Shown in pieces: positions 1 through 64,000 of a DNA stretch of 64,000 bases. Position numbers and translations under genes: made by a program. Numbering within the stretch: the first letter of the stretch is position 1; each line of letters opens with the position of its first letter. The DNA comes from Peptococcaceae bacterium CEB3. GTDB taxonomy: Bacteria; Bacillota; Desulfitobacteriia; Desulfitobacteriales; Desulfitobacteriaceae. The notes beneath the pieces were generated by a model, which was not told the DNA's origin, made no database searches, and was given only the letters and a program-made list of their open reading frames with translations. The stretch is from positions 124,001 to 188,000 of the forward strand of contig LDXJ01000061.1 in the NCBI GenBank assembly GCA_001029295.1, read 5' to 3'.

Positions 1-195
1 TAAGTTGAATAGAACGCGGGGAGCAGATGAACCAGGGTGTTCGAGCGGCGGCTGCAGAACTTTCTGCGCAGTCTGCGGAATCCGGTCCATAAGACCGGGA
101 ATCCGGTTCATGAAAGCCGTCCGCTGCCAAAGTGGGGTGAAGACCGGATCCAGAAGAATCAAACTGAGAATGATGGCGGGAAATATCTTTCTCAT
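1..195 (-). CDS. Partial membrane-anchored protein of unknown function
   Basis: Reading from the ATG at 195 towards base 1, the frame stays open for all 65 codons and runs off the window edge, so only the N-terminus is present. A GAGGTG ribosome binding site lies six bases before the ATG. The first residues (MRKIFPAIILSLILLDP) form a positively charged start followed by a hydrophobic stretch, which fits a signal peptide or signal anchor. The rest (proline- and arginine-rich, MNRIPGLMDRIP) matches no family I recognise. The start and membrane segment are seen; the function is unknown. Confidence 0.5.
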   Translation of the reverse strand, partial: MRKIFPAIILSLILLDPVFTPLWQRTAFMNRIPGLMDRIPQTAQKVLQPPLEHPGSSAPRVLFNL

Positions 196-344
196 GTGCT
201 GCACCTCGAAAATCTGTCTTACATTATGAACGGACCGACTTCTGCTCTCCATTTCGAACCGACTTAAGTCTTGTCCTCCAGTGTCATTGTACCCAAGTTA
301 GGGCCATCCTAGCAAGGTGCGGCCTTACCCCAGATGCATCGCGT

Positions 345-400
345 ATTCTAAAGACAAAGCCCCACAACCCCTGATTTATCAAGGGCTACGGGGCTTCCGT
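345..400 (-). terminator. Probable rho-independent terminator of hpt-guaA
   Basis: A long hairpin pairs AAGCCCC (357-363) with GGGGCTT (390-396), with further inner pairing of CCCCT and AAGGG. On the minus strand it is followed by a loosely T-rich tail. It lies about 35 bases past the guaA stop codon. Confidence 0.6.
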
Positions 401-429
401 GACTTATTTTGTATCCCTAAACCAATTCA

Positions 430-1971
430 TTATTCCCATTCTATGGTCCCGGGCGGCTTGGTCGTAATATCATAGACGACCCGATTCACCCCGGATATTT
501 CATTGACAATGCGCGTGGAGATGCGCTCCAGGAGTTCATAAGGAAGTCTGGCCCAGTCTGCCGTCATGGCATCTTCACTGGTCACGGCGCGCAGGACAAT
601 GGGATAAGCGTAGGTCCGCCCATCTCCCATGACCCCCACACTCTGAACCGAAGGAAGTACGGCAAAAGACTGCCAAAGTTCCCGGTAGAGGCCCGCCCGG
701 CTAACTTCCTCCAGAATCACGGCATCCGCTTCCCGGACGATTGCCAGTTTTTCCTCCGTAACCTCGCCCAAAATGCGGATGGCCAAACCGGGACCGGGAA
801 AGGGCTGACGCCAGACGACCTCTTCCGGCAGGCCCAGACTCAAGCCGACTTCCCGCACCTCGTCTTTAAACAACAGGCGCAGGGGCTCAATAAGCTCAAA
901 CTCCATGTCTTCCGGGAGTCCCCCCACATTGTGATGACTCTTAATCGTTTCCGCCGTATCCGTTCCGCTCTCCACGATATCGGGATAAAGCGTCCCCTGA
1001 ACCAGAAAATCGACCTGCCCAAGTTTACGGGCCTCGTCTTCAAAGAGCCGGATGAACTCGCGACCGATGGCCTTACGCTTCGTCTCAGGGTCGCTGACGC
1101 CGCCGACTTTGTCCAGAAAACGCTGCCTGGCGTTGACAAAGATCAACTTGAGACGGAAGTGTTGGGAAAAGACCGTCTTTACGGACTCAGCCTCGTTTTT
1201 ACGCATGAAGCCGTGGTCAACAAAGACACAGGTCAACCGGTCCCCGACCGCCTTGTGCACGAGGACCGCCGCCACCGAGGAATCTACACCCCCGCTCAGG
1301 GCACAGAGAACTTTGCGCTCTCCCACTCGCTTCCTGATCTGGCTGACCTGGGATTCGATAAAGGACTCCATCGTCCAATCCCCGGTACAGCCGCAGACGT
1401 CATAGAGAAATTGCTCCAGCATGCGCTGTCCGTCCGCCGTATGCCTGACTTCCGGATGAAATTGTACCCCGTAAAAGCTCCGGGTTTGATCAAACATGGC
1501 GGCGACCGGCGAATGCCCTGTCTTTGCCGCCACCTCAAAACCTTGGGGCAGACGGGCCACCGCATCCCCGTGGCTCATCCAGCACTGCCTGACGCCGCCA
1601 AGCCCTTGCCATAGCCCGCTCTCCCGCACAATCTCGATCTCTGTCCTCCCGTATTCCCGCAAGCGGGGGGCTTCCACCTCACCGCCCAGCTGGACCGCCA
1701 TAAGCTGCATCCCGTAACAAATCCCCAAAATGGGAATCCCCAGCTGATAAATCCCGGGATCCACCTGAGGAGCCCCAACCTGCCTGACGCTGGCCGGCCC
1801 GCCCGAGAAGATGAGGCCCTTCGGATGACGGGAACGGATCTCCTCAATCGGAGTCTTATAAGATATCATTTCGGAATAAACGTGAGCTTCCCGCACCCGG
1901 CGGGCGATCAACTGATTGTATTGCCCGCCGAAATCGAGCACCAATACGACTTCCTCAGTCATGACTTTCAC
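430..1971 (-). CDS. guaA: GMP synthase (glutamine-hydrolysing)
   Basis: Converts XMP to GMP using glutamine and ATP, the last step of guanine nucleotide synthesis, in the cytoplasm. At 513 residues it has the usual full length. The N-terminal class I amidotransferase domain has LGICYGMQ with the nucleophilic cysteine and a FHPEV motif carrying the catalytic histidine and glutamate. The synthetase half has the PP-loop SGGVDSS, and the C-terminus ends in the typical [10 protein letters not shown]. The GTG at 1971 is preceded by GGAGAG at good spacing; an ATG three codons inside is an alternative. It follows hpt by 29 bases and probably shares its transcript, pairing purine salvage with GMP synthesis. 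Confidence 0.97.
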
Positions 1972-2000
1972 ACCATTCTCTCCAGATTGCCCGCGGGCCC

Positions 2001-2543
2001 TCAGACTTCGTAGGCTGAGGGCTTGAGAACCCCGACATAAGGCAGATTGCGGTATTTTTCGTCGAAGTCCAGCCCGAAACCGACGACAAATTCGTCCGGG
2101 ATTACAAACCCGTTATAGTCCGGAACGACCTCCACCTTCCTGCGTCCGGGTTTGTCCAAAAGAGTCACCACTTTTACACTCTCGGGGTGACGCCGATGCA
2201 AATTCTCTTTGAGATACTTGAGGGTCAGGCCTGTATCCACAATGTCTTCCACAATGAGGATATGAACCCCTTCGACACTACGCTCCACATCTTTCAAGAT
2301 CCTGACGACCCCCGAGGAGCTCGTTGACGCTCCGTAGCTGGAAACGGCCAGGAAATCAAAGGTCAAAGGCAGCTTAATTTCCCGGACGAGATCAGCCATG
2401 AAGAGAACCGCGCCTTTGAGAATGCCGAGAAGCAACAACTCTTTTCCCGCGTAGTCCCGGGTAATTTCCGCTCCCAGTTCGGCAATGCGGCTCTCTAATT
2501 CCTCATGGGTAACTAACACCCGCGCGATGTCGTTTTCCATCAC
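2001..2543 (-). CDS. hpt: Hypoxanthine phosphoribosyltransferase
   Basis: Salvages hypoxanthine (and usually guanine) to the nucleotide with PRPP. The 180-residue length is normal for the family. The PRPP-binding signature [13 protein letters not shown] lies near residue 100, preceded by the [13 protein letters not shown] segment and followed by the [10 protein letters not shown] block and the [20 protein letters not shown]-terminal signature. The start is either GTG 2543 or the adjacent ATG 2540; a GGAGGT site lies 7-10 bases upstream. It is the first gene of an hpt-guaA operon behind a strong sigmaA promoter. Confidence 0.95.
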
Positions 2544-2620
2544 TTTCCCTACCTCCAGTAAGCATGACCATTTTACACCATCCGAAGGCGCCGTGCCGAC
2601 GACACGGGCCTATGACGGAA

Positions 2621-2649
2621 ATTATATCAAAGGGTCGAATAAGCGTCAA
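2621..2649 (-). promoter_or_regulatory. SigmaA promoter of hpt-guaA
   Basis: On the minus strand, TTGACG (2644-2649) and a perfect TATAAT (2621-2626) are separated by exactly 17 bases. Transcription would start near 2614, giving a leader of about 70 bases that contains a short CCGTG/CACGG hairpin before hpt. No other feature was recognised in 2650-2877. Confidence 0.85.
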
Positions 2650-2877
2650 ACTGTTTTCGAACATTCGCCTGAATACGAGCCCAAAAGTCCGGAACAGTGA
2701 AAGAAAGCAAAGCCCAAGTCTCTGCCTTTCTGAAAAGGCGACCCGGTGTCGATTCTCCGCTGGCTTGGTTGGGAAAACCCGCCACCCCGCTTTACCGGAT
2801 GCGTGGGGAAACGGGAAGAGAACATGGGACCACGGAATATGATGCCTACCATATTTAGACTGCGCGCAGAAAAGGAA

Positions 2878-2916
2878 AGAGGGCGCCCGTCTTAACGAAC
2901 GTCCTCTTTTTTTCCT
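2878..2916. terminator. Hairpin terminator between hpt promoter and upstream gene
   Basis: AGAGGGCG (2878-2885) pairs with CGTCCTCT (2900-2907) with one G-U pair. On the plus strand it runs into an eight-T tract; on the minus strand it is followed by a T-rich stretch. It most likely ends transcription of the minus-strand gene that stops at 2979. Confidence 0.55.
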
Positions 2917-2978
2917 CTTGTCGTGCATCCATGTTCTGTATCTCGAATTCAATACTTCGGAAATTGCTCGCCACCCCT

Positions 2979-3647
2979 TCAAACACTGGGTGGCTGAATC
3001 TTGAACTTCTGACCGAAATCCGCAAATTGAAGGGTCAAATGCATAACCTGAGACTTCGCCTTACTCTTCGCTTCTATGGCCGCTTTCACGATCATCCCGT
3101 CGGATTGGCGGATATACAGGGTATAGGCGAAATCCTGCCAGAATTCCTCCATTACTTGGTCCTGAACCGTCGGCTTGAATTGACAAACCCAAACCGGAAC
3201 GCCGCTTAGTTTCTCTTGACCCTTAAGCACCACCTCGCCGGTCTCCTTCAATTGGAGCGAAGATAGGGGATCGAGCTCCGCCAGGAAAACCTTCTCCGCG
3301 CCAGGGGTATTAGCCAAACGCACCCATTTCTTGCTGAACGGATCTTTGTTGTAAAAAGCCCCCCCGGCTAAAATCATGTCCACGTTACTGCCGACCAGTT
3401 GACCGGAAATATGACTGTTCCCACCATCCTTTTCTCCTTGAATCTGCGTCAGGGTCCGCTCCTTGCCGTCAATCCACTGGTTCTCGGTCATGCTGTAGCG
3501 GAAAGAGGCCGCTCCGTTAAGCCGTTGCAAGCCGTGCGCGACCAATTCCTGGGGAGCCGGCCTGCCGAGCAGACGTACCCCCAGCCATCCCAATAGCACG
3601 ATGCCGATAACGATACCGATAAGTGTTAACAAGCCCTTTTTCTTCAT
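2979..3647 (-). CDS. Membrane-anchored LolA/LppX-like protein
   Basis: A 222-residue protein with an N-terminal membrane anchor (two to three lysines, then LLTLIGIVIGIVLLGWLGV, about residues 5-24) and an extracytoplasmic remainder. The pattern of an amphipathic start, a SFRYSMTENQ strand, repeated beta-strand segments such as GEVVLKGQEKLSGVPVWVCQFKP, and a late LYIRQSDGMIVKAAIEAK segment resembles Gram-positive LolA/LppX-fold lipoproteins. There is no lipobox cysteine, so it is probably anchored by the helix. A GGGAGG site lies six bases before the ATG. The substrate is unknown; the fold assignment is by pattern only. Confidence 0.6.
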   Translation of the reverse strand: MKKKGLLTLIGIVIGIVLLGWLGVRLLGRPAPQELVAHGLQRLNGAASFRYSMTENQWIDGKERTLTQIQGEKDGGNSHISGQLVGSNVDMILAGGAFYNKDPFSKKWVRLANTPGAEKVFLAELDPLSSLQLKETGEVVLKGQEKLSGVPVWVCQFKPTVQDQVMEEFWQDFAYTLYIRQSDGMIVKAAIEAKSKAKSQVMHLTLQFADFGQKFKIQPPSV

Positions 3648-3749
3648 GGCCGGCCTCCCTGGCGGAGTTCTTACCTCACCTTATGTATGAACGCTTTACT
3701 CTATTCCTTCCATATTTGCCCTAGATTATGCGGACTTGCCGAGCTCGGA

Positions 3750-5027
3750 TTACTCCACGATGCTTGAGCGGGTTCTTTCGTGCACTCCCCGGATGAGGAT
3801 CGTTCCCGCCAGCATCACACAGGACAGCAAAATCCAGCTGATCTGGTAATTATGCCTGACATCGACCAAGAATCCGAAAGAGGGCGGTATGATTAAGACG
3901 CCGAGTTGCATAAAACTGATCCCGATTCCCACCGTCGTCGCCGAATTGTTCCGATCCCCCGGCAATTCGGAAAGCAAAGTGACATAGACTCCGTTCCAGC
4001 CCATGGCTGTGAAGCCTAAAATAAAAGTCATAAGCGCCAGCAACCAAAGCGGCGTAAATCTGGAAATCAACAGCATACCCAAAGCCATAGCGGCAGCGCA
4101 GCCCCCGATGACGGTCAAAACCGGCCGCCTAGCGCCATGGAAAGCTCTGTCACTCAAAGCGCCCCAGAATATCCTGCCCAAGACCCCGGCCAAAATCACT
4201 AAAGAGAGAAAGATACTGGCAAGGTGCAGAGAAATGCCCGCTTTATCCTTGAGATACAATTGTAAATAGGTCAGTAAAGAAAACTGCCCCCCGACAAACA
4301 ATAGGCCCATAAAGCAGACCAACCAGATGTTCCTGCCGCGCACCAGATGGCGCAGGCCGCCGTTCGTTCTCCCGTCCGTGCTCCGTCCCGGCCCTGCCCC
4401 TACGTTTCGCCGGGGTTCCCGGTAAAGACATTGCACCAGGGACGCCCCCAACACCCCTGAAACACCGGCACTTATTAAGGCCACATGCCAATTGGCCATC
4501 ATGGCGAGGCGCGGCAGGATCAGGGCGGCAAGAAATCCCCCCACAGTTATGCCTGACTGCCTGACACTCTGAGCAAATCCCAGTCCGGATGAGCCAAACC
4601 AATTGGTAATGGCTCTGCTGGCTGCAGGAGTCACCGCACCGGCCCAGAACCCTGTAAAAATCAGCAGGAAATAAAGCGAAGAGAAACTGGCGGACAAAGA
4701 AGAGAGCGCGATCGCCAAACCAGTGCCTAAACAGGCCAGAATCAGGATTCTCTTTTCTCCGTAGATGTCCGTCAGCCTGCCGGCCAGAAAACCTGTCGGG
4801 GTCATGCCCACGTTAACCGCGCCCCCCACCAGGCCCGCCTCGGCCGCACTTAAGTTGAGGCCGCTGACCAGAAAAGGAATCAGGGAGGCGACACCCAAGC
4901 TAATGAAAGCCGTAGAAACCTGGGCCGCGGTCACCAGCCCCAGGACACCCCAAGGGGCACCGCTTGTGGCCGGGGAAGGTACCGGCAACTGTGTTTTCGT
5001 ATCAGATGAAACGTGGCATCTCTCCAT
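3750..5027 (-). CDS. Major facilitator superfamily transporter
   Basis: A 425-residue protein with about 12 hydrophobic segments. The typical MFS loop 2-3 motif is visible as GRLTDIYGEKR near residue 85, and the second-half copy as GALSDRAFHGARR. A basic central loop (LYREPRRNVGAGPGRSTDGR) separates the two six-helix halves. The substrate cannot be named from sequence; secondary transporters of organic anions or drugs are possible. It is transcribed alone from an extended -10 promoter with a structured leader of about 190 bases. No strong Shine-Dalgarno site precedes the ATG, which may fit control through the leader. Confidence 0.8.
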   Translation of the reverse strand: MERCHVSSDTKTQLPVPSPATSGAPWGVLGLVTAAQVSTAFISLGVASLIPFLVSGLNLSAAEAGLVGGAVNVGMTPTGFLAGRLTDIYGEKRILILACLGTGLAIALSSLSASFSSLYFLLIFTGFWAGAVTPAASRAITNWFGSSGLGFAQSVRQSGITVGGFLAALILPRLAMMANWHVALISAGVSGVLGASLVQCLYREPRRNVGAGPGRSTDGRTNGGLRHLVRGRNIWLVCFMGLLFVGGQFSLLTYLQLYLKDKAGISLHLASIFLSLVILAGVLGRIFWGALSDRAFHGARRPVLTVIGGCAAAMALGMLLISRFTPLWLLALMTFILGFTAMGWNGVYVTLLSELPGDRNNSATTVGIGISFMQLGVLIIPPSFGFLVDVRHNYQISWILLSCVMLAGTILIRGVHERTRSSIVE

Positions 5028-5220
5028 TTTGTGGTAACCAGCTTTCTCGCGGACGACGACTTTTTACTTAAGCTGTCAGGCCGCCCAAGTATTTTCACCC
5101 AATGGTGAGTCTCCCACTTCCGCAAGGGGAAGTGGTTCCCCATAATCTGCTTCGTTCGAGGTGGACCCCCATCCAAGACTCAATGTTCGTCTTCAGCCAA
5201 ACGAGTTTACTCGTGAAGAC
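5028..5220 (-). promoter_or_regulatory. Structured 5' leader of the MFS gene, riboswitch-like
   Basis: The predicted transcript opens with a hairpin in which GTCTTCA pairs with TGAAGAC (5189-5220), with a nested ACGAG/CTCGT stem. It then offers an enclosing GAGTCT/AGACTC pairing, inside which CCACTTCC and GGAAGTGG form a strong eight-pair hairpin with a six-base loop. A small TCACC/GGGTGA hairpin follows. A closed multi-stem leader in front of a lone transporter is the usual arrangement for a ligand-sensing RNA, but I do not recognise a known riboswitch class. Confidence 0.4.
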
Positions 5221-5226
5221 GTGCTA

Positions 5227-5237
5227 ATTATAACACA
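5227..5237 (-). promoter_or_regulatory. Extended -10 promoter of the MFS gene
   Basis: On the minus strand the sequence TGTGTTATAAT gives a perfect TATAAT (5227-5232) with the TG extension one base upstream. No good -35 box is seen at the right distance. Transcription would begin at about 5220, the first base of the leader hairpin. Confidence 0.6.
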
Positions 5238-5397
5238 TAGCCCAAACGCCGTGCGGTCTGCTTTGGGCCGGTAAGCAGTATTCGCCGGCCCCGTCCCGGT
5301 ATTTTGTATATCTGCAAAAAGAATATTGCGGAAAATGGATGCCGATGGTATACTCCAAGCAGTGAATAAAGATTTTTGAATGTGGATTTTCAAACAC

Positions 5398-5415
5398 TCA
5401 TCTTTATCATCTTTA
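5398..5415. repeat. Tandem 9-bp duplication
   Basis: TCATCTTTA occurs twice in immediate succession. It belongs to a gene-free stretch (5241-5945) with several such small duplications and a lower GC content than its surroundings. Confidence 0.7.
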
Positions 5416-5494
5416 TATGCTGTGCATTTTTCTTTCAATACATTTGCCTTGCCTTGTATTCGCCGGTTCGTATGGCTTAATATCCCGCGTCGTT

Positions 5495-5526
5495 CGGCTC
5501 TTGTAGTGCTCGGCTCTTGTATTGCT
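5495..5526. repeat. Tandem 16-bp duplication
   Basis: CGGCTCTTGTAGTGCT is followed directly by a second copy differing at one base. No open frame of recognisable function covers it. Confidence 0.75.
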
Positions 5527-5626
5527 CGTTATTTCGCACTACACACTATTCGATATCCCCCATCGTTTGCGTTATTCCGACCGATATTCGGCAAACGACT
5601 AATTCGACTATTGTGATATTTCTCAA

Positions 5627-5668
5627 TTATGTCCTTGTTCAGTCTACTTATGTCCTTGTTCAGTCTAC
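5627..5668. repeat. Perfect tandem 21-bp duplication
   Basis: The 21 bases 5627-5647 are repeated exactly at 5648-5668. In the minus-strand frame covering 5529-5822 this would encode two copies of a seven-residue unit (RLNKDIS, RLNKDII), but that frame has no ribosome binding site or recognisable domain. I do not call it a gene. Confidence 0.8.
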
Positions 5669-6035
5669 GCCCGTTCACTGTGTTCATCTTGTTTTCATCT
5701 TTGAACAGCCATATTCGTTTCGGCTCGGAAAGGTCAGACCATATGCTCATAACATATTCTGTATCCGGATTCGTCTTCCCCGCGGGGCAGGGCAGCTCCG
5801 GGCTTGGGGCCGGGTTTTGCAACCCCGCCGGGATTATTCCTGGGATCGCCGGGACAACCTTCGGTCATTTCCCGCAACAACTTTTCTGACCTGAGGACCC
5901 GACTGTCCCCGGTGTGCAGGTTTTTATGACCACTGCTGGCCCTGCTTGCCTTTGCCTGGCAGGGCTAAAACGGAGGTGAGAGCAAACCGGTTATTTTCAC
6001 TGGGGGAGACACGGAAAAACGAGGGAGGAAAGCGA

Positions 6036-7196
6036 ATGTCCAAAAAATCCATGCGTCTGGCCGGGGGAATCGTCTTGTCCCTGGCCCTGATCCTATCCGG
6101 ATGCGGTGCACAGGGTGGAAACACGCCCGCGGGCACCGGGGGGCAGCAGCCGTCCGGCGGGGAAATTAAGATCGGCCTGCCTCTGCCCATCACCGGCTCG
6201 GAGGCGACGTTTGGCCAAGACATGCAAAATGCCATCAAGTTGGCGGTGAACCAAATCAATGCCAAAGGCGGAATCGACGGCAAGAAAATCGTCACGGTCA
6301 CCGAAGATGATGCCTGTGATCCGCAGCAGGCCACGGCAGCGGCTAATAAGCTGGTCTCGGAAGGAGTCGTGGCAGTCGTCGGCGGCTACTGTTCAGGCGC
6401 GGTCATACCCACGTTAACCATCTACAACGCCAAAAATATTCCCTTTGTCATCACCGCTGCCAATTCCTCGGCGATTGCCAAACAGAATCCCGGCAACACT
6501 TTCGAAATTAACGGGACCCTCGAATATGAGGCCCAGAGGGCGGTGGAACTGTTCAAAAGTCTGGGGGTAAAAAATCTGGCCATCGTCGAGCAGGGAGACG
6601 CTTTTTCCGCGGACTTAGCCAAACTGGCGGAAGCTGACTGGAAAGCGACCGGCAACCCGGTCGTCGCGCACGAGGTGACCAATAAAGGCGAACAAGATTT
6701 CTCGTCCCTGGTCACAACCTTAAGAACCAAGAAACCGGACATGATCTTTTGGACCGCCTATTACGCGGATGGCGGCTTACTTATCAAACAATTGCGCCAA
6801 GGCGGTTACAAGGGACTCATTACCGTGGGAGACGGAAGCGCGGATCCGAAACTGATTCAGGTGGCCGGTCCGGCGGGCGAAGGCACCTATGTCTTATCTC
6901 CTCCGGTCGCCTCTTATCTTCCGGCTGCCAAGCAGTTTGTGACAGACTACAAAGCCAAATACCATCAGAGCCCCGGCGACTATTCTGCCCTGGCTTATGA
7001 CGGAATGTACCTGATGTCCAATGCTTTAAAGCGGGCCGGCAGTACTGACGGAAAAGCGATTATCAAGGCTTTGGCCGAAACGAAAGATTTTCCGGGCATT
7101 GCCGGGAAGATCAATTTTACAGCCGAAAAAACTCTGAAAGGGAGTAACATTATCGTTTTGCAAATCAAAAACGGCAAATTCACTGCGGCACAGTAG
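6036..7196 (+). CDS. livK: Branched-chain amino-acid-type ABC transporter, substrate-binding lipoprotein
   Basis: Extracellular receptor of a Liv-type importer, class I periplasmic-binding fold. A lipoprotein signal peptide (MSKKSMRLAGG, hydrophobic core, LILSGCG lipobox) begins at the ATG at 6036, which has GGAGG seven bases upstream; this fixes the start although the frame is open further upstream. The mature protein shows IKIGLPLPITGSEA, DDACDPQQA and SEGVVAVVGGYCSG, typical of LivJ/LivK. About 386 residues is normal. It heads the plus-strand livKHMGF operon. The ligand may be a branched-chain amino acid, another amino acid or an amide; the family is broad. Confidence 0.9.
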   Translation: MSKKSMRLAGGIVLSLALILSGCGAQGGNTPAGTGGQQPSGGEIKIGLPLPITGSEATFGQDMQNAIKLAVNQINAKGGIDGKKIVTVTEDDACDPQQATAAANKLVSEGVVAVVGGYCSGAVIPTLTIYNAKNIPFVITAANSSAIAKQNPGNTFEINGTLEYEAQRAVELFKSLGVKNLAIVEQGDAFSADLAKLAEADWKATGNPVVAHEVTNKGEQDFSSLVTTLRTKKPDMIFWTAYYADGGLLIKQLRQGGYKGLITVGDGSADPKLIQVAGPAGEGTYVLSPPVASYLPAAKQFVTDYKAKYHQSPGDYSALAYDGMYLMSNALKRAGSTDGKAIIKALAETKDFPGIAGKINFTAEKTLKGSNIIVLQIKNGKFTAAQ

Positions 7197-7210
7197 ATCC
7201 TACCCGGAGG

Positions 7211-7350
7211 GGCAGACGAACCGGGCGGCCGATATCCGCTGATATCCACCGGGCTCCGCCCCTCTCCCGTTTTTCCCGCTGACGGACAATACGATCTTTC
7301 CAAGTCTTTTCTTGGAAGTCTGCTTTTTTGCCTAACGGCATTTTTTAGCT
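7211..7350 (+). terminator. Cluster of terminator hairpins between livK and livH
   Basis: Three T-tailed hairpins follow livK: GGAGGGGC with GCCCCTC running into five Ts near 7270; TTTCCAAG (7297-7304) with CTTGGAAG (7311-7318) before a T tract at 7323; and a small GCC/GGC hairpin before six Ts near 7341. Partial termination here would give more binding protein than permease, a common pattern in such operons. The remainder to 7485 is a T-rich run with no other recognised feature. Confidence 0.65.
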
Positions 7351-7485
7351 TTTTTGATAAGCTTTTTTGGCATGACTACTTTTTGGGGTACAACTACTTT
7401 TAGCCTGACTGCTTTTTGGCCGAACGGCGTTGTATTTGCTCTGTTTTCTTAGATGAAATATAGCGGATGGTGAAGGGGTGTACAG

Positions 7486-8406
7486 ATGTCAGTATATTAT
7501 ATCGTCCTGCAGCAGCTGGTTAACGGACTAATCTTGGGCTCCTTCTACAGCTTGGTCGCTCTCGGTTATTCCATGGTCTATGGGATCATCAAGCTGCTCA
7601 ATTTCGCCCACGGCGACCTTTATATGGTGGGCGCCTTTGTCGGATTCGGGACGCTGGGGCTTTTGGGCGGTATCTTAGGGGTTGGCTGGTTGGGCATCGC
7701 CGCGGCGCTCTTAATTAGCATGCTTGCGGTCGGGCTCCTGGGAATGCTGGTGCACCGGGCCGCCTACCAGCCCCTTTTAAACAGGCGCGCGCCCCGCATG
7801 TCTCTCATGATCACAGCCGTGGGTGTGTCTTTCACACTTTTTAACACAGTCATGGTGATGACCAACGGAGAATACGAAACAGTAAATACCAGCCTCGGTT
7901 ATAACGGGATTCCCATAGGACCTGTTAATGTCACCTATACCCAAATCATCATGGTCGTAGCCACTGCCCTCCTCATGCTGGCTCTCCATTGGTTCATCAA
8001 ACGAACTATGTATGGCAAAGCCATGCGGGCCATTGCCCTGGACCCGGATGCCTGCCGGTTGATGGGAATCAATGTGACTAAGACCATCGGGCTCACTTTT
8101 TTTGTCGGCTCTTCTTTGGCCGCGGCAGCCGGAGTCATGGCCGCGGTTTACTACGGCAGCATTCAATTCTTTATCGGCTTCATCATCGGTCTCAAGGCGT
8201 TCACCGCAGCCGTCATCGGCGGCATCGGCAGTATCCCCGGGGCCATGCTCGGGGGCTTGATTCTTGGCCTGCTGGAAACCGCGGGCACTCAGCTCCCTTT
8301 CATCGGTTCGGCCTGGAAAGACGTCTTCACCTTCGGCATTTTGATCCTGCTTCTGGTATTCAGACCGACCGGTATTTTGGGTAAAAGTGAGATTGAGAGG
8401 ATGTAG
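7486..8406 (+). CDS. livH: Liv-type ABC transporter permease
   Basis: One of the two membrane subunits of the importer. The 306-residue length and the N-terminal LQQLVNGLILGSFYSLVALGYSMVYGI... signature with NFAHGDLYM are hallmarks of LivH. About eight hydrophobic helices are visible, and the conserved MRAIALDPDACRLMGINV cytoplasmic loop that contacts the ATPases lies near residue 185. AGGGGTG precedes the ATG. It is followed by livM after three bases. Confidence 0.93.
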   Translation: MSVYYIVLQQLVNGLILGSFYSLVALGYSMVYGIIKLLNFAHGDLYMVGAFVGFGTLGLLGGILGVGWLGIAAALLISMLAVGLLGMLVHRAAYQPLLNRRAPRMSLMITAVGVSFTLFNTVMVMTNGEYETVNTSLGYNGIPIGPVNVTYTQIIMVVATALLMLALHWFIKRTMYGKAMRAIALDPDACRLMGINVTKTIGLTFFVGSSLAAAAGVMAAVYYGSIQFFIGFIIGLKAFTAAVIGGIGSIPGAMLGGLILGLLETAGTQLPFIGSAWKDVFTFGILILLLVFRPTGILGKSEIERM

Positions 8407-8409
8407 CGA

Positions 8410-9354
8410 ATGCTCAGTCATCTGCGGATTCCGGAACGCTTCCTGGGGACAAAAGGGCGTGTCGTTTCGTTGGCCGTCATCGTTATTCTGATCATCCTTC
8501 TTCCCCTCGTGGCCAATAGTTACGTCAAAGAAGTCATGACCAACGCCTTTTTCTATATGATCCTGGCCCTGGGACTCAACATCGTCATCGGGTATGCCGG
8601 GCTTGTGGATCTGGGCTACGCCGCTTTTTTCGCGGTGGGAGCCTATACCACCGGGGTTTTGACCAAAGCCGGGCTGAATTTCTGGTTGACTATCCCCATC
8701 ACCGTCATTTTTTCGCTGATAGCCGGAGTCGTCATCGGCGGACCGACTCTCAGACTGCGCAGCGACTACTTGGCCATTGTGACTTTGGGCTTCGGGGAAA
8801 TCACCCGGATCACGGCTCGCAACCTCAAAATAACGGGCGGCGCCAGCGGTCTGGTCGGCATCCGCAAGCCCAGTCTTTTCGGTTATCCGCTGACCCATGG
8901 CTCGGATTTCTATTACCTCTTTTTCATCCTGGTCGTTTTGGCCGCCATCGTCGCCTTCCGCTTGCATAATTCCAGGCTGGGGCGCGCCTGGCAGTATATC
9001 CGTGAAGACGAAGACGCCGCGGCAGCTATGGGGATTGACCCGGTACGGACCAAACTCTATGCCTACATGCTGGGAGCGGTCTTCGGCGGAGTGGCCGGAT
9101 CCTTCTTCGCCGTAAAGATGACCGCGGTATCCCCGGAAACTTTCGCTTTCACCCAATCGGCCATGATTCTGATGGCGGTCATTCTGGGAGGCATGGGTAA
9201 GCTCGCGGGGGCCATTTTGGGAGCACTGGTCTTAGTGCTGTTTCCCGAAGTTTTCCGGACCATCGGGCAGTCGCGTCAGCTGGTTTTCGGCATTGTCTTA
9301 ATTATCATTATGATCTTCAGGCCTCAAGGGCTGTGGCCACAGCGACGCGACTAA
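8410..9354 (+). CDS. livM: Liv-type ABC transporter permease
   Basis: Second membrane subunit, 314 residues. The motif NIVIGYAGLVDLGYAAFFAVGAY is diagnostic of LivM, as is the late REDEDAAAAMGIDPVRTKLYAY coupling loop. The FRPQGLWP C-terminus is also typical. It follows livH by three bases, giving near-coupled translation. Confidence 0.93.
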   Translation: MLSHLRIPERFLGTKGRVVSLAVIVILIILLPLVANSYVKEVMTNAFFYMILALGLNIVIGYAGLVDLGYAAFFAVGAYTTGVLTKAGLNFWLTIPITVIFSLIAGVVIGGPTLRLRSDYLAIVTLGFGEITRITARNLKITGGASGLVGIRKPSLFGYPLTHGSDFYYLFFILVVLAAIVAFRLHNSRLGRAWQYIREDEDAAAAMGIDPVRTKLYAYMLGAVFGGVAGSFFAVKMTAVSPETFAFTQSAMILMAVILGGMGKLAGAILGALVLVLFPEVFRTIGQSRQLVFGIVLIIIMIFRPQGLWPQRRD

Positions 9355-9399
9355 CTCCTGAGGAAAAAGGGCGCAAAATCGCAAAAGGAATGAAAAGGA

Positions 9400-10170
9400 A
9401 TGTCAATCTTAGAAGTCAACAAACTCACCTTGCGCTTTGGCGGCTTGACGGCCGTAAACGGCTTGAGCTTCCGGCTGGAAGAGCATGCCATCATGAGCTT
9501 GATCGGACCGAACGGTGCCGGCAAGACTTCCGCTTTCAACTGCCTTACCGGTTTTTACAAAGCCACGGAGGGGGAGATCCTGTTTCTGGGCCGGAGCATT
9601 ACGACGGCAAAACCCCACCGCATTACGAAGATGGGCATCGCCCGCACGTTCCAAAATGTGCGCCTGTTTAAGGACATGACGGTCTTGGAGAATGTGATGT
9701 CCGGGATGCACACCCGCTCCTCCGCCGGGATCTTGGCTGCTGTCCTGCGTCCCCCCAGTCAGGTCGCGGAGGAAAAGCGGATCCGGCAGGTGAGCCGGGA
9801 GTGCCTGGCCTTTGTCGGAATTGAAGACAGAGCGAACCGCCTGGCCCGGAGTCTGGCCTATGGCGATCAGCGCCGGGTGGAATGGGCGCGCGCTTTAGCC
9901 ACCCAGCCCAAACTCCTCCTCCTCGACGAGCCGGCGGCAGGATTGAACCGAGACGAAAAGAATCAATTGGTAGAACTCATCCAAAAGATCAGGAACACGC
10001 TGGGCATCACCGTTCTCCTCATCGAGCACGACATGGGTCTCGTCATGAAAGTCTCTGAAAAAATCGTCGTCATTGACTACGGAGAAAAAATTGCCGAGGG
10101 CACGGCCGAAGAAGTTAAAAACAATCCGCGCGTCATCGAGGCCTATCTCGGCAAGGAGGATGAGGAATGA
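9400..10170 (+). CDS. livG: Liv-type ABC transporter ATP-binding protein
   Basis: First ATPase of the importer, 256 residues. Walker A is GPNGAGKTS near residue 33, followed by the LivG-specific TGFYKATEGEI and GIARTFQNVRLF. The signature region here reads LAYGDQRRVEWARALA, with Walker B LLLLDEPAAGLN. The usual LSYGQQR is LAYGDQR, a mild variation within the family. The ATG at 9400 has AAAAGGA upstream. It overlaps livF by four bases. Confidence 0.93.
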   Translation: MSILEVNKLTLRFGGLTAVNGLSFRLEEHAIMSLIGPNGAGKTSAFNCLTGFYKATEGEILFLGRSITTAKPHRITKMGIARTFQNVRLFKDMTVLENVMSGMHTRSSAGILAAVLRPPSQVAEEKRIRQVSRECLAFVGIEDRANRLARSLAYGDQRRVEWARALATQPKLLLLDEPAAGLNRDEKNQLVELIQKIRNTLGITVLLIEHDMGLVMKVSEKIVVIDYGEKIAEGTAEEVKNNPRVIEAYLGKEDEE

Positions 10171-10883
10171 GCGAGATCGCCCTGGCGTTAAGCAACCTTG
10201 AAACATATTACGGCAAAATCCACGCTCTTAAAGGAATCAGTCTTGAAGTCCCTCAGGGCAAAATTGTTACCCTGCTCGGTTCGAATGGGGCCGGCAAGAG
10301 CACAACCCTCAAGACAATCTCCGGTTTGGTTCAGGCCGCCTCCGGCACCGTGGAGTTTTACGGCAGGAATATTACTAAAGAAAAGGCCCACAATATTGTC
10401 GCCATGGGGTTAATCCACGTGCCCGAAGGGCGCCGCATTTTTAAAGATTTAACCGTTAGGGAAAATGTTGAACTGGGCGGGTTCACCCTGAAAGACGAGA
10501 AATTGCGCAGAAAGCGCGTTGAACATGTCTTTGAGATTTTTCCCCGTTTGCGGGAGCGGCAGAAGCAAAGCGGAGGAACCCTTTCCGGGGGAGAACAACA
10601 GATGCTGGCCATCGGGCGGGCCATGATGACGGAACCGAAGGTTTTGCTTCTCGATGAGCCTTCCATGGGGCTGGCGCCGCTCATCGTCCAGGAAATCATG
10701 AGGATTATCCAGAAGTTAAACAGTGAAGGGACAACGGTGCTGCTGGTCGAACAGAATGCCAAGATCGCCCTGAAGCTGGCCGCTTACGGCTATGTTCTGG
10801 AAACCGGACAGATCGTGATGGACGGAGACAGCGCTCGTCTGCGCCAGGATGAACGCATTGTCAAAGCTTACCTCGGGGGTTGA
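10167..10883 (+). CDS. livF: Liv-type ABC transporter ATP-binding protein
   Basis: Second ATPase, 238 residues. Walker A GSNGAGKST, the LivF-typical HVPEGRRIFKDLTVRENVELG segment, signature LSGGEQQMLAIGRAMM and Walker B LLLDEPSMGLAPLI are all present. The ATGA overlap with livG indicates translational coupling. It completes the livKHMGF set. Confidence 0.94.
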   Translation: MSEIALALSNLETYYGKIHALKGISLEVPQGKIVTLLGSNGAGKSTTLKTISGLVQAASGTVEFYGRNITKEKAHNIVAMGLIHVPEGRRIFKDLTVRENVELGGFTLKDEKLRRKRVEHVFEIFPRLRERQKQSGGTLSGGEQQMLAIGRAMMTEPKVLLLDEPSMGLAPLIVQEIMRIIQKLNSEGTTVLLVEQNAKIALKLAAYGYVLETGQIVMDGDSARLRQDERIVKAYLGG

Positions 10884-10951
10884 GCGAGACAAAACCGGAA
10901 GCGAACGCGTCCGAGCGGAAAGCTTCAAAATATAACAGGACTTAGGGAAGA

Positions 10952-11719
10952 GTGGAGCAGATGGAATTTACAACAATCCACAGAAACACCACCCCGGTTA
11001 TGATCGTGGAGCAATTTCTTAAGAGCTTGGAGTCGGGTCAGCTGGTTCCGGGGCAAAAGCTGCCGCCGGAAAGGGAACTGGCCAGGATGTTCGGGGTGGG
11101 CCGCTCCTCAGTCAGAGAAGCCATCGGCATTCTCGTGGTCATGGGGTACTTGGAAGTGCTCCAGGGAAAAGGCACTTTTATCCGGCGTTCTTCGCCCAGT
11201 ATAGACTATAAATCCATTCCTTTGGAGAACCTGATCAGCCTGCTTCCGCTCTTCGACCTGATCGAAGCCCGAGAAATCCTGGAATTAGAGGCTGTCCGGC
11301 TGGCCGCCGAACGGGCGAACGATCAAGACTTGGAAAAAATGCGCCGGGCGATCCGCAGGCTGGAAGAGAGCGACGGGAACACCGAAAAATTCTATACAGC
11401 CGACGCGGAATTTCATGCCGCCATTGTGGACGCGACTGATAATTCCATGATCTGCCACATCCTCAAATCACTGGTCAGGCAAATTCACCATTTTAACGTC
11501 AAGTTCATGTTTACGTCGGAAGAAGCCAAGCAGCAGACGATCACCACAGCCAAGACAATCACCTCCTTCATCGCCCAAGGAGAAGGTGAAAAGGCACAAG
11601 ACTGGATGTATCGGCACCTCAATGAGGTGGACGGCTCCCTGAAAGACATAGTGGCCGAACGCAAGAAGCGGGGGGAACGGCTCAGCCTTTCCGTCTGGAC
11701 CGAAGACATTAATAGCTGA
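10952..11719 (+). CDS. FadR/GntR-family transcriptional regulator
   Basis: A 255-residue DNA-binding protein. The N-terminal winged helix shows LPPERELARMFGVGRSSVREAIGILVVMGYLEVLQGKGTF, the GntR/FadR signature, at about residues 33-75. The C-terminal FCD ligand domain has the helical EAREILELEAVRLAAERA start and a late AEFHAAIVDATDN segment with the conserved metal/ligand-binding D and H. It lies 68 bases after livF in the same orientation, so it probably controls the liv operon in response to a small acid or amino acid. The start is GTG 10952 or ATG 10961. Confidence 0.88.
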   Translation: MEQMEFTTIHRNTTPVMIVEQFLKSLESGQLVPGQKLPPERELARMFGVGRSSVREAIGILVVMGYLEVLQGKGTFIRRSSPSIDYKSIPLENLISLLPLFDLIEAREILELEAVRLAAERANDQDLEKMRRAIRRLEESDGNTEKFYTADAEFHAAIVDATDNSMICHILKSLVRQIHHFNVKFMFTSEEAKQQTITTAKTITSFIAQGEGEKAQDWMYRHLNEVDGSLKDIVAERKKRGERLSLSVWTEDINS

Positions 11720-11912
11720 ATCTTAACGGTCTGCGCCTTAGGTGTTGAGCAGGAGTCAGCGGCAGGCCCGCCTGGCAGAAACACCCCGACAGCGAAGTTG
11801 AAAACCCTAATGTCGAAAGCTCTCGATCGAAAATCCGAAAAGGAAGAGCGGAAAGGAGTGGGAGCCTCCCCCCTTGCCCGATAGCCAAGGCATCAGGGCT
11901 CCCCAACATATT

Positions 11913-12329
11913 ATGAAAAAGACTATAATCGCCATCCCGGCTGTCATCGTCATCCTCGTCGCCGCGGTCTTCTTCTGGCCGCGACAGCCGGCTCGCACTT
12001 CCGCCGGCCTGCCGGTGCAAGCCATTACCCCTCCCGGGCTCAAGCAAAAGATCGCCGAGGACAACGATTTTTTCATCTATTTCTATTCCCCGACCTGCCC
12101 CAAGTGCCTGAGTGCAGAACCATTGATCGCCAAGGCCCTTCAGGCGCACCCGGTCAAGCTCTTTGAGCTCAATGTCAAGGCTTACCCGGACGCCAAGACG
12201 GAATTTCAGGTTCCCGGGACACCTACGCTTTATCATTATGTGGACCACAAATTGGCTAAAGGTATTACCGGGGCCGGCATCTCTTACCAAGTCTACCTAG
12301 ACTTCTTTCGCCTTAATCCCGCACACTAA
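11913..12329 (+). CDS. Membrane-anchored thioredoxin-like protein
   Basis: A thioredoxin-fold protein of about 138 residues with an N-terminal anchor (MKKTIIAIPAVIVILVAAVFFW). The redox motif is FYSPTCPKCLSAEP, a CPKC active site, and the cis-proline segment is VPGTPTLYHYVD, as expected for a functional thioredoxin fold. The domain probably faces outside and could reduce or form disulfides in exported proteins. The ATG at 11913 starts the charged signal; a TTG at 11874 is an alternative start closer to AGGAG. It is the last gene of the plus-strand block. Confidence 0.75.
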   Translation: MKKTIIAIPAVIVILVAAVFFWPRQPARTSAGLPVQAITPPGLKQKIAEDNDFFIYFYSPTCPKCLSAEPLIAKALQAHPVKLFELNVKAYPDAKTEFQVPGTPTLYHYVDHKLAKGITGAGISYQVYLDFFRLNPAH

Positions 12330-12493
12330 AAGAGGTCAGGTGATGCGAAGCGAATAGCAGGTTGTCGAAAAAGACCTGGCGCCTGATCTCCGTATATCAA
12401 ATAGTTCTCCTGCAGGGTTCTGAGCGTTGCGGCGTATCCTTTTGATGTGGGACATATTTCAAGTCACGCAGTCACGTATTTCACCAACGGTCC

Positions 12494-12765
12494 TCACCGA
12501 GGAGAGTGCTGCTCAGAGTAAATTGCTTGGTTAATCCAAGAACGCAGAAGGGTTTGATAGGGAATATCCTTCCTTGCGGCGATATCCTTGACTGCGCGAA
12601 TTTGATCTTCGCGGAGCCTGAGGCTGACCATTTTTAGACGTTTTTTCGCCCGGTTCTTTATATCTTCTGTCAGTTCAGGACTAGGTTCTAAAACTTCACT
12701 TTCCAGTTCATCCAAGACGTCAGCGGCACTGTGGATATCCCAATAAGCGGCTTCATCCCTTCGTC
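12494..12765 (-). pseudogene. CopG/BrnA-type antitoxin, 5' end lost
   Basis: The frame encodes EAAYWDIHSAADVLDELE, then a ribbon-helix-helix-like LKMVSLRLREDQIRAVKDIAARKDIPYQTLLRSWI, the usual form of CopG/BrnA-family antitoxins. These normally begin with a short leader just before the acidic segment; here no start codon or ribosome binding site is present. The sequence upstream in the same frame is antisense-like filler over a macro-domain fragment. No partner toxin gene lies beside it. It is best read as a truncated remnant joined to foreign DNA near 12756-12765. Confidence 0.6.
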
Positions 12766-12932
12766 GAAAAAGCCAATCCGGGCGTGATTGCCGCCTCGCC
12801 CGTCGCAATCGGCCCGAATTTATCACAGGCGACTTGCAGTTCACGTACTCCCGTCGCTTTGAATATAGCTCCGCAAACGCCGCCCATAGCGAATTCGGTA
12901 TTCGCGGCGTTGACGATAGCGTCAACTTTCAT
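12753..12932 (-). pseudogene. Macro-domain (ADP-ribose-binding) protein, N-terminal fragment
   Basis: From ATG 12932 the minus strand encodes VDAIVNAANTEFAMGG, VCGAIFKATGVREL and GPIATGEAAITPG, the first half of a macro domain including the ADP-ribose-binding NAAN loop. The glycine run is one residue shorter than the usual GGG. The reading frame stops after 59 codons, where the sequence passes into the antitoxin fragment in another frame, so the second half of the domain is missing. The adjacent end of the BREX island suggests this is a scar of insertion or deletion. Confidence 0.7.
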
Positions 12933-12983
12933 CTTCGTTAGGTCGTTAGACTATGGTAACTCTAAAGGCATAATGTCGCCACG

Positions 12984-13184
12984 TTACTCAAACAATGTAC
13001 AGCCTTGCGATTTGAAGTCCTCTATCTTCGCCAACAAATCCTCAACCGATATGTCAAGGTGAGCGGCAAGGCACTTTATGCAAAAATACTTTGTAATCTT
13101 TCTGCCGTGGAACTTCATGTTAAGCCCGACCGTGTTTTTGTCAAGTTGGCTTTCGCACAGGCAACATTTAATAGGTTTCTCCAC
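12984..13184 (-). CDS. Small zinc-binding protein coupled to brxL
   Basis: A protein of 66-69 residues with two cysteine pairs (CCLCESQL near residue 10 and FCIKCLAAHL near residue 38), probably one zinc ribbon, followed by an amphipathic helix (ISVEDLLAKIEDF) and a QGCTLFE end. An AGGTGG site lies five bases before the GTG at 13184, whose G is the last base of the brxL TAG stop; an upstream GTG at 13193 is the alternative. This termination-reinitiation junction suggests it is made together with the BREX proteins. I do not know a defined function; a regulatory or adaptor role is only an inference. Confidence 0.65.
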   Translation of the reverse strand: MEKPIKCCLCESQLDKNTVGLNMKFHGRKITKYFCIKCLAAHLDISVEDLLAKIEDFKSQGCTLFE

Positions 13185-14689
13185 TAATCCCACCTCACTG
13201 TGTATGTCGAAAAGCCAAGATTGCCGTCCGGAAACATACCCGGATTAACAAATCTCATCTGTTTCAATACCGTTTCCTGCATACTCTTAGCGGGTGTCAA
13301 GCAGTACTTATCGAACTCTTGCTTAAATTTGGTAGTGTGAATAAGAGTACTGTCAGCGTGCGGGAAGAACAGTTTCAAATACGCAGTGCAGAGACGGAAC
13401 ACCGCCTCTTTTTCACGCCCAGACGTGTCCCCGGTTGCAGCTTTAACATCAATTAGCTCCTCGACCATTCCGCGATACTTCATAGTTTCGGACGTAGCTC
13501 TGAGCAGATGCATAATCTCAGTGAAGTATTCGGAGTTCAATGCCCAGTCGTTAATAAACATTCTCGGTGACAACGCGGGGACAAATTGTCCGGGGACAAA
13601 ACCGTGTATCCTCTGCAACAAAGCACTATCACGGAAGATTGGGTTAATGTCGCCAATCATATCTTTATCGCTGTCCATATTCTCATAAGCGATGTTGCCA
13701 AGGAAGACAATGCCAGCCTCACCGTCTATACGTGTGCCGCCAACGGTTACATAACCGTCCTCCATATAGCCTTTCAGTATGCCAGCCATTTCTTTATCAT
13801 TGGCGAACTCAACGGACTTAATTTCGTCAACAGCGATGAAATCATTGCAGGTTACCAGTCCTTTGGCTCTCGCACCGGGGCGGCGGTCGATAAACAGCAT
13901 AGTACGACTTACTTGACCACCTGTTAGAAGCCACCCGTATTTACTGATTTTGCCAAACAGATACGACTTACCCGTTTGCTGCGGTGCAAGTTCGATAAGG
14001 TTAATGCGTGGCTGTATGAACGGAAGTAAGCGGGTCAGCATCGTATGCTTCGCTTTCCAAATATCGCGTTCAATCCAGCCTTTACGGGCAAAGCCGTCCG
14101 GGTTATAGTCGATTGCTCCGAGCACAATACCCATCCACTCTTCGACTTCAAAATGGCTTCTTGCATCGCGGAAATCGTCGAGGCTTACTTTATATGGACA
14201 GAAATTTTTGAAGTCGAGCAAGGTAAAACGACCGTTTTTCTTACCACCCTCCGGAGGCATATAGCCTAGCTTAATTAACCCCCATCCACCGGCTTCACCG
14301 ATAAGCTCGTCTTTAATTCTGTTCCACACATAGTCCTCTATTATGGTGTGGGAATGCGTAAAGCCGAGCGATGGTATTTCAAAGCTGTAATAGTTCGAGT
14401 TGGAATTAAAAGACACATTGACCTTGGCGAGAAACGGGCGAGTTTCTCCGTTTGTCCGCGCTTCATCTTCAAGTCTCTCTTTTTCAGTGCGCGGCGGTAT
14501 TATCGTTGCAACATACTCGCTGAGAACGTCGATGTTATCCACCGCTCCGTCAGAACCGGTTCTGCGTTTCAGAATCCAGTCACGGAGGAAAGCCTCGATT
14601 TTTGCCGCTTTGAACATTGACATCACAGAAGGGTCTTTGAAAACCGTGGTGGAGGGGAAATACTCCCTCAGTCTATTAACATCATACAT
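13184..14689 (-). CDS. brxL: BREX system Lon-related ATPase BrxL (type 4 form)
   Basis: Last core gene of the BREX phage-defence locus. It has 501 residues. A P-loop reads APQQTGKSYLFGKIS near residues 235-248, and a Walker B-like segment NDFIAVDEIKSV lies about 50 residues later, followed by a RRPG...DEI...GD block. This is the AAA+ core of BrxL, which forms DNA-binding rings. The S16 Lon protease domain found at the C-terminus of longer type 1 BrxL proteins is not visible. It starts 14 bases after the pglZ stop and ends overlapping the small zinc-binding gene. Confidence 0.82.
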   Translation of the reverse strand: MYDVNRLREYFPSTTVFKDPSVMSMFKAAKIEAFLRDWILKRRTGSDGAVDNIDVLSEYVATIIPPRTEKERLEDEARTNGETRPFLAKVNVSFNSNSNYYSFEIPSLGFTHSHTIIEDYVWNRIKDELIGEAGGWGLIKLGYMPPEGGKKNGRFTLLDFKNFCPYKVSLDDFRDARSHFEVEEWMGIVLGAIDYNPDGFARKGWIERDIWKAKHTMLTRLLPFIQPRINLIELAPQQTGKSYLFGKISKYGWLLTGGQVSRTMLFIDRRPGARAKGLVTCNDFIAVDEIKSVEFANDKEMAGILKGYMEDGYVTVGGTRIDGEAGIVFLGNIAYENMDSDKDMIGDINPIFRDSALLQRIHGFVPGQFVPALSPRMFINDWALNSEYFTEIMHLLRATSETMKYRGMVEELIDVKAATGDTSGREKEAVFRLCTAYLKLFFPHADSTLIHTTKFKQEFDKYCLTPAKSMQETVLKQMRFVNPGMFPDGNLGFSTYTVRWD

Positions 14690-14703
14690 TTATGTCGCCC
14701 TCC

Positions 14704-16773
14704 TCAAATAAGACCTTCGAACTCGTCGACGACTTCGGCGGTAGTCTTTTTACCGAGTTGTTTTGGCACGGCGGTCACAGTATTGCGGGTGAATACAACC
14801 ACAGGAACGAGCCGTTCCTCAAGCGTTGCACCACCGTGCAACTCATACAGCTTGCCTCCCATTTTCGGTAACCGATTATAGCCACGCACAATCCAGTACG
14901 TTTCTTTTCTGTCGGGAAAGTATTCACTCTCAAATTCCGGTGGTCGTGTAGCTCCTTGTGGGGCAAGGGAATAGCGCCAATCATTTGGCTGACCGTTCCG
15001 ACTCGTATCCCAAGGTAGCGTTGTTCCCTTGTTTTCATTACGAGCAATTACCGCAAGGCGAGTAGCTCCGTGATCAGCTGTCACGACAACTCGGGTAAAA
15101 CGAGTAAGACCATCAGCGATACGATTCATAATCTCAGTTTCAAACACGCGTAGCGTTTCCGCAAAATTACGCTCCGGTGTGCAAACTTCGTGTTTTGCTG
15201 CTCCGTTGTGAACGATGTTATCGACACTCTTTATTTCAGGCAGTGTCCGTGCTTCATCCCATTTTATCGGGTTAAAAACGGTTTCAGTAGGCAGTTTGGC
15301 GGTTACGATAGCTTGTGATTCTATGTTCATAGCACGCCGCTTTGCCAGAGCAAGCAAAAGCGGCATATACTCCGCACCCATCGCATCTACTACGATTAAC
15401 GCAACATCAGATTGCGTCTGCAACTCGCCCATTAATGCATCACGCGTAGGATATACTTTGGGAACGACAAGGTCGTAAGCCCGTTTGACAAAATTGTCAG
15501 TAATGCTGTTTGAAATCTTAAACGTGCGGTATTCTTTGAAGTACGCCGTTGTTGCTTCATCGTCATAGTCAAAGACGCTAGAAGAATAATCTGCGAGCGT
15601 CGGAAAAAGTTCTCCGTACTGCTTTGGTAGACCATATGTTAAGTCTTCCGTAGAGGCTCGGCGCACTATTTCAATGCGTTCTGCGTTTGTACCGCAGTTA
15701 AGGAATTGCAAGGCATCTTTGTTGTCCTTCGTTTGTCCGATAAATTCTACAATGAACGATTCATAATTTGAACCGATGGCTTTGAGTGCTTCCGCGCGTT
15801 CCAAGACGTACTTTTTCGCATTCATATCTGAAAGCACCGTTATTGCGGTGTCTACGACATACTTCCATAATAAGTTGTCGTGGGTAACCTCACCTGATAT
15901 TGTTATTCCGATATACGAATCGCCCGGTAGCCGTCTCCGTAACGACCATATATGCGCCGACCATAAGCTGTCTGCTGGCAGTTCAAGCAGACGTTTCAGT
16001 GCAAGACGTGTATTGATATTGTGCGAGCCGAAAATGTTCTCAAGATAAATTTCCGCGCCTTGTCCGCTCTCAGATGACTTGGAAAGCAATAGCTCCAAAG
16101 CGCTATTTTCCAAATCGGCATCTATGCCGTAACGCCGTGCCGCAACCTCACGGGTATTAAGCACAAACGGAACCGCATTACCTATACCCGCTTGTTCACT
16201 AGTTAAACCCGTTAGAATAAGCGTGTAGTTTCCGGACGGTTCAAATTGATTTATCTGACCGAGTAATTTTTTGTAACCAACGATGCCGCCTGTTTTCACC
16301 CATTTATCTGAATATGCCTGAACATAGAGCGGAGTGAGTTCCTCTTCGATTCCCTCTATGGTTACGACACTACGAGACTCCGCATAACGTGGGGCAAAGT
16401 CTAATTTGCTGTGAACGGACAACAAATAATCTGCATTCAGCGTATTACCGTCAAGCCTATTGCGAAGCTCTGACGTAAACGCTGTTACGCCCTCCGCATT
16501 AAGCAACGCCAAATATGCGTCGAGTCCGGTTACTAAGGCGCGACCATTTAGTGCTTGGATTTTTGCATCGACCACACTCATCAGCACATTCGGCATAGGT
16601 AGCCGCATGTCATTGTCAGAGAGACAATCTGCCACCCTAACAACGGTTGCGCCTTGACTTTTATGATGGTTCAGCAACTGTGCCGCCGTAGTATTGTTCG
16701 GGTATACAATGACACGGGGGGCATTAGGATTGCTGAATGTCACTTGGAAATACCTGTTAAGTGTATATGCCAT
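14704..16773 (-). CDS. pglZ: BREX system phosphatase-fold protein PglZ
   Basis: The signature protein of all BREX systems, 689 residues. The alkaline-phosphatase-superfamily core is visible as ALIVVDAMGAEYMPLL (about residues 458-473) and VVVTADHGATRLAV (about 562-575), with the metal-binding aspartates and histidine retained. The N-terminal 450 residues form the helical region typical of the BREX-4 variant. It directly follows brxC (two bases between) and precedes brxL. Type 4 systems lack the PglX methyltransferase, and none is seen here. Confidence 0.88.
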   Translation of the reverse strand: MAYTLNRYFQVTFSNPNAPRVIVYPNNTTAAQLLNHHKSQGATVVRVADCLSDNDMRLPMPNVLMSVVDAKIQALNGRALVTGLDAYLALLNAEGVTAFTSELRNRLDGNTLNADYLLSVHSKLDFAPRYAESRSVVTIEGIEEELTPLYVQAYSDKWVKTGGIVGYKKLLGQINQFEPSGNYTLILTGLTSEQAGIGNAVPFVLNTREVAARRYGIDADLENSALELLLSKSSESGQGAEIYLENIFGSHNINTRLALKRLLELPADSLWSAHIWSLRRRLPGDSYIGITISGEVTHDNLLWKYVVDTAITVLSDMNAKKYVLERAEALKAIGSNYESFIVEFIGQTKDNKDALQFLNCGTNAERIEIVRRASTEDLTYGLPKQYGELFPTLADYSSSVFDYDDEATTAYFKEYRTFKISNSITDNFVKRAYDLVVPKVYPTRDALMGELQTQSDVALIVVDAMGAEYMPLLLALAKRRAMNIESQAIVTAKLPTETVFNPIKWDEARTLPEIKSVDNIVHNGAAKHEVCTPERNFAETLRVFETEIMNRIADGLTRFTRVVVTADHGATRLAVIARNENKGTTLPWDTSRNGQPNDWRYSLAPQGATRPPEFESEYFPDRKETYWIVRGYNRLPKMGGKLYELHGGATLEERLVPVVVFTRNTVTAVPKQLGKKTTAEVVDEFEGLI

Positions 16774-16775
16774 CG

Positions 16776-19700
16776 TTACCCCTCCAAAAACAGCAATCCC
16801 AGTTCCGGGTTCTCGTCGGCGAGTTGCAGAAGTTTCTGTTTCAGTTCTTCTGGGTTTTTGTCGCGAATTTTCTCCTTGATTTGTGGTGCTATTGTTCCTT
16901 TATACTGGCTCTTAATAAACTCCGAGATGTTGGGGCGAGGCGGCCAGTTATTAGCTTGATTGCCGTGCTTGCTACGCAGGAACTCAAGCAGCGATGCAAG
17001 GCTAATGTCGAATTTTTTATATCGTGCAGGCACAAGATCAGCTAGCAGGGCTTTCTGGCAGTCAAGTATGCTTGCCGCTTTTACCGCTTTCAAAACTTCG
17101 AGCATATCAGCGAGTTTCGTGGCGGCGAACGTTTCGGGGTGTTCGATAGCTTTGAGCAAATCGTCAGTATCCGGATTATTGCCAAAGATATACCTTGCGG
17201 GCATACGATTGTTCATCGCCCATTCCGCAGGCGTTGCGGTTCCGGAAATACGTGTCCACTCACTCTTGGTTTTCATGGCAACAGACTGCTTGGCAAATTC
17301 CTCTATTTTTACGCGAATGTTATCCAAGAATGTGGTCTCATCTAATCCGAATCCGCCGAGCATTGAATTAAGTATGCTAAGCAGGTCGGAATTATCAAGA
17401 ACCACATTATTGAGCCGAGATTTCAGAATCAGCAGCGACTCGGATTTTGCATGGTCAAAGAACAGACGCTTAATCAACTCGAAGCTCTGCTGCAAGGCGA
17501 ATTTAATATCCCGTGCTGAACCGTTCGATTGTATTGCCGACAGGAAGTTTGCCAATATTGGATATACCGACTCAATTAAGTGTTTCGGCAAGTGGTTTGT
17601 CTCGGTGACCGCTGTTTTAAGCGCATCAAATACGCTCCTATATGGTACGAAATCCGTAAAACCGCAGAGCGGCTTCGCAAGCTCGATGACTTCGTATTCG
17701 CAAGACATATCATCGATTTCTCTGCTGATGTCTGCCTGTTTCCACAACCAACCCGCTGTTTCTTGACACCTTTCAAGGATGGAACGGCAATAGCCGTGCG
17801 ATACGTCTCCAATTGAATTCGCCAACGCTGAGAGCGCGGGATTTACCTTATCAACATAGATTTCAAAAGCACATAGAAAGTTCTCCGTTTCGATATAGTC
17901 GGCGATAACATTGACAATGTCGGGGTCGTTTACGATTATTTGGCCGGCTCTGTTAACGGCGTTAACTCTCTCTGCGACTTTGCCTCTGTTGCTGGTCGTA
18001 AACGCCGTGCAGACATCATTCAGAACTGTTTCAATGTCATCAGTTTTGGGATCGTTGGCGGCACGAACATATTCGGGCAGTACCCAAAGCGGAACTCTTG
18101 CCGATATATCTTCCACACGGCTTTGAATTTGGCTGAGTACGCTCTCGACCGTTGCGTCCGCAATCGGAGTAGCTCCGAAAATAACTGGGGCTTTCTCTAT
18201 GAACTTCTTTTCCGCTCTGGAAAGGCGGCAAATCAGTTTTTCCTTTGCGCCGATTTTATTGTTGCCGTCATCTTTAACAACGGTTTCAATAATCTCCGCA
18301 AGGGTATCCACGTCAAGCGGAAGTGTCAGTTGCCCGTTAGTCCACTGATAGTTCTTTTGCAGTGTATCACGCAAACAGTAACCCAAGACAAACGCCGACA
18401 AAGCATTATACCGAAGCCCATACGGGGCGCGTTTGAGTTCAATGTAGACGAGTCGGATTGACTGTTGACCGCCTTTGCCTACCGTGTTTGAAAACTTCTT
18501 CTCAAACAACGCGTGTATCGCCCCGAGCGGGTGGTCGAGGTTTTGCGTGAACCAGTGGGGGTCATCGGTTACGCCGTTCTTTTTCAGAGTACTCACCAAC
18601 TGCCCTATTGGCCCCGACGTGGCGTTAAACTGCATACCCGCTTTGGCATAGGCTTGCAATGAACTGTTGCCGAAGTGCGGGTCTTGGAAACCGAGATGGT
18701 CAACGCTGTACTTCAGCGACTTGCGGACATAGCCGGTTATCAAATCTTTGAACGCACTCCAATGTGTATCGTCTATGACTACCTGGCCGTTTTTATATGA
18801 ATACACCTTTATCCTAGCATCGAGTTTCAGTAGTTCCTTAAACCAGTCCTTTTCCATTTCCTCAAGAGACTTCAGGATTAGCTTATCTTTATCCGGAAGA
18901 TACTGAACATACTGACGAACATAGTCGTTCCACAGATTTTTGTTGTTGTGGCAGAACGACAGCGACGGGAACGTGAACATCAGTATTCGGTGGTCATTGA
19001 GTTGCCGCAAAATGCCGTCTATCTTTTGAGGGATCGAAAGCTGTTCCTCGTGGTCTTTCGCAACGACGAACCACAAGCAAACAGAACCATCGTCTTTGTT
19101 AATCTTTTTGGTATATCTATCGCGCGTAGACTGGTTGATATTATTCAATGTCGTATGGCTGGCATCCGAAGCACGAATGTCAAAACGCCCCGAACTAAAT
19201 TTACGGTAGTTCTTGGTATGTTCCGTGAGTGCACTCTCTACCTTCTCGTGCAACAGGTCATGGAACTTGTCTTGCCACTTTTCGATGTCTTCCGCTTTTA
19301 CGGTTGTAGTAGCAAACAGAGCTATTTTGCCGTTTGTAACCGAGAAGCAGTGTTTGCTTGCCAAGTCGTTTATAATGCCAACAGGGTCGGCAATAGTGCC
19401 GTCGCCCTTAAATGACAGTTCTATGTTCTCCACGGTCGGCTTAAGCCTATCGTGGCCGCCGGGGGCGAGGTTATCAAGTAGGCAGAATAGGAGTACCGCT
19501 TTCAGGATGCGCAGTTCGGGAGCATCTTCCGTTTGATTTTGGAACGCGCGGCCACGTGTCTGCTTGTAAAACGCTCCGATATTGGCAATCTCGCTGTCGA
19601 GACCTAAGTCGTTGCGGTCGATGAAATAATGCCACAGATAGTCTACGGTCAAGAACTGCTTGTTAGCTACTTCCGGTCCTCCGGCACGAATAAAATCTTG

Positions 19701-20921
19701 GAATTCCGTGCCGTCTTCGCCGCCTTTAAGGTACTCGAAAAAGCTACGCTGGTTCGACTTCGCTTGCTCCGACAAATGTTTTAGTAAGAAAGCCGCCATC
19801 GGATGCATCGGCAGAATATCATAGAAACGGTCACGGTCGGGGTCGTCAGTTCCGCTAAACTTGTTGACGAGCGAGGAAACAGGATCCCACAGGTCATCCT
19901 TGGCTTTTTGCCATTCGTCAGCAAGCGCCTTAACATCTACCATTGCGTGTTTGGCAAGACGGAAAGCTGTGTCGTTGGGCATTTGGAGTTTACGGAAATA
20001 GAAGCGGTCGTTTGCTTTCTTTGCGCTGTCCGAGCCTTCAGCTAAGTACGCTTTTATTTCCATATGTGTCACAGGCACGAGGAAAAAGTGGTTCACGCCC
20101 GGCGACTCGGTTACATCCTCAAATGTTTTGAGCTGCTCTTTGTTTGCCTCGATAAACGGGTGGAACTCATCAAAGAGGTACACGATGCGCTGAAGATTGT
20201 TTGCCTCAAGAATAGATTTAATCCAAATGCGGAACATCGGCACATCAAAATCCAAAAATATCCTGTCTTGGTGCAACACGGTTTCGACATCATCAAGCAG
20301 TTTAGGCGGAGAATTGTTGCTGTTCAGTGCGGTGATAAGCTCGTCAACCGTCTTTATATCCGATGTAAGGTAAGCGAGTTTGTTTTGTATAGCGTCACGG
20401 GTTTTGAAGAAGTTACTGCCCTCGCGCTTCAAACGCTCAATAACCGTGTCGAGATTGGACATAGCGGGAACAGCCGAACCGCGTTCGTTCAGAGCGGCAA
20501 TTATGCCTTTTTCCAAACGCACGAGAAGTCCCTCGTTCGGACCTACGCCCGTGGCGTTGAAATCGAACACAACAAGCATACCCTCCGCACGGCGGGCAAA
20601 GAGGTCTTTTTCGAGGCTGTCGCGGTCGGAAAGCCCGTTTGTGACGTGTTCATCGAGCCATTGACGGACACGGGATTCGTCGTCCATAAACAGCTTTTGT
20701 ATGACAAGCGTGGCGTTGGACTTGCCGGTGCCGTAGTTACCGGTTATCCATACCGATTTAGCACCGGAGCCGAGGACGGACAGGAGCGTTTTGCAGATGT
20801 CCTCGAATTCCGTATGCGGGTAGAAATCCAGCCACCTATCGGGCGTCTTGTTAATTTCCTCGCGGGTCATAACCGGACAATAATCGTCCGCAACGGTGAA
20901 AAAGTCGGAGTAGTGTCTCAT
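16776..20921 (-). CDS. brxC: BREX system large P-loop ATPase BrxC
   Basis: A 1381-residue ATPase, the size expected of BrxC/PglY. Walker A is ITGNYGTGKSNAT at residues 59-71, and a Walker B-like RIVYLFDEFHPFIEA lies near residue 245. The middle has the typical FYDILPMHPMAAFLLKHLSEQAKSNQRSFFEYL block of DUF6079-like BREX ATPases, and the C-terminal third is helical. It sits between brxP (three bases upstream) and pglZ. In BREX it is needed for defence, probably as a DNA- or complex-remodelling motor. Confidence 0.88.
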   Translation of the reverse strand: MRHYSDFFTVADDYCPVMTREEINKTPDRWLDFYPHTEFEDICKTLLSVLGSGAKSVWITGNYGTGKSNATLVIQKLFMDDESRVRQWLDEHVTNGLSDRDSLEKDLFARRAEGMLVVFDFNATGVGPNEGLLVRLEKGIIAALNERGSAVPAMSNLDTVIERLKREGSNFFKTRDAIQNKLAYLTSDIKTVDELITALNSNNSPPKLLDDVETVLHQDRIFLDFDVPMFRIWIKSILEANNLQRIVYLFDEFHPFIEANKEQLKTFEDVTESPGVNHFFLVPVTHMEIKAYLAEGSDSAKKANDRFYFRKLQMPNDTAFRLAKHAMVDVKALADEWQKAKDDLWDPVSSLVNKFSGTDDPDRDRFYDILPMHPMAAFLLKHLSEQAKSNQRSFFEYLKGGEDGTEFQDFIRAGGPEVANKQFLTVDYLWHYFIDRNDLGLDSEIANIGAFYKQTRGRAFQNQTEDAPELRILKAVLLFCLLDNLAPGGHDRLKPTVENIELSFKGDGTIADPVGIINDLASKHCFSVTNGKIALFATTTVKAEDIEKWQDKFHDLLHEKVESALTEHTKNYRKFSSGRFDIRASDASHTTLNNINQSTRDRYTKKINKDDGSVCLWFVVAKDHEEQLSIPQKIDGILRQLNDHRILMFTFPSLSFCHNNKNLWNDYVRQYVQYLPDKDKLILKSLEEMEKDWFKELLKLDARIKVYSYKNGQVVIDDTHWSAFKDLITGYVRKSLKYSVDHLGFQDPHFGNSSLQAYAKAGMQFNATSGPIGQLVSTLKKNGVTDDPHWFTQNLDHPLGAIHALFEKKFSNTVGKGGQQSIRLVYIELKRAPYGLRYNALSAFVLGYCLRDTLQKNYQWTNGQLTLPLDVDTLAEIIETVVKDDGNNKIGAKEKLICRLSRAEKKFIEKAPVIFGATPIADATVESVLSQIQSRVEDISARVPLWVLPEYVRAANDPKTDDIETVLNDVCTAFTTSNRGKVAERVNAVNRAGQIIVNDPDIVNVIADYIETENFLCAFEIYVDKVNPALSALANSIGDVSHGYCRSILERCQETAGWLWKQADISREIDDMSCEYEVIELAKPLCGFTDFVPYRSVFDALKTAVTETNHLPKHLIESVYPILANFLSAIQSNGSARDIKFALQQSFELIKRLFFDHAKSESLLILKSRLNNVVLDNSDLLSILNSMLGGFGLDETTFLDNIRVKIEEFAKQSVAMKTKSEWTRISGTATPAEWAMNNRMPARYIFGNNPDTDDLLKAIEHPETFAATKLADMLEVLKAVKAASILDCQKALLADLVPARYKKFDISLASLLEFLRSKHGNQANNWPPRPNISEFIKSQYKGTIAPQIKEKIRDKNPEELKQKLLQLADENPELGLLFLEG

Positions 20922-20924
20922 GTT

Positions 20925-23318
20925 CTATTCCCCCAGTGCTAAGTTTATTATATCTTCCAGTGTGTGTTTTTGCGAGTAAACCTCTAAGCCGTCGTTGCCG
21001 TGGGTAAACGTCGTAGAGATATAATCGGGGTAACGGGTACGCAAGCCCTCGCATTGCTTTTTGAATGTATCCGGTGCGATGCCGAATGCCACTAGCGGCG
21101 AAACAAAGGTAGAATCTGCATCAGCCGTGAGCAATTCACGAACGGTGAAACTTTCGCGCTTGGCAAGGTTGGCGATAAGGTATAATCCGTACAGTATAGT
21201 CAGCGGGTGAACGTCCTTTGCTTTGCGGGTTATACTTTGTACAGAACGCCCTTTCATTACTGGGAGCGTTACTGCACCTTCGCCCCCAAGTGGCGATTTG
21301 CTAAGCATATCCCTTAGAGCATCGCGCCCGTCTTCCTTAGATGTCTTGCTTAATGACGGGAAACTCTGTAAAAGCCGTTCCGCAATATCGTCCAATGTGT
21401 AAGGCTGGTCAAAGTCTATTTCGGAAACAAACCACTTAACCAATTTGGCATTGTTCGCAAGAGCCATCCAAACGAGTTCCCAACCTAAGTTTGAGAGCGA
21501 GCCTTCCTTTTGGAATATCTTTGTAGCGGACAAGAGCTTGTGGGTTTTCTCCTCGACAAGCAGGGCTTGTGCAAACCACGCACTTGCAGAAGGAATCATT
21601 TTCTTCCCGAGTGGATGGGTGTCGTGCCACGGAAAGAAATTCTCACCAAGCTCTACAAGAGCGGAAATCCATCCCTCGCGTAGACCGAATGTGAAATAGG
21701 TGCTAAACCCAATCTTGCTGTTATTGTTGTTGACCTCATAGCGCATAGAATTATACCTCCAACAGTTTGATACCGAAACATCATAGCATTTATGGCATTT
21801 ATTGCATTTTTTGTTGTCTATCCTTAGTTTCCCGTTTCTTACTGAGATTGCGCCATTAATGCAATCAGCTTCACAAGTCCTACAACCAATACACCCCGAT
21901 ACTTTTCTCATAAATGCCCGCAAAAACGTAAGCATATCGGCTTGTTCTTGCACGGAGCGGAAATTAAATGTGGCTATTCCACCGCCTGTATATGGCGCAC
22001 GATAAGAGAATGGAATACCCTCATCAATCGCTTTCGGCAATTTAAGTCGTTCTCCGTTACCGCCACGTTCTTTTACAACTGTTCCGATTGTTTTTATCCA
22101 TTCATAAAACAATTCCTTTTGCAAGTGAGGACTTTGGAAAGTTGTTGTCAGTCCGTTACTTTCCTCGCGTGGTAGCGACAAGGTTTCTTTTAGAACAGCA
22201 CCGCTCCGACGAGCTTGCCAGCCTAAACTCCCAACAAAGTCAGTCTTTTCAGCCGCATTCTTGAAGTTCTTATTGCTTGTTGAGCTAATAATATCACTGT
22301 AGGGCTTGACTGATTGCGGATAAATCTTGTCAACATACCATAAATGCTTTACCGACGACTCCGGACACATTAGGCAACCTACGCGAGTCAAGCCCTTTTT
22401 ATATGCGCAGTTGATTATAAGGTCGTTTGCAAAGATGTACAGCCATAATTCATGCGCCCCCCAGTCGAGAATCGGCATACGATTAAGCTGTGAGGCATTC
22501 TTTGCACCATCGGAGGAATCCTTGTAAAACGAGCGATTGTAACTCTCGTCGCCGCGAACTCCGACAAACGCCATAACCTTTATCGCTGACTTTCGCAATT
22601 TCTTCTTTAAGAACATTAGCGCAGGCGTACTTTTATGAACCGAGCAGCACCACCGTATTGTCCTCGACGGCGGAGCGAATATCCGCCAGTTTTCGAGTGC
22701 GGACGTTTCCGCTTTGGCGGTAACGAACTCGCGTTCAGGGTAAAGGGCTTTTATCTCCTCCACTACCTTATAAGTATCGGGCAGTTCCATATCTGTATCG
22801 CTGAACACCACCGGCACCGACAGCGGCAAGACTCTGTGGCAGATGTCGAGCAAGACTACGGAATCCTTGCCACCAGAAAAAGCGATATATGCGGTATCGC
22901 AACGCTTTATGCTTCCGTCGTACAACTCCTTAGTTCGACGCTTCGCGTCGGCGACAACAATATCCATAATCGGGGCGTTCGCCGCTACCATCGCCTCCAC
23001 GTCAACGGGTTCAAGTTTCATCTTGCCGTCAAAGAACGTTTGTATATTCAGCGGTTTACCGTACTGCGTATTGTTAAGCTGAGCCACCTTGCGCCCGCCG
23101 GGTTCGCCTTTCTCGTCAACGTCCGCTATTAGGTATGTATTCCTCATACCCCACATCAACGGTCGGGTTTCGTGGCGGTTATATTCAAAGTAACGCCCAA
23201 GCCCCGTGAGCGAAAGTTCCGGTGCAAATACGGGGCGAATCTCGCTCGCTACATATTTTCCGGTCTGTGTGGTAAGCAGATAACCGTGTGTTTTTCTATC
23301 AAAGATATATGAGTACAA
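20925..23318 (-). CDS. brxP: BREX type 4 PAPS-reductase-domain protein BrxP
   Basis: This gene defines the type 4 form of BREX and takes the place of a methyltransferase. The 797 residues contain a PP-loop ATP pyrophosphatase motif AFSGGKDSVVLLD (146-158), VVFSDTDMELP and a WCCSVHK/GCLMCPES cysteine set as in PAPS reductases and DndC. Next come a ferredoxin-like segment near residue 480 (GCIGCRTCEADC, then CNKCHKCYDV) and a C-terminal block (IGFSTYFTFGLREGW...) resembling DUF4007. PP-loop and Fe-S chemistry suggests sulphur or nucleotide modification of DNA, but the product is not known to me. It abuts the unknown gene upstream. Confidence 0.87.
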   Translation of the reverse strand: MYSYIFDRKTHGYLLTTQTGKYVASEIRPVFAPELSLTGLGRYFEYNRHETRPLMWGMRNTYLIADVDEKGEPGGRKVAQLNNTQYGKPLNIQTFFDGKMKLEPVDVEAMVAANAPIMDIVVADAKRRTKELYDGSIKRCDTAYIAFSGGKDSVVLLDICHRVLPLSVPVVFSDTDMELPDTYKVVEEIKALYPEREFVTAKAETSALENWRIFAPPSRTIRWCCSVHKSTPALMFLKKKLRKSAIKVMAFVGVRGDESYNRSFYKDSSDGAKNASQLNRMPILDWGAHELWLYIFANDLIINCAYKKGLTRVGCLMCPESSVKHLWYVDKIYPQSVKPYSDIISSTSNKNFKNAAEKTDFVGSLGWQARRSGAVLKETLSLPREESNGLTTTFQSPHLQKELFYEWIKTIGTVVKERGGNGERLKLPKAIDEGIPFSYRAPYTGGGIATFNFRSVQEQADMLTFLRAFMRKVSGCIGCRTCEADCINGAISVRNGKLRIDNKKCNKCHKCYDVSVSNCWRYNSMRYEVNNNNSKIGFSTYFTFGLREGWISALVELGENFFPWHDTHPLGKKMIPSASAWFAQALLVEEKTHKLLSATKIFQKEGSLSNLGWELVWMALANNAKLVKWFVSEIDFDQPYTLDDIAERLLQSFPSLSKTSKEDGRDALRDMLSKSPLGGEGAVTLPVMKGRSVQSITRKAKDVHPLTILYGLYLIANLAKRESFTVRELLTADADSTFVSPLVAFGIAPDTFKKQCEGLRTRYPDYISTTFTHGNDGLEVYSQKHTLEDIINLALGE

Positions 23319-24992
23319 TTAATCTATAACCTCCCCAAAGATATTGTATTTCCACTCTCGGCGAGGCTCTGCTTTATAAAATGTGGCAACAAGCCGTCTA
23401 TAAGTGTCCCAATCGGACAAATTGAATTCTGCCCTAAAATTCACGCCTAATTTAAGTGAAATTGCTGTATGAAGAGCCTCTTGTGACGGTTCAAGCCCGA
23501 CATCGCCAAGCCGTTCCAATATCTCGGCAAGCACATCTGAAAAGTTTTCAGGCAAACCGAGAGCATCGACTGTTTGATAGCAAACGCTATCATTGATTTC
23601 GACACGAATCAACTTATCAGTAGCACAGTTTCTTATTATTTTGCCGAGCAAGTCAGTCGAGAACGCACAAAACTTTGTGTGCAGGTCGTCCTCATTGCAA
23701 GAACCATAGTAATCCTCGGTAATCACGGAGACAATTTTTGCTGCGACTTCCTTGAATGTACCCCACACGTTGCCATTGCTGAGACGCGCCATCCTGTTAC
23801 CGATTTGCGGAGCTTGGACACAACGCACACCACGTTTTTCGATTTGCTCGTAGAAGCGCTCAAAAGCATCTGCGTTTCCGATACATTTCGGATTAACCTT
23901 ATCTTCGTACAGCTTGTAGAGTTCAGCTATTTCGAAGCATCCGTACTCTTCAAGAAACGCATCGGCAAAATCAACGATGTTTTTTCGGGTAGCGGCATCG
24001 GCAACGGTATCAAGCAAAAAGTATATGCCGTCATCTCTGCAGAACATAACCCGCTTCAAAGCCGATTGCATACGCTCGTCAATTTCAATGCCGGAGGCAT
24101 TTGAAAGCAGATTTATATAAGTAGTGTCAAAACGAAAACCCGAAAAATAGTTTCTGTTCAGTGCCTCCAGTAGCGAGTCCGGAACACTTGCCGCAGTTTC
24201 GACCGCGACATTTGCATTAAGCAATTCGGGGTGATTCTCAGTGAGGAATTCTTTCAGCATACGCAAGGAACGGAGATAGCCTCGTGCCGAGCCGGATGGA
24301 TTATTTGTCTGTGTCGGATTGTTAATGAAGTACCGCTCAATCGCATCGTATGCTCTTTGCAAGCCGTCATCATCGGTCAATGCTTCGTCAAGAGTGACAC
24401 CGCGCTCATTATTATAAAGGTAATAAGCATCAGAATAATGCACTGTAACCGTCCCGCTGCTCCATTCGGGATTATGATCTGTGAGCCACGCTCGGAATGC
24501 GTCGCGAATAGGTTGCTGCGCAAACCGTGCGGAATCGTTATCTGTTTTTATCACCGGAGCGTCACCACCTGATTTCGGGACATAAGTAATTATTACATCA
24601 TTTAGGCCTACACCACAGGCTGCACAGACGCGCCCAATCATTCTAACGAACACATCTAAGCCGTAGTTTACCAATATAACTTTGCCGTTCGACAGCGTTT
24701 TGCAGTTAAGACCAGGCATTTCCTCGTCCATAAGCAATGGTCGACCGCTTTTGAATTGGTAATCGGTTAGCAGTTTGGGATTTGTCTTCAAGAATAGCTC
24801 TACAACATCAATAAGCAAGTCAATCCAAGTTTCTCGGATTGGAACATTTGTAAAGCCAATCTTACAGGAAACAGGGTTAGTCCGCTTGCACAGTTCGGGG
24901 TGAGCAAAGTCAACACGCTGCGGCTCGGTACTGATTCCTTTCGGTTTATCAATTGTTGCCGCCGAGTCAACAGCGACCTCTTGCTTGTGCAT
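23319..24992 (-). CDS. Unknown protein, first intact gene of the BREX-4 operon
   Basis: A 557-residue protein that I cannot assign. Its stop is immediately followed by the brxP start, and its own ATG, with GGAG eight bases upstream, is directly preceded by the stop of a lost gene. It thus sits in the middle of a once longer operon. An N-terminal region (TWIDLLIDVVELFLKTNP ... VILVNYGLDVFVRMIGRVCAACGV) resembles a short alpha/beta module seen in uncharacterised restriction-associated proteins. A second region has SARGYLRSLRMLKEFLTEN, and the C-terminus is a mixed helical domain. No nuclease, helicase or methylase motif is seen. It is not part of the canonical four-gene type 4 BREX set. Confidence 0.75.
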   Translation of the reverse strand: MHKQEVAVDSAATIDKPKGISTEPQRVDFAHPELCKRTNPVSCKIGFTNVPIRETWIDLLIDVVELFLKTNPKLLTDYQFKSGRPLLMDEEMPGLNCKTLSNGKVILVNYGLDVFVRMIGRVCAACGVGLNDVIITYVPKSGGDAPVIKTDNDSARFAQQPIRDAFRAWLTDHNPEWSSGTVTVHYSDAYYLYNNERGVTLDEALTDDDGLQRAYDAIERYFINNPTQTNNPSGSARGYLRSLRMLKEFLTENHPELLNANVAVETAASVPDSLLEALNRNYFSGFRFDTTYINLLSNASGIEIDERMQSALKRVMFCRDDGIYFLLDTVADAATRKNIVDFADAFLEEYGCFEIAELYKLYEDKVNPKCIGNADAFERFYEQIEKRGVRCVQAPQIGNRMARLSNGNVWGTFKEVAAKIVSVITEDYYGSCNEDDLHTKFCAFSTDLLGKIIRNCATDKLIRVEINDSVCYQTVDALGLPENFSDVLAEILERLGDVGLEPSQEALHTAISLKLGVNFRAEFNLSDWDTYRRLVATFYKAEPRREWKYNIFGEVID

Positions 24993-25172
24993 CTAGGGTT
25001 CTCCGTTCTCTTCCATATATTGCACATAACGCCTGTAAGCGGCTAAGCCTGCGAAAAATGCGCCGTGGTTCGCACCGCGATTGACCTCACGTAAATTTGG
25101 AGCTTCTTGAAACGTTTTGTTGAGCCTATCAAGCCCGGCTCCGACACGGTGTCCCCGACACGCCGAAAATTG
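24993..25172 (-). pseudogene. C-terminal remnant of a gene upstream of the BREX operon
   Basis: In frame with the TAG at 24993-24995, the minus strand encodes LDRLNKTFQEAPNLREVNRG, then ANHGAFFAGLAAYRRYVQYMEENGEP, a plausible protein C-terminus that is identical in placement to a real upstream operon gene: its TAG touches the ATG of the next gene. Going upstream, the frame is blocked by a stop at 25173-25175 and no start codon is found. The YRRYVQYMEE helix recalls the ends of several restriction-associated proteins. The body of the gene has been lost. Confidence 0.55.
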
Positions 25173-25175
25173 CTA

Positions 25176-25919
25176 TCCGGGCATACATCCGGAATTGCTG
25201 TCCCCATCCACACATAATGCTCCCCCGCTAGGAACACAACCTTTGGTGACCACTCCCCTGTGAATTCCCTACACCGCGCTCTTAGGAAGCCGACTGGTGG
25301 CAAGACTCTATTTAGGCAACTTCTTCAACTTTGGAATGTGCAAGCGATGCAGTGATTCACGTCCGCATGCCTCATATGTTACCGGGTCGAAATCTCCCTT
25401 CCCGCACAATATATCATGCTCGCCCGACAACTCGTTGCAACGGACAAACCGCCTAGTTCCGGAGACCTGTTTTGGTCCATCATTATTGTTCGACGAACTT
25501 TCTTAATCTCCTTCCTCAAAAGATTAATGACCCGAAAAAATGCGGCTATCTCAGGCCCCGTACCCACCCTAACACCATAAATTGCCTACCGCCCCACTTT
25601 CCGAAGATTGCATGTACCGACGTTTGATGGCTTCAACAAGAAATACTGTAAATGATTACCTTTTCTTCGGACTTGACATGGCACCCCTATGCCGGGTACT
25701 TCAATGGGTCGAGGGATGCTGCTCATAAAGATGTACCTTGGGGGTAAGCCCCATCCCATTTCCTTTAGGGCAACATCCGTCGCCACCATGTCAAGTCTTG
25801 CTCTTGGGTCGGCCGAGTTGCCGTCATTCCACGAGCATGCTTTGGCAGTTGTTGGGAAGTACCCGAAGATCGGGTATGCCGGCACAGCGCGTTATTAACC
25901 GTCCTTGCCAAAACCAGTC
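25176..25919. other. Gene-free, apparently decayed DNA
   Basis: Both strands were read. Only short frames without ribosome binding sites or recognisable domains are present. The stretch lies between the broken gene upstream of the BREX operon and another broken gene, so it is most likely the decayed margin of the island. Confidence 0.5.
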
Positions 25920-26705
25920 TTAAATAATCCCTCTACTACTTTCATTACAACTTGCTTTCCTGAAGAGCAAGCCTCCGGGTGTTCTCTTCGATGCTAGAAA
26001 AACAGTGATCCCTTCTGACATGGCCAACAGAGTAACAACCCCAACTAATCCCCCAATAAATGAGCCAATAATCTCTCCTACGTTTGGTGCACCGTCCATA
26101 CCCATCACGATCAAGATTACCGCAAGGATGCCGACCAGTACGGCCAGAACCTTGTACAGCGAAGCAATAGACCTAAGTATCGGGTGTCGCTCTTCCAACG
26201 GGGGGTGATAGTTTGGTTCGCCCCCCTCCCGCGTCGCCATCTTTTTCGGCTTTTTAATCGCTCCTTCCAGGTTGCTTGTCTGGCTTTTTGCATATCCGTC
26301 TTCTTTGCTGTCGGGAAATTCACTAATGATTTGGTTATAGGTTTTTAATGCTTCCTCGAAATTCTGATCGACGTATTGAAGATCGTAAGCCAATTTGTAA
26401 AGTTACCCTGCATTCATCTTCTCAACCTTCTTTCTAAATTCCCTTACATTCATGGTATCCTCACCCACATTGAAACTCACGATTTCTGAAATGCTTATGC
26501 TTTCTCCGCGTGTAATTTTTTCCCACAACTTCTCGATAACTTCTAAGCCCCCTCCCGCATCCCACAACACAAGGGGCACCTTGGTAAAGCCGTCACGTCC
26601 TGTAAAGTAGAAAACATATTCCGTCGGAAATTTGCCTCTTGCAATCCACATGACCATCCTATCATGGCTAGGCGACAAAAACTTGGAGAATCTATCGCCG
26701 AACAA
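25920..26705 (-). pseudogene. TPR-like membrane protein with in-frame stop codon
   Basis: Two adjacent frames, 26705-26403 and 26393-25920, lie in the same phase and are separated only by one TAA at 26403-26405. The sense reads ...VEKMNAG, stop, LYKLAYDLQYVDQNFEEALKTYNQIISEFPDS, so a single change (GAA to TAA would be the simplest) splits what looks like one protein of about 260 residues. After the tetratricopeptide-like segment come two membrane helices (VLAVLVGILAVILIVMGM and IIGSFIGGLVGVVTLLAM). The TTG start lacks a clear ribosome binding site. The function is unknown. Confidence 0.55.
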
Positions 26706-26787
26706 ACAATGTTAGAAACTGCCTATCGCTTTGTAGGGATTGGCTGAATGGGATGTCCTCGCTTTCGACAGTCCGTAGACACGAAAA

Positions 26788-26829
26788 GTGCCTAAAACCC
26801 TTATGCCATAGCATTAGGGTTTCAGGCAC
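26788..26829. terminator. Long near-perfect hairpin
   Basis: GTGCCT, AAACCCT and ATGC pair with GCAT, AGGGTTT and AGGCAC across a four-base loop, with only two mismatches. On the minus strand it is followed by TTTT. It could end transcription of the mutase operon about 350 bases upstream, or be a mobile-element end. The rest of 26706-26934 shows nothing else. Confidence 0.45.
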
Positions 26830-26934
26830 CTGTGGATAACCTGTCGTGTATATACTCTTTTTAGCCCTTGCGGAGCAAAATATCCCATATTGATATTCTC
26901 GGGGGTTCCGGCAATTTAAGCGCTGAAAAAATAC

Positions 26935-27198
26935 CTATTTGTTCTTTGTTAATTCTGTCCTTTGAAAGACCTTTCCATCAGCCGATTTCCACTCAATGAG
27001 ATGAATGGTCTCGATCTCGAAGCGAAGGGTAGCCCAAGTTGGTCGGATCTCTACTGCATTTTTGCCTGCGGATAAGCCCTGAAACCCGTATGAATAAAGG
27101 CATCCATTCATTTTACGCGATGACCTAGATCCACGAAAAACTGTCGAAGCCGAGCTAAACAGCCCAGCCCATCTATATCTAAAACCATTTAGAATCAT
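26935..27198 (-). CDS. Doubtful 87-residue frame, possibly a transposase C-terminal fragment
   Basis: The frame overlaps the end of the B12-binding subunit gene by 20 bases and has no ribosome binding site of its own. Its second half (NGCLYSYGFQGLSAGKNAVEIRPTW...) loosely recalls the small beta-barrel found at the C-terminus of Mu/IS481-like transposases. The resemblance is weak, and the frame may simply be chance. Confidence 0.25.
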   Translation of the reverse strand: MILNGFRYRWAGLFSSASTVFRGSRSSRKMNGCLYSYGFQGLSAGKNAVEIRPTWATLRFEIETIHLIEWKSADGKVFQRTELTKNK

Positions 27199-27601
27199 AT
27201 GCTATAACGTCAGCAGCAGCACCTTTCACGGCTGCAATCAATTCTTCCCGTCTTGTACCGCTTACACAAACATCGAAAAAGCCCATGTCTTTCAAAGCCT
27301 TTATGTCTTTGGGGGGTATAACCCCGCCTATTATAAAAGCTATGCTTTTATCAAGCCCTTTTTGTTTAGCCAATTCGATCAAATGTTTCCCTGTCCGCAA
27401 GTGGGCTCCCGATAGTGAGCTAACCCCAATTACTTGTACATCTTCCTCAGTTGCTGCTTTAAGTGCATCCTCCGCCGTTGTGTTACCTAGATAAACAACT
27501 TCCATGCCTTCCTCTTTTAAGATAGTACTAACAACAATTATTCCACGGTTATGTGTTTCCGGTCCCAAACAACACATCAGTACTTTGATTTTTTTGTTCA
27601 T
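27179..27601 (-). CDS. B12-binding small subunit of an acyl-CoA mutase
   Basis: A 140-residue separate cobalamin-binding domain that would carry adenosylcobalamin to the large subunit encoded just upstream (19 bases). The fold signature is clear: KVLMCCLGPETHNRGI near residue 8 contains the axial histidine, GVSSLSGAH (the SxL motif) lies near residue 60, and IIGGVIPPKDI and VSGTRREELI follow. The usual DxHxxG motif reads ExHxxG here (E-T-H-N-R-G), while the histidine ligand is kept. Separate small subunits occur in 2-hydroxyisobutyryl-CoA and isobutyryl-CoA mutases and in some methylmalonyl-CoA mutases. Confidence 0.88.
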   Translation of the reverse strand: MNKKIKVLMCCLGPETHNRGIIVVSTILKEEGMEVVYLGNTTAEDALKAATEEDVQVIGVSSLSGAHLRTGKHLIELAKQKGLDKSIAFIIGGVIPPKDIKALKDMGFFDVCVSGTRREELIAAVKGAAADVIAYDSKWF

Positions 27602-27620
27602 CGTTGTCGTCCCCTTTCAA

Positions 27621-29384
27621 TTAAAACACACTGGGTTTTTTCCATAGACCAAAAACTTTCTTGAATATCTTCCATTGTTCACCGACTGTACAACCTGCTC
27701 TGGCACAATTAACTGTATATTCCATGATGTTCTTTCCGTCTTTGCAGGCTGCTTCTAATTCGTTAAGGGCCATCTCAACTTTGGCACTGTCACGATTTTG
27801 TCGGTGTTCATGCAGTCTCTTTAGTTGTCTCTCTTCACATTCTTCCGGGTAACGGAAAGATTCAAAATCATCTCCCTCGGAACTTCTTTGGTAATTATGC
27901 CCGACAATTTTTATTTCGCCTTTTTCAATTCTCGTCTGTTCCTTATACATATAATTAAATATTTTCTTAGATAAATAGCCGTTGGCTATTGCTTCTACAT
28001 AACCACCCTGTGCTTCTATCTCCGTTATTTCATCCAAGATTCTCTTTTCCATCTCATTCGTCAAAGCCTCCACATAATAAGATCCGCCTAACGGGTCAAC
28101 CACGGATGTTATCCCCGTTTCATGTTCAATTATTTGCTGGGTACGTAAAGAGAGTAGGGACGCTTCCTCAGAAGGAACCGAAATTGCCTCATCATAAGAA
28201 TCAACGTGTAATGATTGCACCCCGCCGAGAACAGCGGCAAGAGCCTCATATGCGGATCGTATAATGTTATTGTAGGGTTCTTCTCTAACCAGGCTGATGC
28301 CAGATGTCTGCAAATGACATCTCATCCAGGTTGATCTTTCGTTCTTTACCTTATACTTGAATTTCAGGATTCGGTACCAAAGTCGGCGCATGGCTCTCAA
28401 ACGGCATATCTCCTCGAAGAAGTCCATACCTCCGGACCAGAAAAACGCCAACCTTTCTGCCACCCAATCCACTTCGTAGCCGCGGTGTATCATCTCGTCC
28501 AAAATGGCCATCCCATGAGCTGCGGCGACAGCCATTTCCGTGACTCCAGATGTTCCAAATTCCCGGAAATTATAACCGTTGATTGTTATGAAATTCCATT
28601 TTGGCACGTTTCTTCGAATAAATTCTATATTATCACACTCAATCCGGAAACAGTCCTTGGGCGGAATATATTCGGATGAATTGCGTACAAGTTCCTCCAA
28701 TGTCATATCGTTTTGGACACTACCTTTTAGCTGATCCCAGGGTACGTCTCTTTGCTCGGCCATAACCAAATACATGGGAAATAGACAAGCCGTGTTGGAT
28801 GGGTAGTGAGTTACTATGGAGGATGTTTCTCCAGCTATATCAATGCCATCATACAGCATATCCCAATCTTTCACGTGGTTTACACTAACCCCGCAGGAAC
28901 CTACAGATCCAGTTGCTATGGGATCATCACAATCATACATTTGAATCGTGGGCATATCGAACAAAAGGTTTATCCCTGTGGCTCCGTGTTCTAACAAATA
29001 TTTGATTCTTGAATTCGTGTCTTCCGGGCCTCCGAAACCTACCAGTTGTCTTTGGGTAAAGGTTCTGCCCCGATACATATTGCTATGAATTCCCCTGGTA
29101 AATGGTGCTTCACCAGGGTTACCTAATTGCTCCTCGTAATCACTGTTTGCTATATTTAGTGGGCTATAGATCATTTCTCTTGCAGTCTCCGAACCAAGCA
29201 CCGTTAGGGGTACTGTCTTCCAATTCTTAATATCACTTGGCTTAACACAATTTTCCTTCCAACGATCGATGCGCTCTCTTGCTCTTTTCAGATAGGTTGG
29301 ATCGTAGACTTGTTTTTGTCCGAAATCCTTTATATTTTCTTTGATTATCTCGGCCGTTGTTTTTTTCTGTTCGTTATCCAACAT
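27621..29384 (-). CDS. Divergent B12-dependent acyl-CoA mutase, large subunit
   Basis: A 587-residue catalytic TIM-barrel subunit of the methylmalonyl-CoA mutase superfamily, lacking its own B12 domain. Conserved blocks are FTRGIHSNMYRGR, QNDMTLEELVRN, FREFGTSG, AAVLGGVQSLHVDSYDEA and VVDPLGGSYYVE. By hand alignment to the P. shermanii enzyme, Tyr89 is Leu (RQLVGFG), Ser114 is Asn and His244 of GYH is Asn (INGYNFREFG), while Gln197 and Arg207, the substrate carboxylate ligand, are kept. Neither the methylmalonyl-, isobutyryl- nor 2-hydroxyisobutyryl-CoA pattern fits fully. AAGGTGG precedes the ATG. It sits between meaB and the B12 subunit gene; the substrate is unknown. Confidence 0.85.
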   Translation of the reverse strand: MLDNEQKKTTAEIIKENIKDFGQKQVYDPTYLKRARERIDRWKENCVKPSDIKNWKTVPLTVLGSETAREMIYSPLNIANSDYEEQLGNPGEAPFTRGIHSNMYRGRTFTQRQLVGFGGPEDTNSRIKYLLEHGATGINLLFDMPTIQMYDCDDPIATGSVGSCGVSVNHVKDWDMLYDGIDIAGETSSIVTHYPSNTACLFPMYLVMAEQRDVPWDQLKGSVQNDMTLEELVRNSSEYIPPKDCFRIECDNIEFIRRNVPKWNFITINGYNFREFGTSGVTEMAVAAAHGMAILDEMIHRGYEVDWVAERLAFFWSGGMDFFEEICRLRAMRRLWYRILKFKYKVKNERSTWMRCHLQTSGISLVREEPYNNIIRSAYEALAAVLGGVQSLHVDSYDEAISVPSEEASLLSLRTQQIIEHETGITSVVDPLGGSYYVEALTNEMEKRILDEITEIEAQGGYVEAIANGYLSKKIFNYMYKEQTRIEKGEIKIVGHNYQRSSEGDDFESFRYPEECEERQLKRLHEHRQNRDSAKVEMALNELEAACKDGKNIMEYTVNCARAGCTVGEQWKIFKKVFGLWKKPSVF

Positions 29385-29388
29385 TACT

Positions 29389-30348
29389 CTACCACCTTCC
29401 GTTAATGCCTTTATCCAATATCAATTGCGTGATGTCCTCTGCTGCTTTATAGGGATTGATACCGCCCTCCCGCACAGTTTTTAAAATATTCCTTATATCC
29501 TCTTTTTCCTGTACGAGTTCTTCGGTGAACCTTTTCAACGTTTCTTGTACGGCATAAAGGCAAGTTTCCTCTCGGTGCCGCTTTATCTGGAATTCTCTTA
29601 GCCCGGATCTGGACAAATAATCCTGGTGCCTTTGAATCGCTTGAAACAATTCCGGGATACCCTGGTCGCTTAGCGCCTCCGTCAAAACAATTTCTGGTGT
29701 CCAATCACTCTCCTTTCTTAGATACAACATCATTTGTAAGTCATCGACAACATTTTGAGCACCGGGCAGATCGGCTTTATTTACAACAAGAACATCGGCG
29801 ATTTCCAGGATTCCCGCCTTTAGCGTTTGCATTTGGTCTCCTAATCCGGGCACGGAAACTACAATTTTTGTGTCTGAATATCTGATGACATCCGATTCAA
29901 GTTGTCCTACGCCAACTGTCTCGATAATTATGATATCTATCCCGAAAGCATCCAAGATCTTTATGATCTCACCGATCCTCGGCACCAAACCTCCCAACGC
30001 ACCGCGGGTAGCTAAACTCCGTAAATATACCCCATCATCTCTATACGCCCGCTGCATCCGTACCCGATCGCCAAGGAAGGCTCCACCACCGAAGATACTG
30101 CTAGGGTCGATGCAAAGTACACCAACAGTATGGCCCGCCTGGCGATAAGAACGAATTAATTTGTCTATAAGAGTACTCTTGCCGGCACCTGGGGGGCCGG
30201 TAACCCCAACTACGCGAGCTTTGCCTATCGGACTATAAATTTCCCCCATAATATCCAATATTTGCGGGCTGTTATTCTCGACCATGGTTATCAATTTGCT
30301 CAGGGCCATGCGGTCCCTTTGCCTAAACCGTTCAATTAGCTTTTCCAT
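29389..30348 (-). CDS. meaB: MeaB-type GTPase chaperone of the B12 mutase
   Basis: A 319-residue G3E-family GTPase (ArgK/MeaB). Walker A is GVTGPPGAGKSTL near residue 47, followed by DPSSIFGGGAFLGDRVRM, the switch-region IETVGVGQLE and the guanine-specificity motif NKAD. MeaB proteins protect and reload their partner mutase with adenosylcobalamin. The gene lies four bases upstream of the mutase large-subunit gene, so it is probably dedicated to that enzyme. Confidence 0.92.
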   Translation of the reverse strand: MEKLIERFRQRDRMALSKLITMVENNSPQILDIMGEIYSPIGKARVVGVTGPPGAGKSTLIDKLIRSYRQAGHTVGVLCIDPSSIFGGGAFLGDRVRMQRAYRDDGVYLRSLATRGALGGLVPRIGEIIKILDAFGIDIIIIETVGVGQLESDVIRYSDTKIVVSVPGLGDQMQTLKAGILEIADVLVVNKADLPGAQNVVDDLQMMLYLRKESDWTPEIVLTEALSDQGIPELFQAIQRHQDYLSRSGLREFQIKRHREETCLYAVQETLKRFTEELVQEKEDIRNILKTVREGGINPYKAAEDITQLILDKGINGRW

Positions 30349-30395
30349 ATTCTCGTCTCCGTTGCCGCTCTCTTTAATGGTTCCTAAAGATTGAC

Positions 30396-31145
30396 TTAGA
30401 TTAAAAACCCCCCATTGATATCAAGAACTGCGCCCGTAATATAGGCGGAGAAGTCCTCGGCCATGAACAAAACCGCTTCCGCAACCTCTTCCGGTTCTGC
30501 CAGACGACCCACTGGAATCTTGGCAATGAGAGCCTGAAGCTGTTCTTCCGGGTATTTCATCATCATATCCGTCTTTATATAACCCGGAGCCAGAGCATTA
30601 CAGGTTATTCCCTTTGTGGCATTTTCTGCAGCCGTAACTCGGGTTAAGCCGATTAAGCCTGACTTTGTCGTCGCATAATACCCTGTCCCCAAAATTCCCA
30701 TACGGGCTGTAAGTGATGAAATGTTGACAATTCTGCCGTAATTATTGTTTCTCATGCTAGGTAGAACGGCTTTAGTACAAAGGAAGGGGCCCGTCAGATT
30801 AACATTCAATACCGCACCCCAATTTTGCAGATTCCCTTTATGGATAAAACCATCCCGGTTAATTCCTGCATTGTTCACGAGAATATCGATCCGTCCGTAA
30901 CGTTCTATCACTTTGTCTACCATCGAATTGACTTCGGACTCTTGCGTCACATCAGCCAGAAAAACCTCAGCCTCTACCCCCATTGCCCGAAGGGTAGTGG
31001 CAGTCTCCAAAGTCTTTTGTTCATTAAGGGTGAGATCGTTGATGGCTATTTTGGCGCCTTCCCTGGCTAAAGTGCGAGCAATCGCTTGTCCCAGTCCTTG
31101 GCCGCTGCCGGTTATTAACGCTACTCTATCTAAGGTCTTCTTCAT
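30396..31145 (-). CDS. Short-chain dehydrogenase/reductase
   Basis: A 249-residue classical SDR. The cofactor motif is TGSGQGLGQAIA near residue 13, NNAG near residue 90, and the catalytic set is Ser in NISSLTARMG with YYATTKSGL (Tyr-xxx-Lys). It resembles FabG and 3-hydroxyacyl-CoA dehydrogenases. In this operon it most plausibly oxidises a hydroxyacyl-CoA formed by the mutase or a later step. An AAAGGATG site precedes the ATG. The cofactor cannot be told with certainty. Confidence 0.85.
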   Translation of the reverse strand: MKKTLDRVALITGSGQGLGQAIARTLAREGAKIAINDLTLNEQKTLETATTLRAMGVEAEVFLADVTQESEVNSMVDKVIERYGRIDILVNNAGINRDGFIHKGNLQNWGAVLNVNLTGPFLCTKAVLPSMRNNNYGRIVNISSLTARMGILGTGYYATTKSGLIGLTRVTAAENATKGITCNALAPGYIKTDMMMKYPEEQLQALIAKIPVGRLAEPEEVAEAVLFMAEDFSAYITGAVLDINGGFLI

Positions 31146-31210
31146 TTGTTACATCCTTTCTCGTGTAATTAGATTACCTCGAACAATTCACGGGGAACCG
31201 AAAATAACAT

Positions 31211-31996
31211 TTAATATTTCATGAATATCCCTTCCGGGTCTACCACTTGGCGTAGAACATTCAATTCCGAATCATTAGGGGATTCTAACGGTTTCGCTTG
31301 GGTCACATCGATCGGGAAAGCCGTGTTTTGTTGAATCTCTTCGAGGGTAACTCCCATGTCCGCAAAAAAGCTCTCTACATACATTTCATGCGTCTGAGGA
31401 CGGAATTTCATCACTCCTAAAGTCGATACAACGGCATAGGGGCCTCCCCATAGCCCGGCCTCCACGCGCGGGATAAGCTTTCCGTCGGGATAGCGCCGAA
31501 CCATCCAGCCGGGGCTGGTCAGATAATCAACCCGTTCCACAAACCGTTTACGTTCATGGGCCATGATAATAATGGTTTTTTTAGCCATTACAGCTATGTC
31601 ACAAGCACCTCCAGAACCTTCGAACCGTACATCAGGCTGCCCATACAAGCCGATAACTGTTGAATTAATATTACCGTAGCGATCTACCTGCGCTCCGCCC
31701 AAAAAACCGACATCAACCAATTTGTTCTGAAGAAACTGCCCCATCAATTCGACAGCTGTACCTATCCAGGGTGTGCGATAAACTCCCCGGGCATCGGCAA
31801 CACAAAACGGTAAGGCTTGCGGATAACTGTCATACAAGCCAGCTTCCATTAAAATAACCGTTTCGGGAGCATGAGAGTGTTTAGCCAATAGGGTACTTAC
31901 CAGCGGCAAACCCGTACCGACCAGAATTACTTCACCGTCGTTAATCAAACGGGCACCAGCTATAGCCATCATTTCGAGGCGGCTGTAGTTACTCAT
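31211..31996 (-). CDS. CoA-transferase family I, subunit B
   Basis: A 261-residue beta subunit of a two-subunit CoA-transferase related to glutaconate CoA-transferase GctB. Residue E51 in ILMEAGLYDS is placed where the family has its catalytic glutamate, so it is probably an active transferase and not the hydrolytic IpdB type. VDVGFLGGAQVDRYGNIN and GSGGACDIA are the family's CoA-binding blocks. It overlaps the subunit A gene by four bases. Together they would activate the imported acid by moving CoA from an acyl-CoA donor. Confidence 0.85.
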   Translation of the reverse strand: MSNYSRLEMMAIAGARLINDGEVILVGTGLPLVSTLLAKHSHAPETVILMEAGLYDSYPQALPFCVADARGVYRTPWIGTAVELMGQFLQNKLVDVGFLGGAQVDRYGNINSTVIGLYGQPDVRFEGSGGACDIAVMAKKTIIIMAHERKRFVERVDYLTSPGWMVRRYPDGKLIPRVEAGLWGGPYAVVSTLGVMKFRPQTHEMYVESFFADMGVTLEEIQQNTAFPIDVTQAKPLESPNDSELNVLRQVVDPEGIFMKY

Positions 31997-32994
31997 CTAC
32001 CGCCCACCTCCTCGAGTTTATCTAAGCGGCGCCGAATATGGGGATTGTAGCCTTTTACTGGGTCAGCTTGTAATGCGTGCAGGCGTTCGGTGCCTAATTT
32101 CTCTATATAACCTTCATGGTTGCCTGGTTGAAGAACCCACTTCGAAAGCCAGTCTACAAAGGTTTCTTGATGTTTGGAAGCAGCCAGATAGTCGCGGAAC
32201 CACCAAGGATCATTATCGTAATACCCGAAAAGGGCTGTAGGGTGGGCACCGTACGGGAGTTCAACAATTATATCAACCTTTAACCCAGGAATGGAATTCC
32301 GTTCAGGGTTATCGCGCAGCTGATTTTCAGGCACAATGTGTTCGGCAGATACTATGACAAGTTTCGAAGCGATAGCACCATAGTAGTCAAGAAAGCAGCC
32401 GCCTTGGATGCGCACGGTACCCTTATCCCCCACCTCCTGAACATGGAGTAAACAAACATCTGGGCGTAAAGCCGGTACCAGAACAACTTCCTGTCCTTCC
32501 CAAAAAGGATCCTTAATAACCGCTAACTTCTTTCTTGGCAATTTAGGATCCTGAAGACGCAAATCCTGCAGAGAATCCATTCCGGGCAAAGAAATATCTG
32601 AACCTTTCAGTGATAAGGTTGGGAGGAATGGCAGACCCATCGCTCCAGCCATGATCCTCAAAGCACCGGTCTGGACAGTCCAATCGTCATGACGATAACC
32701 GGGAGTTTGAGTTTTTTCAACGGCACGGCGAAAATTATATGGGTGCCCAAACACCTCATGACCAATGTAATTTATTTCCCCCACAGTGGCACATCCGGCC
32801 CCGATCAATAAGTCTACTTCGGGACCACCGGGGTTCGCGCAAAGATGGAGATTCTTTTTCTTTTGCCTGACAATTTCGTATACCAAACCCATCGGCCGGC
32901 GCACAACCGTCCACCCACCGGTAAAAACCTGATCCCCGTCGTTAACAAGAGCAATCGCTTCGTTCAAGGATAGGCGTTGCACTTTTGCGGCCAT
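31993..32994 (-). CDS. CoA-transferase family I, subunit A
   Basis: Alpha subunit (about 333 residues) of the same CoA-transferase, GctA-like: LNEAIALVNDGDQVFTGG at the start, GCATVGEINYIGHEVFGHPYNFRRAVE, and VLVPALRPDVCLLHVQEVGDKGTVRIQGG. The ATG at 32994, preceded by a G-rich site, fits the family start; the longer frame from 33057 would overlap the permease gene. Substrate candidates are short branched or dicarboxylic acids; the sequence alone does not decide. Confidence 0.84.
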   Translation of the reverse strand: MAAKVQRLSLNEAIALVNDGDQVFTGGWTVVRRPMGLVYEIVRQKKKNLHLCANPGGPEVDLLIGAGCATVGEINYIGHEVFGHPYNFRRAVEKTQTPGYRHDDWTVQTGALRIMAGAMGLPFLPTLSLKGSDISLPGMDSLQDLRLQDPKLPRKKLAVIKDPFWEGQEVVLVPALRPDVCLLHVQEVGDKGTVRIQGGCFLDYYGAIASKLVIVSAEHIVPENQLRDNPERNSIPGLKVDIIVELPYGAHPTALFGYYDNDPWWFRDYLAASKHQETFVDWLSKWVLQPGNHEGYIEKLGTERLHALQADPVKGYNPHIRRRLDKLEEVGGR

Positions 32995-33013
32995 TATAAA
33001 CCCCCCTGCTGTA

Positions 33014-34315
33014 TTAATCGACGACCTGTTCACCGGTAACAAACAGGGCGCAAACAATTATACCTACCACCGAAAGTCCAACTGCAACGCTAAGAGCATA
33101 AACCCAGGAACCAGTTGTTGTCACGATAAAACCCGTCAGTATTGGAGCAATGATCCCGGCAATAGTTCCAAAAGTGTTCATCAACCCGGATATAAGACCT
33201 GCGTTTTTCGGGCCGAGATCGATCGGTAAAGCCCAAAAGGAGGAGAAATTCATCGTCAGGAAAGATACCGCGAGGCTAATCCAAAGAACTGCCATTCCTC
33301 CGGATCCGGCAATAGCCCCTAAGTATAAAAAGATAGCGCTCCCTCCAAAAGCGGCATACATAATGTACTTGCGGGCTTTTGTTACGCCAACCCTGGGAAT
33401 AAGTTTGTCGGATATGTTTCCGGCCAAATTCGCTGCTACAAATCCGCCTAGATAAGGGAGCATACCATAAATGCCCATCTTCAAAATGCTGAAGTGGCGC
33501 GCCATAACCAGATATCCGGGCAACCAAGTAAGATATAGATACCAGGAATAGTTTTGAAAGAAATAGTTTATTGCCAGTGCCCAGACCGGGCCAGCTTTGG
33601 CCACAGCTCGCCAGTCTGCTTGACTAGATTTCTTTTCACTCCGGCCTTGTTCAATAAGGGCCAATTCCTCCGCGTTGACCCACTTATGCTGAGAAGGATA
33701 ATCCTTCCCGAAGACTAACCAGAAAATTACCCATAGTAACCCTATCACAGCTGAAATATAGAAAACTGACGGCCAACCAAACTTACTTATAATCCACGCT
33801 GATATAGGCACTGAAACGGCCAGGCTCAGAGCCATTCCGGATAAGTTCCAGGCTTGTGACCGTGCCCGTTCTTTAAGTGGCACCCACCTAGAAGCAATTG
33901 CTGTCTCGGCGGGGAAAGTTACGGCTTCTCCCACCCCCATAAGAGCCCTAACAAACCACAGGCCACTTAAGCTGCCAACCACCGGTGTCAGCCCGGTGAA
34001 AATCGACCACCAACCGACACCGGCGGCCAGAACGCGTTTACCACCAATTTTGTCAGCCAGCCAACCCGCGGGGATCTGGAGAATTAAGTAACCGACAAAA
34101 AACGCGGATAGAATTGAACCCCACTGTTCTGCATTCCAACCATGCTCTTTCATAATCGTAGTCGAGGCAACCGATAAATTTCCCCTGTCCAGGTAAGCTA
34201 TTACGATACTTAGAAACGTAACAACTGTGATGGCCGTGCGCACCCGCGTCGGTTTAGCCGTCTGCACCCCCAGTGACTGATGACTGATTTTTTGCTCTGT
34301 GTCCTGACTATTCAT
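33014..34315 (-). CDS. MFS transporter, anion:cation symporter family
   Basis: A 12-helix permease of about 433 residues. SIVIAYLDRGNLSVA in helix 1 and PAGWLADKIGGKRVLAAGVGWWSI are typical of the ACS family (hexuronate, glucarate, phthalate and other carboxylate importers). The ATG at 34315, with GGGAGG nine bases upstream, is chosen over the longer frame. As the first gene behind the sigma54 promoter it would import the acid that the CoA-transferase, mutase and dehydrogenase then process. Confidence 0.88.
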   Translation of the reverse strand: MNSQDTEQKISHQSLGVQTAKPTRVRTAITVVTFLSIVIAYLDRGNLSVASTTIMKEHGWNAEQWGSILSAFFVGYLILQIPAGWLADKIGGKRVLAAGVGWWSIFTGLTPVVGSLSGLWFVRALMGVGEAVTFPAETAIASRWVPLKERARSQAWNLSGMALSLAVSVPISAWIISKFGWPSVFYISAVIGLLWVIFWLVFGKDYPSQHKWVNAEELALIEQGRSEKKSSQADWRAVAKAGPVWALAINYFFQNYSWYLYLTWLPGYLVMARHFSILKMGIYGMLPYLGGFVAANLAGNISDKLIPRVGVTKARKYIMYAAFGGSAIFLYLGAIAGSGGMAVLWISLAVSFLTMNFSSFWALPIDLGPKNAGLISGLMNTFGTIAGIIAPILTGFIVTTTGSWVYALSVAVGLSVVGIIVCALFVTGEQVVD

Positions 34316-34420
34316 AATACCATCCTCCCTTATTTTCCAGTGAGACTCAGGTTCTTGCAACTCCATACTCCTAACCTTGTGACAAGTTGGTAGCCGATTA
34401 GCGCGCTAATATTATCCTAA

Positions 34421-34436
34421 GCAAGATATGTGCCAA
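34421..34436 (-). promoter_or_regulatory. Sigma54 -24/-12 promoter of the mutase operon
   Basis: On the minus strand the sequence TTGGCACATATCTTGC has the invariant GG and GC pairs at the right ten-base spacing and closely fits the TGGCAC-N5-TTGC consensus. It lies about 105 bases before the permease start. The adjacent gene encodes a sigma54 activator, so the prediction is strongly supported by context. Confidence 0.88.
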
Positions 34437-34496
34437 ATCTTCACTAAACTCAAAAACTGTCTCCTCCGGACCTAAGACTAACCGAGAAGGCGTCTT

Positions 34497-34510
34497 TAGC
34501 CTATAGGCTA
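34497..34510. promoter_or_regulatory. Palindromic upstream activator site candidate
   Basis: TAGCCTATAGGCTA is a perfect 14-bp palindrome and lies within a wider AGGCG ... CGCCT inverted repeat. It is 60-75 bases upstream of the -24 box, a usual place for enhancer-binding protein sites. It probably binds the activator encoded next to it. Confidence 0.6.
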
Positions 34511-34571
34511 GCGCCTAACCTTTGCGTCGTGGCCGGCGCAAGTCTTCTTAATCCTTCGATGTTTTTGAATA

Positions 34572-34600
34572 ATAAAAAAGAGCGATGCTTTCAGGCATCA
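34572..34600 (-). terminator. Terminator of the sigma54 activator gene
   Basis: GATGC and GCATC pair around a six-base loop (34584-34599). On the minus strand a GCTC is followed by TTTTTT. It lies about 45 bases after the activator's stop and separates it from the mutase operon promoter. Confidence 0.75.
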
Positions 34601-34641
34601 CCCTTTAGGAATTATCCCCGGTTTTCTGATGTTGCTACACA

Positions 34642-36402
34642 TCACTGATGTTCATCAGCATCGGTTCCCCCTTCCTTACGGTATTGCTGGAGTTTACGTA
34701 CAACGGTAGATTGATCAATTCCCAGTAAAGCGGCCGCCTTACGGCTGCTTCCGCACACATTGTAAGCTTGAATGATAACCTTTTTCTCAGTTTCAGCCAG
34801 GGCCGACCTTAGGGTACCCGAGAAAACCTGTTCAGACTCAGTAGATGAAGCTGGTGTGAAAAGGGCTGAGTCTATCTCCTCTCGTGGACTGAATATAACC
34901 AACCGCTCCAGGGTATTTTGCAGCTCACGGATGTTTCCCGGCCATTTATATTCGACTAGTTTCTGTAATAACTGGGTCGTCAATTTGCGGTTCAAGTTGT
35001 GTTTTTGACAAAAATGGCGCATAAAACGCTCTGCCAAATAGGGAATATCTGTTACATGTTCCCTTAACGGCGGAATCTTAATGTTCACGACATTGAGCCT
35101 AAAAAACAAGTCCTTTCGGAACCTTCCTTCATTTACAAGCGCCTCAAGATCCTGGTTGGTAGCACTAATAATGCGGACATCAACAGGAATGCTAGCCGTT
35201 CCGCCTAAGCGAGTAATTTCCTGTTCTTGAATAACGCGCAGCAGCTTGACCTGTAAATCAAGTGGAAGTTCCCCTACCTCATCTAGAAGTAAAGTGCCAC
35301 CCGATGCTAACTCGAATATGCCAGGTTTACCCTTGCGAGTAGCCCCTGTGAACGCACCCTGTTCGTATCCAAACAACTCCGACTCAATGAGGGTCGGTGC
35401 AAAAGCTCCACAATTAACCTTAATGAATGGTTTATTGGGACGTTTGCTTGCCTCATGGATAATTCGAGCAAATACTTCTTTGCCTACTCCCGATTCCCCG
35501 GTAATTAATACGGATGTATCTACCTTGGCAACCCGCAAAGTAAGGTCCAATAGTTTTTGCATTTCGGGACTATTAAAAACAAACCCTTCTTCCAGCGCCT
35601 TTATTTTGAGGCGCGAGATTTCCGATTTGTACCGGGCTACTTCCCTAGTTGCCTCCTGAAGTTTTTTTCGCGTAGAATTCAGCTCGGTTAAATCCCGGAT
35701 ATTGGCGATTACCCGCACAAGTCGGTTGTTTTGGTCAAGAACAGGTGTGCCGGTAAACAATATCTCTCGCCCGCGAATTTCCTGCATCATCGTGGCCGTC
35801 CTTTTTGTTTCCATGGCACTGCTCGTAACCAATTCGGAAAGGTATCCTTGGCGCACTAGCTCCATGACCGGTTTGCCAATTAACCCTTCAGCGACACCCT
35901 TCGGTATATCAACCATGTTTTGATAAGCTTCGTTCATGCGTAAGAGAATCCCGTCATTGTTACAGATTACTAGTCCGTCAGCGGAAGAGTCGATTAAAGC
36001 ATTAAGCTCTGTGTTAATTTCCTGCACAGTTCGTAGTTCAGCGGCAGTTGTTTCTAAATCTGTGATATCCAAGAATGCTCCCACCGCGCCAGAAACCTTG
36101 CCATCTATAAAAATGGGGGTGCGATTGGTAATTACCGCTTTATCGCCGATCCGTAGGCGGCGACCGAACTGCGGCTGCCCAGTCCTTACAACTTCCATTA
36201 GCTTCGTTTCCGGGATAATTTTATTTATCGGCTGCCCTAGCACTTCTTCCGCCGATCCGACAAACCGTTCAGCTGCTTTGTTGATGAATGATATATTACC
36301 AGCCATATCAACCGCAATCACCGCCGTATAAATAGCATCAAGCACGGCCCGGATTTCGTTCATTAAATTGGTGAAATGCCTAAACTTCTCAGGAGTTTTC
36401 AT
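34642..36402 (-). CDS. PAS-domain sigma54-dependent transcriptional activator
   Basis: A 586-residue enhancer-binding protein. Two N-terminal PAS domains (about residues 10-120 and 135-250) precede an AAA+ domain with Walker A ITGESGVGKEVFAR, the sigma54-contacting GAFTGA in YEQGAFTGATRKG, and GGTLLLDEVGELPLDLQ. The C-terminal Fis-type helix-turn-helix reads SRKAAALLGIDQSTVVRKLQQY. The PAS domains probably sense the substrate, its CoA ester or redox state. It is placed to activate the -24/-12 promoter 200 bases downstream. AAGGTGGGG precedes the ATG. Confidence 0.93.
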   Translation of the reverse strand: MKTPEKFRHFTNLMNEIRAVLDAIYTAVIAVDMAGNISFINKAAERFVGSAEEVLGQPINKIIPETKLMEVVRTGQPQFGRRLRIGDKAVITNRTPIFIDGKVSGAVGAFLDITDLETTAAELRTVQEINTELNALIDSSADGLVICNNDGILLRMNEAYQNMVDIPKGVAEGLIGKPVMELVRQGYLSELVTSSAMETKRTATMMQEIRGREILFTGTPVLDQNNRLVRVIANIRDLTELNSTRKKLQEATREVARYKSEISRLKIKALEEGFVFNSPEMQKLLDLTLRVAKVDTSVLITGESGVGKEVFARIIHEASKRPNKPFIKVNCGAFAPTLIESELFGYEQGAFTGATRKGKPGIFELASGGTLLLDEVGELPLDLQVKLLRVIQEQEITRLGGTASIPVDVRIISATNQDLEALVNEGRFRKDLFFRLNVVNIKIPPLREHVTDIPYLAERFMRHFCQKHNLNRKLTTQLLQKLVEYKWPGNIRELQNTLERLVIFSPREEIDSALFTPASSTESEQVFSGTLRSALAETEKKVIIQAYNVCGSSRKAAALLGIDQSTVVRKLQQYRKEGGTDADEHQ

Positions 36403-36640
36403 TAATTACCCCACCTTTCCCCGAACAAAACAATCCGGGGCCATTCCCGGCCACCACAGTTGCTCCCGCTTGGGGACCGGCTCAGCGGTGCTCTCTAGTC
36501 AGGGGCTTCGCCCCTGGAGTTTATCGCTTGGGTTGTGCCCGTAAGGAAATGGAGCCAGAACGGTAACCCTATAAAGGCAGCTCCCATTTCCTCCGGCAAT
36601 AACAAAATGGGCGCTCAGGTTGCTCTCCAGCAGAGCCCTA
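36403..36640 (-). ncRNA. Structured leader upstream of the sigma54 activator gene
   Basis: Reading the minus strand, a 12-13 pair stem with one bulge joins AGGAAATGGGAGC to GCTCCATTTCCTT around a 24-base loop. A seven-pair hairpin CAGGGGC-GAA-GCCCCTG follows, then a CCGGG/CCCGG hairpin just before the ribosome binding site. This suggests a structured untranslated leader or a small RNA. I could not match it to a known riboswitch; a partial cobalamin-like string (GGTCCC ... AACTGT) is not enough to call one. The stretch 36641-36963 holds no recognised gene. Confidence 0.35.
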
Positions 36641-36963
36641 CCCTCCTATATTGGCAAGGGCCAACTATATTTTAACCCAAAAACCATTTCGGTAAAATAC
36701 CATTCACACAGGGTAATTTACATCCCCTTCTTTGCAGTAGTGTTCTTAACGTTCCACCACGTCCCCTCCATACATTCAGTATACACTAAGAGGGATACAA
36801 GGCAGATACCAAAACATTGCCGCGAAGCACCCGTTCGCCATAACTCAATCGATAACGCATTGGTTGCGGCCAGGAGTGCCGCCGTTACGATCAGGAGTGT
36901 CGGGGCAAAAAGCAGAAGCAAGCTATCAGCCGAAAGTTCCCCCCTATTTCGGTTTCTACGCTC

Positions 36964-38580
36964 TTAAGCCAAGTATTTCTCCAAGGTTCCGCGCACTCCG
37001 TTTTCCCCGGACACCATCTCCTTGAAATATCTTTCGATTTTTTCACCCAAACCGACTTCATAGAGGTTAAGGCCAAACAGCTCCTCATTTCCCAGGATCG
37101 GCCGTAAGCAGTTCCCGACAGATTCGGGTTCGCCCAGACGCACACCGGAAAGGTAAGACCGTAAGGACTCCAGCGAAGGATCTGGACTTAAAGGCATCTC
37201 CCGACCCTTATCATCTACTCCCAGCAAATAGCGGCACCACCCGGCAATCACTAGGGGAATGCAGGTTAAACTCGCCGGATCCAAAGCCTCGCTCTCCACG
37301 TAAGCTTTGATGGTCTCCCCGAACCTTATGCCCACTTTTTGCGAAGTATCCGTGGCTATCCTCTGAGGGGTATCCGGAATATACGGGTTAGGCAAGCGTT
37401 GTTCGATGACCTCGCGCAGAAAATCTTCCGGATCTAAAATACCCGGATGCACGACCACAGGCAGTCCCTCTCCGTATCCGATCTTTTCCACCAGCCTTTT
37501 CAGGTTGTCATCCTTCATTTCGTCCGCAATGAGTTCACAGCCCAAGAGACAGCCGAAGACGGCCAGCGCGGTATGCAGCGGATTGAGGCAAGTGCAAACT
37601 TTCATTCTTTCCGCCTTGTCTACCGTTTGGCGATCCGCAAACAGTACTCCGGCCTTCTCCAGGGGAGGACGACCGTTGGGAAATTCCTCTTCAATCACCA
37701 GATATTGCGGTCCTTCGGTGTTGACAAAGGGAGCAATGAAAGTGTTCTTGTCCGTGCGCAGGATCTCCATGCCGACAAGGCCCTTATCTGCCAAAGCCGC
37801 CCGGATGATTTCCGAAGGTCTGGGCGTAATTTTGTCGATCATCGTCCAGGGAAACGTGACTTTGCCCGGATCATTCACATACGCTAAGAAAGCCTTCTCC
37901 ACCAGGCCGTTATCAGCCCATTTCTGAGCAATTTCCCGGACAGCACCGCCCAGTTTTTCTCCGTTGTGGGAACAGTTATCCATACTGACAAAAGCGACTG
38001 GTAAGGCCCCGTTTTTATAACGTGTGTAAGCCAGAGCGGTAACCTTGGACATTATATGTCGCGGTTGTTTCGGGCCTGCCAGGATATCTTGAGCGACGTC
38101 AGCCATGTACTCCCCTGAGATCCGCTTGAGGTTATAGCCTTTTTCCGTAATCGTAAAACTGACGATTTGGAGAGACGGCTTGCGAAAGATTCCCTCCAGC
38201 TTGGCCCAGTCATCCGCTCGTGCCGGGTCCCCGATCAGCCCGTCGCTAATGCTTCCGACCACTTTTTTCTCTAGAGTTCCGTCAGGGTTCATGATGACCA
38301 CGAGGCTCAGGTCATCGTAGGGTCTATAGATCCGGTCGATGATCTCCCCATCAAAACCTTCGACCGCCACGATGCCGCTCTGTTTTGGGTCAGTGTTCAA
38401 AAGCGTCTGCTGCAAGGCAGCGATGAATCCCCGGAATATGTTGCCGGCCCCAAAATGCACCCACGCCGGGTTCTCCTCGGTAACCCTAAGCATCTCTTTA
38501 CGAGAAAACCCTGGAAGCTCCACGCCCGCCTCCGCCCAGGCCCGAAAATCCTGTATGCCTTCTTGACTCAACTTCAGCAT
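36964..38580 (-). CDS. uxuB: Fructuronate/tagaturonate reductase (mannitol dehydrogenase family)
   Basis: A 538-residue polyol dehydrogenase of the long-chain family. VHFGAGNIFRGFIAALQQ near residue 36 is the NAD-binding start, and FVSMDNCSHNGEKL with TFPWTMIDKITPRPS is the diagnostic middle block. The lysine-containing catalytic helix motif (KVCTCLNPLHTALAV) follows. With uxuA, kdgA and kdgK in the same strand and order, it is best read as D-mannonate oxidoreductase, interconverting fructuronate and mannonate with NAD(H); a tagaturonate reductase role cannot be excluded. It is the last gene of the hexuronate block. Confidence 0.85.
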   Translation of the reverse strand: MLKLSQEGIQDFRAWAEAGVELPGFSRKEMLRVTEENPAWVHFGAGNIFRGFIAALQQTLLNTDPKQSGIVAVEGFDGEIIDRIYRPYDDLSLVVIMNPDGTLEKKVVGSISDGLIGDPARADDWAKLEGIFRKPSLQIVSFTITEKGYNLKRISGEYMADVAQDILAGPKQPRHIMSKVTALAYTRYKNGALPVAFVSMDNCSHNGEKLGGAVREIAQKWADNGLVEKAFLAYVNDPGKVTFPWTMIDKITPRPSEIIRAALADKGLVGMEILRTDKNTFIAPFVNTEGPQYLVIEEEFPNGRPPLEKAGVLFADRQTVDKAERMKVCTCLNPLHTALAVFGCLLGCELIADEMKDDNLKRLVEKIGYGEGLPVVVHPGILDPEDFLREVIEQRLPNPYIPDTPQRIATDTSQKVGIRFGETIKAYVESEALDPASLTCIPLVIAGWCRYLLGVDDKGREMPLSPDPSLESLRSYLSGVRLGEPESVGNCLRPILGNEELFGLNLYEVGLGEKIERYFKEMVSGENGVRGTLEKYLA

Positions 38581-38770
38581 TTGCCTTTGTCCTTTCCTTT
38601 TCGTCTTCCCCCTGCCAGGCCCTTTCTCTCCTCTACCGTGCTAATACGCCACCATCCAATTTCTCTGTTCTACTCTCCAACCACCGGAGAGACATTTCTC
38701 CCGGGGCTTAGGGACCAGCCCCACAGCGAAGACTGTTTCCCGCTTGAGCCAATATTTTCCCAGCTTCCCC

Positions 38771-39871
38771 CTACCTTTGCACCCTGGCGCCGCCGCCCTT
38801 CATCAAGTTCTCCACTTCCTTGAGACTCGCCATGGAGGTATCCCCGGGTGTGGTCATGGCCAAAGCGCCATGCGCGGCTCCGTAATTGACGGCTTTTGCC
38901 GGATCACCTGTGGTCATTAAGCCATAGATAAGGCCTGAGACAAAGCTGTCTCCCCCACCGACCCGGTCGAAGATCTCCAGACGATCGTAATCCTCGGCCT
39001 TGTATATCTGGCCGCCGGCCCAACAAATGGCGCTCCAGTCGTTCACCGTGGCACTCCTGACCGTGCGCAAAGTAGTGGCCACCACTTTAAAATTCGGGTA
39101 TGCTTTGACTACTTCGTCGATCATCTTTTGGTAGCCTTCGAGGTTGAGTTCTTTGAGCTTGGCGTCATTTCCTTCCACCTCAAAACCCAGGCAAGCCGTA
39201 AAATCTTCTTCATTCCCGATCATGACGTCGACATATTGGGCCAGTTCCTTGTTCACAGCCTGAGCTCTCGCTTGACCGCCGATGCTTTGCCAAAGTGAAG
39301 GCCGGTAGTTGAGGTCATACGAAACGATCGTGCCGTATTTTTTGGCCGTTTGCACCGCTTCCAAAACCACTTCTGGGGTCGTATCGGACAAAGCGGCGAA
39401 AATCCCTCCGGTATGAAACCACCGAGAACCCAGTTGGCCAAAGATGTATTCCCAGTCGATATCTCCTTTTTTGAGCTGAGAGACGGCGGTATTCCCCCGA
39501 TCAGATACCCCCAGGGCCCCGCGCACACCGAAGCCGCGTTCCGTAAAGTTCAAGCCGTTGCGCACCGTCAGCCCGATGCCGTCATAAGGTACCCATTTGA
39601 TTAAAGAGGCATCAACACCTCCCTGCAAAATCAGATCCTCCACTAAGCGGCCGATTTCATTATCAACGAAGGCCGTGACGACTCCGGTACTCAAGCCGAA
39701 GCACTTTCTCAAACCCCGCGAGACGTTGTACTCACCGCCCCCTTCCCAGACCTGGAACTCCCTGGCGTTCTTGATTCTGCCGTTACCCGGGTCGAAGCGC
39801 AGCATCACTTCCCCCAGGGAAAGACAATCATAGCGACAGCTCTTTTTCTCTTTCACATCGATTTTGAACAT
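38771..39871 (-). CDS. kdgK: 2-keto-3-deoxygluconate kinase
   Basis: A PfkB-family sugar kinase of 366 residues. LGEVMLRFDPG at the start, GGEYNVSRGL near residue 46, and the late DRVGGGDSFVSGLIYGL motif with the catalytic aspartate mark the family. It phosphorylates KDG to KDPG, the substrate of the aldolase encoded upstream. The 190 bases between it and uxuB hold no recognised gene. Confidence 0.87.
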   Translation of the reverse strand: MFKIDVKEKKSCRYDCLSLGEVMLRFDPGNGRIKNAREFQVWEGGGEYNVSRGLRKCFGLSTGVVTAFVDNEIGRLVEDLILQGGVDASLIKWVPYDGIGLTVRNGLNFTERGFGVRGALGVSDRGNTAVSQLKKGDIDWEYIFGQLGSRWFHTGGIFAALSDTTPEVVLEAVQTAKKYGTIVSYDLNYRPSLWQSIGGQARAQAVNKELAQYVDVMIGNEEDFTACLGFEVEGNDAKLKELNLEGYQKMIDEVVKAYPNFKVVATTLRTVRSATVNDWSAICWAGGQIYKAEDYDRLEIFDRVGGGDSFVSGLIYGLMTTGDPAKAVNYGAAHGALAMTTPGDTSMASLKEVENLMKGGGARVQR

Positions 39872-39987
39872 TTCTTACAACTCCTTGACTCTTTCACATT
39901 TATCAGCTGGATCCCTGTTTGAGGGTAACCGTGTTGCACGTCCGGCCAACGGCACCACCGTAGGCCGCATGACTATTTTCTGCCACC

Positions 39988-40635
39988 CTACTTGGCCCGG
40001 GCCGCTTTGATCTTCTCTATGAATTGCTTAGCCGTCTTGGTGATTGACTCATAATCACCCGTCTTGGCGCCCGCCGTCAAACTTCCACCGACACCGACGG
40101 CAACGGCCCCCGCCTTGATCCAGTCGCTCACATTTTCCAGGCAGACCCCTCCAGTCGGCATCAGGTCAGCTTGCGGCAGGGGACCTTTGATGGCTTTAAT
40201 AATGGCCGGACCGAACAGTTCCCCTGGGAATATTTTCACAATATCCGCCCCAGCCTCCAGACACTCGACCACTTCCTTAGCGGTCATGGCTCCGGGCAGG
40301 CAAGGAACCCGGTAGCGATTGCAAAGCCGAACTGTCTCGACATTGAGACTCGGACTGACAATATACTCCGCTCCGGCGAGGATGGCCGCTCGGGCTGATT
40401 CGGGATCCAGCACAGTACCAGCACCGACAATCATCGGGCCGTTTTTATACTTTGCCGCGAGTTCTTTAATAAGGTCTGCAGCGCCGGGTACGGTAAAGGT
40501 AATCTCAATCGCGGCAACTCCACCGGCGATACAGGCTTCCGTGATCTTAAACGCCTGTTCCGTGCTTTCTGCCCGAACGACTGCCACGAGGCCGGCTTTC
40601 TTAATCCGTGAGATTATTTCTTCTTTGTTGGCCAC
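39988..40635 (-). CDS. kdgA: 2-keto-3-deoxy-6-phosphogluconate aldolase
   Basis: A 215-residue class I aldolase of the KDPG family. GLVAVVRAESTEQAFKI with GGVAAIEITFTVPGA at the start, GAGTVLDPESARAAILAGA and the Schiff-base lysine in GADIVKIFPGELFGP are all present, followed by LMPTGGVCLENV. It splits KDPG to pyruvate and glyceraldehyde 3-phosphate. The probable start is GTG at 40635, with GAGAGGG upstream. Confidence 0.92.
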   Translation of the reverse strand: MANKEEIISRIKKAGLVAVVRAESTEQAFKITEACIAGGVAAIEITFTVPGAADLIKELAAKYKNGPMIVGAGTVLDPESARAAILAGAEYIVSPSLNVETVRLCNRYRVPCLPGAMTAKEVVECLEAGADIVKIFPGELFGPAIIKAIKGPLPQADLMPTGGVCLENVSDWIKAGAVAVGVGGSLTAGAKTGDYESITKTAKQFIEKIKAARAK

Positions 40636-40763
40636 AAGAATCGCCCTCTCTTTCTAAATATCTTCTGATGTAATCGAATCGAAAATTTCTTTCAGTTGTC
40701 TTCCGCTAGTTCATCAGAACGTTCAATGGCTGTGCAGTTAACCAAACGAACAATAGCGACGCT

Positions 40764-41825
40764 TTATCGTCTCTTCTCCAGGGTATCCCAGATTCCCCAA
40801 AGATACATGATGCCTAGAGCTCTGTCGTAAAGTCCGTAGCCGGGACGGCATTTTTCACCCCAAATGTGCCTGCCGTGGTCGGGCCGGACGTAGCCTGTAA
40901 ACCCGCCTTCGTGATATGCTTTCATGATCTCGACGATATCCAAGGACCCGTCAGCGCTCCGATGGGATGTTTCGATAAAATCACCGTTGTCAAACCGGCG
41001 AACGTTGCGAATGTGGGCAAAAGCGATCCTATCTACAAACTCTCGTACCATGCCAGGCACATCATTCTCTGCGTTTGCCCCCAGAGAACCACTGCAGAGT
41101 GTCAGAGCATTGTAGGGGCTGTCAACCAGGTTTAGTAATCTCCTCAGATTCTCATGATTGGTAATAATTCGAGGCAGACCAAAAACAGGCCAGGGGGGAT
41201 CATCGGGATGAATAGCCATCTTAATGGCGTTTGCCTCCGCTACAGGAATGATCTGCTCTAAAAAATACTTGAGGTTCTGCCACAAGTCTTCGTCTGTCAC
41301 GCTCTTATAAGCCTCGAAAAGTTCGTTCAGATGTCTGAGGCGTTCAGGCTCCCAACCGGGCATCGTCAAGTCAGGGTTGGAGGCTATCTGCTTGACCAAC
41401 TCCATAGGGTCCATATCTTTAATTTTTTCATTCTCATAGAACAGGGCTGTCGAGCCGTCAGCGAGCCCCTTGGCCATATCGGTCCTCGTCCAATCAAACA
41501 CCGGCATGAAGTTGTAGCAAATCACTTTCACCCCTACCCGGGCCAACTTAGTGATCGTGTTCTTGTAATTTTCGATATAGAGTTCGCGCGTCTTGAGCCC
41601 CAGTTTGATGTCTTCATGCACATTGACGCTTTCCACGACATCCACGTTGAAGCCGTACCGGTCCGCCAGTTTCTTCACAGCCATAATTTTTTCTATGGGC
41701 CACTCTTCACCCGCCGGCACGTCGTGCAGGGCCCAGACGATGCCTGAAACTCCCGGGATCTGCCGGATCTGCGCCAGCGTTACCGTGTCGTTTCCTTCGC
41801 CATACCAACGAAAAACCATCTTCAT
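40764..41825 (-). CDS. uxuA: Mannonate dehydratase
   Basis: Dehydrates D-mannonate to 2-keto-3-deoxygluconate. MVFRWYGEGNDTVTLAQIRQIPGV at the start, VICYNFMPVFDWTRTD, MAIHPDDPPWPVFGLPRI and GYVRPDHGRHIWGE are hallmarks of UxuA, with the metal-binding His and Asp residues in place. The full length is about 353 residues. The ATG at 41825 has GGGAGGG nine bases upstream and is preferred to that at 41846. Confidence 0.95.
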   Translation of the reverse strand: MKMVFRWYGEGNDTVTLAQIRQIPGVSGIVWALHDVPAGEEWPIEKIMAVKKLADRYGFNVDVVESVNVHEDIKLGLKTRELYIENYKNTITKLARVGVKVICYNFMPVFDWTRTDMAKGLADGSTALFYENEKIKDMDPMELVKQIASNPDLTMPGWEPERLRHLNELFEAYKSVTDEDLWQNLKYFLEQIIPVAEANAIKMAIHPDDPPWPVFGLPRIITNHENLRRLLNLVDSPYNALTLCSGSLGANAENDVPGMVREFVDRIAFAHIRNVRRFDNGDFIETSHRSADGSLDIVEIMKAYHEGGFTGYVRPDHGRHIWGEKCRPGYGLYDRALGIMYLWGIWDTLEKRR

Positions 41826-41883
41826 GCCTTTATCCCTCCCGCTCATTCTCTTGTCTCATGGACCCTTGCCAGGAAAACTTTTA

Positions 41884-43002
41884 CTAACGCTCCAGAATTA
41901 GCGGCCGAGCAATTCTATCCTCGCCCACTGTCACGACTGCCTCAGGGAACATCCCGGTCCTGGTCAGAATCCTGGGGCCGTCCGCCTTGAGGAGGACCGT
42001 ATCTTCGGATTTAGTGCCTCGGATGCTCGGGTTCCAAGCCACTGCCTGGTCTAAGGCAAGCACAAACGTCGATTTCGGCGTAGCCTTGATTTCCCTGGAT
42101 TGATAGCCGCTCACGCCTCCCTGATGATGCGCGGTCCATTCACCGGGATAACCCAAACGCGCGTAAGCCTCCGCTCCCGAGCGCAGAATCTGGTTCAGAG
42201 CCATCCCCGGTCTGGAGGCGGAAATCATAACGGCATCCACTTCAGTAACCGCTTGCTGCCTGTTCCGAAGTTTCTGCGGAGCCGGGCCGAAATGAACCGC
42301 CCTGGTAAGAGAGACCACCAAGCCCCACTTTCTTGCCCCCAGAGCAAGTACGGCATACCTCTCCAACGTATTAGCCGTGGGCAGTGGATGCCGGTAAGCA
42401 AAGGCCCTGGCATCCGCACCGACTAGACAAAGCACGGGTTCCACGCCGCGCTCCTGACAAGCCTTGCTCAAGCGACCAGCCACCTGGAATTCCGTCTCCC
42501 CCGGCTCGAAGGTTTGACAGACGCTTTCTAAGGCATCGGCAGCCATTTGCCCGAGACGCGCGTAACGCGCTTCTTCCACATCGGTGAGCACTAGGCGAAG
42601 CCGCTTGAATTCCTCCGACAGCAGTCCGTCAGTAGCCGTTCGCCAACCGCCGGCACAGGATTGTTTGAGTTCCCGCATCTTCAACCCATCGTGCCATGGG
42701 TAAGTCAAAACCCGATCACAAACCTCAGCCACTCCCTCTTCCTGCCACAGCCTTGAACCCTCGATATTGCTGGCTATAAGCACACTCTCATTTGGGCCGA
42801 TCCAGACGACCGTTCCCGCCAAGGGGGTTGTAATATTGACGAAAAACCTGCCTGCCGTCAACCAGGCTAAATTTAAGGGCGACTCCACAAAACCCCCGTC
42901 ATACCCCCTGCTCGCCAGAAGCTTTCGTACTAAACTCAACTTATCACGGAATTCCTTCTCCACAAAAACACATCCTAAACAATTGCTCACTAATTGCTTC
43001 AC
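41884..43002 (-). CDS. Creatinase-fold (M24) protein without metal ligands
   Basis: A pita-bread-fold protein of 372 residues (or 359 if it starts at the GTG at 42963, which has AGGATG upstream). The N-terminal domain reads SRGYDGGFVESPLNLAWLTAGRFFVNI. In the catalytic half the two metal-binding aspartates of M24 peptidases are absent (VLALGARKWGLVVSLTRAV in place of DxG ... SDxTRT), and only a histidine pair (AHHQGG) and one glutamate (TKSEDTVLL) remain. Creatinase likewise works without metal. It is embedded between the sugar transporter and uxuA genes; a role in removing an aglycone or amide is speculative. Confidence 0.65.
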   Translation of the reverse strand: MKQLVSNCLGCVFVEKEFRDKLSLVRKLLASRGYDGGFVESPLNLAWLTAGRFFVNITTPLAGTVVWIGPNESVLIASNIEGSRLWQEEGVAEVCDRVLTYPWHDGLKMRELKQSCAGGWRTATDGLLSEEFKRLRLVLTDVEEARYARLGQMAADALESVCQTFEPGETEFQVAGRLSKACQERGVEPVLCLVGADARAFAYRHPLPTANTLERYAVLALGARKWGLVVSLTRAVHFGPAPQKLRNRQQAVTEVDAVMISASRPGMALNQILRSGAEAYARLGYPGEWTAHHQGGVSGYQSREIKATPKSTFVLALDQAVAWNPSIRGTKSEDTVLLKADGPRILTRTGMFPEAVVTVGEDRIARPLILER

Positions 43003-43017
43003 GTCCCCGGCGCGGTC

Positions 43018-43920
43018 CTATTTTCCCACCCGTCGCTGCAACCACCGGGATACCCACATGCTTAAGAATGTGAACAACAACAGGGGAAGCATCAGGGAAA
43101 GCGTTAAACTGTCCAGCATCGGTTGGGGCTGTGACCCCGTGGCACTCAGGACGCTGAAAACCATGACATTTAATGTCTGCATTCTCGGCCCGGAAATGAG
43201 CAGGATAACGACAAAAGCCCCAAACATGCGAATGAAAATATTGATAGCGGACGCTGTGATGCCGGGAATCAGCTGGGGTACAACGATTCTGCTGAACATC
43301 CGCAACCTGTTCGCCCCCAACGACTGAGCCGCCATCTCCAATCTGGGGTCCAAGGCTTCGATAAAAGGGATAAGAATGACCATAGAGAAGGGAATTCCCA
43401 CCAGGAGCTGGACGATGACCAGGCCGGCAAACGTTTCCGCTAATCCCAGCTTATAGAAAATAGCCGTTACGGGTAAAGCATACGCCAATTCCGGCAGCAT
43501 AAAAGGCAGTTGATAAAGGCCCAAGAGGACATGCTTCAGAGGGAAATCCTTCCGGGCGAAAACATAGGCCCCCGGGACGCTGAGCAGCAGAGAGATTATC
43601 GTGGCGATTAACGTCGTCTCCAGCGACAATTTAAAATAGAGCCAGATATTATATTCGCTCCAAGCTTTAACAAACCAAGAGACGGTAAACCCAGCCGGCC
43701 AGACTGTACCAAACCAGTGAGTGGAAAAGGCACTGAGGAAAACCGTTACGGTCATACCCAGTATGATCAGAATAAATCCCCCGATCAGCAGCCAAAACGG
43801 CAATGCTTTGAGAAACTTCGCCAGGCCGCGCCGCCACTTATACCGACGCTTCCTTCTTATCCCGGATCCGCCGCGCATTTCTTCTTCCCCCTCACTTGAA
43901 CGTCGACGCGGAGCCGACAT
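43018..43920 (-). CDS. ABC transporter permease, PotC-like
   Basis: A 300-residue inner-membrane subunit with six helices. The coupling-loop motif EALDPRLEMAAQSLGANRLRMFSRIVVPQLIPGI (EAAxxLGA type) near residue 205 is clear. It overlaps the preceding permease gene by 29 bases. It forms the importer with the second permease, ATPase and binding protein encoded upstream. A basic N-terminal stretch precedes the first helix, and the true start may be slightly internal. Confidence 0.87.
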   Translation of the reverse strand: MSAPRRRSSEGEEEMRGGSGIRRKRRYKWRRGLAKFLKALPFWLLIGGFILIILGMTVTVFLSAFSTHWFGTVWPAGFTVSWFVKAWSEYNIWLYFKLSLETTLIATIISLLLSVPGAYVFARKDFPLKHVLLGLYQLPFMLPELAYALPVTAIFYKLGLAETFAGLVIVQLLVGIPFSMVILIPFIEALDPRLEMAAQSLGANRLRMFSRIVVPQLIPGITASAINIFIRMFGAFVVILLISGPRMQTLNVMVFSVLSATGSQPQPMLDSLTLSLMLPLLLFTFLSMWVSRWLQRRVGK

Positions 43921-44773
43921 ATCCCTTTTTGCGAATATAATGGACCACGCCCAAACAAATGAACTGCACTATCGCCATGACCACCGCGATAGTTTCCGCC
44001 ATATTGTAGTTGAAATACTGCATGGCCTGTTCGAAAGCCACGACCGAAAAAACCCGCGTGCTGGAGGCGGGATTGCCCACAATAATCGCCGAGGAATAGA
44101 CCGCCAATTGCATGATGACGTTGAGAGCGAAGATGTTCCACACCCCCGAACGAATCAACGGATAGAAAACCTTGACGAAAGTCTGAAATCCGTTGGCACC
44201 CAACGAACGGGCTGCTTGTTCAAAGCTCGGATCGATCGAGTCCATCAACCCCACTAAGTTGGAGAAGATAAACCCGATCCCCAAAATCGTGAGGGAGATG
44301 AAAGTCCCCCAAAAATTATAAAGCAATTGTAACGGCCGACTGACAAGACCAACATGGATTAGTAATAGGTTAAACCAACCGTCCGGTTTGAAGAAATCGA
44401 TCATCCCCACGGCTACGATCAGAGGACCCAGAGTTAAGGGAAACATGATCAAGCCGTTGAGCAAACCCTTGCCCCGAACCGGCCCGCGCAAGTGGTAAGC
44501 CATCGCAAACGCCAGAACCATCTCCAATATTGAGGAGGGAATGACCAGGATGAGCGTGCGAGGGATAGTATTGAAGAAATTACGCACCTTGAAAAACTGA
44601 ATATAGTTATACAGCGTGAAACCGCTCGCCCCGTTTTTGTGTAACGTCAAGAAGAGGCCTTGAATCAAGGGGTACAGAAAAATCAATAGGAGAGGAAGCA
44701 AGGATGGCAAAAGCAGCAAGGTATCCTTCTGAAAGCGACCCTTGTCCGAATCATTGGCTCGCATTTCCTTCAC
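43892..44773 (-). CDS. ABC transporter permease, PotB-like
   Basis: A 293-residue membrane subunit with about six helices. DSIDPSFEQAARSLGANGFQTFVKVFYPLIRSGV is the EAA coupling loop. It overlaps the ATPase gene by four bases and the next permease by 29, typical of translational coupling within one transporter. The family includes spermidine/putrescine, iron and phosphonate-type importers; the location here implies a hexuronate or oligogalacturonide/glucuronide. Confidence 0.87.
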   Translation of the reverse strand: MKEMRANDSDKGRFQKDTLLLLPSLLPLLLIFLYPLIQGLFLTLHKNGASGFTLYNYIQFFKVRNFFNTIPRTLILVIPSSILEMVLAFAMAYHLRGPVRGKGLLNGLIMFPLTLGPLIVAVGMIDFFKPDGWFNLLLIHVGLVSRPLQLLYNFWGTFISLTILGIGFIFSNLVGLMDSIDPSFEQAARSLGANGFQTFVKVFYPLIRSGVWNIFALNVIMQLAVYSSAIIVGNPASSTRVFSVVAFEQAMQYFNYNMAETIAVVMAIVQFICLGVVHYIRKKGYVGSASTFK

Positions 44774-45867
44774 TCCTTCGCGACCATGAGTAAGTGGGCC
44801 GGGGCGAGATAAAGCGTCAGTTCCGTGCCCTCCGGATATGACTCAAACCCCAGGACGTTGACCTTGAGACGATCCCCAAATTCGGAAAGAACCTCGTAAC
44901 CCGTAGTATTTCCCACATAATCGCTCACCACTACCCGCCCTCTGACCGCGTTTCGTTCGCCGGGAGTATCCAGCAGTCTTATGTTTTCAGGCTTGATCGT
45001 CAGCAGGACGGAGTCGCCCACAGAATGCGTTCTATCTTTTTTGACCTGCAACACTAAGCCGCTGTCCGAACGAAAGATAAAGTTCTCCCCGGCTTCCCCC
45101 TCCAGACGGCCTTCAAAGAAATTGGCGTAGCCAATAAAGTTGGCCACAAAACGGTTGCACGGATGGAGGAAAATTTCCTGCGGCGTACCGATTTGCTGTA
45201 CAACCCCTTGCGACATAACCGCTACCTGCGTGGACAGGGAAAGGGCTTCTTCCTGATCGTGGGTGACATAGATGGTCGTAATTCCCAATTCCTGGTGCAG
45301 ACTTTTGAGCTGTATTCGCATTTCTTTGCGCAGCTTGGCATCCAAGTTGCTTAACGGTTCGTCTAAGAGCAGGACCTTAGGCCTCACGACCAGGGCCCGG
45401 GCCAGAGCCACCCGTTGTTGCTGCCCTCCGCTTAACTGTCTCGGATAACGATCCGCCAAACTTTCGAGTTGAACCAAGGCCAAAGCTTTCTCCACCCGTT
45501 CTTCGCGCTCCTTTTTGGGAACCCTACGCATTTCCAGTCCGAAGCCCACATTTTTGCGGATACTCATGTGCGGAAATAAGGCGTAGTTTTGGAAAACCAT
45601 ACCCACATCCCGTTTATGCATGGGAACGTCGTCCACCTTGGCCTCATTGAAAAGAATCTCCCCCTCCGACACATCCAGTATCCCCAGGATCATTGACAAC
45701 AAGGTGGTTTTTCCACACCCGCTGGGCCCCAGCAGTGACATGAATTCTCCGCTTGGAACATTCAAGCTGACATCCTTCACCGCAGTGCTGCGGCCAAATG
45801 TCTTTGTAACGTGTTCAATCTGCACACTGGTACTCACGGGAGCACCGGCAGCCTTCTGCAGGTTCAT
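44770..45867 (-). CDS. ABC transporter ATP-binding protein, PotA/UgpC-like
   Basis: ATPase of about 365 residues with Walker A LLGPSGCGKTTLL, signature LSGGQQQRVALARALV, Walker B VLLLDEPLSNLDAKLR and a C-terminal TOBE domain (VLLTIKPENIRLLDT, VGNTTGYEVLSEFG), as in PotA, MalK and UgpC. The ATG at 45867, with GGAGG seven bases upstream, is preferred over the longer frame. It is 64 bases after the binding-protein gene. Confidence 0.9.
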   Translation of the reverse strand: MNLQKAAGAPVSTSVQIEHVTKTFGRSTAVKDVSLNVPSGEFMSLLGPSGCGKTTLLSMILGILDVSEGEILFNEAKVDDVPMHKRDVGMVFQNYALFPHMSIRKNVGFGLEMRRVPKKEREERVEKALALVQLESLADRYPRQLSGGQQQRVALARALVVRPKVLLLDEPLSNLDAKLRKEMRIQLKSLHQELGITTIYVTHDQEEALSLSTQVAVMSQGVVQQIGTPQEIFLHPCNRFVANFIGYANFFEGRLEGEAGENFIFRSDSGLVLQVKKDRTHSVGDSVLLTIKPENIRLLDTPGERNAVRGRVVVSDYVGNTTGYEVLSEFGDRLKVNVLGFESYPEGTELTLYLAPAHLLMVAKE

Positions 45868-45931
45868 CCTCATGCCTCCATGTCCCGAGTGCGACGGCCC
45901 CGGAAGTGCCGGGGCCATCGCACTCCATACA

Positions 45932-47104
45932 TTATTTGTTGGCCTGAATCTTTTCTTGCCAGAGCTTGTAGTGGGCCAGAGTCACCTCAGAATTCGGAAA
46001 CAGCAGGGAATCCGAGGGTATGATTAAGTTGTCCCCTGACTTCAATTGATTCGGGAGCGCCGCCAGCTCTTTTTCGTAGTTGGCCTTATACCGGGGCAGC
46101 ATTTGAGCCACTGAAGCGTTCTTATTCGTCGGCGGGTAAACGATAGCGTACAGCTGGGATTCCGCCTCCTTGGACATGGCAAAATTGATGAAAGCCAAGG
46201 CTGCCTTTTGGGCATCCGGCGAGATGTTCTTGGGCATAACGTAGAACTGCGCATCCAGGAATTGAGGGACTCCGGTTAGCATAACCGCCTTAATATTCTT
46301 GGCGAGCGTTCCGTCCGCAACTTGCTGCGCGTACCAACCGGGAAGATGCGGGACAATGTACACGGTACCGTCATTTAAGAACTTGAAAGTATCTCCGGAT
46401 GCGGCCGGATAACTTGTGATATTTTTGCCCAGAGTCGTAAGATAATTCCACGTTTCGCTCAAACTATCCGGCTGGTTGATGTTTTCACCCAGAGAGTGAA
46501 TTAAGCCGAAATAGAAACCCCGCGATGGGCCGCTAGTGGGCACAGTCGCATACATGAACTTATCTGGATGTGCTGCCGCCCAAACCTTCAGCTCAGCATA
46601 GGTCGTCGGAGGCTGCTTCACTTTATCACTGTTGTACACGAGCATGGGTCCGCCATATGAGGTAAATGCCGGAACACCATACCCTTGGAAAAGGTCCGTA
46701 TATTCCTTGCCGAATTTGTTCAGCTCAGCGTAGTGGATGTCAGGGGCATAAGCGGGGTTCAGTTGCTGCCAGACACCAGCCTGCATCCCGCCGGCCAAGC
46801 CATCCAGGCCCGTGGCCAGCACATCGATGTCCACGTTCTTTCCCTCGGCCTTAATCTTGTTCACGATCTGCTGCCAAGGACCCCGGCCATACTGGACTTT
46901 GTATTTTCCTTTCGTAGCCTTCTCGAACATCGGTACCAAAATATCGTGGAAATAATTGTCGGTCCCACCTAAGCTGTAAAAAGTAATCGTCACCGGTTGC
47001 GAACCCCCCTGTTTGTTCGAGGTCTGAGAGACATTAGTTCCACAGCCAACGAGGGCCAATGTCAGAATGACAACTAGACTGACAACTAAGGAAACTTTCT
47101 TCAT
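45932..47104 (-). CDS. ABC transporter substrate-binding lipoprotein
   Basis: Extracellular receptor of the importer, 390 residues. MKKVSLVVSLVVILTLALVGCG gives a clear lipoprotein signal with lipobox cysteine. The mature part (VTITFYSLGGTDNYFHDILVPMFEKATKGKYKVQY) has the class II binding-protein fold of the spermidine/iron family, with ALAFINFAMSKEAES near the C-terminus. The ligand is not shown by the sequence; the locus suggests a hexuronate or glucuronide. The 236 bases upstream of it hold no recognised gene and could carry its own promoter. Confidence 0.88.
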   Translation of the reverse strand: MKKVSLVVSLVVILTLALVGCGTNVSQTSNKQGGSQPVTITFYSLGGTDNYFHDILVPMFEKATKGKYKVQYGRGPWQQIVNKIKAEGKNVDIDVLATGLDGLAGGMQAGVWQQLNPAYAPDIHYAELNKFGKEYTDLFQGYGVPAFTSYGGPMLVYNSDKVKQPPTTYAELKVWAAAHPDKFMYATVPTSGPSRGFYFGLIHSLGENINQPDSLSETWNYLTTLGKNITSYPAASGDTFKFLNDGTVYIVPHLPGWYAQQVADGTLAKNIKAVMLTGVPQFLDAQFYVMPKNISPDAQKAALAFINFAMSKEAESQLYAIVYPPTNKNASVAQMLPRYKANYEKELAALPNQLKSGDNLIIPSDSLLFPNSEVTLAHYKLWQEKIQANK

Positions 47105-47340
47105 AAATATTTTTCCCCCTTTTTAGCCTTATCAGAAAACTGACCTGGAAACACCGAAACCCCACGCGGTTTCGCGACTTCGCTTCGCCGACACCCCTGC
47201 TCGTCAACTCTTTCGGAAAACAAGCAACACGCGCGCGCTCACCTTGCTCAAGCCCGTTTCACGGAATTTGCCAAAATCATTTTCTATCCCCCCTCTCCCG
47301 TTATGTTCCTCGCCTTCCTCGCTTCGTCAGGCCCTGTCTC

Positions 47341-48387
47341 CTAGCGCAATTCAACTGTTTGCCCCGTCCGCGCGGCATGGTAGAGTGCCAATATAATTCT
47401 CAGCGGTTTTCTCCCCTCCTCCCCATTGACCAAAGGTTCCCGGTCCTCCCGGATGGCCTCGATCATATCCCTCACCTGCTGTTCGTGGGCCCAGACGTTG
47501 AGTCCCCCCGGGTTCGCGGCCGCCGCGGCATTACCGACCCCATCGGTTCCCGGTGCTTCCGGTGCCTCGTATCCTCTTTGCTCAGTTCCTGTCTTGAAGT
47601 AGACCAGTTTATCGGAATCAATCACGGCCGAGCCCTCGCTCCCATGCACCTCAAGCCTGGCACTGAGCCCCGGGTATGCACAAGTTGTCGCCACAATCGT
47701 ACCCAAGGCGCCTGAACGGAACTTTACCGTAGCGGTCGCCACATCCTCTACTTCGATCCGCGCGTGCCCCACTGTTGCCATGTTGGCGCGAATCGAAGTC
47801 ACGTCCCCCATAATGTGTTGCAGAAGATCCACTGTATGGATTGCCTGGTTCATAAGTGCCCCTCCCCCGTCCAAAGCCCAGGTTCCACGCCATTCCCCGC
47901 TGTCATAGTAAGCTTGGCTACGAAACCACTTGACAGACGCATCGCCCAGCGCGAGTGTGCCCAGGCGTCCCTCCGCGACCGCCTGTCTGAGGTACACCGT
48001 CGACGGATCAAAGCGGTGCTGGGAAATGACGGCCAGTTTGACCCCGTTCTCGCGGCAGGCTTCAATCATCCGGTCAGCCTTAGCCAGTGTTATGTCCATG
48101 GGTTTCTCGACGATCACATGCTTTTTCCGCCGACTCGCTTCCACAGCCATGTCGGCATGCATGCCGCTCGGAGTGCAAATGGTAACTACATCTATGTCGC
48201 CTCTCCGCAGCATTTCCCGGTAATCATCATATACATCCGCGCCCCAAGCATTTGCCAAGGTTCTTGCCCTTTCAGGCACCACATCTGCACAAGCGGCCAA
48301 TTCCCCACCCACCCTTTGAATAGCCGCGACATGCGTGCCAGAGATGACGCCGCAACCGATCAGGCCAAAGCGCAACTTTCCCCTCAT
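47341..48387 (-). CDS. Gfo/Idh/MocA-family sugar oxidoreductase
   Basis: A 348-residue NAD(P)-dependent dehydrogenase. The N-terminal Rossmann motif is FGLIGCGVISGTHVAAI, then IDVVTICTPSGMHADMAVEA, and the catalytic lysine lies in HVIVEKPMDITLAKAD. GGGALMNQAIHTVDLLQ is the family's C-terminal substrate motif with the usual histidine. Such enzymes oxidise or reduce sugars, inositols or uronic acids. Its start overlaps the stop of the epimerase gene by four bases. Confidence 0.87.
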   Translation of the reverse strand: MRGKLRFGLIGCGVISGTHVAAIQRVGGELAACADVVPERARTLANAWGADVYDDYREMLRRGDIDVVTICTPSGMHADMAVEASRRKKHVIVEKPMDITLAKADRMIEACRENGVKLAVISQHRFDPSTVYLRQAVAEGRLGTLALGDASVKWFRSQAYYDSGEWRGTWALDGGGALMNQAIHTVDLLQHIMGDVTSIRANMATVGHARIEVEDVATATVKFRSGALGTIVATTCAYPGLSARLEVHGSEGSAVIDSDKLVYFKTGTEQRGYEAPEAPGTDGVGNAAAAANPGGLNVWAHEQQVRDMIEAIREDREPLVNGEEGRKPLRIILALYHAARTGQTVELR

Positions 48388-49208
48388 GATAAAATGACCT
48401 CCTTCTCAGCAGACACGAGCTCTCTGAACGACTTTACCGCCTGAGAAAACTTTTCTTCTCCCCCGCCCGGCTGGCTCCCTTCCGCCAAGTGCGGCTCAAT
48501 GGAAAAGAACCCCTCAAACCCTGCTTGGGCTACTTCTCTCAGGAAATCAGGATACCTGGCATCACCCTTCCCCGCGGGACAGACCTGACCGCCGCCCGCC
48601 AAAGCGTCTTTGACATGGTAATAGACAATCCATTCTTGGAGAAGGTAATAAGCCTGCGGAAAAGGTTCAACTCCAACCTGAAGGAAATTCGCCGGGTCAA
48701 AAGTCGCCCTCAGAAACGGTGAATTCACTGTGCGCAGAATATCAAGACAACGTTCGGGCGTATCGCCAAAGATCTCCTTCTCATTCTCATGCAGCAGGAC
48801 GATTTTCTCCTTTTCCGCTCTCTCGGTCAGGTGCCCGATCCGGGCCATCACCTCATCCCGGCGAGATCCGACCTCCTCCCGGGGAACAAAGAAAGAAAAC
48901 ATCCGGATAAACGAAGTCTCCAGTGCCTTGGCTACAGCCAAAACCCGCTCAAAACTTCTCAGCGTAGCCGCAAAAGGTTCCGTGATCGGTACTTTGCCTA
49001 TCGGCGACCCGATCGCCGAGATCCCGACCCCATTTTTCCTCAACTGGGTCCGAATCTCACGAAGATCCCGGTCGTCAAGGGCGAGGACGTCCTTCCCGTC
49101 AACCGAACGCAGCTCAAGATACCGAATCCCGTTTTTGCTCAACACTTTTAGTTGTGTTTCCAAATCCGGAGCGATCTCGTCCCCAAAAGCACTTAATGTC
49201 CATTTCAT
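48384..49208 (-). CDS. Sugar phosphate isomerase/epimerase family protein
   Basis: A 274-residue xylose-isomerase-like TIM barrel. LSAFGDEIAPDLETQLKVLSKNGIRYLELR at the start, VLLHENEKEIFGDTPERC with a metal-binding glutamate/histidine, RATFDPANFLQVGVEP, YYHVKDAL and FFSIEPHLAEGS carry the divalent-metal ligands expected of the family. It probably acts on a keto- or aldo-uronate intermediate together with the Gfo/Idh enzyme. The exact reaction is not clear. Confidence 0.82.
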   Translation of the reverse strand: MKWTLSAFGDEIAPDLETQLKVLSKNGIRYLELRSVDGKDVLALDDRDLREIRTQLRKNGVGISAIGSPIGKVPITEPFAATLRSFERVLAVAKALETSFIRMFSFFVPREEVGSRRDEVMARIGHLTERAEKEKIVLLHENEKEIFGDTPERCLDILRTVNSPFLRATFDPANFLQVGVEPFPQAYYLLQEWIVYYHVKDALAGGGQVCPAGKGDARYPDFLREVAQAGFEGFFSIEPHLAEGSQPGGGEEKFSQAVKSFRELVSAEKEVILS

Positions 49209-49222
49209 TCGAGCGGCCCCCT

Positions 49223-50497
49223 TTATAACTTCAAATTTTTGAATCGCCAGAAGTTGCCTTCAAACAACGACTCCACGTCCCGACGAATGTCAGCCGCCGA
49301 GACCGGCCAGCCGGCTTCCGACAAATCACGGTATTTCTCGACCAAAACCTGAGCGATAACCTCCTTTGCGTGGGCCCATTTGTAAATCACCTGCTCCAGA
49401 ATGCGAGCGTCGGAGTGTTGGGGAATAAAGGATGTCCCTAGCAACTCCAGTCGCATCCGGGTAATTTCTCCAACCAGACTGGGATTGTTCAGAAACCACC
49501 AACTGCCAAACACCATCAAATTACGGAATTTTCGTGCGGTGACCGCCAACTCGTGCTGATTCTCACGGGAAAGCATAGTTACCATGAATTTGTTATGCGG
49601 AAAATCGGCGCACAGTCTCTCCACAACCCGGATATCCGCTTTTCCGACGCTGTCCCCCGCCTCCAGCAAGGCTGGATTGACCCCACGCTTCACCCCGATC
49701 ATCAAAGCCAGTGGAAGACCCATGTCGCGGCAGACCGGCAGGACTACGCGTTCCAAAAGGATACTGCGGGTTGAACCATCCGGGAAGGAAAACGTGTCCG
49801 GCAGGGAAACGGCAACATAAACTGCCCGCATACGCTCTGTCCATTCCTTGATAAAACGCCCGAGTTCCGCCACAGTCTCCTCGGTCAGCACGGAGTCTGC
49901 CCGGTAACCCCAGTTGTTCAGCCTCACTGGCAAGGAACCGTAGTCATTGAGCAGAGCGTCTAGTCTCAGAGCCGCGAGAAATCGGTTTTCCCCGGGACGC
50001 GCGGTAGAAACGGAACTCAACCAGATCTCTCGTTCTTCTGGGTCAAAAGGATCGTTCGTCATGACAGCCTGCCCCACGCCCGCCAGATCCAAAATCCTCT
50101 CCGTATACCCCGCCTCACTCCGATCCGGCCAGTTCGCCCGCAGTTCGGCCAGACTCCTGCCTTTCGCCTCCAGGCCCAACCGCCTCAGTATCGTTACAAC
50201 CCCCCGGGCCGCCTCACTGATTGGCGTCCTCTCCACAAACAGGGTCTGCCAGATGAGGTCTGCCCGGCGTTCCTTAGACAAACTCCAGTACTCGTCATAG
50301 GTCATGGGAAGGACCCTCAGAGTTTCCGCAATTAGGTAATGATATGTGAGCAGATCGTCCATCCCGGTCAAGGACAATTTACCGAACCGACGCGGAAACA
50401 GGTGAGTATGCATGTCGACTACCGGTGTCTGCCAGACGATCTCCCTCACTTTTTCTAACCACGCGTTTTTTCCGCTCTGCTCAGGCACAAACGTCAT
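49223..50497 (-). CDS. uxaC: Glucuronate isomerase-family protein
   Basis: A 424-residue amidohydrolase-fold protein. TPVVDMHTHLFPRRFGKLSLTGMDDLLTYHYL is the start typical of UxaC, with the HxH metal site, and HSDARILEQVIYKW lies near the end. The family isomerises D-glucuronate to D-fructuronate or D-galacturonate to D-tagaturonate. The E. coli enzyme is somewhat longer (about 470 residues) and conservation here is moderate, so a related uronate or glucuronide-derived substrate is possible. It is the first enzyme gene after the ROK regulator. Confidence 0.75.
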   Translation of the reverse strand: MTFVPEQSGKNAWLEKVREIVWQTPVVDMHTHLFPRRFGKLSLTGMDDLLTYHYLIAETLRVLPMTYDEYWSLSKERRADLIWQTLFVERTPISEAARGVVTILRRLGLEAKGRSLAELRANWPDRSEAGYTERILDLAGVGQAVMTNDPFDPEEREIWLSSVSTARPGENRFLAALRLDALLNDYGSLPVRLNNWGYRADSVLTEETVAELGRFIKEWTERMRAVYVAVSLPDTFSFPDGSTRSILLERVVLPVCRDMGLPLALMIGVKRGVNPALLEAGDSVGKADIRVVERLCADFPHNKFMVTMLSRENQHELAVTARKFRNLMVFGSWWFLNNPSLVGEITRMRLELLGTSFIPQHSDARILEQVIYKWAHAKEVIAQVLVEKYRDLSEAGWPVSAADIRRDVESLFEGNFWRFKNLKL

Positions 50498-50658
50498 TAC
50501 TGCTTCTCTTCTTTCTTCATATCTTCATATCAGCTTAAATCTTTCTTCCGACAATTCATGTTGTTTTTCGAAAGCCGCAATATTGCAGGCATAAGCACAG
50601 GCCTAAGCTGCCAATTGTCCGGAAAGAATCTCCTGCCCTCCGCATCATCATTCTTGAT

Positions 50659-51891
50659 CTAGACTAGCAAAATTCCTCCTTTTTCCGGGTCGAAAAGTTG
50701 TTCAATAGCTCCCACGCAGGCTCCATAGAAGCCTGCCTCCTTACCTAAACCAGATATCTGAATTTTTGTCGAGCGCACCATTTCGGGAAAGGCATGATGG
50801 CCGACGGCTTCGATCAAGGGCTCCAGCAGCAAGTCTCCCGCTTCGGAGAGAATTCCCCCCAGAGAGACCAGTGCCGGATTGTAGAAATTGATAAGGTTGG
50901 CCACCCCCAGCCCGATGTACCGGCCCGCCTGTTCAATCACCTGACGAGAATATGGTCCCCCCCTTCGGGCCGTGCTCAGAACGTCGGTGATACCCACCTC
51001 TCCTTGTGCTAAAAAAAGCTTTTTAAGCGGATCATCATCCTGGCACAGCGGCAGTTCGTTGTTCACCTTGCGTACCAGCGCCGGAACCGCGTACATACTC
51101 TCCAAACAGCCCTTGTTGCCGCAGTTGCAAAGAGGGCCGTCCTCAATTAAGACTAAATGCCCGAACTCCCCCGCATAGCCGGATGACCCGAGGACCAACC
51201 TTCCTCCCAATATAATTCCCGACCCTAAGCCTTCTCCCAAATTGATGTAGGCTAAATCCTTGGTCTCCTTGCCCTGTCCAAGTACATACTCAGCCAAAGC
51301 CGCCGCATTGGAATTATTTTCAATGAATACCGGAACATGAACATCCCTTTCCAGCCATTCATTGACTGGGAGGTCACGCCAAGCCCCCCCCAAATTCGGT
51401 GCCCGTTTGAGAACCTTGGTGTGCTTGTCAATGAGCCCCGGGAAGACAAACCCGGCTCCTAAAACCTTTTCTTCCCGAATCCCGGTCTCCGTCACGATTC
51501 GACGCATGGCTGGCATGAGTTCCGCCCATCCGGTCAGCGGGTCGGACATGTCAAGCGGCAATTCCCTGGTTAAAACCGGCCGCGACTGAAGATCCGTAAG
51601 GCCGATCACGGTTTTCTGGCGAGCGATTTCCACTCCCACCACATAACCTGCATCAGGGCGAAACCGCAACTTGACCGGACGCCTGCCTCCGTTGGATTCT
51701 CCCAAACCCATTTCCTCCAAATATCCTTGATCCGTTAGTTCACGGACGATCCCGGTCATGGCGGCCGGCGTGAGACGGGTCACGCCGCACAATTCTTGAC
51801 GGGAAATCGGGCTTTGCTCACGGACAATATTGAGGACATTGAGACGGTTAAGCTTTTTCAGCGATTCAAGATTCCGAGCTGGAGACAACAT
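50659..51891 (-). CDS. ROK-family transcriptional repressor
   Basis: A 410-residue XylR/NagC-like regulator. The N-terminal winged helix (RLNVLNIVREQSPISRQELCGVTRLTPAAMTGIVRELTDQGYLEE) is followed by a sugar-kinase-like ROK domain with AALAEYVLGQGKETKDLAYINLGEGLGSGIILGG and the zinc-binding GPLCNCGNKGCLES. It probably represses the hexuronate block, which begins 160 bases downstream, until a sugar acid or phosphate binds. GGGGTGAG precedes the ATG. Confidence 0.9.
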   Translation of the reverse strand: MLSPARNLESLKKLNRLNVLNIVREQSPISRQELCGVTRLTPAAMTGIVRELTDQGYLEEMGLGESNGGRRPVKLRFRPDAGYVVGVEIARQKTVIGLTDLQSRPVLTRELPLDMSDPLTGWAELMPAMRRIVTETGIREEKVLGAGFVFPGLIDKHTKVLKRAPNLGGAWRDLPVNEWLERDVHVPVFIENNSNAAALAEYVLGQGKETKDLAYINLGEGLGSGIILGGRLVLGSSGYAGEFGHLVLIEDGPLCNCGNKGCLESMYAVPALVRKVNNELPLCQDDDPLKKLFLAQGEVGITDVLSTARRGGPYSRQVIEQAGRYIGLGVANLINFYNPALVSLGGILSEAGDLLLEPLIEAVGHHAFPEMVRSTKIQISGLGKEAGFYGACVGAIEQLFDPEKGGILLV

Positions 51892-51928
51892 GACTCACCC
51901 CTGTTTCATGTGATTAATTAACTTTAGG

Positions 51929-51958
51929 TTTATATGGCGCTCTCGAGGCGACTGTCAT
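51929..51958 (-). promoter_or_regulatory. Promoter of the ROK regulator
   Basis: On the minus strand ATGACA (51953-51958) and TATAAA (51929-51934) are 18 bases apart, a fair sigmaA match. Transcription would start near 51922, about 30 bases before the start codon. Confidence 0.5.
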
Positions 51959-51996
51959 GTATCTTGGTCACATTCCTCCGCACTTGCTTCACAGTG

Positions 51997-52020
51997 TTAA
52001 TTATCTGTCTGATAGATTAA
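51997..52020. promoter_or_regulatory. Operator-like inverted repeat upstream of the ROK gene
   Basis: TTAATTATC and GATAGATTAA form an imperfect inverted repeat around TGTCT; a related TGATTAATTAA element lies at 51911-51921. ROK repressors of the XylR/NagC group bind AT-rich palindromes of this size. The stretch 52021-52230 holds no recognised gene. Confidence 0.35.
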
Positions 52021-52240
52021 TTCGACACCTTTACCGATTCTCCTGCCGAGAGTCCAAGCTTTTTTTCTATTTCTTTATTCTTTCCTACAACAAAGAGACA
52101 ACTTAGGCGTGGTCCGCTCCCACCGTTGGGTGAGTGATATAATTTCCTATACCCCAGAATTTCCAGCCATACAGACGCAGGTACCTGTGGTGAGTCGACA
52201 TCTATTAGGTTGCCTGTCTCTTCGTCAAATTGGGATAGAT

Positions 52241-52275
52241 AAAAAAAGGAGTCGGCTACCCTGGAGTACCGACTC
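52241..52275 (-). terminator. Terminator of the small gene at 52319-52501
   Basis: AGTCGG with TAC pairs with GTA and CCGACT around CCTGGA (52250-52275). On the minus strand the stem is followed after CC by seven Ts. It lies 45 bases after the small gene's stop. Confidence 0.75.
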
Positions 52276-52318
52276 TTCGTGGAATCACTTGCTAATTATG
52301 CTCCTGGTTCTCCCCCTG

Positions 52319-52501
52319 TCAAGCACACTTTTTAATCGTTACCTGCATTTTTTCGCAACGTGCCATTAATAGCGCCATTCCGTACTCGGTTTGAGATAAG
52401 GTAAAAACAATATCATACAGCCTTTTCCGCTGCAGCCGAAGGAATTCCAGGTTTCTGTCTATCATCCCTACCAACTCCTGATAAGTTTTATCCGTACCCA
52501 C
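52319..52501 (-). CDS. Small helical protein, possibly Spo0E-like
   Basis: A 60-residue protein with a good GGGAGGT ribosome binding site nine bases before the GTG start, its own terminator, and an upstream palindrome, so it is probably a real gene. It appears all-helical: YQELVGMIDRNLEFLRLQRKRLYDIV, then SQTEYGMALLMARCEKMQVTIKK. Length and the two-helix layout recall Spo0E-type phosphatases, but the SQELD motif of that family is not clearly present. Function unknown. Confidence 0.5.
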   Translation of the reverse strand: MGTDKTYQELVGMIDRNLEFLRLQRKRLYDIVFTLSQTEYGMALLMARCEKMQVTIKKCA

Positions 52502-52524
52502 CTCTGGATAACCTCCCGCCTATT

Positions 52525-52539
52525 TATACACCGTGTATA
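52525..52539. promoter_or_regulatory. Perfect palindrome upstream of the small gene
   Basis: TATACAC-C-GTGTATA is a perfect seven-base inverted repeat with a one-base centre, 24 bases upstream of the GTG start and overlapping a TATAAAT string. It looks like an operator for a dimeric repressor at this gene's promoter. Confidence 0.5.
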
Positions 52540-52550
52540 CGGCTAGGTAG

Positions 52551-52864
52551 CTACACGTTAAACTTTAGCACTCTTTCGTTAAGGCTCACTGCAAGTTGGG
52601 CTTGGTTTTGGGCGGAGACATTAACCTGTTCCATAGCTGTGGTCATTTGCGCTATGCTGGCGGAAATGTTTTCGGGTGAATATTGTCCACCGCTCGGCGT
52701 GACTGTTCCGGCAGCTTACGGACTTCCTCCGCAACCACGGCAAAACCGCGTCCTGCCTCACCGGCGCGAGCGGCCTCAATGCTTGCATTGAGTGATAACG
52801 GATTGGTTTGTTCGGCAATCCTTGCACAAATCTGCTTGACCCAAAGGCTCGACGCCGACAACAT
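52551..52864 (-). pseudogene. Methyl-accepting chemotaxis protein, C-terminal remnant with frameshift
   Basis: The minus strand encodes the chemoreceptor signalling tip [22 protein letters not shown] and [18 protein letters not shown] in one frame. After about 52690 the sequence continues in another frame as [24 protein letters not shown] ... LNERVLKFNV with a stop at 52551. Part of the helix between the two is missing, and no start codon or sensor and membrane region lies upstream. It is a dead chemoreceptor fragment. Confidence 0.8.
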
Positions 52865-52936
52865 ACGCTGACTGTCCCCTCTCCAATCCGAATATCGTCA
52901 AGATGTCCCTCGATGGACGAGGACCCCTTAGGGTTT

Positions 52937-54112
52937 TTATTGGCTCAGGTCAGTATGGGTAATTTTGGCTTGAACCTTGACCTGTGTTTCAACCTGGGGA
53001 AACTCTGTCTCCCATTTTGCGGCCAGCCTTTGCCACTCCTCGGGATGGGCTCGCATCAGGTCCGTGCCAAAACCGAAAATGTCCGCTTTGTAGCGCGTTT
53101 GAGCGACGCTAATCGTCGTTCTTATCTGGTTGGCGATGGCTTGATTGAGTTCCTCTTCCAGGACGGAAATCATATCGGGACTGCTCAATTTTTGTGCCGA
53201 TGCCTGCTCCACCAGATTCGCCTCCACCTTGACATCGATCTCAAAGCGCACTTTCCCGTCTAGCCATTCGGGTTTGACCCGGCTGCCCGCCCGGATGATT
53301 TCCAAAGTCACCGCTTGATCAGGATTTCCTGGGGAGGGAACAAGGACAGATCCGCTCTTGACTTTACCTTTGATAAACAGATATCCCCTCGACTCGGCAC
53401 CATCCAGCCAGCCAATGAGTTTATCGCCTCGAAAAACCCCGGCACCGTCAAGCCGGAGTTCATTCTTGCCCGAAACTTTATCCAGCACCACCCGGCCCAA
53501 CACCGGTTGAGTAGTTTTCGAAAGGAGGCTTTCGTCAAATTCCAAAAGATTGCTGCCAACCGACTTGGAAACAGTATTATAGTTTTTGAGCATCTCTTCC
53601 AACTGCTTGGAGGGCACATTGTTCAGTTCGGAATCAGCCTTAAGCACGTCGGCCGCTGTGCCTGGGGCCACGACCACCCAGGCCAGTAAGCGCATTTCCT
53701 GGTCGCGCGTAAAAAGATCCATCACCGGCCGCACCCCTGCCTGGGCTAGCTCTTGGCCCAGGACGATCAGGGAGTTGTGGGGATAATAGAGCCTGCGCCC
53801 GCTCTTTTCCACCAAGTTTCTCACCGCGTCGAACACTGTCCCGCCACTGCTGCTGACGACCCAAACCGCCTTCCCCTCTCCCGAGGCCCCCTCCGCCATC
53901 TTCATAGCCCTGGCCCGGATGATTTGCACCGTCAGTTCAATTTTGTGGTCCGGTGTCAGGTCTAGGCCGACCGCACTTACGATCCCGATCCTGTTCAGTT
54001 CCCGTCGGTTCCAGCAGCCGCTGGCCAGTGTGGACAAGGCCAGCGTCAGGATCAGGGTGAAGAGAAATATGACCCGCCTCCTTCCTTTATGCTTGCCGCT
54101 TTCTACCGCCAT
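52937..54112 (-). CDS. gerC: Spore germination lipoprotein, GerC family
   Basis: A 391-residue Ger(x)C-family protein. LILTLALSTLASGCWNRRELNRIGIVSAVGLDL shows the lipobox cysteine followed directly by the family's WN(R/D)RELN start. SSGGTVFDAVRNLVEKSGRRLYYPHNSLIVLGQELA and the C-terminal DIFGFGTDLMRAHPEEWQRLAAKWETEFP are diagnostic. It completes the germinant receptor with the GerA and permease proteins encoded upstream. It sits on the outer face of the spore inner membrane. Confidence 0.93.
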   Translation of the reverse strand: MAVESGKHKGRRRVIFLFTLILTLALSTLASGCWNRRELNRIGIVSAVGLDLTPDHKIELTVQIIRARAMKMAEGASGEGKAVWVVSSSGGTVFDAVRNLVEKSGRRLYYPHNSLIVLGQELAQAGVRPVMDLFTRDQEMRLLAWVVVAPGTAADVLKADSELNNVPSKQLEEMLKNYNTVSKSVGSNLLEFDESLLSKTTQPVLGRVVLDKVSGKNELRLDGAGVFRGDKLIGWLDGAESRGYLFIKGKVKSGSVLVPSPGNPDQAVTLEIIRAGSRVKPEWLDGKVRFEIDVKVEANLVEQASAQKLSSPDMISVLEEELNQAIANQIRTTISVAQTRYKADIFGFGTDLMRAHPEEWQRLAAKWETEFPQVETQVKVQAKITHTDLSQ

Positions 54113-54294
54113 CCAGGTCTCATCTCCTTACGGTTCCCGACAGCCTGCTTCCCGTTTTCTGTCCCCGGAACCTCCGCTTCCCCATGAACTTCCCAACGTG
54201 CGGCCGCTTCTCGTCAGTCCTTCCTGTTTACCTTCCTCCCCGGCCGACCGCAAGGATCGGTAAGGTCCCGGTCGGCTCCCCTAGCCCCGCGCGG

Positions 54295-56013
54295 CTAATC
54301 TTTACCCGGGGGGCGTCTGCGGGACATGGTTCGCGCTACATTCCGGTGCCCCAAAATCCGCGGAGGAAGAACCTGTGAACCTAAGGGGGCTCTGATGAAG
54401 ACATCTTTCAGGTCATTCAGGTTTCCCGGGGCTACGGGAAGGAGATAAGGCACACCGAATGAATATAACTTCAACATGTGTATTAAGACTGCCAAACCAC
54501 CCATCAAGATACCAAACAAGCCGAGTGGGGCCGCGCAGGCTATAAAAAACAGGCGCAGCAACCCGATGACATCAGCCAGGGAAGTGAGCGCAAATCCCCC
54601 AATAGCGGTAAGCGCCACTACCACAATCATCGAGTTGCTGACTAATCCTGCCCGAGCGGAGGCTTCGCCCAACACCAAAGCGCCGACGATGCTGAAAGCC
54701 TGACCTATGGCTCCGGGCATGCGGACACCGGCTTCCCGCATGATCTCAAAAATGACGCCCATGATGATAACTTCCATGTAGGAAGGAAAAGGAGTTCCTT
54801 CCCTGGAGACTACCATGCTGATGAGCAGCGAAGTGGGCAGCAGATCCTGGTTATAACTTTGCAAAGCGACATATCCGGCCGGAAGGAGGACCGCTATGAT
54901 AAAAGCCAAGTAACGCACGAGCCTTACCGTCGTGGCATAGTAGGGACGGGAATAGTAGTCCTCGGAACTCTGGAATCCCTCGATAAAAAGGTGCGGAACG
55001 GTCAGTACGAAGGGAGTACCATCCACAAAAATCGCCAGCCGGCCTTCGAGGAGTTTGGCGGCCACGACGTCCGGCTTTTCCGTATTGCCCACGGTGGGGA
55101 AGATGGAGCGGGGAGCATCCTCAATCAGCTGTTCAATATAGCCGCTCTCCAAAACCCCGTCTATCTCAATCTTGTTCAACCGCCGCTTAACTTCGTCAAC
55201 CATTTCTCGGCTGGCAACTCCGTCGATATAAGCAAGATATACGGAAGTCTTAGTCCGCCGGCCTAGCTCCATACTTTCGACGCGAAGGTCCTCATCTTTT
55301 ATCTTGCGCCGTAGCATAGAGCAGTTCACCCCGATATTTTCCGTAAAGCCCTCCCGGGGACCCCGGACGATGGACTCCGTGCCCGGTTCGTCCACGTTTC
55401 TGGACTCCCAGCCCTTAGTTTCAATGACGAGTGCCGTCGGAGAGCCATCGATCAGCAGGGCCGTGTTCCCGCAGAGAATACCGTCGACAACCTCCTTCAG
55501 GGTCTTGGCCTCCACCACCCGTTTGTTGGGCAGGGCCCTGTTCGCGATCACATCCGCCATATCTGCCAACCCACGCAGCCCGGACGAGGGCATGTAATCC
55601 CGCCCTTCGATATCGAACATGAGCGGTTTCAAAATCGTGCCGGAAGTCGTCTCCTGGTTGACCATGCCATCGATGTAAATCAGAACCGCCTTGGGGTTGT
55701 GACCGAACCTGACGGTAAACTCCCGGTAGATAACATCCGCGCTGTTTTTGAAGCGGTTCTTGAGAGCAGAAATATTAGCCTGAAGGCCGTCCGCCAAGTC
55801 GCCGGAGACCGGACCCGAAGGGAGTTCCCTCCCTGAACGGACCCATGCAGCCTTGTTTTTCTCCCCCGGTTCCCCGACCTCCGGGTCGGTCCTGCCCCCG
55901 GGTTTGACTGCCTCCTTGTCTTGACCGCTTCCACCTCCCCGCCCGGAACCTTCGCCTCCAATATTTTTTTTCGCCTGCCGCCTGCCCTTCCCCGGCAAAA
56001 AAGACTCAAACAT
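54295..56013 (-). CDS. gerA: Spore germination protein, GerA family
   Basis: Receptor A subunit of about 572 residues. After an acidic, glycine-rich N-terminal region, VIYREFTVRFGHNPKAVLIYIDGMVN and RGPREGFTENIGVNCSMLRRKIKDEDLR are the GerA signatures, followed by DVVAAKLLEGRLAIFVDGTPFVLTVPHLF and several C-terminal membrane helices. The ATG at 56013, with GGAGGTGAGG upstream, is preferred over the longer frame. It follows the permease gene, with a minor overlap of the longer frame. Confidence 0.93.
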   Translation of the reverse strand: MFESFLPGKGRRQAKKNIGGEGSGRGGGSGQDKEAVKPGGRTDPEVGEPGEKNKAAWVRSGRELPSGPVSGDLADGLQANISALKNRFKNSADVIYREFTVRFGHNPKAVLIYIDGMVNQETTSGTILKPLMFDIEGRDYMPSSGLRGLADMADVIANRALPNKRVVEAKTLKEVVDGILCGNTALLIDGSPTALVIETKGWESRNVDEPGTESIVRGPREGFTENIGVNCSMLRRKIKDEDLRVESMELGRRTKTSVYLAYIDGVASREMVDEVKRRLNKIEIDGVLESGYIEQLIEDAPRSIFPTVGNTEKPDVVAAKLLEGRLAIFVDGTPFVLTVPHLFIEGFQSSEDYYSRPYYATTVRLVRYLAFIIAVLLPAGYVALQSYNQDLLPTSLLISMVVSREGTPFPSYMEVIIMGVIFEIMREAGVRMPGAIGQAFSIVGALVLGEASARAGLVSNSMIVVVALTAIGGFALTSLADVIGLLRLFFIACAAPLGLFGILMGGLAVLIHMLKLYSFGVPYLLPVAPGNLNDLKDVFIRAPLGSQVLPPRILGHRNVARTMSRRRPPGKD

Positions 56014-56032
56014 TTCCTCACCTCCGAGAACC

Positions 56033-57154
56033 CTACTTGCCGCCGCTTCGCCGCCCCGCAAATCCCCAGCCGTGCCTGAGGACGCTGACCGTCAGCAGAA
56101 GCATTGGGAGGAGCATTTCCACGGTCAAAGCCAAAGGCGGAAAAAGGCTGCGGAGAAACAACCACCGGTCCGAGCTGCCATGAAAGAGGAAAAGGGAAAG
56201 GAAGAGAATCGCCAAACCCTCAACCCAAGCGACCCACTTGCAGCCATTCCCTTTTATTTTCAACCATTGGGCGGCTCCAATCGCGGCACACTCATGGAAG
56301 GCGGCTATCGCCAGGAAGCCGCCCGCCGTCCAAAGAATACCAGCCAAAGAATCCAGCCGTTCAAAGAAATCCCCGACCTCAATCATCCGCACGGCCCGAA
56401 AGAGTGGATAGATCTGCTGGATCGAAACATTCACCCCTAGAATTGTGATACACTGGAAAAGGACAAGAATTATCAGGAGAGTGGCTGTGAAGGTTCCCCC
56501 CAATACCGGCTTGAGTGCTTTCTGGGATTTCCCCTGAAAGGACATCCACACACCCGCAAGGACGGTGAATCCCAGCCAACCGCCCGGGAGCAGGCTGTGC
56601 TTGATCACCTCAGCAGGGTTTTCCTGAAAAAGGGGCAACAGGTTCTCAAGATGCATGATGTTGAAGGTAAAGAACAGAATTCCCACGACAGCCAGAACGA
56701 GCAAAGGGCCTATCAGCTCACTAAGCCTGCCAATCACCTCCACGCCGGAAGTAACCGCATAAGTGCTGACGGCCATAAAAACTAGGGCAAAGATCGGCAT
56801 AGGTGTCTCGGGCATGAGGGCAACCACCAGAAAGTCTACTTCAACGCGTACGAGAACGGCTGCCATCATTAGGAAAAAGAGAACGAAGATCAACCCAATG
56901 AACTTGCCCGGGTATTTGCCCATGATCGTCTCACTGTACTGAAACAAGGTCCGGTTGGGATACCTAGAGCCAAGAACACAGAGAACCAAGGCGATGATGA
57001 CGGCAAAACCAAGCCCCATTAAAACGTCCAACCAGGCGTCCTGTTTGCCCTGATAAATTAGGCCGTTCGGCAACCCGTAGAGGGCACTGCCTAAAACAGT
57101 GCATAAGACCAAAAAGAAGAGTTGGCGCCCGGATATTCTTGTTTCGTCCGGCAT
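56033..57154 (-). CDS. gerB: Spore germination permease, GerB family
   Basis: Membrane subunit of the germinant receptor, about 373 residues, ten hydrophobic helices, APC-like fold. ISGRQLFFLVLCTVLGSALYGLPNGL at the start and LFQYSETIMGKYPGKFIGLIFVLFFLMMA are typical of GerAB/endospore germination permeases. The ATG at 57154 with AGAGGG upstream is preferred to that at 57238. It is the first gene of a B-A-C operon; expression in the forespore by a late sigma factor would be expected but was not seen in the sequence. Confidence 0.9.
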   Translation of the reverse strand: MPDETRISGRQLFFLVLCTVLGSALYGLPNGLIYQGKQDAWLDVLMGLGFAVIIALVLCVLGSRYPNRTLFQYSETIMGKYPGKFIGLIFVLFFLMMAAVLVRVEVDFLVVALMPETPMPIFALVFMAVSTYAVTSGVEVIGRLSELIGPLLVLAVVGILFFTFNIMHLENLLPLFQENPAEVIKHSLLPGGWLGFTVLAGVWMSFQGKSQKALKPVLGGTFTATLLIILVLFQCITILGVNVSIQQIYPLFRAVRMIEVGDFFERLDSLAGILWTAGGFLAIAAFHECAAIGAAQWLKIKGNGCKWVAWVEGLAILFLSLFLFHGSSDRWLFLRSLFPPLALTVEMLLPMLLLTVSVLRHGWGFAGRRSGGK

Positions 57155-57510
57155 TAAATCAACACCCTCTACGTTCTCGGTCGGAGCACCGAAAGCCGGC
57201 CATGGATTTCCTCGTTTCCTGCGGGAAAGCCAAGGCAAGCGCCTGAGGGCACCCGGCTCGACTCGCTCTTTTAGTATGTCTTCCAGTCCTTCCTTATATG
57301 TGTTACCTTATATGTATTAATTGAAAGCTACACACAGAAAATTCCATAACGCTGCCTGTTGAACAATCAATAATGGGAGATTTCTCCTTGCCAAAAACAC
57401 ATACCGGGTAACAGGCGTACGGTCATAACAACGCCACCGTCTCGGCTAAGCTAAATCCTGGGGTGGAATAAGAAGTCTTGCCCCGCAGATATCTGCGCGT
57501 TTCAGAGCAA

Positions 57511-57570
57511 GCAGGTCTCCTGACTTTAGTTCTAGCTAGCACATTGACACTGGGCTTGTCAGCCCTCACT
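57511..57570 (-). promoter_or_regulatory. 3' end of a cobalamin riboswitch (remnant)
   Basis: The minus strand has GCCCAGTGTC followed 20 bases later by AGTCAGGAGACCTGC, the usual closing segment of B12 riboswitches. The 5' half, with the GCCACTG and B12-box core, would lie at 57570-57700, but that stretch encodes the tail of a gene fragment instead. It is therefore probably a truncated relic, in front of a perfect CGCAGATATCTGCG palindrome. The rest of 57155-57510 holds no recognised gene. Confidence 0.4.
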
Positions 57571-57842
57571 CGTTTACGCTTGCTTGGTGTTCGGACTTAC
57601 GAACTAACCGTCGAACGATGAAGGCAATCAGCCTGATCAGGAGCAAACCCAGAAAGGTACAAGGCACATAGAGCAACCCGGTGGAAAGACTGTAAACTCC
57701 GGTTTCCATCTCTTCGCGCACGATCTCCTTCATCCTCTGCATCTCTTCGCTGGAGGGCAGTTTATTCTTCAGGCCCATCGCTTTCATCCGGACGTTGCCG
57801 TGGGGTACTAGGTAGCTTTCATTGAGCCCCAATGTGCTCTTT
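57566..57842 (-). pseudogene. N-acyl-D-amino-acid deacylase, internal fragment
   Basis: The frame reads GLNESYLVPHGNVRMKAMGL, then EEMQRMKEIVREEMETGVYSLSTGLLYVP, a well-conserved internal block of D-aminoacylases and related amidohydrolases. After GLLYVP it changes abruptly to a hydrophobic-basic tail (TFLGLLLIRLIAFIVRRLVRKS) that does not belong to the family. Upstream it stops at the groEL terminator. Both ends of the original gene, some 500 codons, are missing, so it is a fragment left by deletion. Confidence 0.7.
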
Positions 57843-57851
57843 TCGAATGAA

Positions 57852-57898
57852 AAAAGAGGCTTCTCAAAAGTTTAGTTAACTCATGAAAAGCCTCTTTT
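57852..57898 (-). terminator. groESL terminator
   Basis: AAAAGAGGCTT (57852-57862) pairs with AAGCCTCTTTT (57888-57898). Both strands have T-rich flanks, so it may work in both directions. It lies about 90 bases past the groEL stop. Confidence 0.75.
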
Positions 57899-57985
57899 AA
57901 AAATTCTTCTGATGTGGTCAAAATATGGTCATAGCGGATTTCATACTACCATGATCCTTGTTCCAGAAAGGGTTCAGGGCTCTTC

Positions 57986-59774
<1,789 letters not shown>

Positions 59775-59829
59775 TCATCTGAAACTTTAAGTCCGACCCT
59801 CTGGCCTAATCCGCTATGATCTAAAAAAT

Positions 59830-60114
59830 CTAGCCCACGATGGCCAAAATATCGGACTCTTTCAGAATGAGATACTCGTCGCCGTCGTACTTGACTTCCG
59901 TGCCCGCATACTTCGAATAGATGACACGATCACCGACTTTGACATCAAGGGCTATCCTCTCGCCCTTCTCCATCTTGCCGGGGCCAACCGCCACGACCTC
60001 GCCCTCTTGAGGCTTTTCCTTGGCCGTGTCCGGCATGATAATCCCACTCTTTGTCTTTTCCTCCAGGGGTAGCGCCTTAATGACGACCCTGTCTCCAAGA
60101 GGTTGGATATTCAT
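59830..60114 (-). CDS. groES: Co-chaperonin GroES
   Basis: The 10-kDa lid of GroEL, 94 residues. [75 protein letters not shown] are the complete canonical sequence. The ATG at 60114, with AAGGAGGG upstream, is the family start; the frame open upstream to 60159 overlaps the CIRCE element. First gene of groESL. Confidence 0.97.
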
Positions 60115-60152
60115 CACCAGAAAGTCCCTCCTTATGGTTTCTTTAACGTTTG

Positions 60153-60179
60153 TTAGCACTCGCTTTTATTGAGTGCTAA
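60153..60179. promoter_or_regulatory. CIRCE element (HrcA operator)
   Basis: TTAGCACTC, nine bases, GAGTGCTAA: an exact match to the CIRCE consensus. It lies 39 bases upstream of the groES start, with a TATATAA-like -10 just upstream. HrcA would repress groESL here except under heat stress. Confidence 0.97.
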
Positions 60180-60543
60180 CACCTAGCTATATAATATGCA
60201 AGGGGCAAAGGGAAAGCAAACTTCGTCAAGGGTCGATATCGGGTTTCAAGAACAATTATATCACCCGATCTTCCTCAATCTCATCCTGGCTCGGGATTAC
60301 ATAGCAAGCCCCTCGGGCCCCCTGCGGGGCTCTACTACCTAGGGTTGCCAATGCCGCTGCTAATTATTCACTAACGTCGGGCCGGGACAAAACTTTCCCT
60401 GCCTCTGCCCGGATGCCAGCCGGCGCAACCGTCGCCATGGAAATATACGGAACAGACTGTCACTGAACCAAGCCCCCAAAGAGACGATCATGGATCATCC
60501 GTTCAAGAAGCAGAATGAGAATGAGACGCCCCTTTCTGCGGGC

Positions 60544-60651
60544 ATCCCAATATTCCCCGCACAGACAGGCATCCCAATATTGCTACATGCACAGACATTT
60601 CAACATTGCAGGTATGCACAGACATTTCGGCATTGCAGACACATACAGGCA
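60544..60651. repeat. Four imperfect 27-bp tandem repeats
   Basis: Units at 60544-60570, 60571-60597, 60598-60624 and 60625-60651 share a CAATATT/CATTGC core and a GCACAGACA end. Adjacent units share 10-20 identical positions in blocks. Nothing else was recognised in 60180-60674, the gap between the groES promoter and the nuclease gene. Confidence 0.65.
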
Positions 60652-60674
60652 AAAATTAGACCGGATTTGCTGCC

Positions 60675-61511
60675 TCAGTCGTCTGACGTCAATTTTTCCT
60701 GTTTCAGACGAACCTCTTCCCAATCCTGGCCCAAGGTTTCTTTCACCCGCGGATCGTCCAGGTTGAGGAAATAGATTTTGGTCCGCCCGATCTTTAGGCT
60801 GCTATCCGGGTATTCACGTTCCAGGAAAACCTTTTCACGCAAAGCATAACGGATCAGTTCCTTAATCTGGGGCATGGAACGTCCCAATTGTTGGCTCAAA
60901 GAGGCCCTGGCTTTAGTGGAGGCAACGTAAGCCAAACGCTGCTGCAACTGACCCAGGATTCGGATTGCCCTGCCGAGATCTAGTTCACATTTGTATTCTT
61001 TCCCTGGCTCATCTTGCAAGAGGTCCTTGAGCACATCTAAGTTTTCGCAGTAGGGTTGGAGCGCGTGATGGACGCTGCCGTCAATGCCGATGACCTTGAC
61101 CTGTTTCCCCCAGGCCCTTATTTTACGCACGAGCGGGAGAAAATCCCCGTCCCCGGTGAATAGGAGAAATACGTCAAAAGTCTCCGGCCGGGTCAGAAGA
61201 ATTTCCTGAGCCTCCAGCATCAGTTCGGAGTCTGCCGCATTCCGGCGCAGGTCGGTATGGGTATAGTTGTTCTTGCCAAAGACATGCCGGGTAAACACAT
61301 CCGTTTTTTCGAAAAGAGTCTGTGTCCGCCAAAATTCTTCCCGATCAAAGTTGGCATAGAGGAAAATGGCCGACATATCGACATTTATTTGAGCCGCATA
61401 ATGTTGGAGCAAAGACACCAGACGTTCCGGGGTCAATTCATACCCCCGTTCCAATAAACTGAGCCAAATATTTTCATAGTCGACAAACGCTATCGCCCTC
61501 AAGTCTTTCAC
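60675..61511 (-). CDS. NYN-domain (PIN-like) nuclease, LabA/DUF88 family
   Basis: A 278-residue protein. FVDYENIWLSLLERG at the start and DAELML-type DSELMLEAQEILLTRPETFDVFLLFTGDGDFLPLVRKIRAWGKQVKVIGI carry the conserved aspartates of the NYN/PIN-like RNase fold. The C-terminal third (ARASLSQQLGRSMPQIKELIRYALREKVFLERE) resembles a winged-helix/OST-like RNA-binding module. It is probably an RNA-processing enzyme with unknown target. It is separated from the molybdenum cofactor cluster by 100 bases. Confidence 0.83.
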   Translation of the reverse strand: MKDLRAIAFVDYENIWLSLLERGYELTPERLVSLLQHYAAQINVDMSAIFLYANFDREEFWRTQTLFEKTDVFTRHVFGKNNYTHTDLRRNAADSELMLEAQEILLTRPETFDVFLLFTGDGDFLPLVRKIRAWGKQVKVIGIDGSVHHALQPYCENLDVLKDLLQDEPGKEYKCELDLGRAIRILGQLQQRLAYVASTKARASLSQQLGRSMPQIKELIRYALREKVFLEREYPDSSLKIGRTKIYFLNLDDPRVKETLGQDWEEVRLKQEKLTSDD

Positions 61512-61612
61512 CTCACACCCGCTTGTCTCTGGTACAGTATACGCACAAGCTTAGCAAGGGTGACCAGTGAAGGTTTTCTTGAGCCCAGTCGCTTGACAAT
61601 AGTTTTCGATAG

Positions 61613-62116
61613 TCAGCTTTGGGTGGAACCCGCGGCGCACTCGCCCGCTTCTCCTTTGAGAATCTCAATGCCGTGCGGCAAAGCGGGAGCAATGGCAGCC
61701 CAACACTCGCGCACGGCCTTCGGACTGCCGGGCATATTGATGATCAAAGTTTGTTTACGCAAGACGGAAACGGCCCGGCTCAGCATGGCCTTCGGCGTAG
61801 CTTTAAGGCTTTCCGCGCGCATAACTTCGGCTATTCCGGGTACCATCCTCTCCGCGATCTCCAGGGTAGCTTCCGGAGTCACATCCCGAAGAGCAAAGCC
61901 GGTTCCGCCGGTCGTCAAAATCAGATCCAACCCCAGTTCGTCCGCCCAGGCACGCATGGTGGCCGCCAGCTGAGTCCGCTCGTCCGGCAGCACGGCATAT
62001 TCCACTACCTCAGCCCCGATCTCAAGCACGAGTTCACGCAGCGCGGCCCCCGACAAATCTTCCCTCTCCCCACGCGAACCTTTGTCCGACGCGGTAATGA
62101 TTCCGACTCTGAACAT
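61613..62116 (-). CDS. mog: Molybdopterin adenylyltransferase/MoaB-like protein
   Basis: A 167-residue MogA/MoaB-fold protein. VGIITASDKGSRGEREDLSGAALRELV, LILTTGGTGFALRDVTPEATLEIAERMVPGIAEVMR and TLIINMPGSPKAVRECW contain all the conserved MPT-binding segments. It adenylylates molybdopterin before metal insertion. Its start coincides with the stop of the MOSC gene. Confidence 0.92.
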   Translation of the reverse strand: MFRVGIITASDKGSRGEREDLSGAALRELVLEIGAEVVEYAVLPDERTQLAATMRAWADELGLDLILTTGGTGFALRDVTPEATLEIAERMVPGIAEVMRAESLKATPKAMLSRAVSVLRKQTLIINMPGSPKAVRECWAAIAPALPHGIEILKGEAGECAAGSTQS

Positions 62117-62553
62117 CAGGGCATCACCTCGATTTCATCACCGACAGAGATCGGCCCGCCCGCAAGAACCCGGACGAAAATACCCTCTTTCGGCATGACA
62201 CAGTCCCCGGCTTGATAGTAGATCGCGCACTTACTGTGGCACTCTTTCCCAATCTGAGTCACCTCCGCCAGGCCTTGGGCACCCAGACGGAGCTTCGTGC
62301 CGATCGGCAGGCTGACCAAGTCGATCCCCTCCGTGGTCAGATTCTCGGCAAAATCCCCCGGCCCGACTTTCAAACCCAAATCCTGCATTTTGCGAATGCT
62401 TTCCAAAGCCAAGAGGCTCACTTGCCGATGCCAGGCGCCGGCATGGGCATCCCCTTCCAGACCGTAATTCGCCTTCAGCATGGCGGTGCCAACGTTTTTT
62501 TTACGCATTCCTTTCCGTTCACTGCTGCATACGGCCACAATTTTCGCCATCAT
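62116..62553 (-). CDS. MOSC-domain protein
   Basis: About 145 residues: the MOSC (Moco sulfurase C-terminal) domain, with KANYGLEGDAHAGAWHRQVSLLALESI, ENLTTEGIDLVSLPIGTKLRLG and IGKECHSKCAIYYQAGDCVMPKEGIFVRVL. The conserved cysteine (KCAIY) is kept. Stand-alone MOSC proteins in Moco clusters are thought to handle sulphur or bind the cofactor. The ATG pair at 62553/62550 marks the family start; the longer frame has no homology. Confidence 0.88.
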   Translation of the reverse strand: MMAKIVAVCSSERKGMRKKNVGTAMLKANYGLEGDAHAGAWHRQVSLLALESIRKMQDLGLKVGPGDFAENLTTEGIDLVSLPIGTKLRLGAQGLAEVTQIGKECHSKCAIYYQAGDCVMPKEGIFVRVLAGGPISVGDEIEVMP

Positions 62554-62691
62554 AGATTCGCCCCCATCGTTTTTCGTCCGGCCCCATGTCTCCGGCCTGC
62601 CCGGTCCGGCGCACATCAGCGTCGACGGCTTCAGAAGACTCGGGTGCCGCTCTGCCCAGCCTGAGAGCCGCGGTCCCTATTTCTGACTTCC

Positions 62692-63162
62692 CTAGCTGCG
62701 CCGAAAATGGCCGCTCTTCCCGCCGGCTTTTTCCATCAGACAGATATCGCCCATGACCATGGTTTTGTCAATGGCTTTGCACATATCATAAATGGTCAGG
62801 GCCGCGACACTCACAGCCGTCAGAGCTTCCATCTCCACCCCTGTTTTGCCGGTAACTTTGACCGTCGCTTCGATCTCGACAATGCCCGGTTCCTCCAGGG
62901 CAAAATCCAGTTTGGCACTCGTTATGGCCAGTGGGTGACACATGGGAATCAAATCCGACGTGCGCTTGGCCGCCATAATCCCTGCCACCTGAGCCACTGC
63001 CAGGACATCACCTTTTTCAATCCTGCCGCTCTTAATCCTTTCCCAGGTGCCCGCCTCCATCCGCACCCGTCCTTTGGCCAGAGCGAACCGCGCCGTTTCC
63101 GCCTTCTCGCTGACATCCACCATGCGGGCCCGTCCTTCCGAATCAAAATGGGTCAAATCCAT
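62692..63162 (-). CDS. moaC: Cyclic pyranopterin monophosphate synthase
   Basis: Catalyses the second half of cyclic pyranopterin formation with Moa[54 protein letters not shown] and [34 protein letters not shown] are canonical. The ATG at 63162 with GGAGG six bases upstream is chosen, giving 156 residues, with the gene beginning 17 bases after the moaA stop. Confidence 0.96.
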
Positions 63163-63178
63163 CTTTGTCCTCCAATCT

Positions 63179-64000
63179 TTATCCTCCAATCTGCGACATG
63201 TAGCGTTTATCCTGCCACGCCTGCTCGTTCATGTGGTGTTCGGCCGGTTTACTCCAGACGGCACGCGCGAAAATGTCCAACAGTTCGGCATCCGATTTGC
63301 CGGAACGCAGGGCTGACAGCAGGTCCACTTCATAACTGCTGTGCAGGCAAGGCCTCAATTTTCCATCCGCAGTCAAACGCACCCTGTTACACGTGTGGCA
63401 AAAATGCCGGCTGAGAGCGCTGATAAACCCGATGCTCCCTTGGAATCCCTCGGGCCGCAAGTATTCGGCCGGTCCACCTCCGGCAACATCCCGGGCCTGG
63501 GGCGCTGCGGCCAGTCCCAGAAGCCGGATCATCTCGTCAATGGGAACGAAGTCGTTCCGCCGCTCGGAGCCGCTCCCAATCGGCATGAGTTCGATAAAAC
63601 GCACGTTCAGCGGATAGTTTTGGGCCAGGTCCAAAAAGCGCGGCAATTCGTCCAGGTTGAGGCTGCGCACGACGACAACATTGAGCTTGACCGGCTCAAG
63701 TCCGGCTTCAAGCGAACGAAAGACTCCTTGGAGCGCTTGGCGGACATCCCCGCCGCGGGTGATTTCCTTGTAGCGCAGCGGATCCAACGTGTCCAAGCTG
63801 ATATTCACCCGGTTAACGCCGGCCGCTTTGAGGGCAAACGCCGTCTCCGGTAAAAATATTCCGTTGGTCGTGAGCATCAGATCCTCGACTCCGGGCAGAT
63901 GGGATGCCTGCTCCAGGAACTGTACGATTCCTTTGCGCACGAGGGGCTCACCCCCTGTCACCCGAAAACGCCTGAAGCCCAAACGCGTACTGACAGCCAT
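63179..64000 (-). CDS. moaA: GTP 3',8-cyclase, partial at window edge
   Basis: The radical-SAM enzyme that rearranges GTP in Moco synthesis. Only the last 273 residues lie in the window; the CxxxCxxC cluster is beyond base 64000. Seen are [62 protein letters not shown] and the second [4Fe-4S] site [20 protein letters not shown]. The C-terminal GG motif is present (SQIGG). First gene of the Moco cluster in this window. Confidence 0.95.

What the first reader, a model, noticed from the sequence alone, without database searches (positions are those of the whole stretch)
12984..25172. Type 4 BREX locus extended by two unexplained genes
Seen: brxP, brxC, pglZ and brxL in the order known for BREX type 4, with gaps of 2-14 bases. 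An extra 557-codon gene abuts brxP, its own ATG touches the stop of a lost upstream gene, and a small zinc-binding protein is coupled behind brxL. Known: the core type 4 set is four genes, PglX is absent, and the mechanism of BrxP is poorly understood. Inference: the extra genes are either type 4 accessories or a further defence module sharing the operon.
Basis: partly seen in the sequence, partly recalled or inferred. Interest (0 to 1): 0.75.

Follow-up and report, generated by a model that had tools for sequence, protein, structure and literature searches.

The report
DNA-reading gene of a sulfur-marking defence
The unexplained gene is this genome's version of a modular, probably DNA-reading protein that stands directly before brxP in most of the type 4 BREX phage-defence operons examined, and it may be the part that tells this sulfur-marking system which DNA to mark or attack.

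Summary
The operon is real: X (557 aa)-brxP-brxC-pglZ-brxL-small Zn protein on the minus strand, gaps 0, 3, 2, 14 and a 1-nt overlap. It is a type 4 BREX, a kind published as using DNA phosphorothioation. The Zn protein is ordinary (behind brxL in 59 of 62 loci; a small zinc-finger gene is already published there). X has no Pfam, PADLOC or NCBIfam family, yet is not peculiar to this genome. In 80 brxP loci nearest the window's, X's C-terminal core lies upstream of brxP in 75 and directly before it in 71, usually within 20 nt; in a phylum sample, in 10 of 17 brxP genomes. It was almost never seen away from brxP. The core diverges in step with BrxP (Mantel r 0.88), while the N-terminal part is a shuffled array of DNA-binding-type modules: SeqA-like, integrase SAM-like, HARE-HTH, sigma region 4. 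The window's X carries a SeqA-like module (AlphaFold pLDDT 93; Z 8.2, next unrelated fold 2.2) keeping one of SeqA's two DNA-contacting Asn; outside BREX this module was found fused to GmrSD type IV restriction enzymes. Best reading: X is the DNA reader or specificity subunit of type 4 BREX (inferred). The 'lost upstream gene' is X's own decayed N-terminal module.

The parts
23319..24992 (-). X: 557-aa protein, first gene of the operon; N-terminal DNA-reader-type modules plus conserved tandem winged-helix core
   Evidence: open frame; homologues directly before brxP in 71 of 80 loci
24570..24923 (-). SeqA-like module of X (residues 24-141), Asn109 at the place of SeqA Asn150
   Evidence: AlphaFold pLDDT 93; SeqA Z 8.2/7.9/7.7, next 2.2; profile vs SeqA beats 100 of 100 shuffles
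24216..24527 (-). SAM-like (tyrosine-integrase core-binding type) module of X (residues 156-259)
   Evidence: shared with L133/L051 X proteins (BLASTP 7e-23); census; Phage_int_SAM_1 hits in 2 family members
23367..24176 (-). C-terminal core of X (residues 273-542): tandem winged helices, acidic, the part common to the family
   Evidence: AlphaFold pLDDT mostly above 88; winged-helix fold matches; family HMMs
24999..25163 (-). in-frame remnant of a further N-terminal module of X, cut off by TAG 24993-24995
   Evidence: 42% identity over 55 aa to L133 X, E 6.5e-6; sequence
20925..23318 (-). brxP: PAPS-reductase / Fe-S protein with C-terminal DUF4007-like part (TTG start, GGGGAGG ribosome site)
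   Evidence: PADLOC BrxP 6e-210; Pfam PAPS_reduct 1e-27; start site
16776..20921 (-). brxC/pglY: AAA+ ATPase, 1381 aa
   Evidence: PADLOC BrxC 1.9e-270
14704..16773 (-). pglZ, type 4
   Evidence: NCBIfam BREX_PglZ_4 171.7 bits, cut-off 140
13184..14689 (-). brxL (short form, N-terminal and ATPase domains, no Lon domain)
   Evidence: PADLOC BrxL 1.9e-158; Pfam BrxL_N and BrxL_ATPase
12984..13184 (-). small protein (66 aa) with CxxC...CxxC, overlapping the brxL stop by 1 nt; the usual small zinc-finger partner of type 4 BREX
   Evidence: homologue within 150 nt of brxL in 59 of 62 loci; described for type 4 BREX in PMC12839542

Best explanation
X is the DNA-reading (site- or modification-recognition) subunit of a phosphorothioate-based type 4 BREX system. 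Its conserved acidic tandem winged-helix core is held by the BREX machinery (BrxP, BrxC or both), and its exchangeable N-terminal array of DNA-binding-type modules (in the window a SeqA-like plus a SAM-like module) reads a sequence and/or the modified or hemi-modified state of DNA, directing BrxP to mark self DNA or BrxC/PglZ/BrxL to act on foreign DNA. It would do for type 4 what the target-recognition domain of PglX does in other BREX types. Shown here: gene order, recurrence, confinement to brxP, co-divergence of core and BrxP, module shuffling, predicted SeqA-like fold. Inferred: DNA binding, docking on BREX proteins, effect on marking or restriction.
For: Un-iterated HMMs hit an ORF before brxP in 75 of 80 loci, 71 directly, and no other kind of ORF there. 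In 398 phylum genomes X-type cores lie beside brxP except for two weak distant hits. Core identity follows BrxP identity (Mantel r 0.88, 0 of 2000 permutations), while at 60-69% BrxP identity only 29 of 60 pairs keep a recognisable N-terminal part. Modules found in 79 upstream proteins: SeqA-like in 31, SAM-like in at least 32, HARE-HTH in 6, sigma-r4 in 6, with up to 5 copies (Pfam support). SeqA-like fold with Asn at the SeqA Asn150 place in 29 of 42 modules; SeqA contacts GATC through Arg116-118, Asn150 and Asn152 (PMC6225831). The same module is fused to GmrSD type IV restriction enzymes elsewhere. Type 4 BREX has no methyltransferase and is described as a phosphorothioation system (PMC12839542, PMC11931770).
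Against: No binding or marking was measured. About 40% of phylum brxP genomes lack X (7 of 17), so it is not indispensable, unless DUF4007/BrxA-like parts suffice there. The core is acidic (pI about 5) and the window's N-terminal part is acidic too (pI 5.2), not typical of DNA binding. SeqA likeness is by fold and a weak profile match, not Pfam; the window keeps Asn109 but has Gly111 where SeqA has Asn152. Window X has lost a module. Some members have almost no N-terminal part (L074, L078, L120).
Confidence: 0.5

Rival explanations
1. X is a transcription regulator of the operon: first gene, helix-turn-helix core, acting like the BrxR regulator of type 1 BREX or a dedicated sigma factor.
For: Six of the 79 upstream proteins carry sigma-70 region 4 modules, and in two phylum loci (L052, L062) the slot holds a full sigma-70-like protein; two other family-slot proteins match MzaA. 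Winged helices are common in regulators.
Against: Usually 400-1400 aa with many exchangeable modules; core acidic and tracking BrxP; no WYL domain found; the gene is coupled to brxP with about zero gap, and the promoter scan is at chance level.
Confidence: 0.22
2. X is a trigger that senses phage DNA modifications (like type IV restriction readers) and only switches on the restriction side, with no part in marking self DNA.
For: SeqA-like module shared with GmrSD type IV restriction enzymes; HARE-HTH predicted to read modified bases in Dnd-linked systems (PMC10853773); rapid module exchange suits an arms race.
Against: SeqA reads hemimethylated self DNA, not phage modifications; no nuclease domain in X; position before brxP (the marking enzyme) rather than before pglZ or brxL.
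Confidence: 0.16
3. In this genome X is a decaying, no longer working remnant, and the locus runs as a four-gene BREX.
For: An N-terminal module has been cut off by a stop and is degraded upstream; X reading frames are also broken in L063 and L064; both flanks of the operon are decayed.
Against: 557 codons stay open with a usable ribosome site and the core is well conserved; SeqA-like and SAM-like modules are intact.
Confidence: 0.1

Closest known systems
BREX type 4 (brxP-brxC-pglZ-brxL)
   Same: All four core genes in order, type 4 PglZ, PAPS-reductase BrxP with Fe-S cysteines, small zinc-finger gene behind brxL
   Different: Carries X before brxP, not mentioned in the main text of the 2026 BREX survey (PMC12839542; its supplements could not be read); no cysteine desulfurase in the operon, one elsewhere in the genome
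SeqA, C-terminal DNA-binding domain (reader of hemimethylated GATC)
   Same: Predicted fold of X residues 22-142 (Z 8.2, 93 residues, rmsd 2.6), conserved Asn at the Asn150 place
   Different: No Pfam SeqA or SeqA_N match, low identity (6%), different protein context, Asn152 place is Ser/Asn/Gly
GmrSD (DUF262/DUF1524) type IV restriction enzymes with the same module behind them
   Same: Share the SeqA-like module (L165-L167)
   Different: X has no GmrSD nuclease domains
Type I specificity subunit HsdS / PglX target-recognition domain (own knowledge)
   Same: Conserved docking part with exchangeable recognition part
   Different: No sequence relation tested or claimed; X function unproven

Membership tests
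BREX type 4 | PAPS-reductase protein BrxP in place of a methyltransferase | tested here: met
   PADLOC BrxP 6e-210, Pfam PAPS_reduct 1e-27; no methyltransferase gene in the operon
BREX type 4 | BrxC, type 4 PglZ and BrxL in the order brxP-brxC-pglZ-brxL | tested here: met
BREX type 4 | small zinc-finger partner; cysteine desulfurase (56% of taxa in the survey) | tested here: inconclusive
   Zn protein present; desulfurase not in the operon but a homologue at G000:C37. Neither is strictly defining
BREX type 4 | DNA phosphorothioation and phage defence | not testable with these tools
   needs LC-MS or PT-seq and phage challenge
SeqA family (for the X N-terminal module) | SeqA C-terminal fold | tested here: met
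   predicted model only: Z 8.2/7.9/7.7 to three SeqA entries, next 2.2
SeqA family (for the X N-terminal module) | sequence match to Pfam SeqA (PF03925) or SeqA_N (PF17206) | tested here: not met
   no match up to E 1; the models do find E. coli SeqA
SeqA family (for the X N-terminal module) | DNA-contacting Arg116-Arg118, Asn150, Asn152 | tested here: inconclusive
   Asn150 place conserved in 29 of 42 modules incl. the window; Asn152 place Ser/Asn/Gly; Arg region not clearly aligned
BrxR-type or sigma regulator | WYL domain or full sigma-70 regions | tested here: not met
   no Pfam or NCBIfam match in window X
Nuclease effector | recognisable nuclease domain | tested here: not met
   no family match in Pfam or PADLOC; by fold, only winged helices and SeqA stood out, a fold search that is itself inconclusive for absence

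The most novel reading that the evidence does not exclude
Type 4 BREX has an unrecognised specificity component: a brxP-coupled protein whose shuffled array of SeqA-like, SAM-like, HARE-HTH and sigma-r4 modules reads sequence and modification state, so that phosphorothioate marking and restriction are aimed by an exchangeable reader, with a SeqA-type domain sensing hemi-modified (possibly hemi-phosphorothioated) DNA after replication.
Probability: 0.3. Interest if true: 0.82.

Novelty: new variant of a known kind. Interest (0 to 1): 0.62.

Why it matters
How a BREX system without a methyltransferase chooses the DNA it marks or attacks is open. A co-inherited, modular gene in front of the marking enzyme gives a concrete candidate, and natural module swaps between close relatives make the test direct: swap the array and see whether the phosphorothioate motif moves. 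It would also be a SeqA-type reader in phage defence rather than replication control, and a protein family that current defence-gene databases do not contain.

Tried and rejected
tRNA and Rfam scans of the window found nothing: no sign of a tRNA-type insertion site. Sequence searches of X against phages, plasmids, viral contigs and the PDB found nothing. Relation of X's core to the DUF4007 part of BrxP was tested by profile comparison and not found. Idea that X is a nuclease effector: no nuclease domain found. Idea that X is a chance neighbour: rejected by 71 of 80 loci and by its near-absence elsewhere. Promoter-like and terminator-like sites in the operon are at chance level. Fold search of the whole X model lists mostly single winged helices with Z 7.5-9.4, too general to name a function.

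Full report
WHAT IS THERE. On the minus strand, 24992 to 12984, six genes run head to tail: X (557 aa), brxP, brxC, pglZ, brxL and a 66-aa CxxC protein. The four BREX genes are identified by PADLOC with E-values from 4e-87 to 2e-270, and PglZ passes the NCBIfam cut-off for type 4. Each gene from X to brxL has a usable ribosome-binding site; brxP starts with TTG right behind the X stop, and the last gene best starts at GTG 13184, overlapping the brxL stop by one base. Published work describes type 4 BREX as a DNA-phosphorothioation system in which BrxP replaces the methyltransferase (PMC12839542, PMC11931770). No cysteine desulfurase is in the operon, but a homologue is encoded elsewhere in the genome, as the survey expects for part of the systems.

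THE SMALL GENE IS ORDINARY. A homologue of the 66-aa protein lies within 150 nt of brxL in 59 of 62 assessable loci, with a cysteine desulfurase close by in 39 of 60. It fits the small zinc-finger protein already reported with type 4 BREX and its cysteine desulfurase.

X IS A RECURRENT COMPONENT. X has no match in Pfam, PADLOC, NCBIfam, phages, plasmids or the PDB. Of 101 genomes searched, the window's own included, 5 hold X: beside the window's, three have X directly before brxP, and one (G057) has only the start of X joined to the small zinc gene, with the four core genes gone, as a deletion inside such an operon would leave it. One scan of about 85,000 species genomes with a BrxP alignment returned the 80 loci best matching the window's BrxP. 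HMMs built from the window and its first relatives, not from these 80 (although a few of the same genomes recur among them, e.g. G048 = L068), hit an ORF upstream of brxP in 75 of 80 loci, directly before it in 71, and nothing else in those loci; two of the five misses (L106, L108) have brxP at a contig edge. Of the 71, 61 have a gap of 20 nt or less. Hosts include Bacillota, Desulfovibrio, spirochaetes, planctomycetes, Synergistaceae, Nitrospirae and Alphaproteobacteria. The 80 are biased towards the window's BrxP; in an even sample of 398 phylum genomes, 17 have type 4 brxP (15 above 600 bits plus one broken and one at a contig end) and 10 of these have X beside it. Two of the other seven (L052, L062) have a sigma-70-like protein in that slot instead. 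Two weak hits away from BREX are large sigma-r4-like proteins, one beside a helicase/PLD-like gene.

ANATOMY OF X. The common part is a C-terminal core. AlphaFold models the window's core (residues 272-557) with mostly high confidence as consecutive winged helices; the best structural neighbours are tandem winged-helix proteins. In most relatives the core is about 530 aa, in the window group about 270, and it contains internal repeats. The two groups of core are homologous (hhalign; un-iterated E 6e-6). Pairwise identity of the core follows that of BrxP (Mantel r 0.88, none of 2000 permutations as high), whereas N-terminal parts are exchanged: among pairs with 60-69% identical BrxP only 29 of 60 have recognisably related N-terminal parts. 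Co-divergence is expected of any co-inherited gene and shows shared history, not contact. The N-terminal parts are arrays of recurring modules: SeqA-like in 31 of 79 proteins, SAM-like (integrase core-binding type) in at least 32, HARE-HTH in 6, sigma region 4 in 6, singly or in up to five copies; Pfam confirms HARE-HTH, Sigma70_r4 and Phage_int_SAM in some.

THE WINDOW'S READER MODULE. Residues 22-142 alone fold with pLDDT 93. Three SeqA-DNA domain structures match with Z 8.2, 7.9 and 7.7 over 92-94 residues, the next unrelated entry having 2.2 (Foldseek probability 0.97, E 0.42). A profile of the module aligned to E. coli SeqA scores above all of 100 shuffled SeqA sequences, though the hhalign probability is low (16%). 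SeqA contacts hemimethylated GATC through Arg116-Arg118, Asn150 and Asn152 (PMC6225831); the Asn150 place is Asn in 29 of 42 modules, including Asn109 of the window, and the Asn152 place is Ser or Asn in 32 (the window has Gly111). Pfam's SeqA models do not hit, so X is not filed as a SeqA protein; the claim is likeness of fold. Outside BREX, the module was found fused behind GmrSD type IV restriction enzymes in three of six cases, another setting where modified DNA is read.

THE LOST UPSTREAM GENE. The 55 codons before the TAG that touches X's ATG match a module present in L133, L050 and L121 X proteins. So X was longer and has lost an N-terminal module by a stop and decay.

HOW IT MAY WORK. 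Type 4 BREX has no methyltransferase and hence no methyltransferase target-recognition domain. A brxP-coupled protein with a conserved core and exchangeable DNA-reading modules is a natural candidate for the recognition subunit: the core docks on BrxP/BrxC, the array selects sequence or modification state, and the complex marks or attacks accordingly. Docking, DNA binding and effect on marking are inferred. The acidic core (pI about 5) fits protein docking better than DNA binding, but the window's N-terminal part is acidic too, which speaks against it. Rivals are a transcription regulator (sigma-like members, first position), a sensor of phage modifications only, and a decaying remnant.

NOVELTY. 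The system is known; the component appears in no family library at hand and not in the main text of the 2026 survey, whose supplements, and the 2024 preprint on type 4 BREX, could not be read. Novelty is therefore likely but not certain.

Noticed in passing
L014 (G057:C141:24001-44000) 10381-10964: X N-terminal fragment followed by a frame that joins X's SeqA-like end to the small zinc protein, with brxP-brxC-pglZ-brxL gone: apparent deletion scar of a whole operon.
   Followed up: partly
L165, L166, L167 (G319, G176, G092): The SeqA-like module is fused behind GmrSD (DUF262/DUF1524) type IV restriction enzymes; L163 and L164 carry it in small unknown proteins.
   Followed up: partly
L052 14029-15510 and L062 4528-5973: In two type 4 BREX loci the gene before brxP is a sigma-70-like protein instead of X.
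   Followed up: partly
L048 5298-6014 (G250): A 238-aa protein with a CxxC...CxxCH HNH-like stretch is inserted between X and brxP.
   Followed up: no
window 12494-12980: Behind the zinc gene are decayed pieces: a macro-domain-like fragment (by eye) and a CopG/BrnA-type antitoxin-like ORF (Pfam CopG_antitoxin 7.7e-8).
   Followed up: no
window 26788-26829: A 14-bp near-perfect hairpin (GTGCCTGAAACCCT...AGGGTTTTAGGCAC) in the decayed non-coding stretch between X and the methylmalonyl-CoA-mutase-like genes; no Rfam match.
   Followed up: no
L063 9070-9997 and L064 8000-8500: X reading frames are broken by frameshifts in two relatives (assembly error or switching off).
   Followed up: no
L013 9100-20000 (G074): The brxP/X locus of G074 lies beside a CRISPR-like repeat array and type III CRISPR-like genes (judged by eye from the translations).
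   Followed up: no
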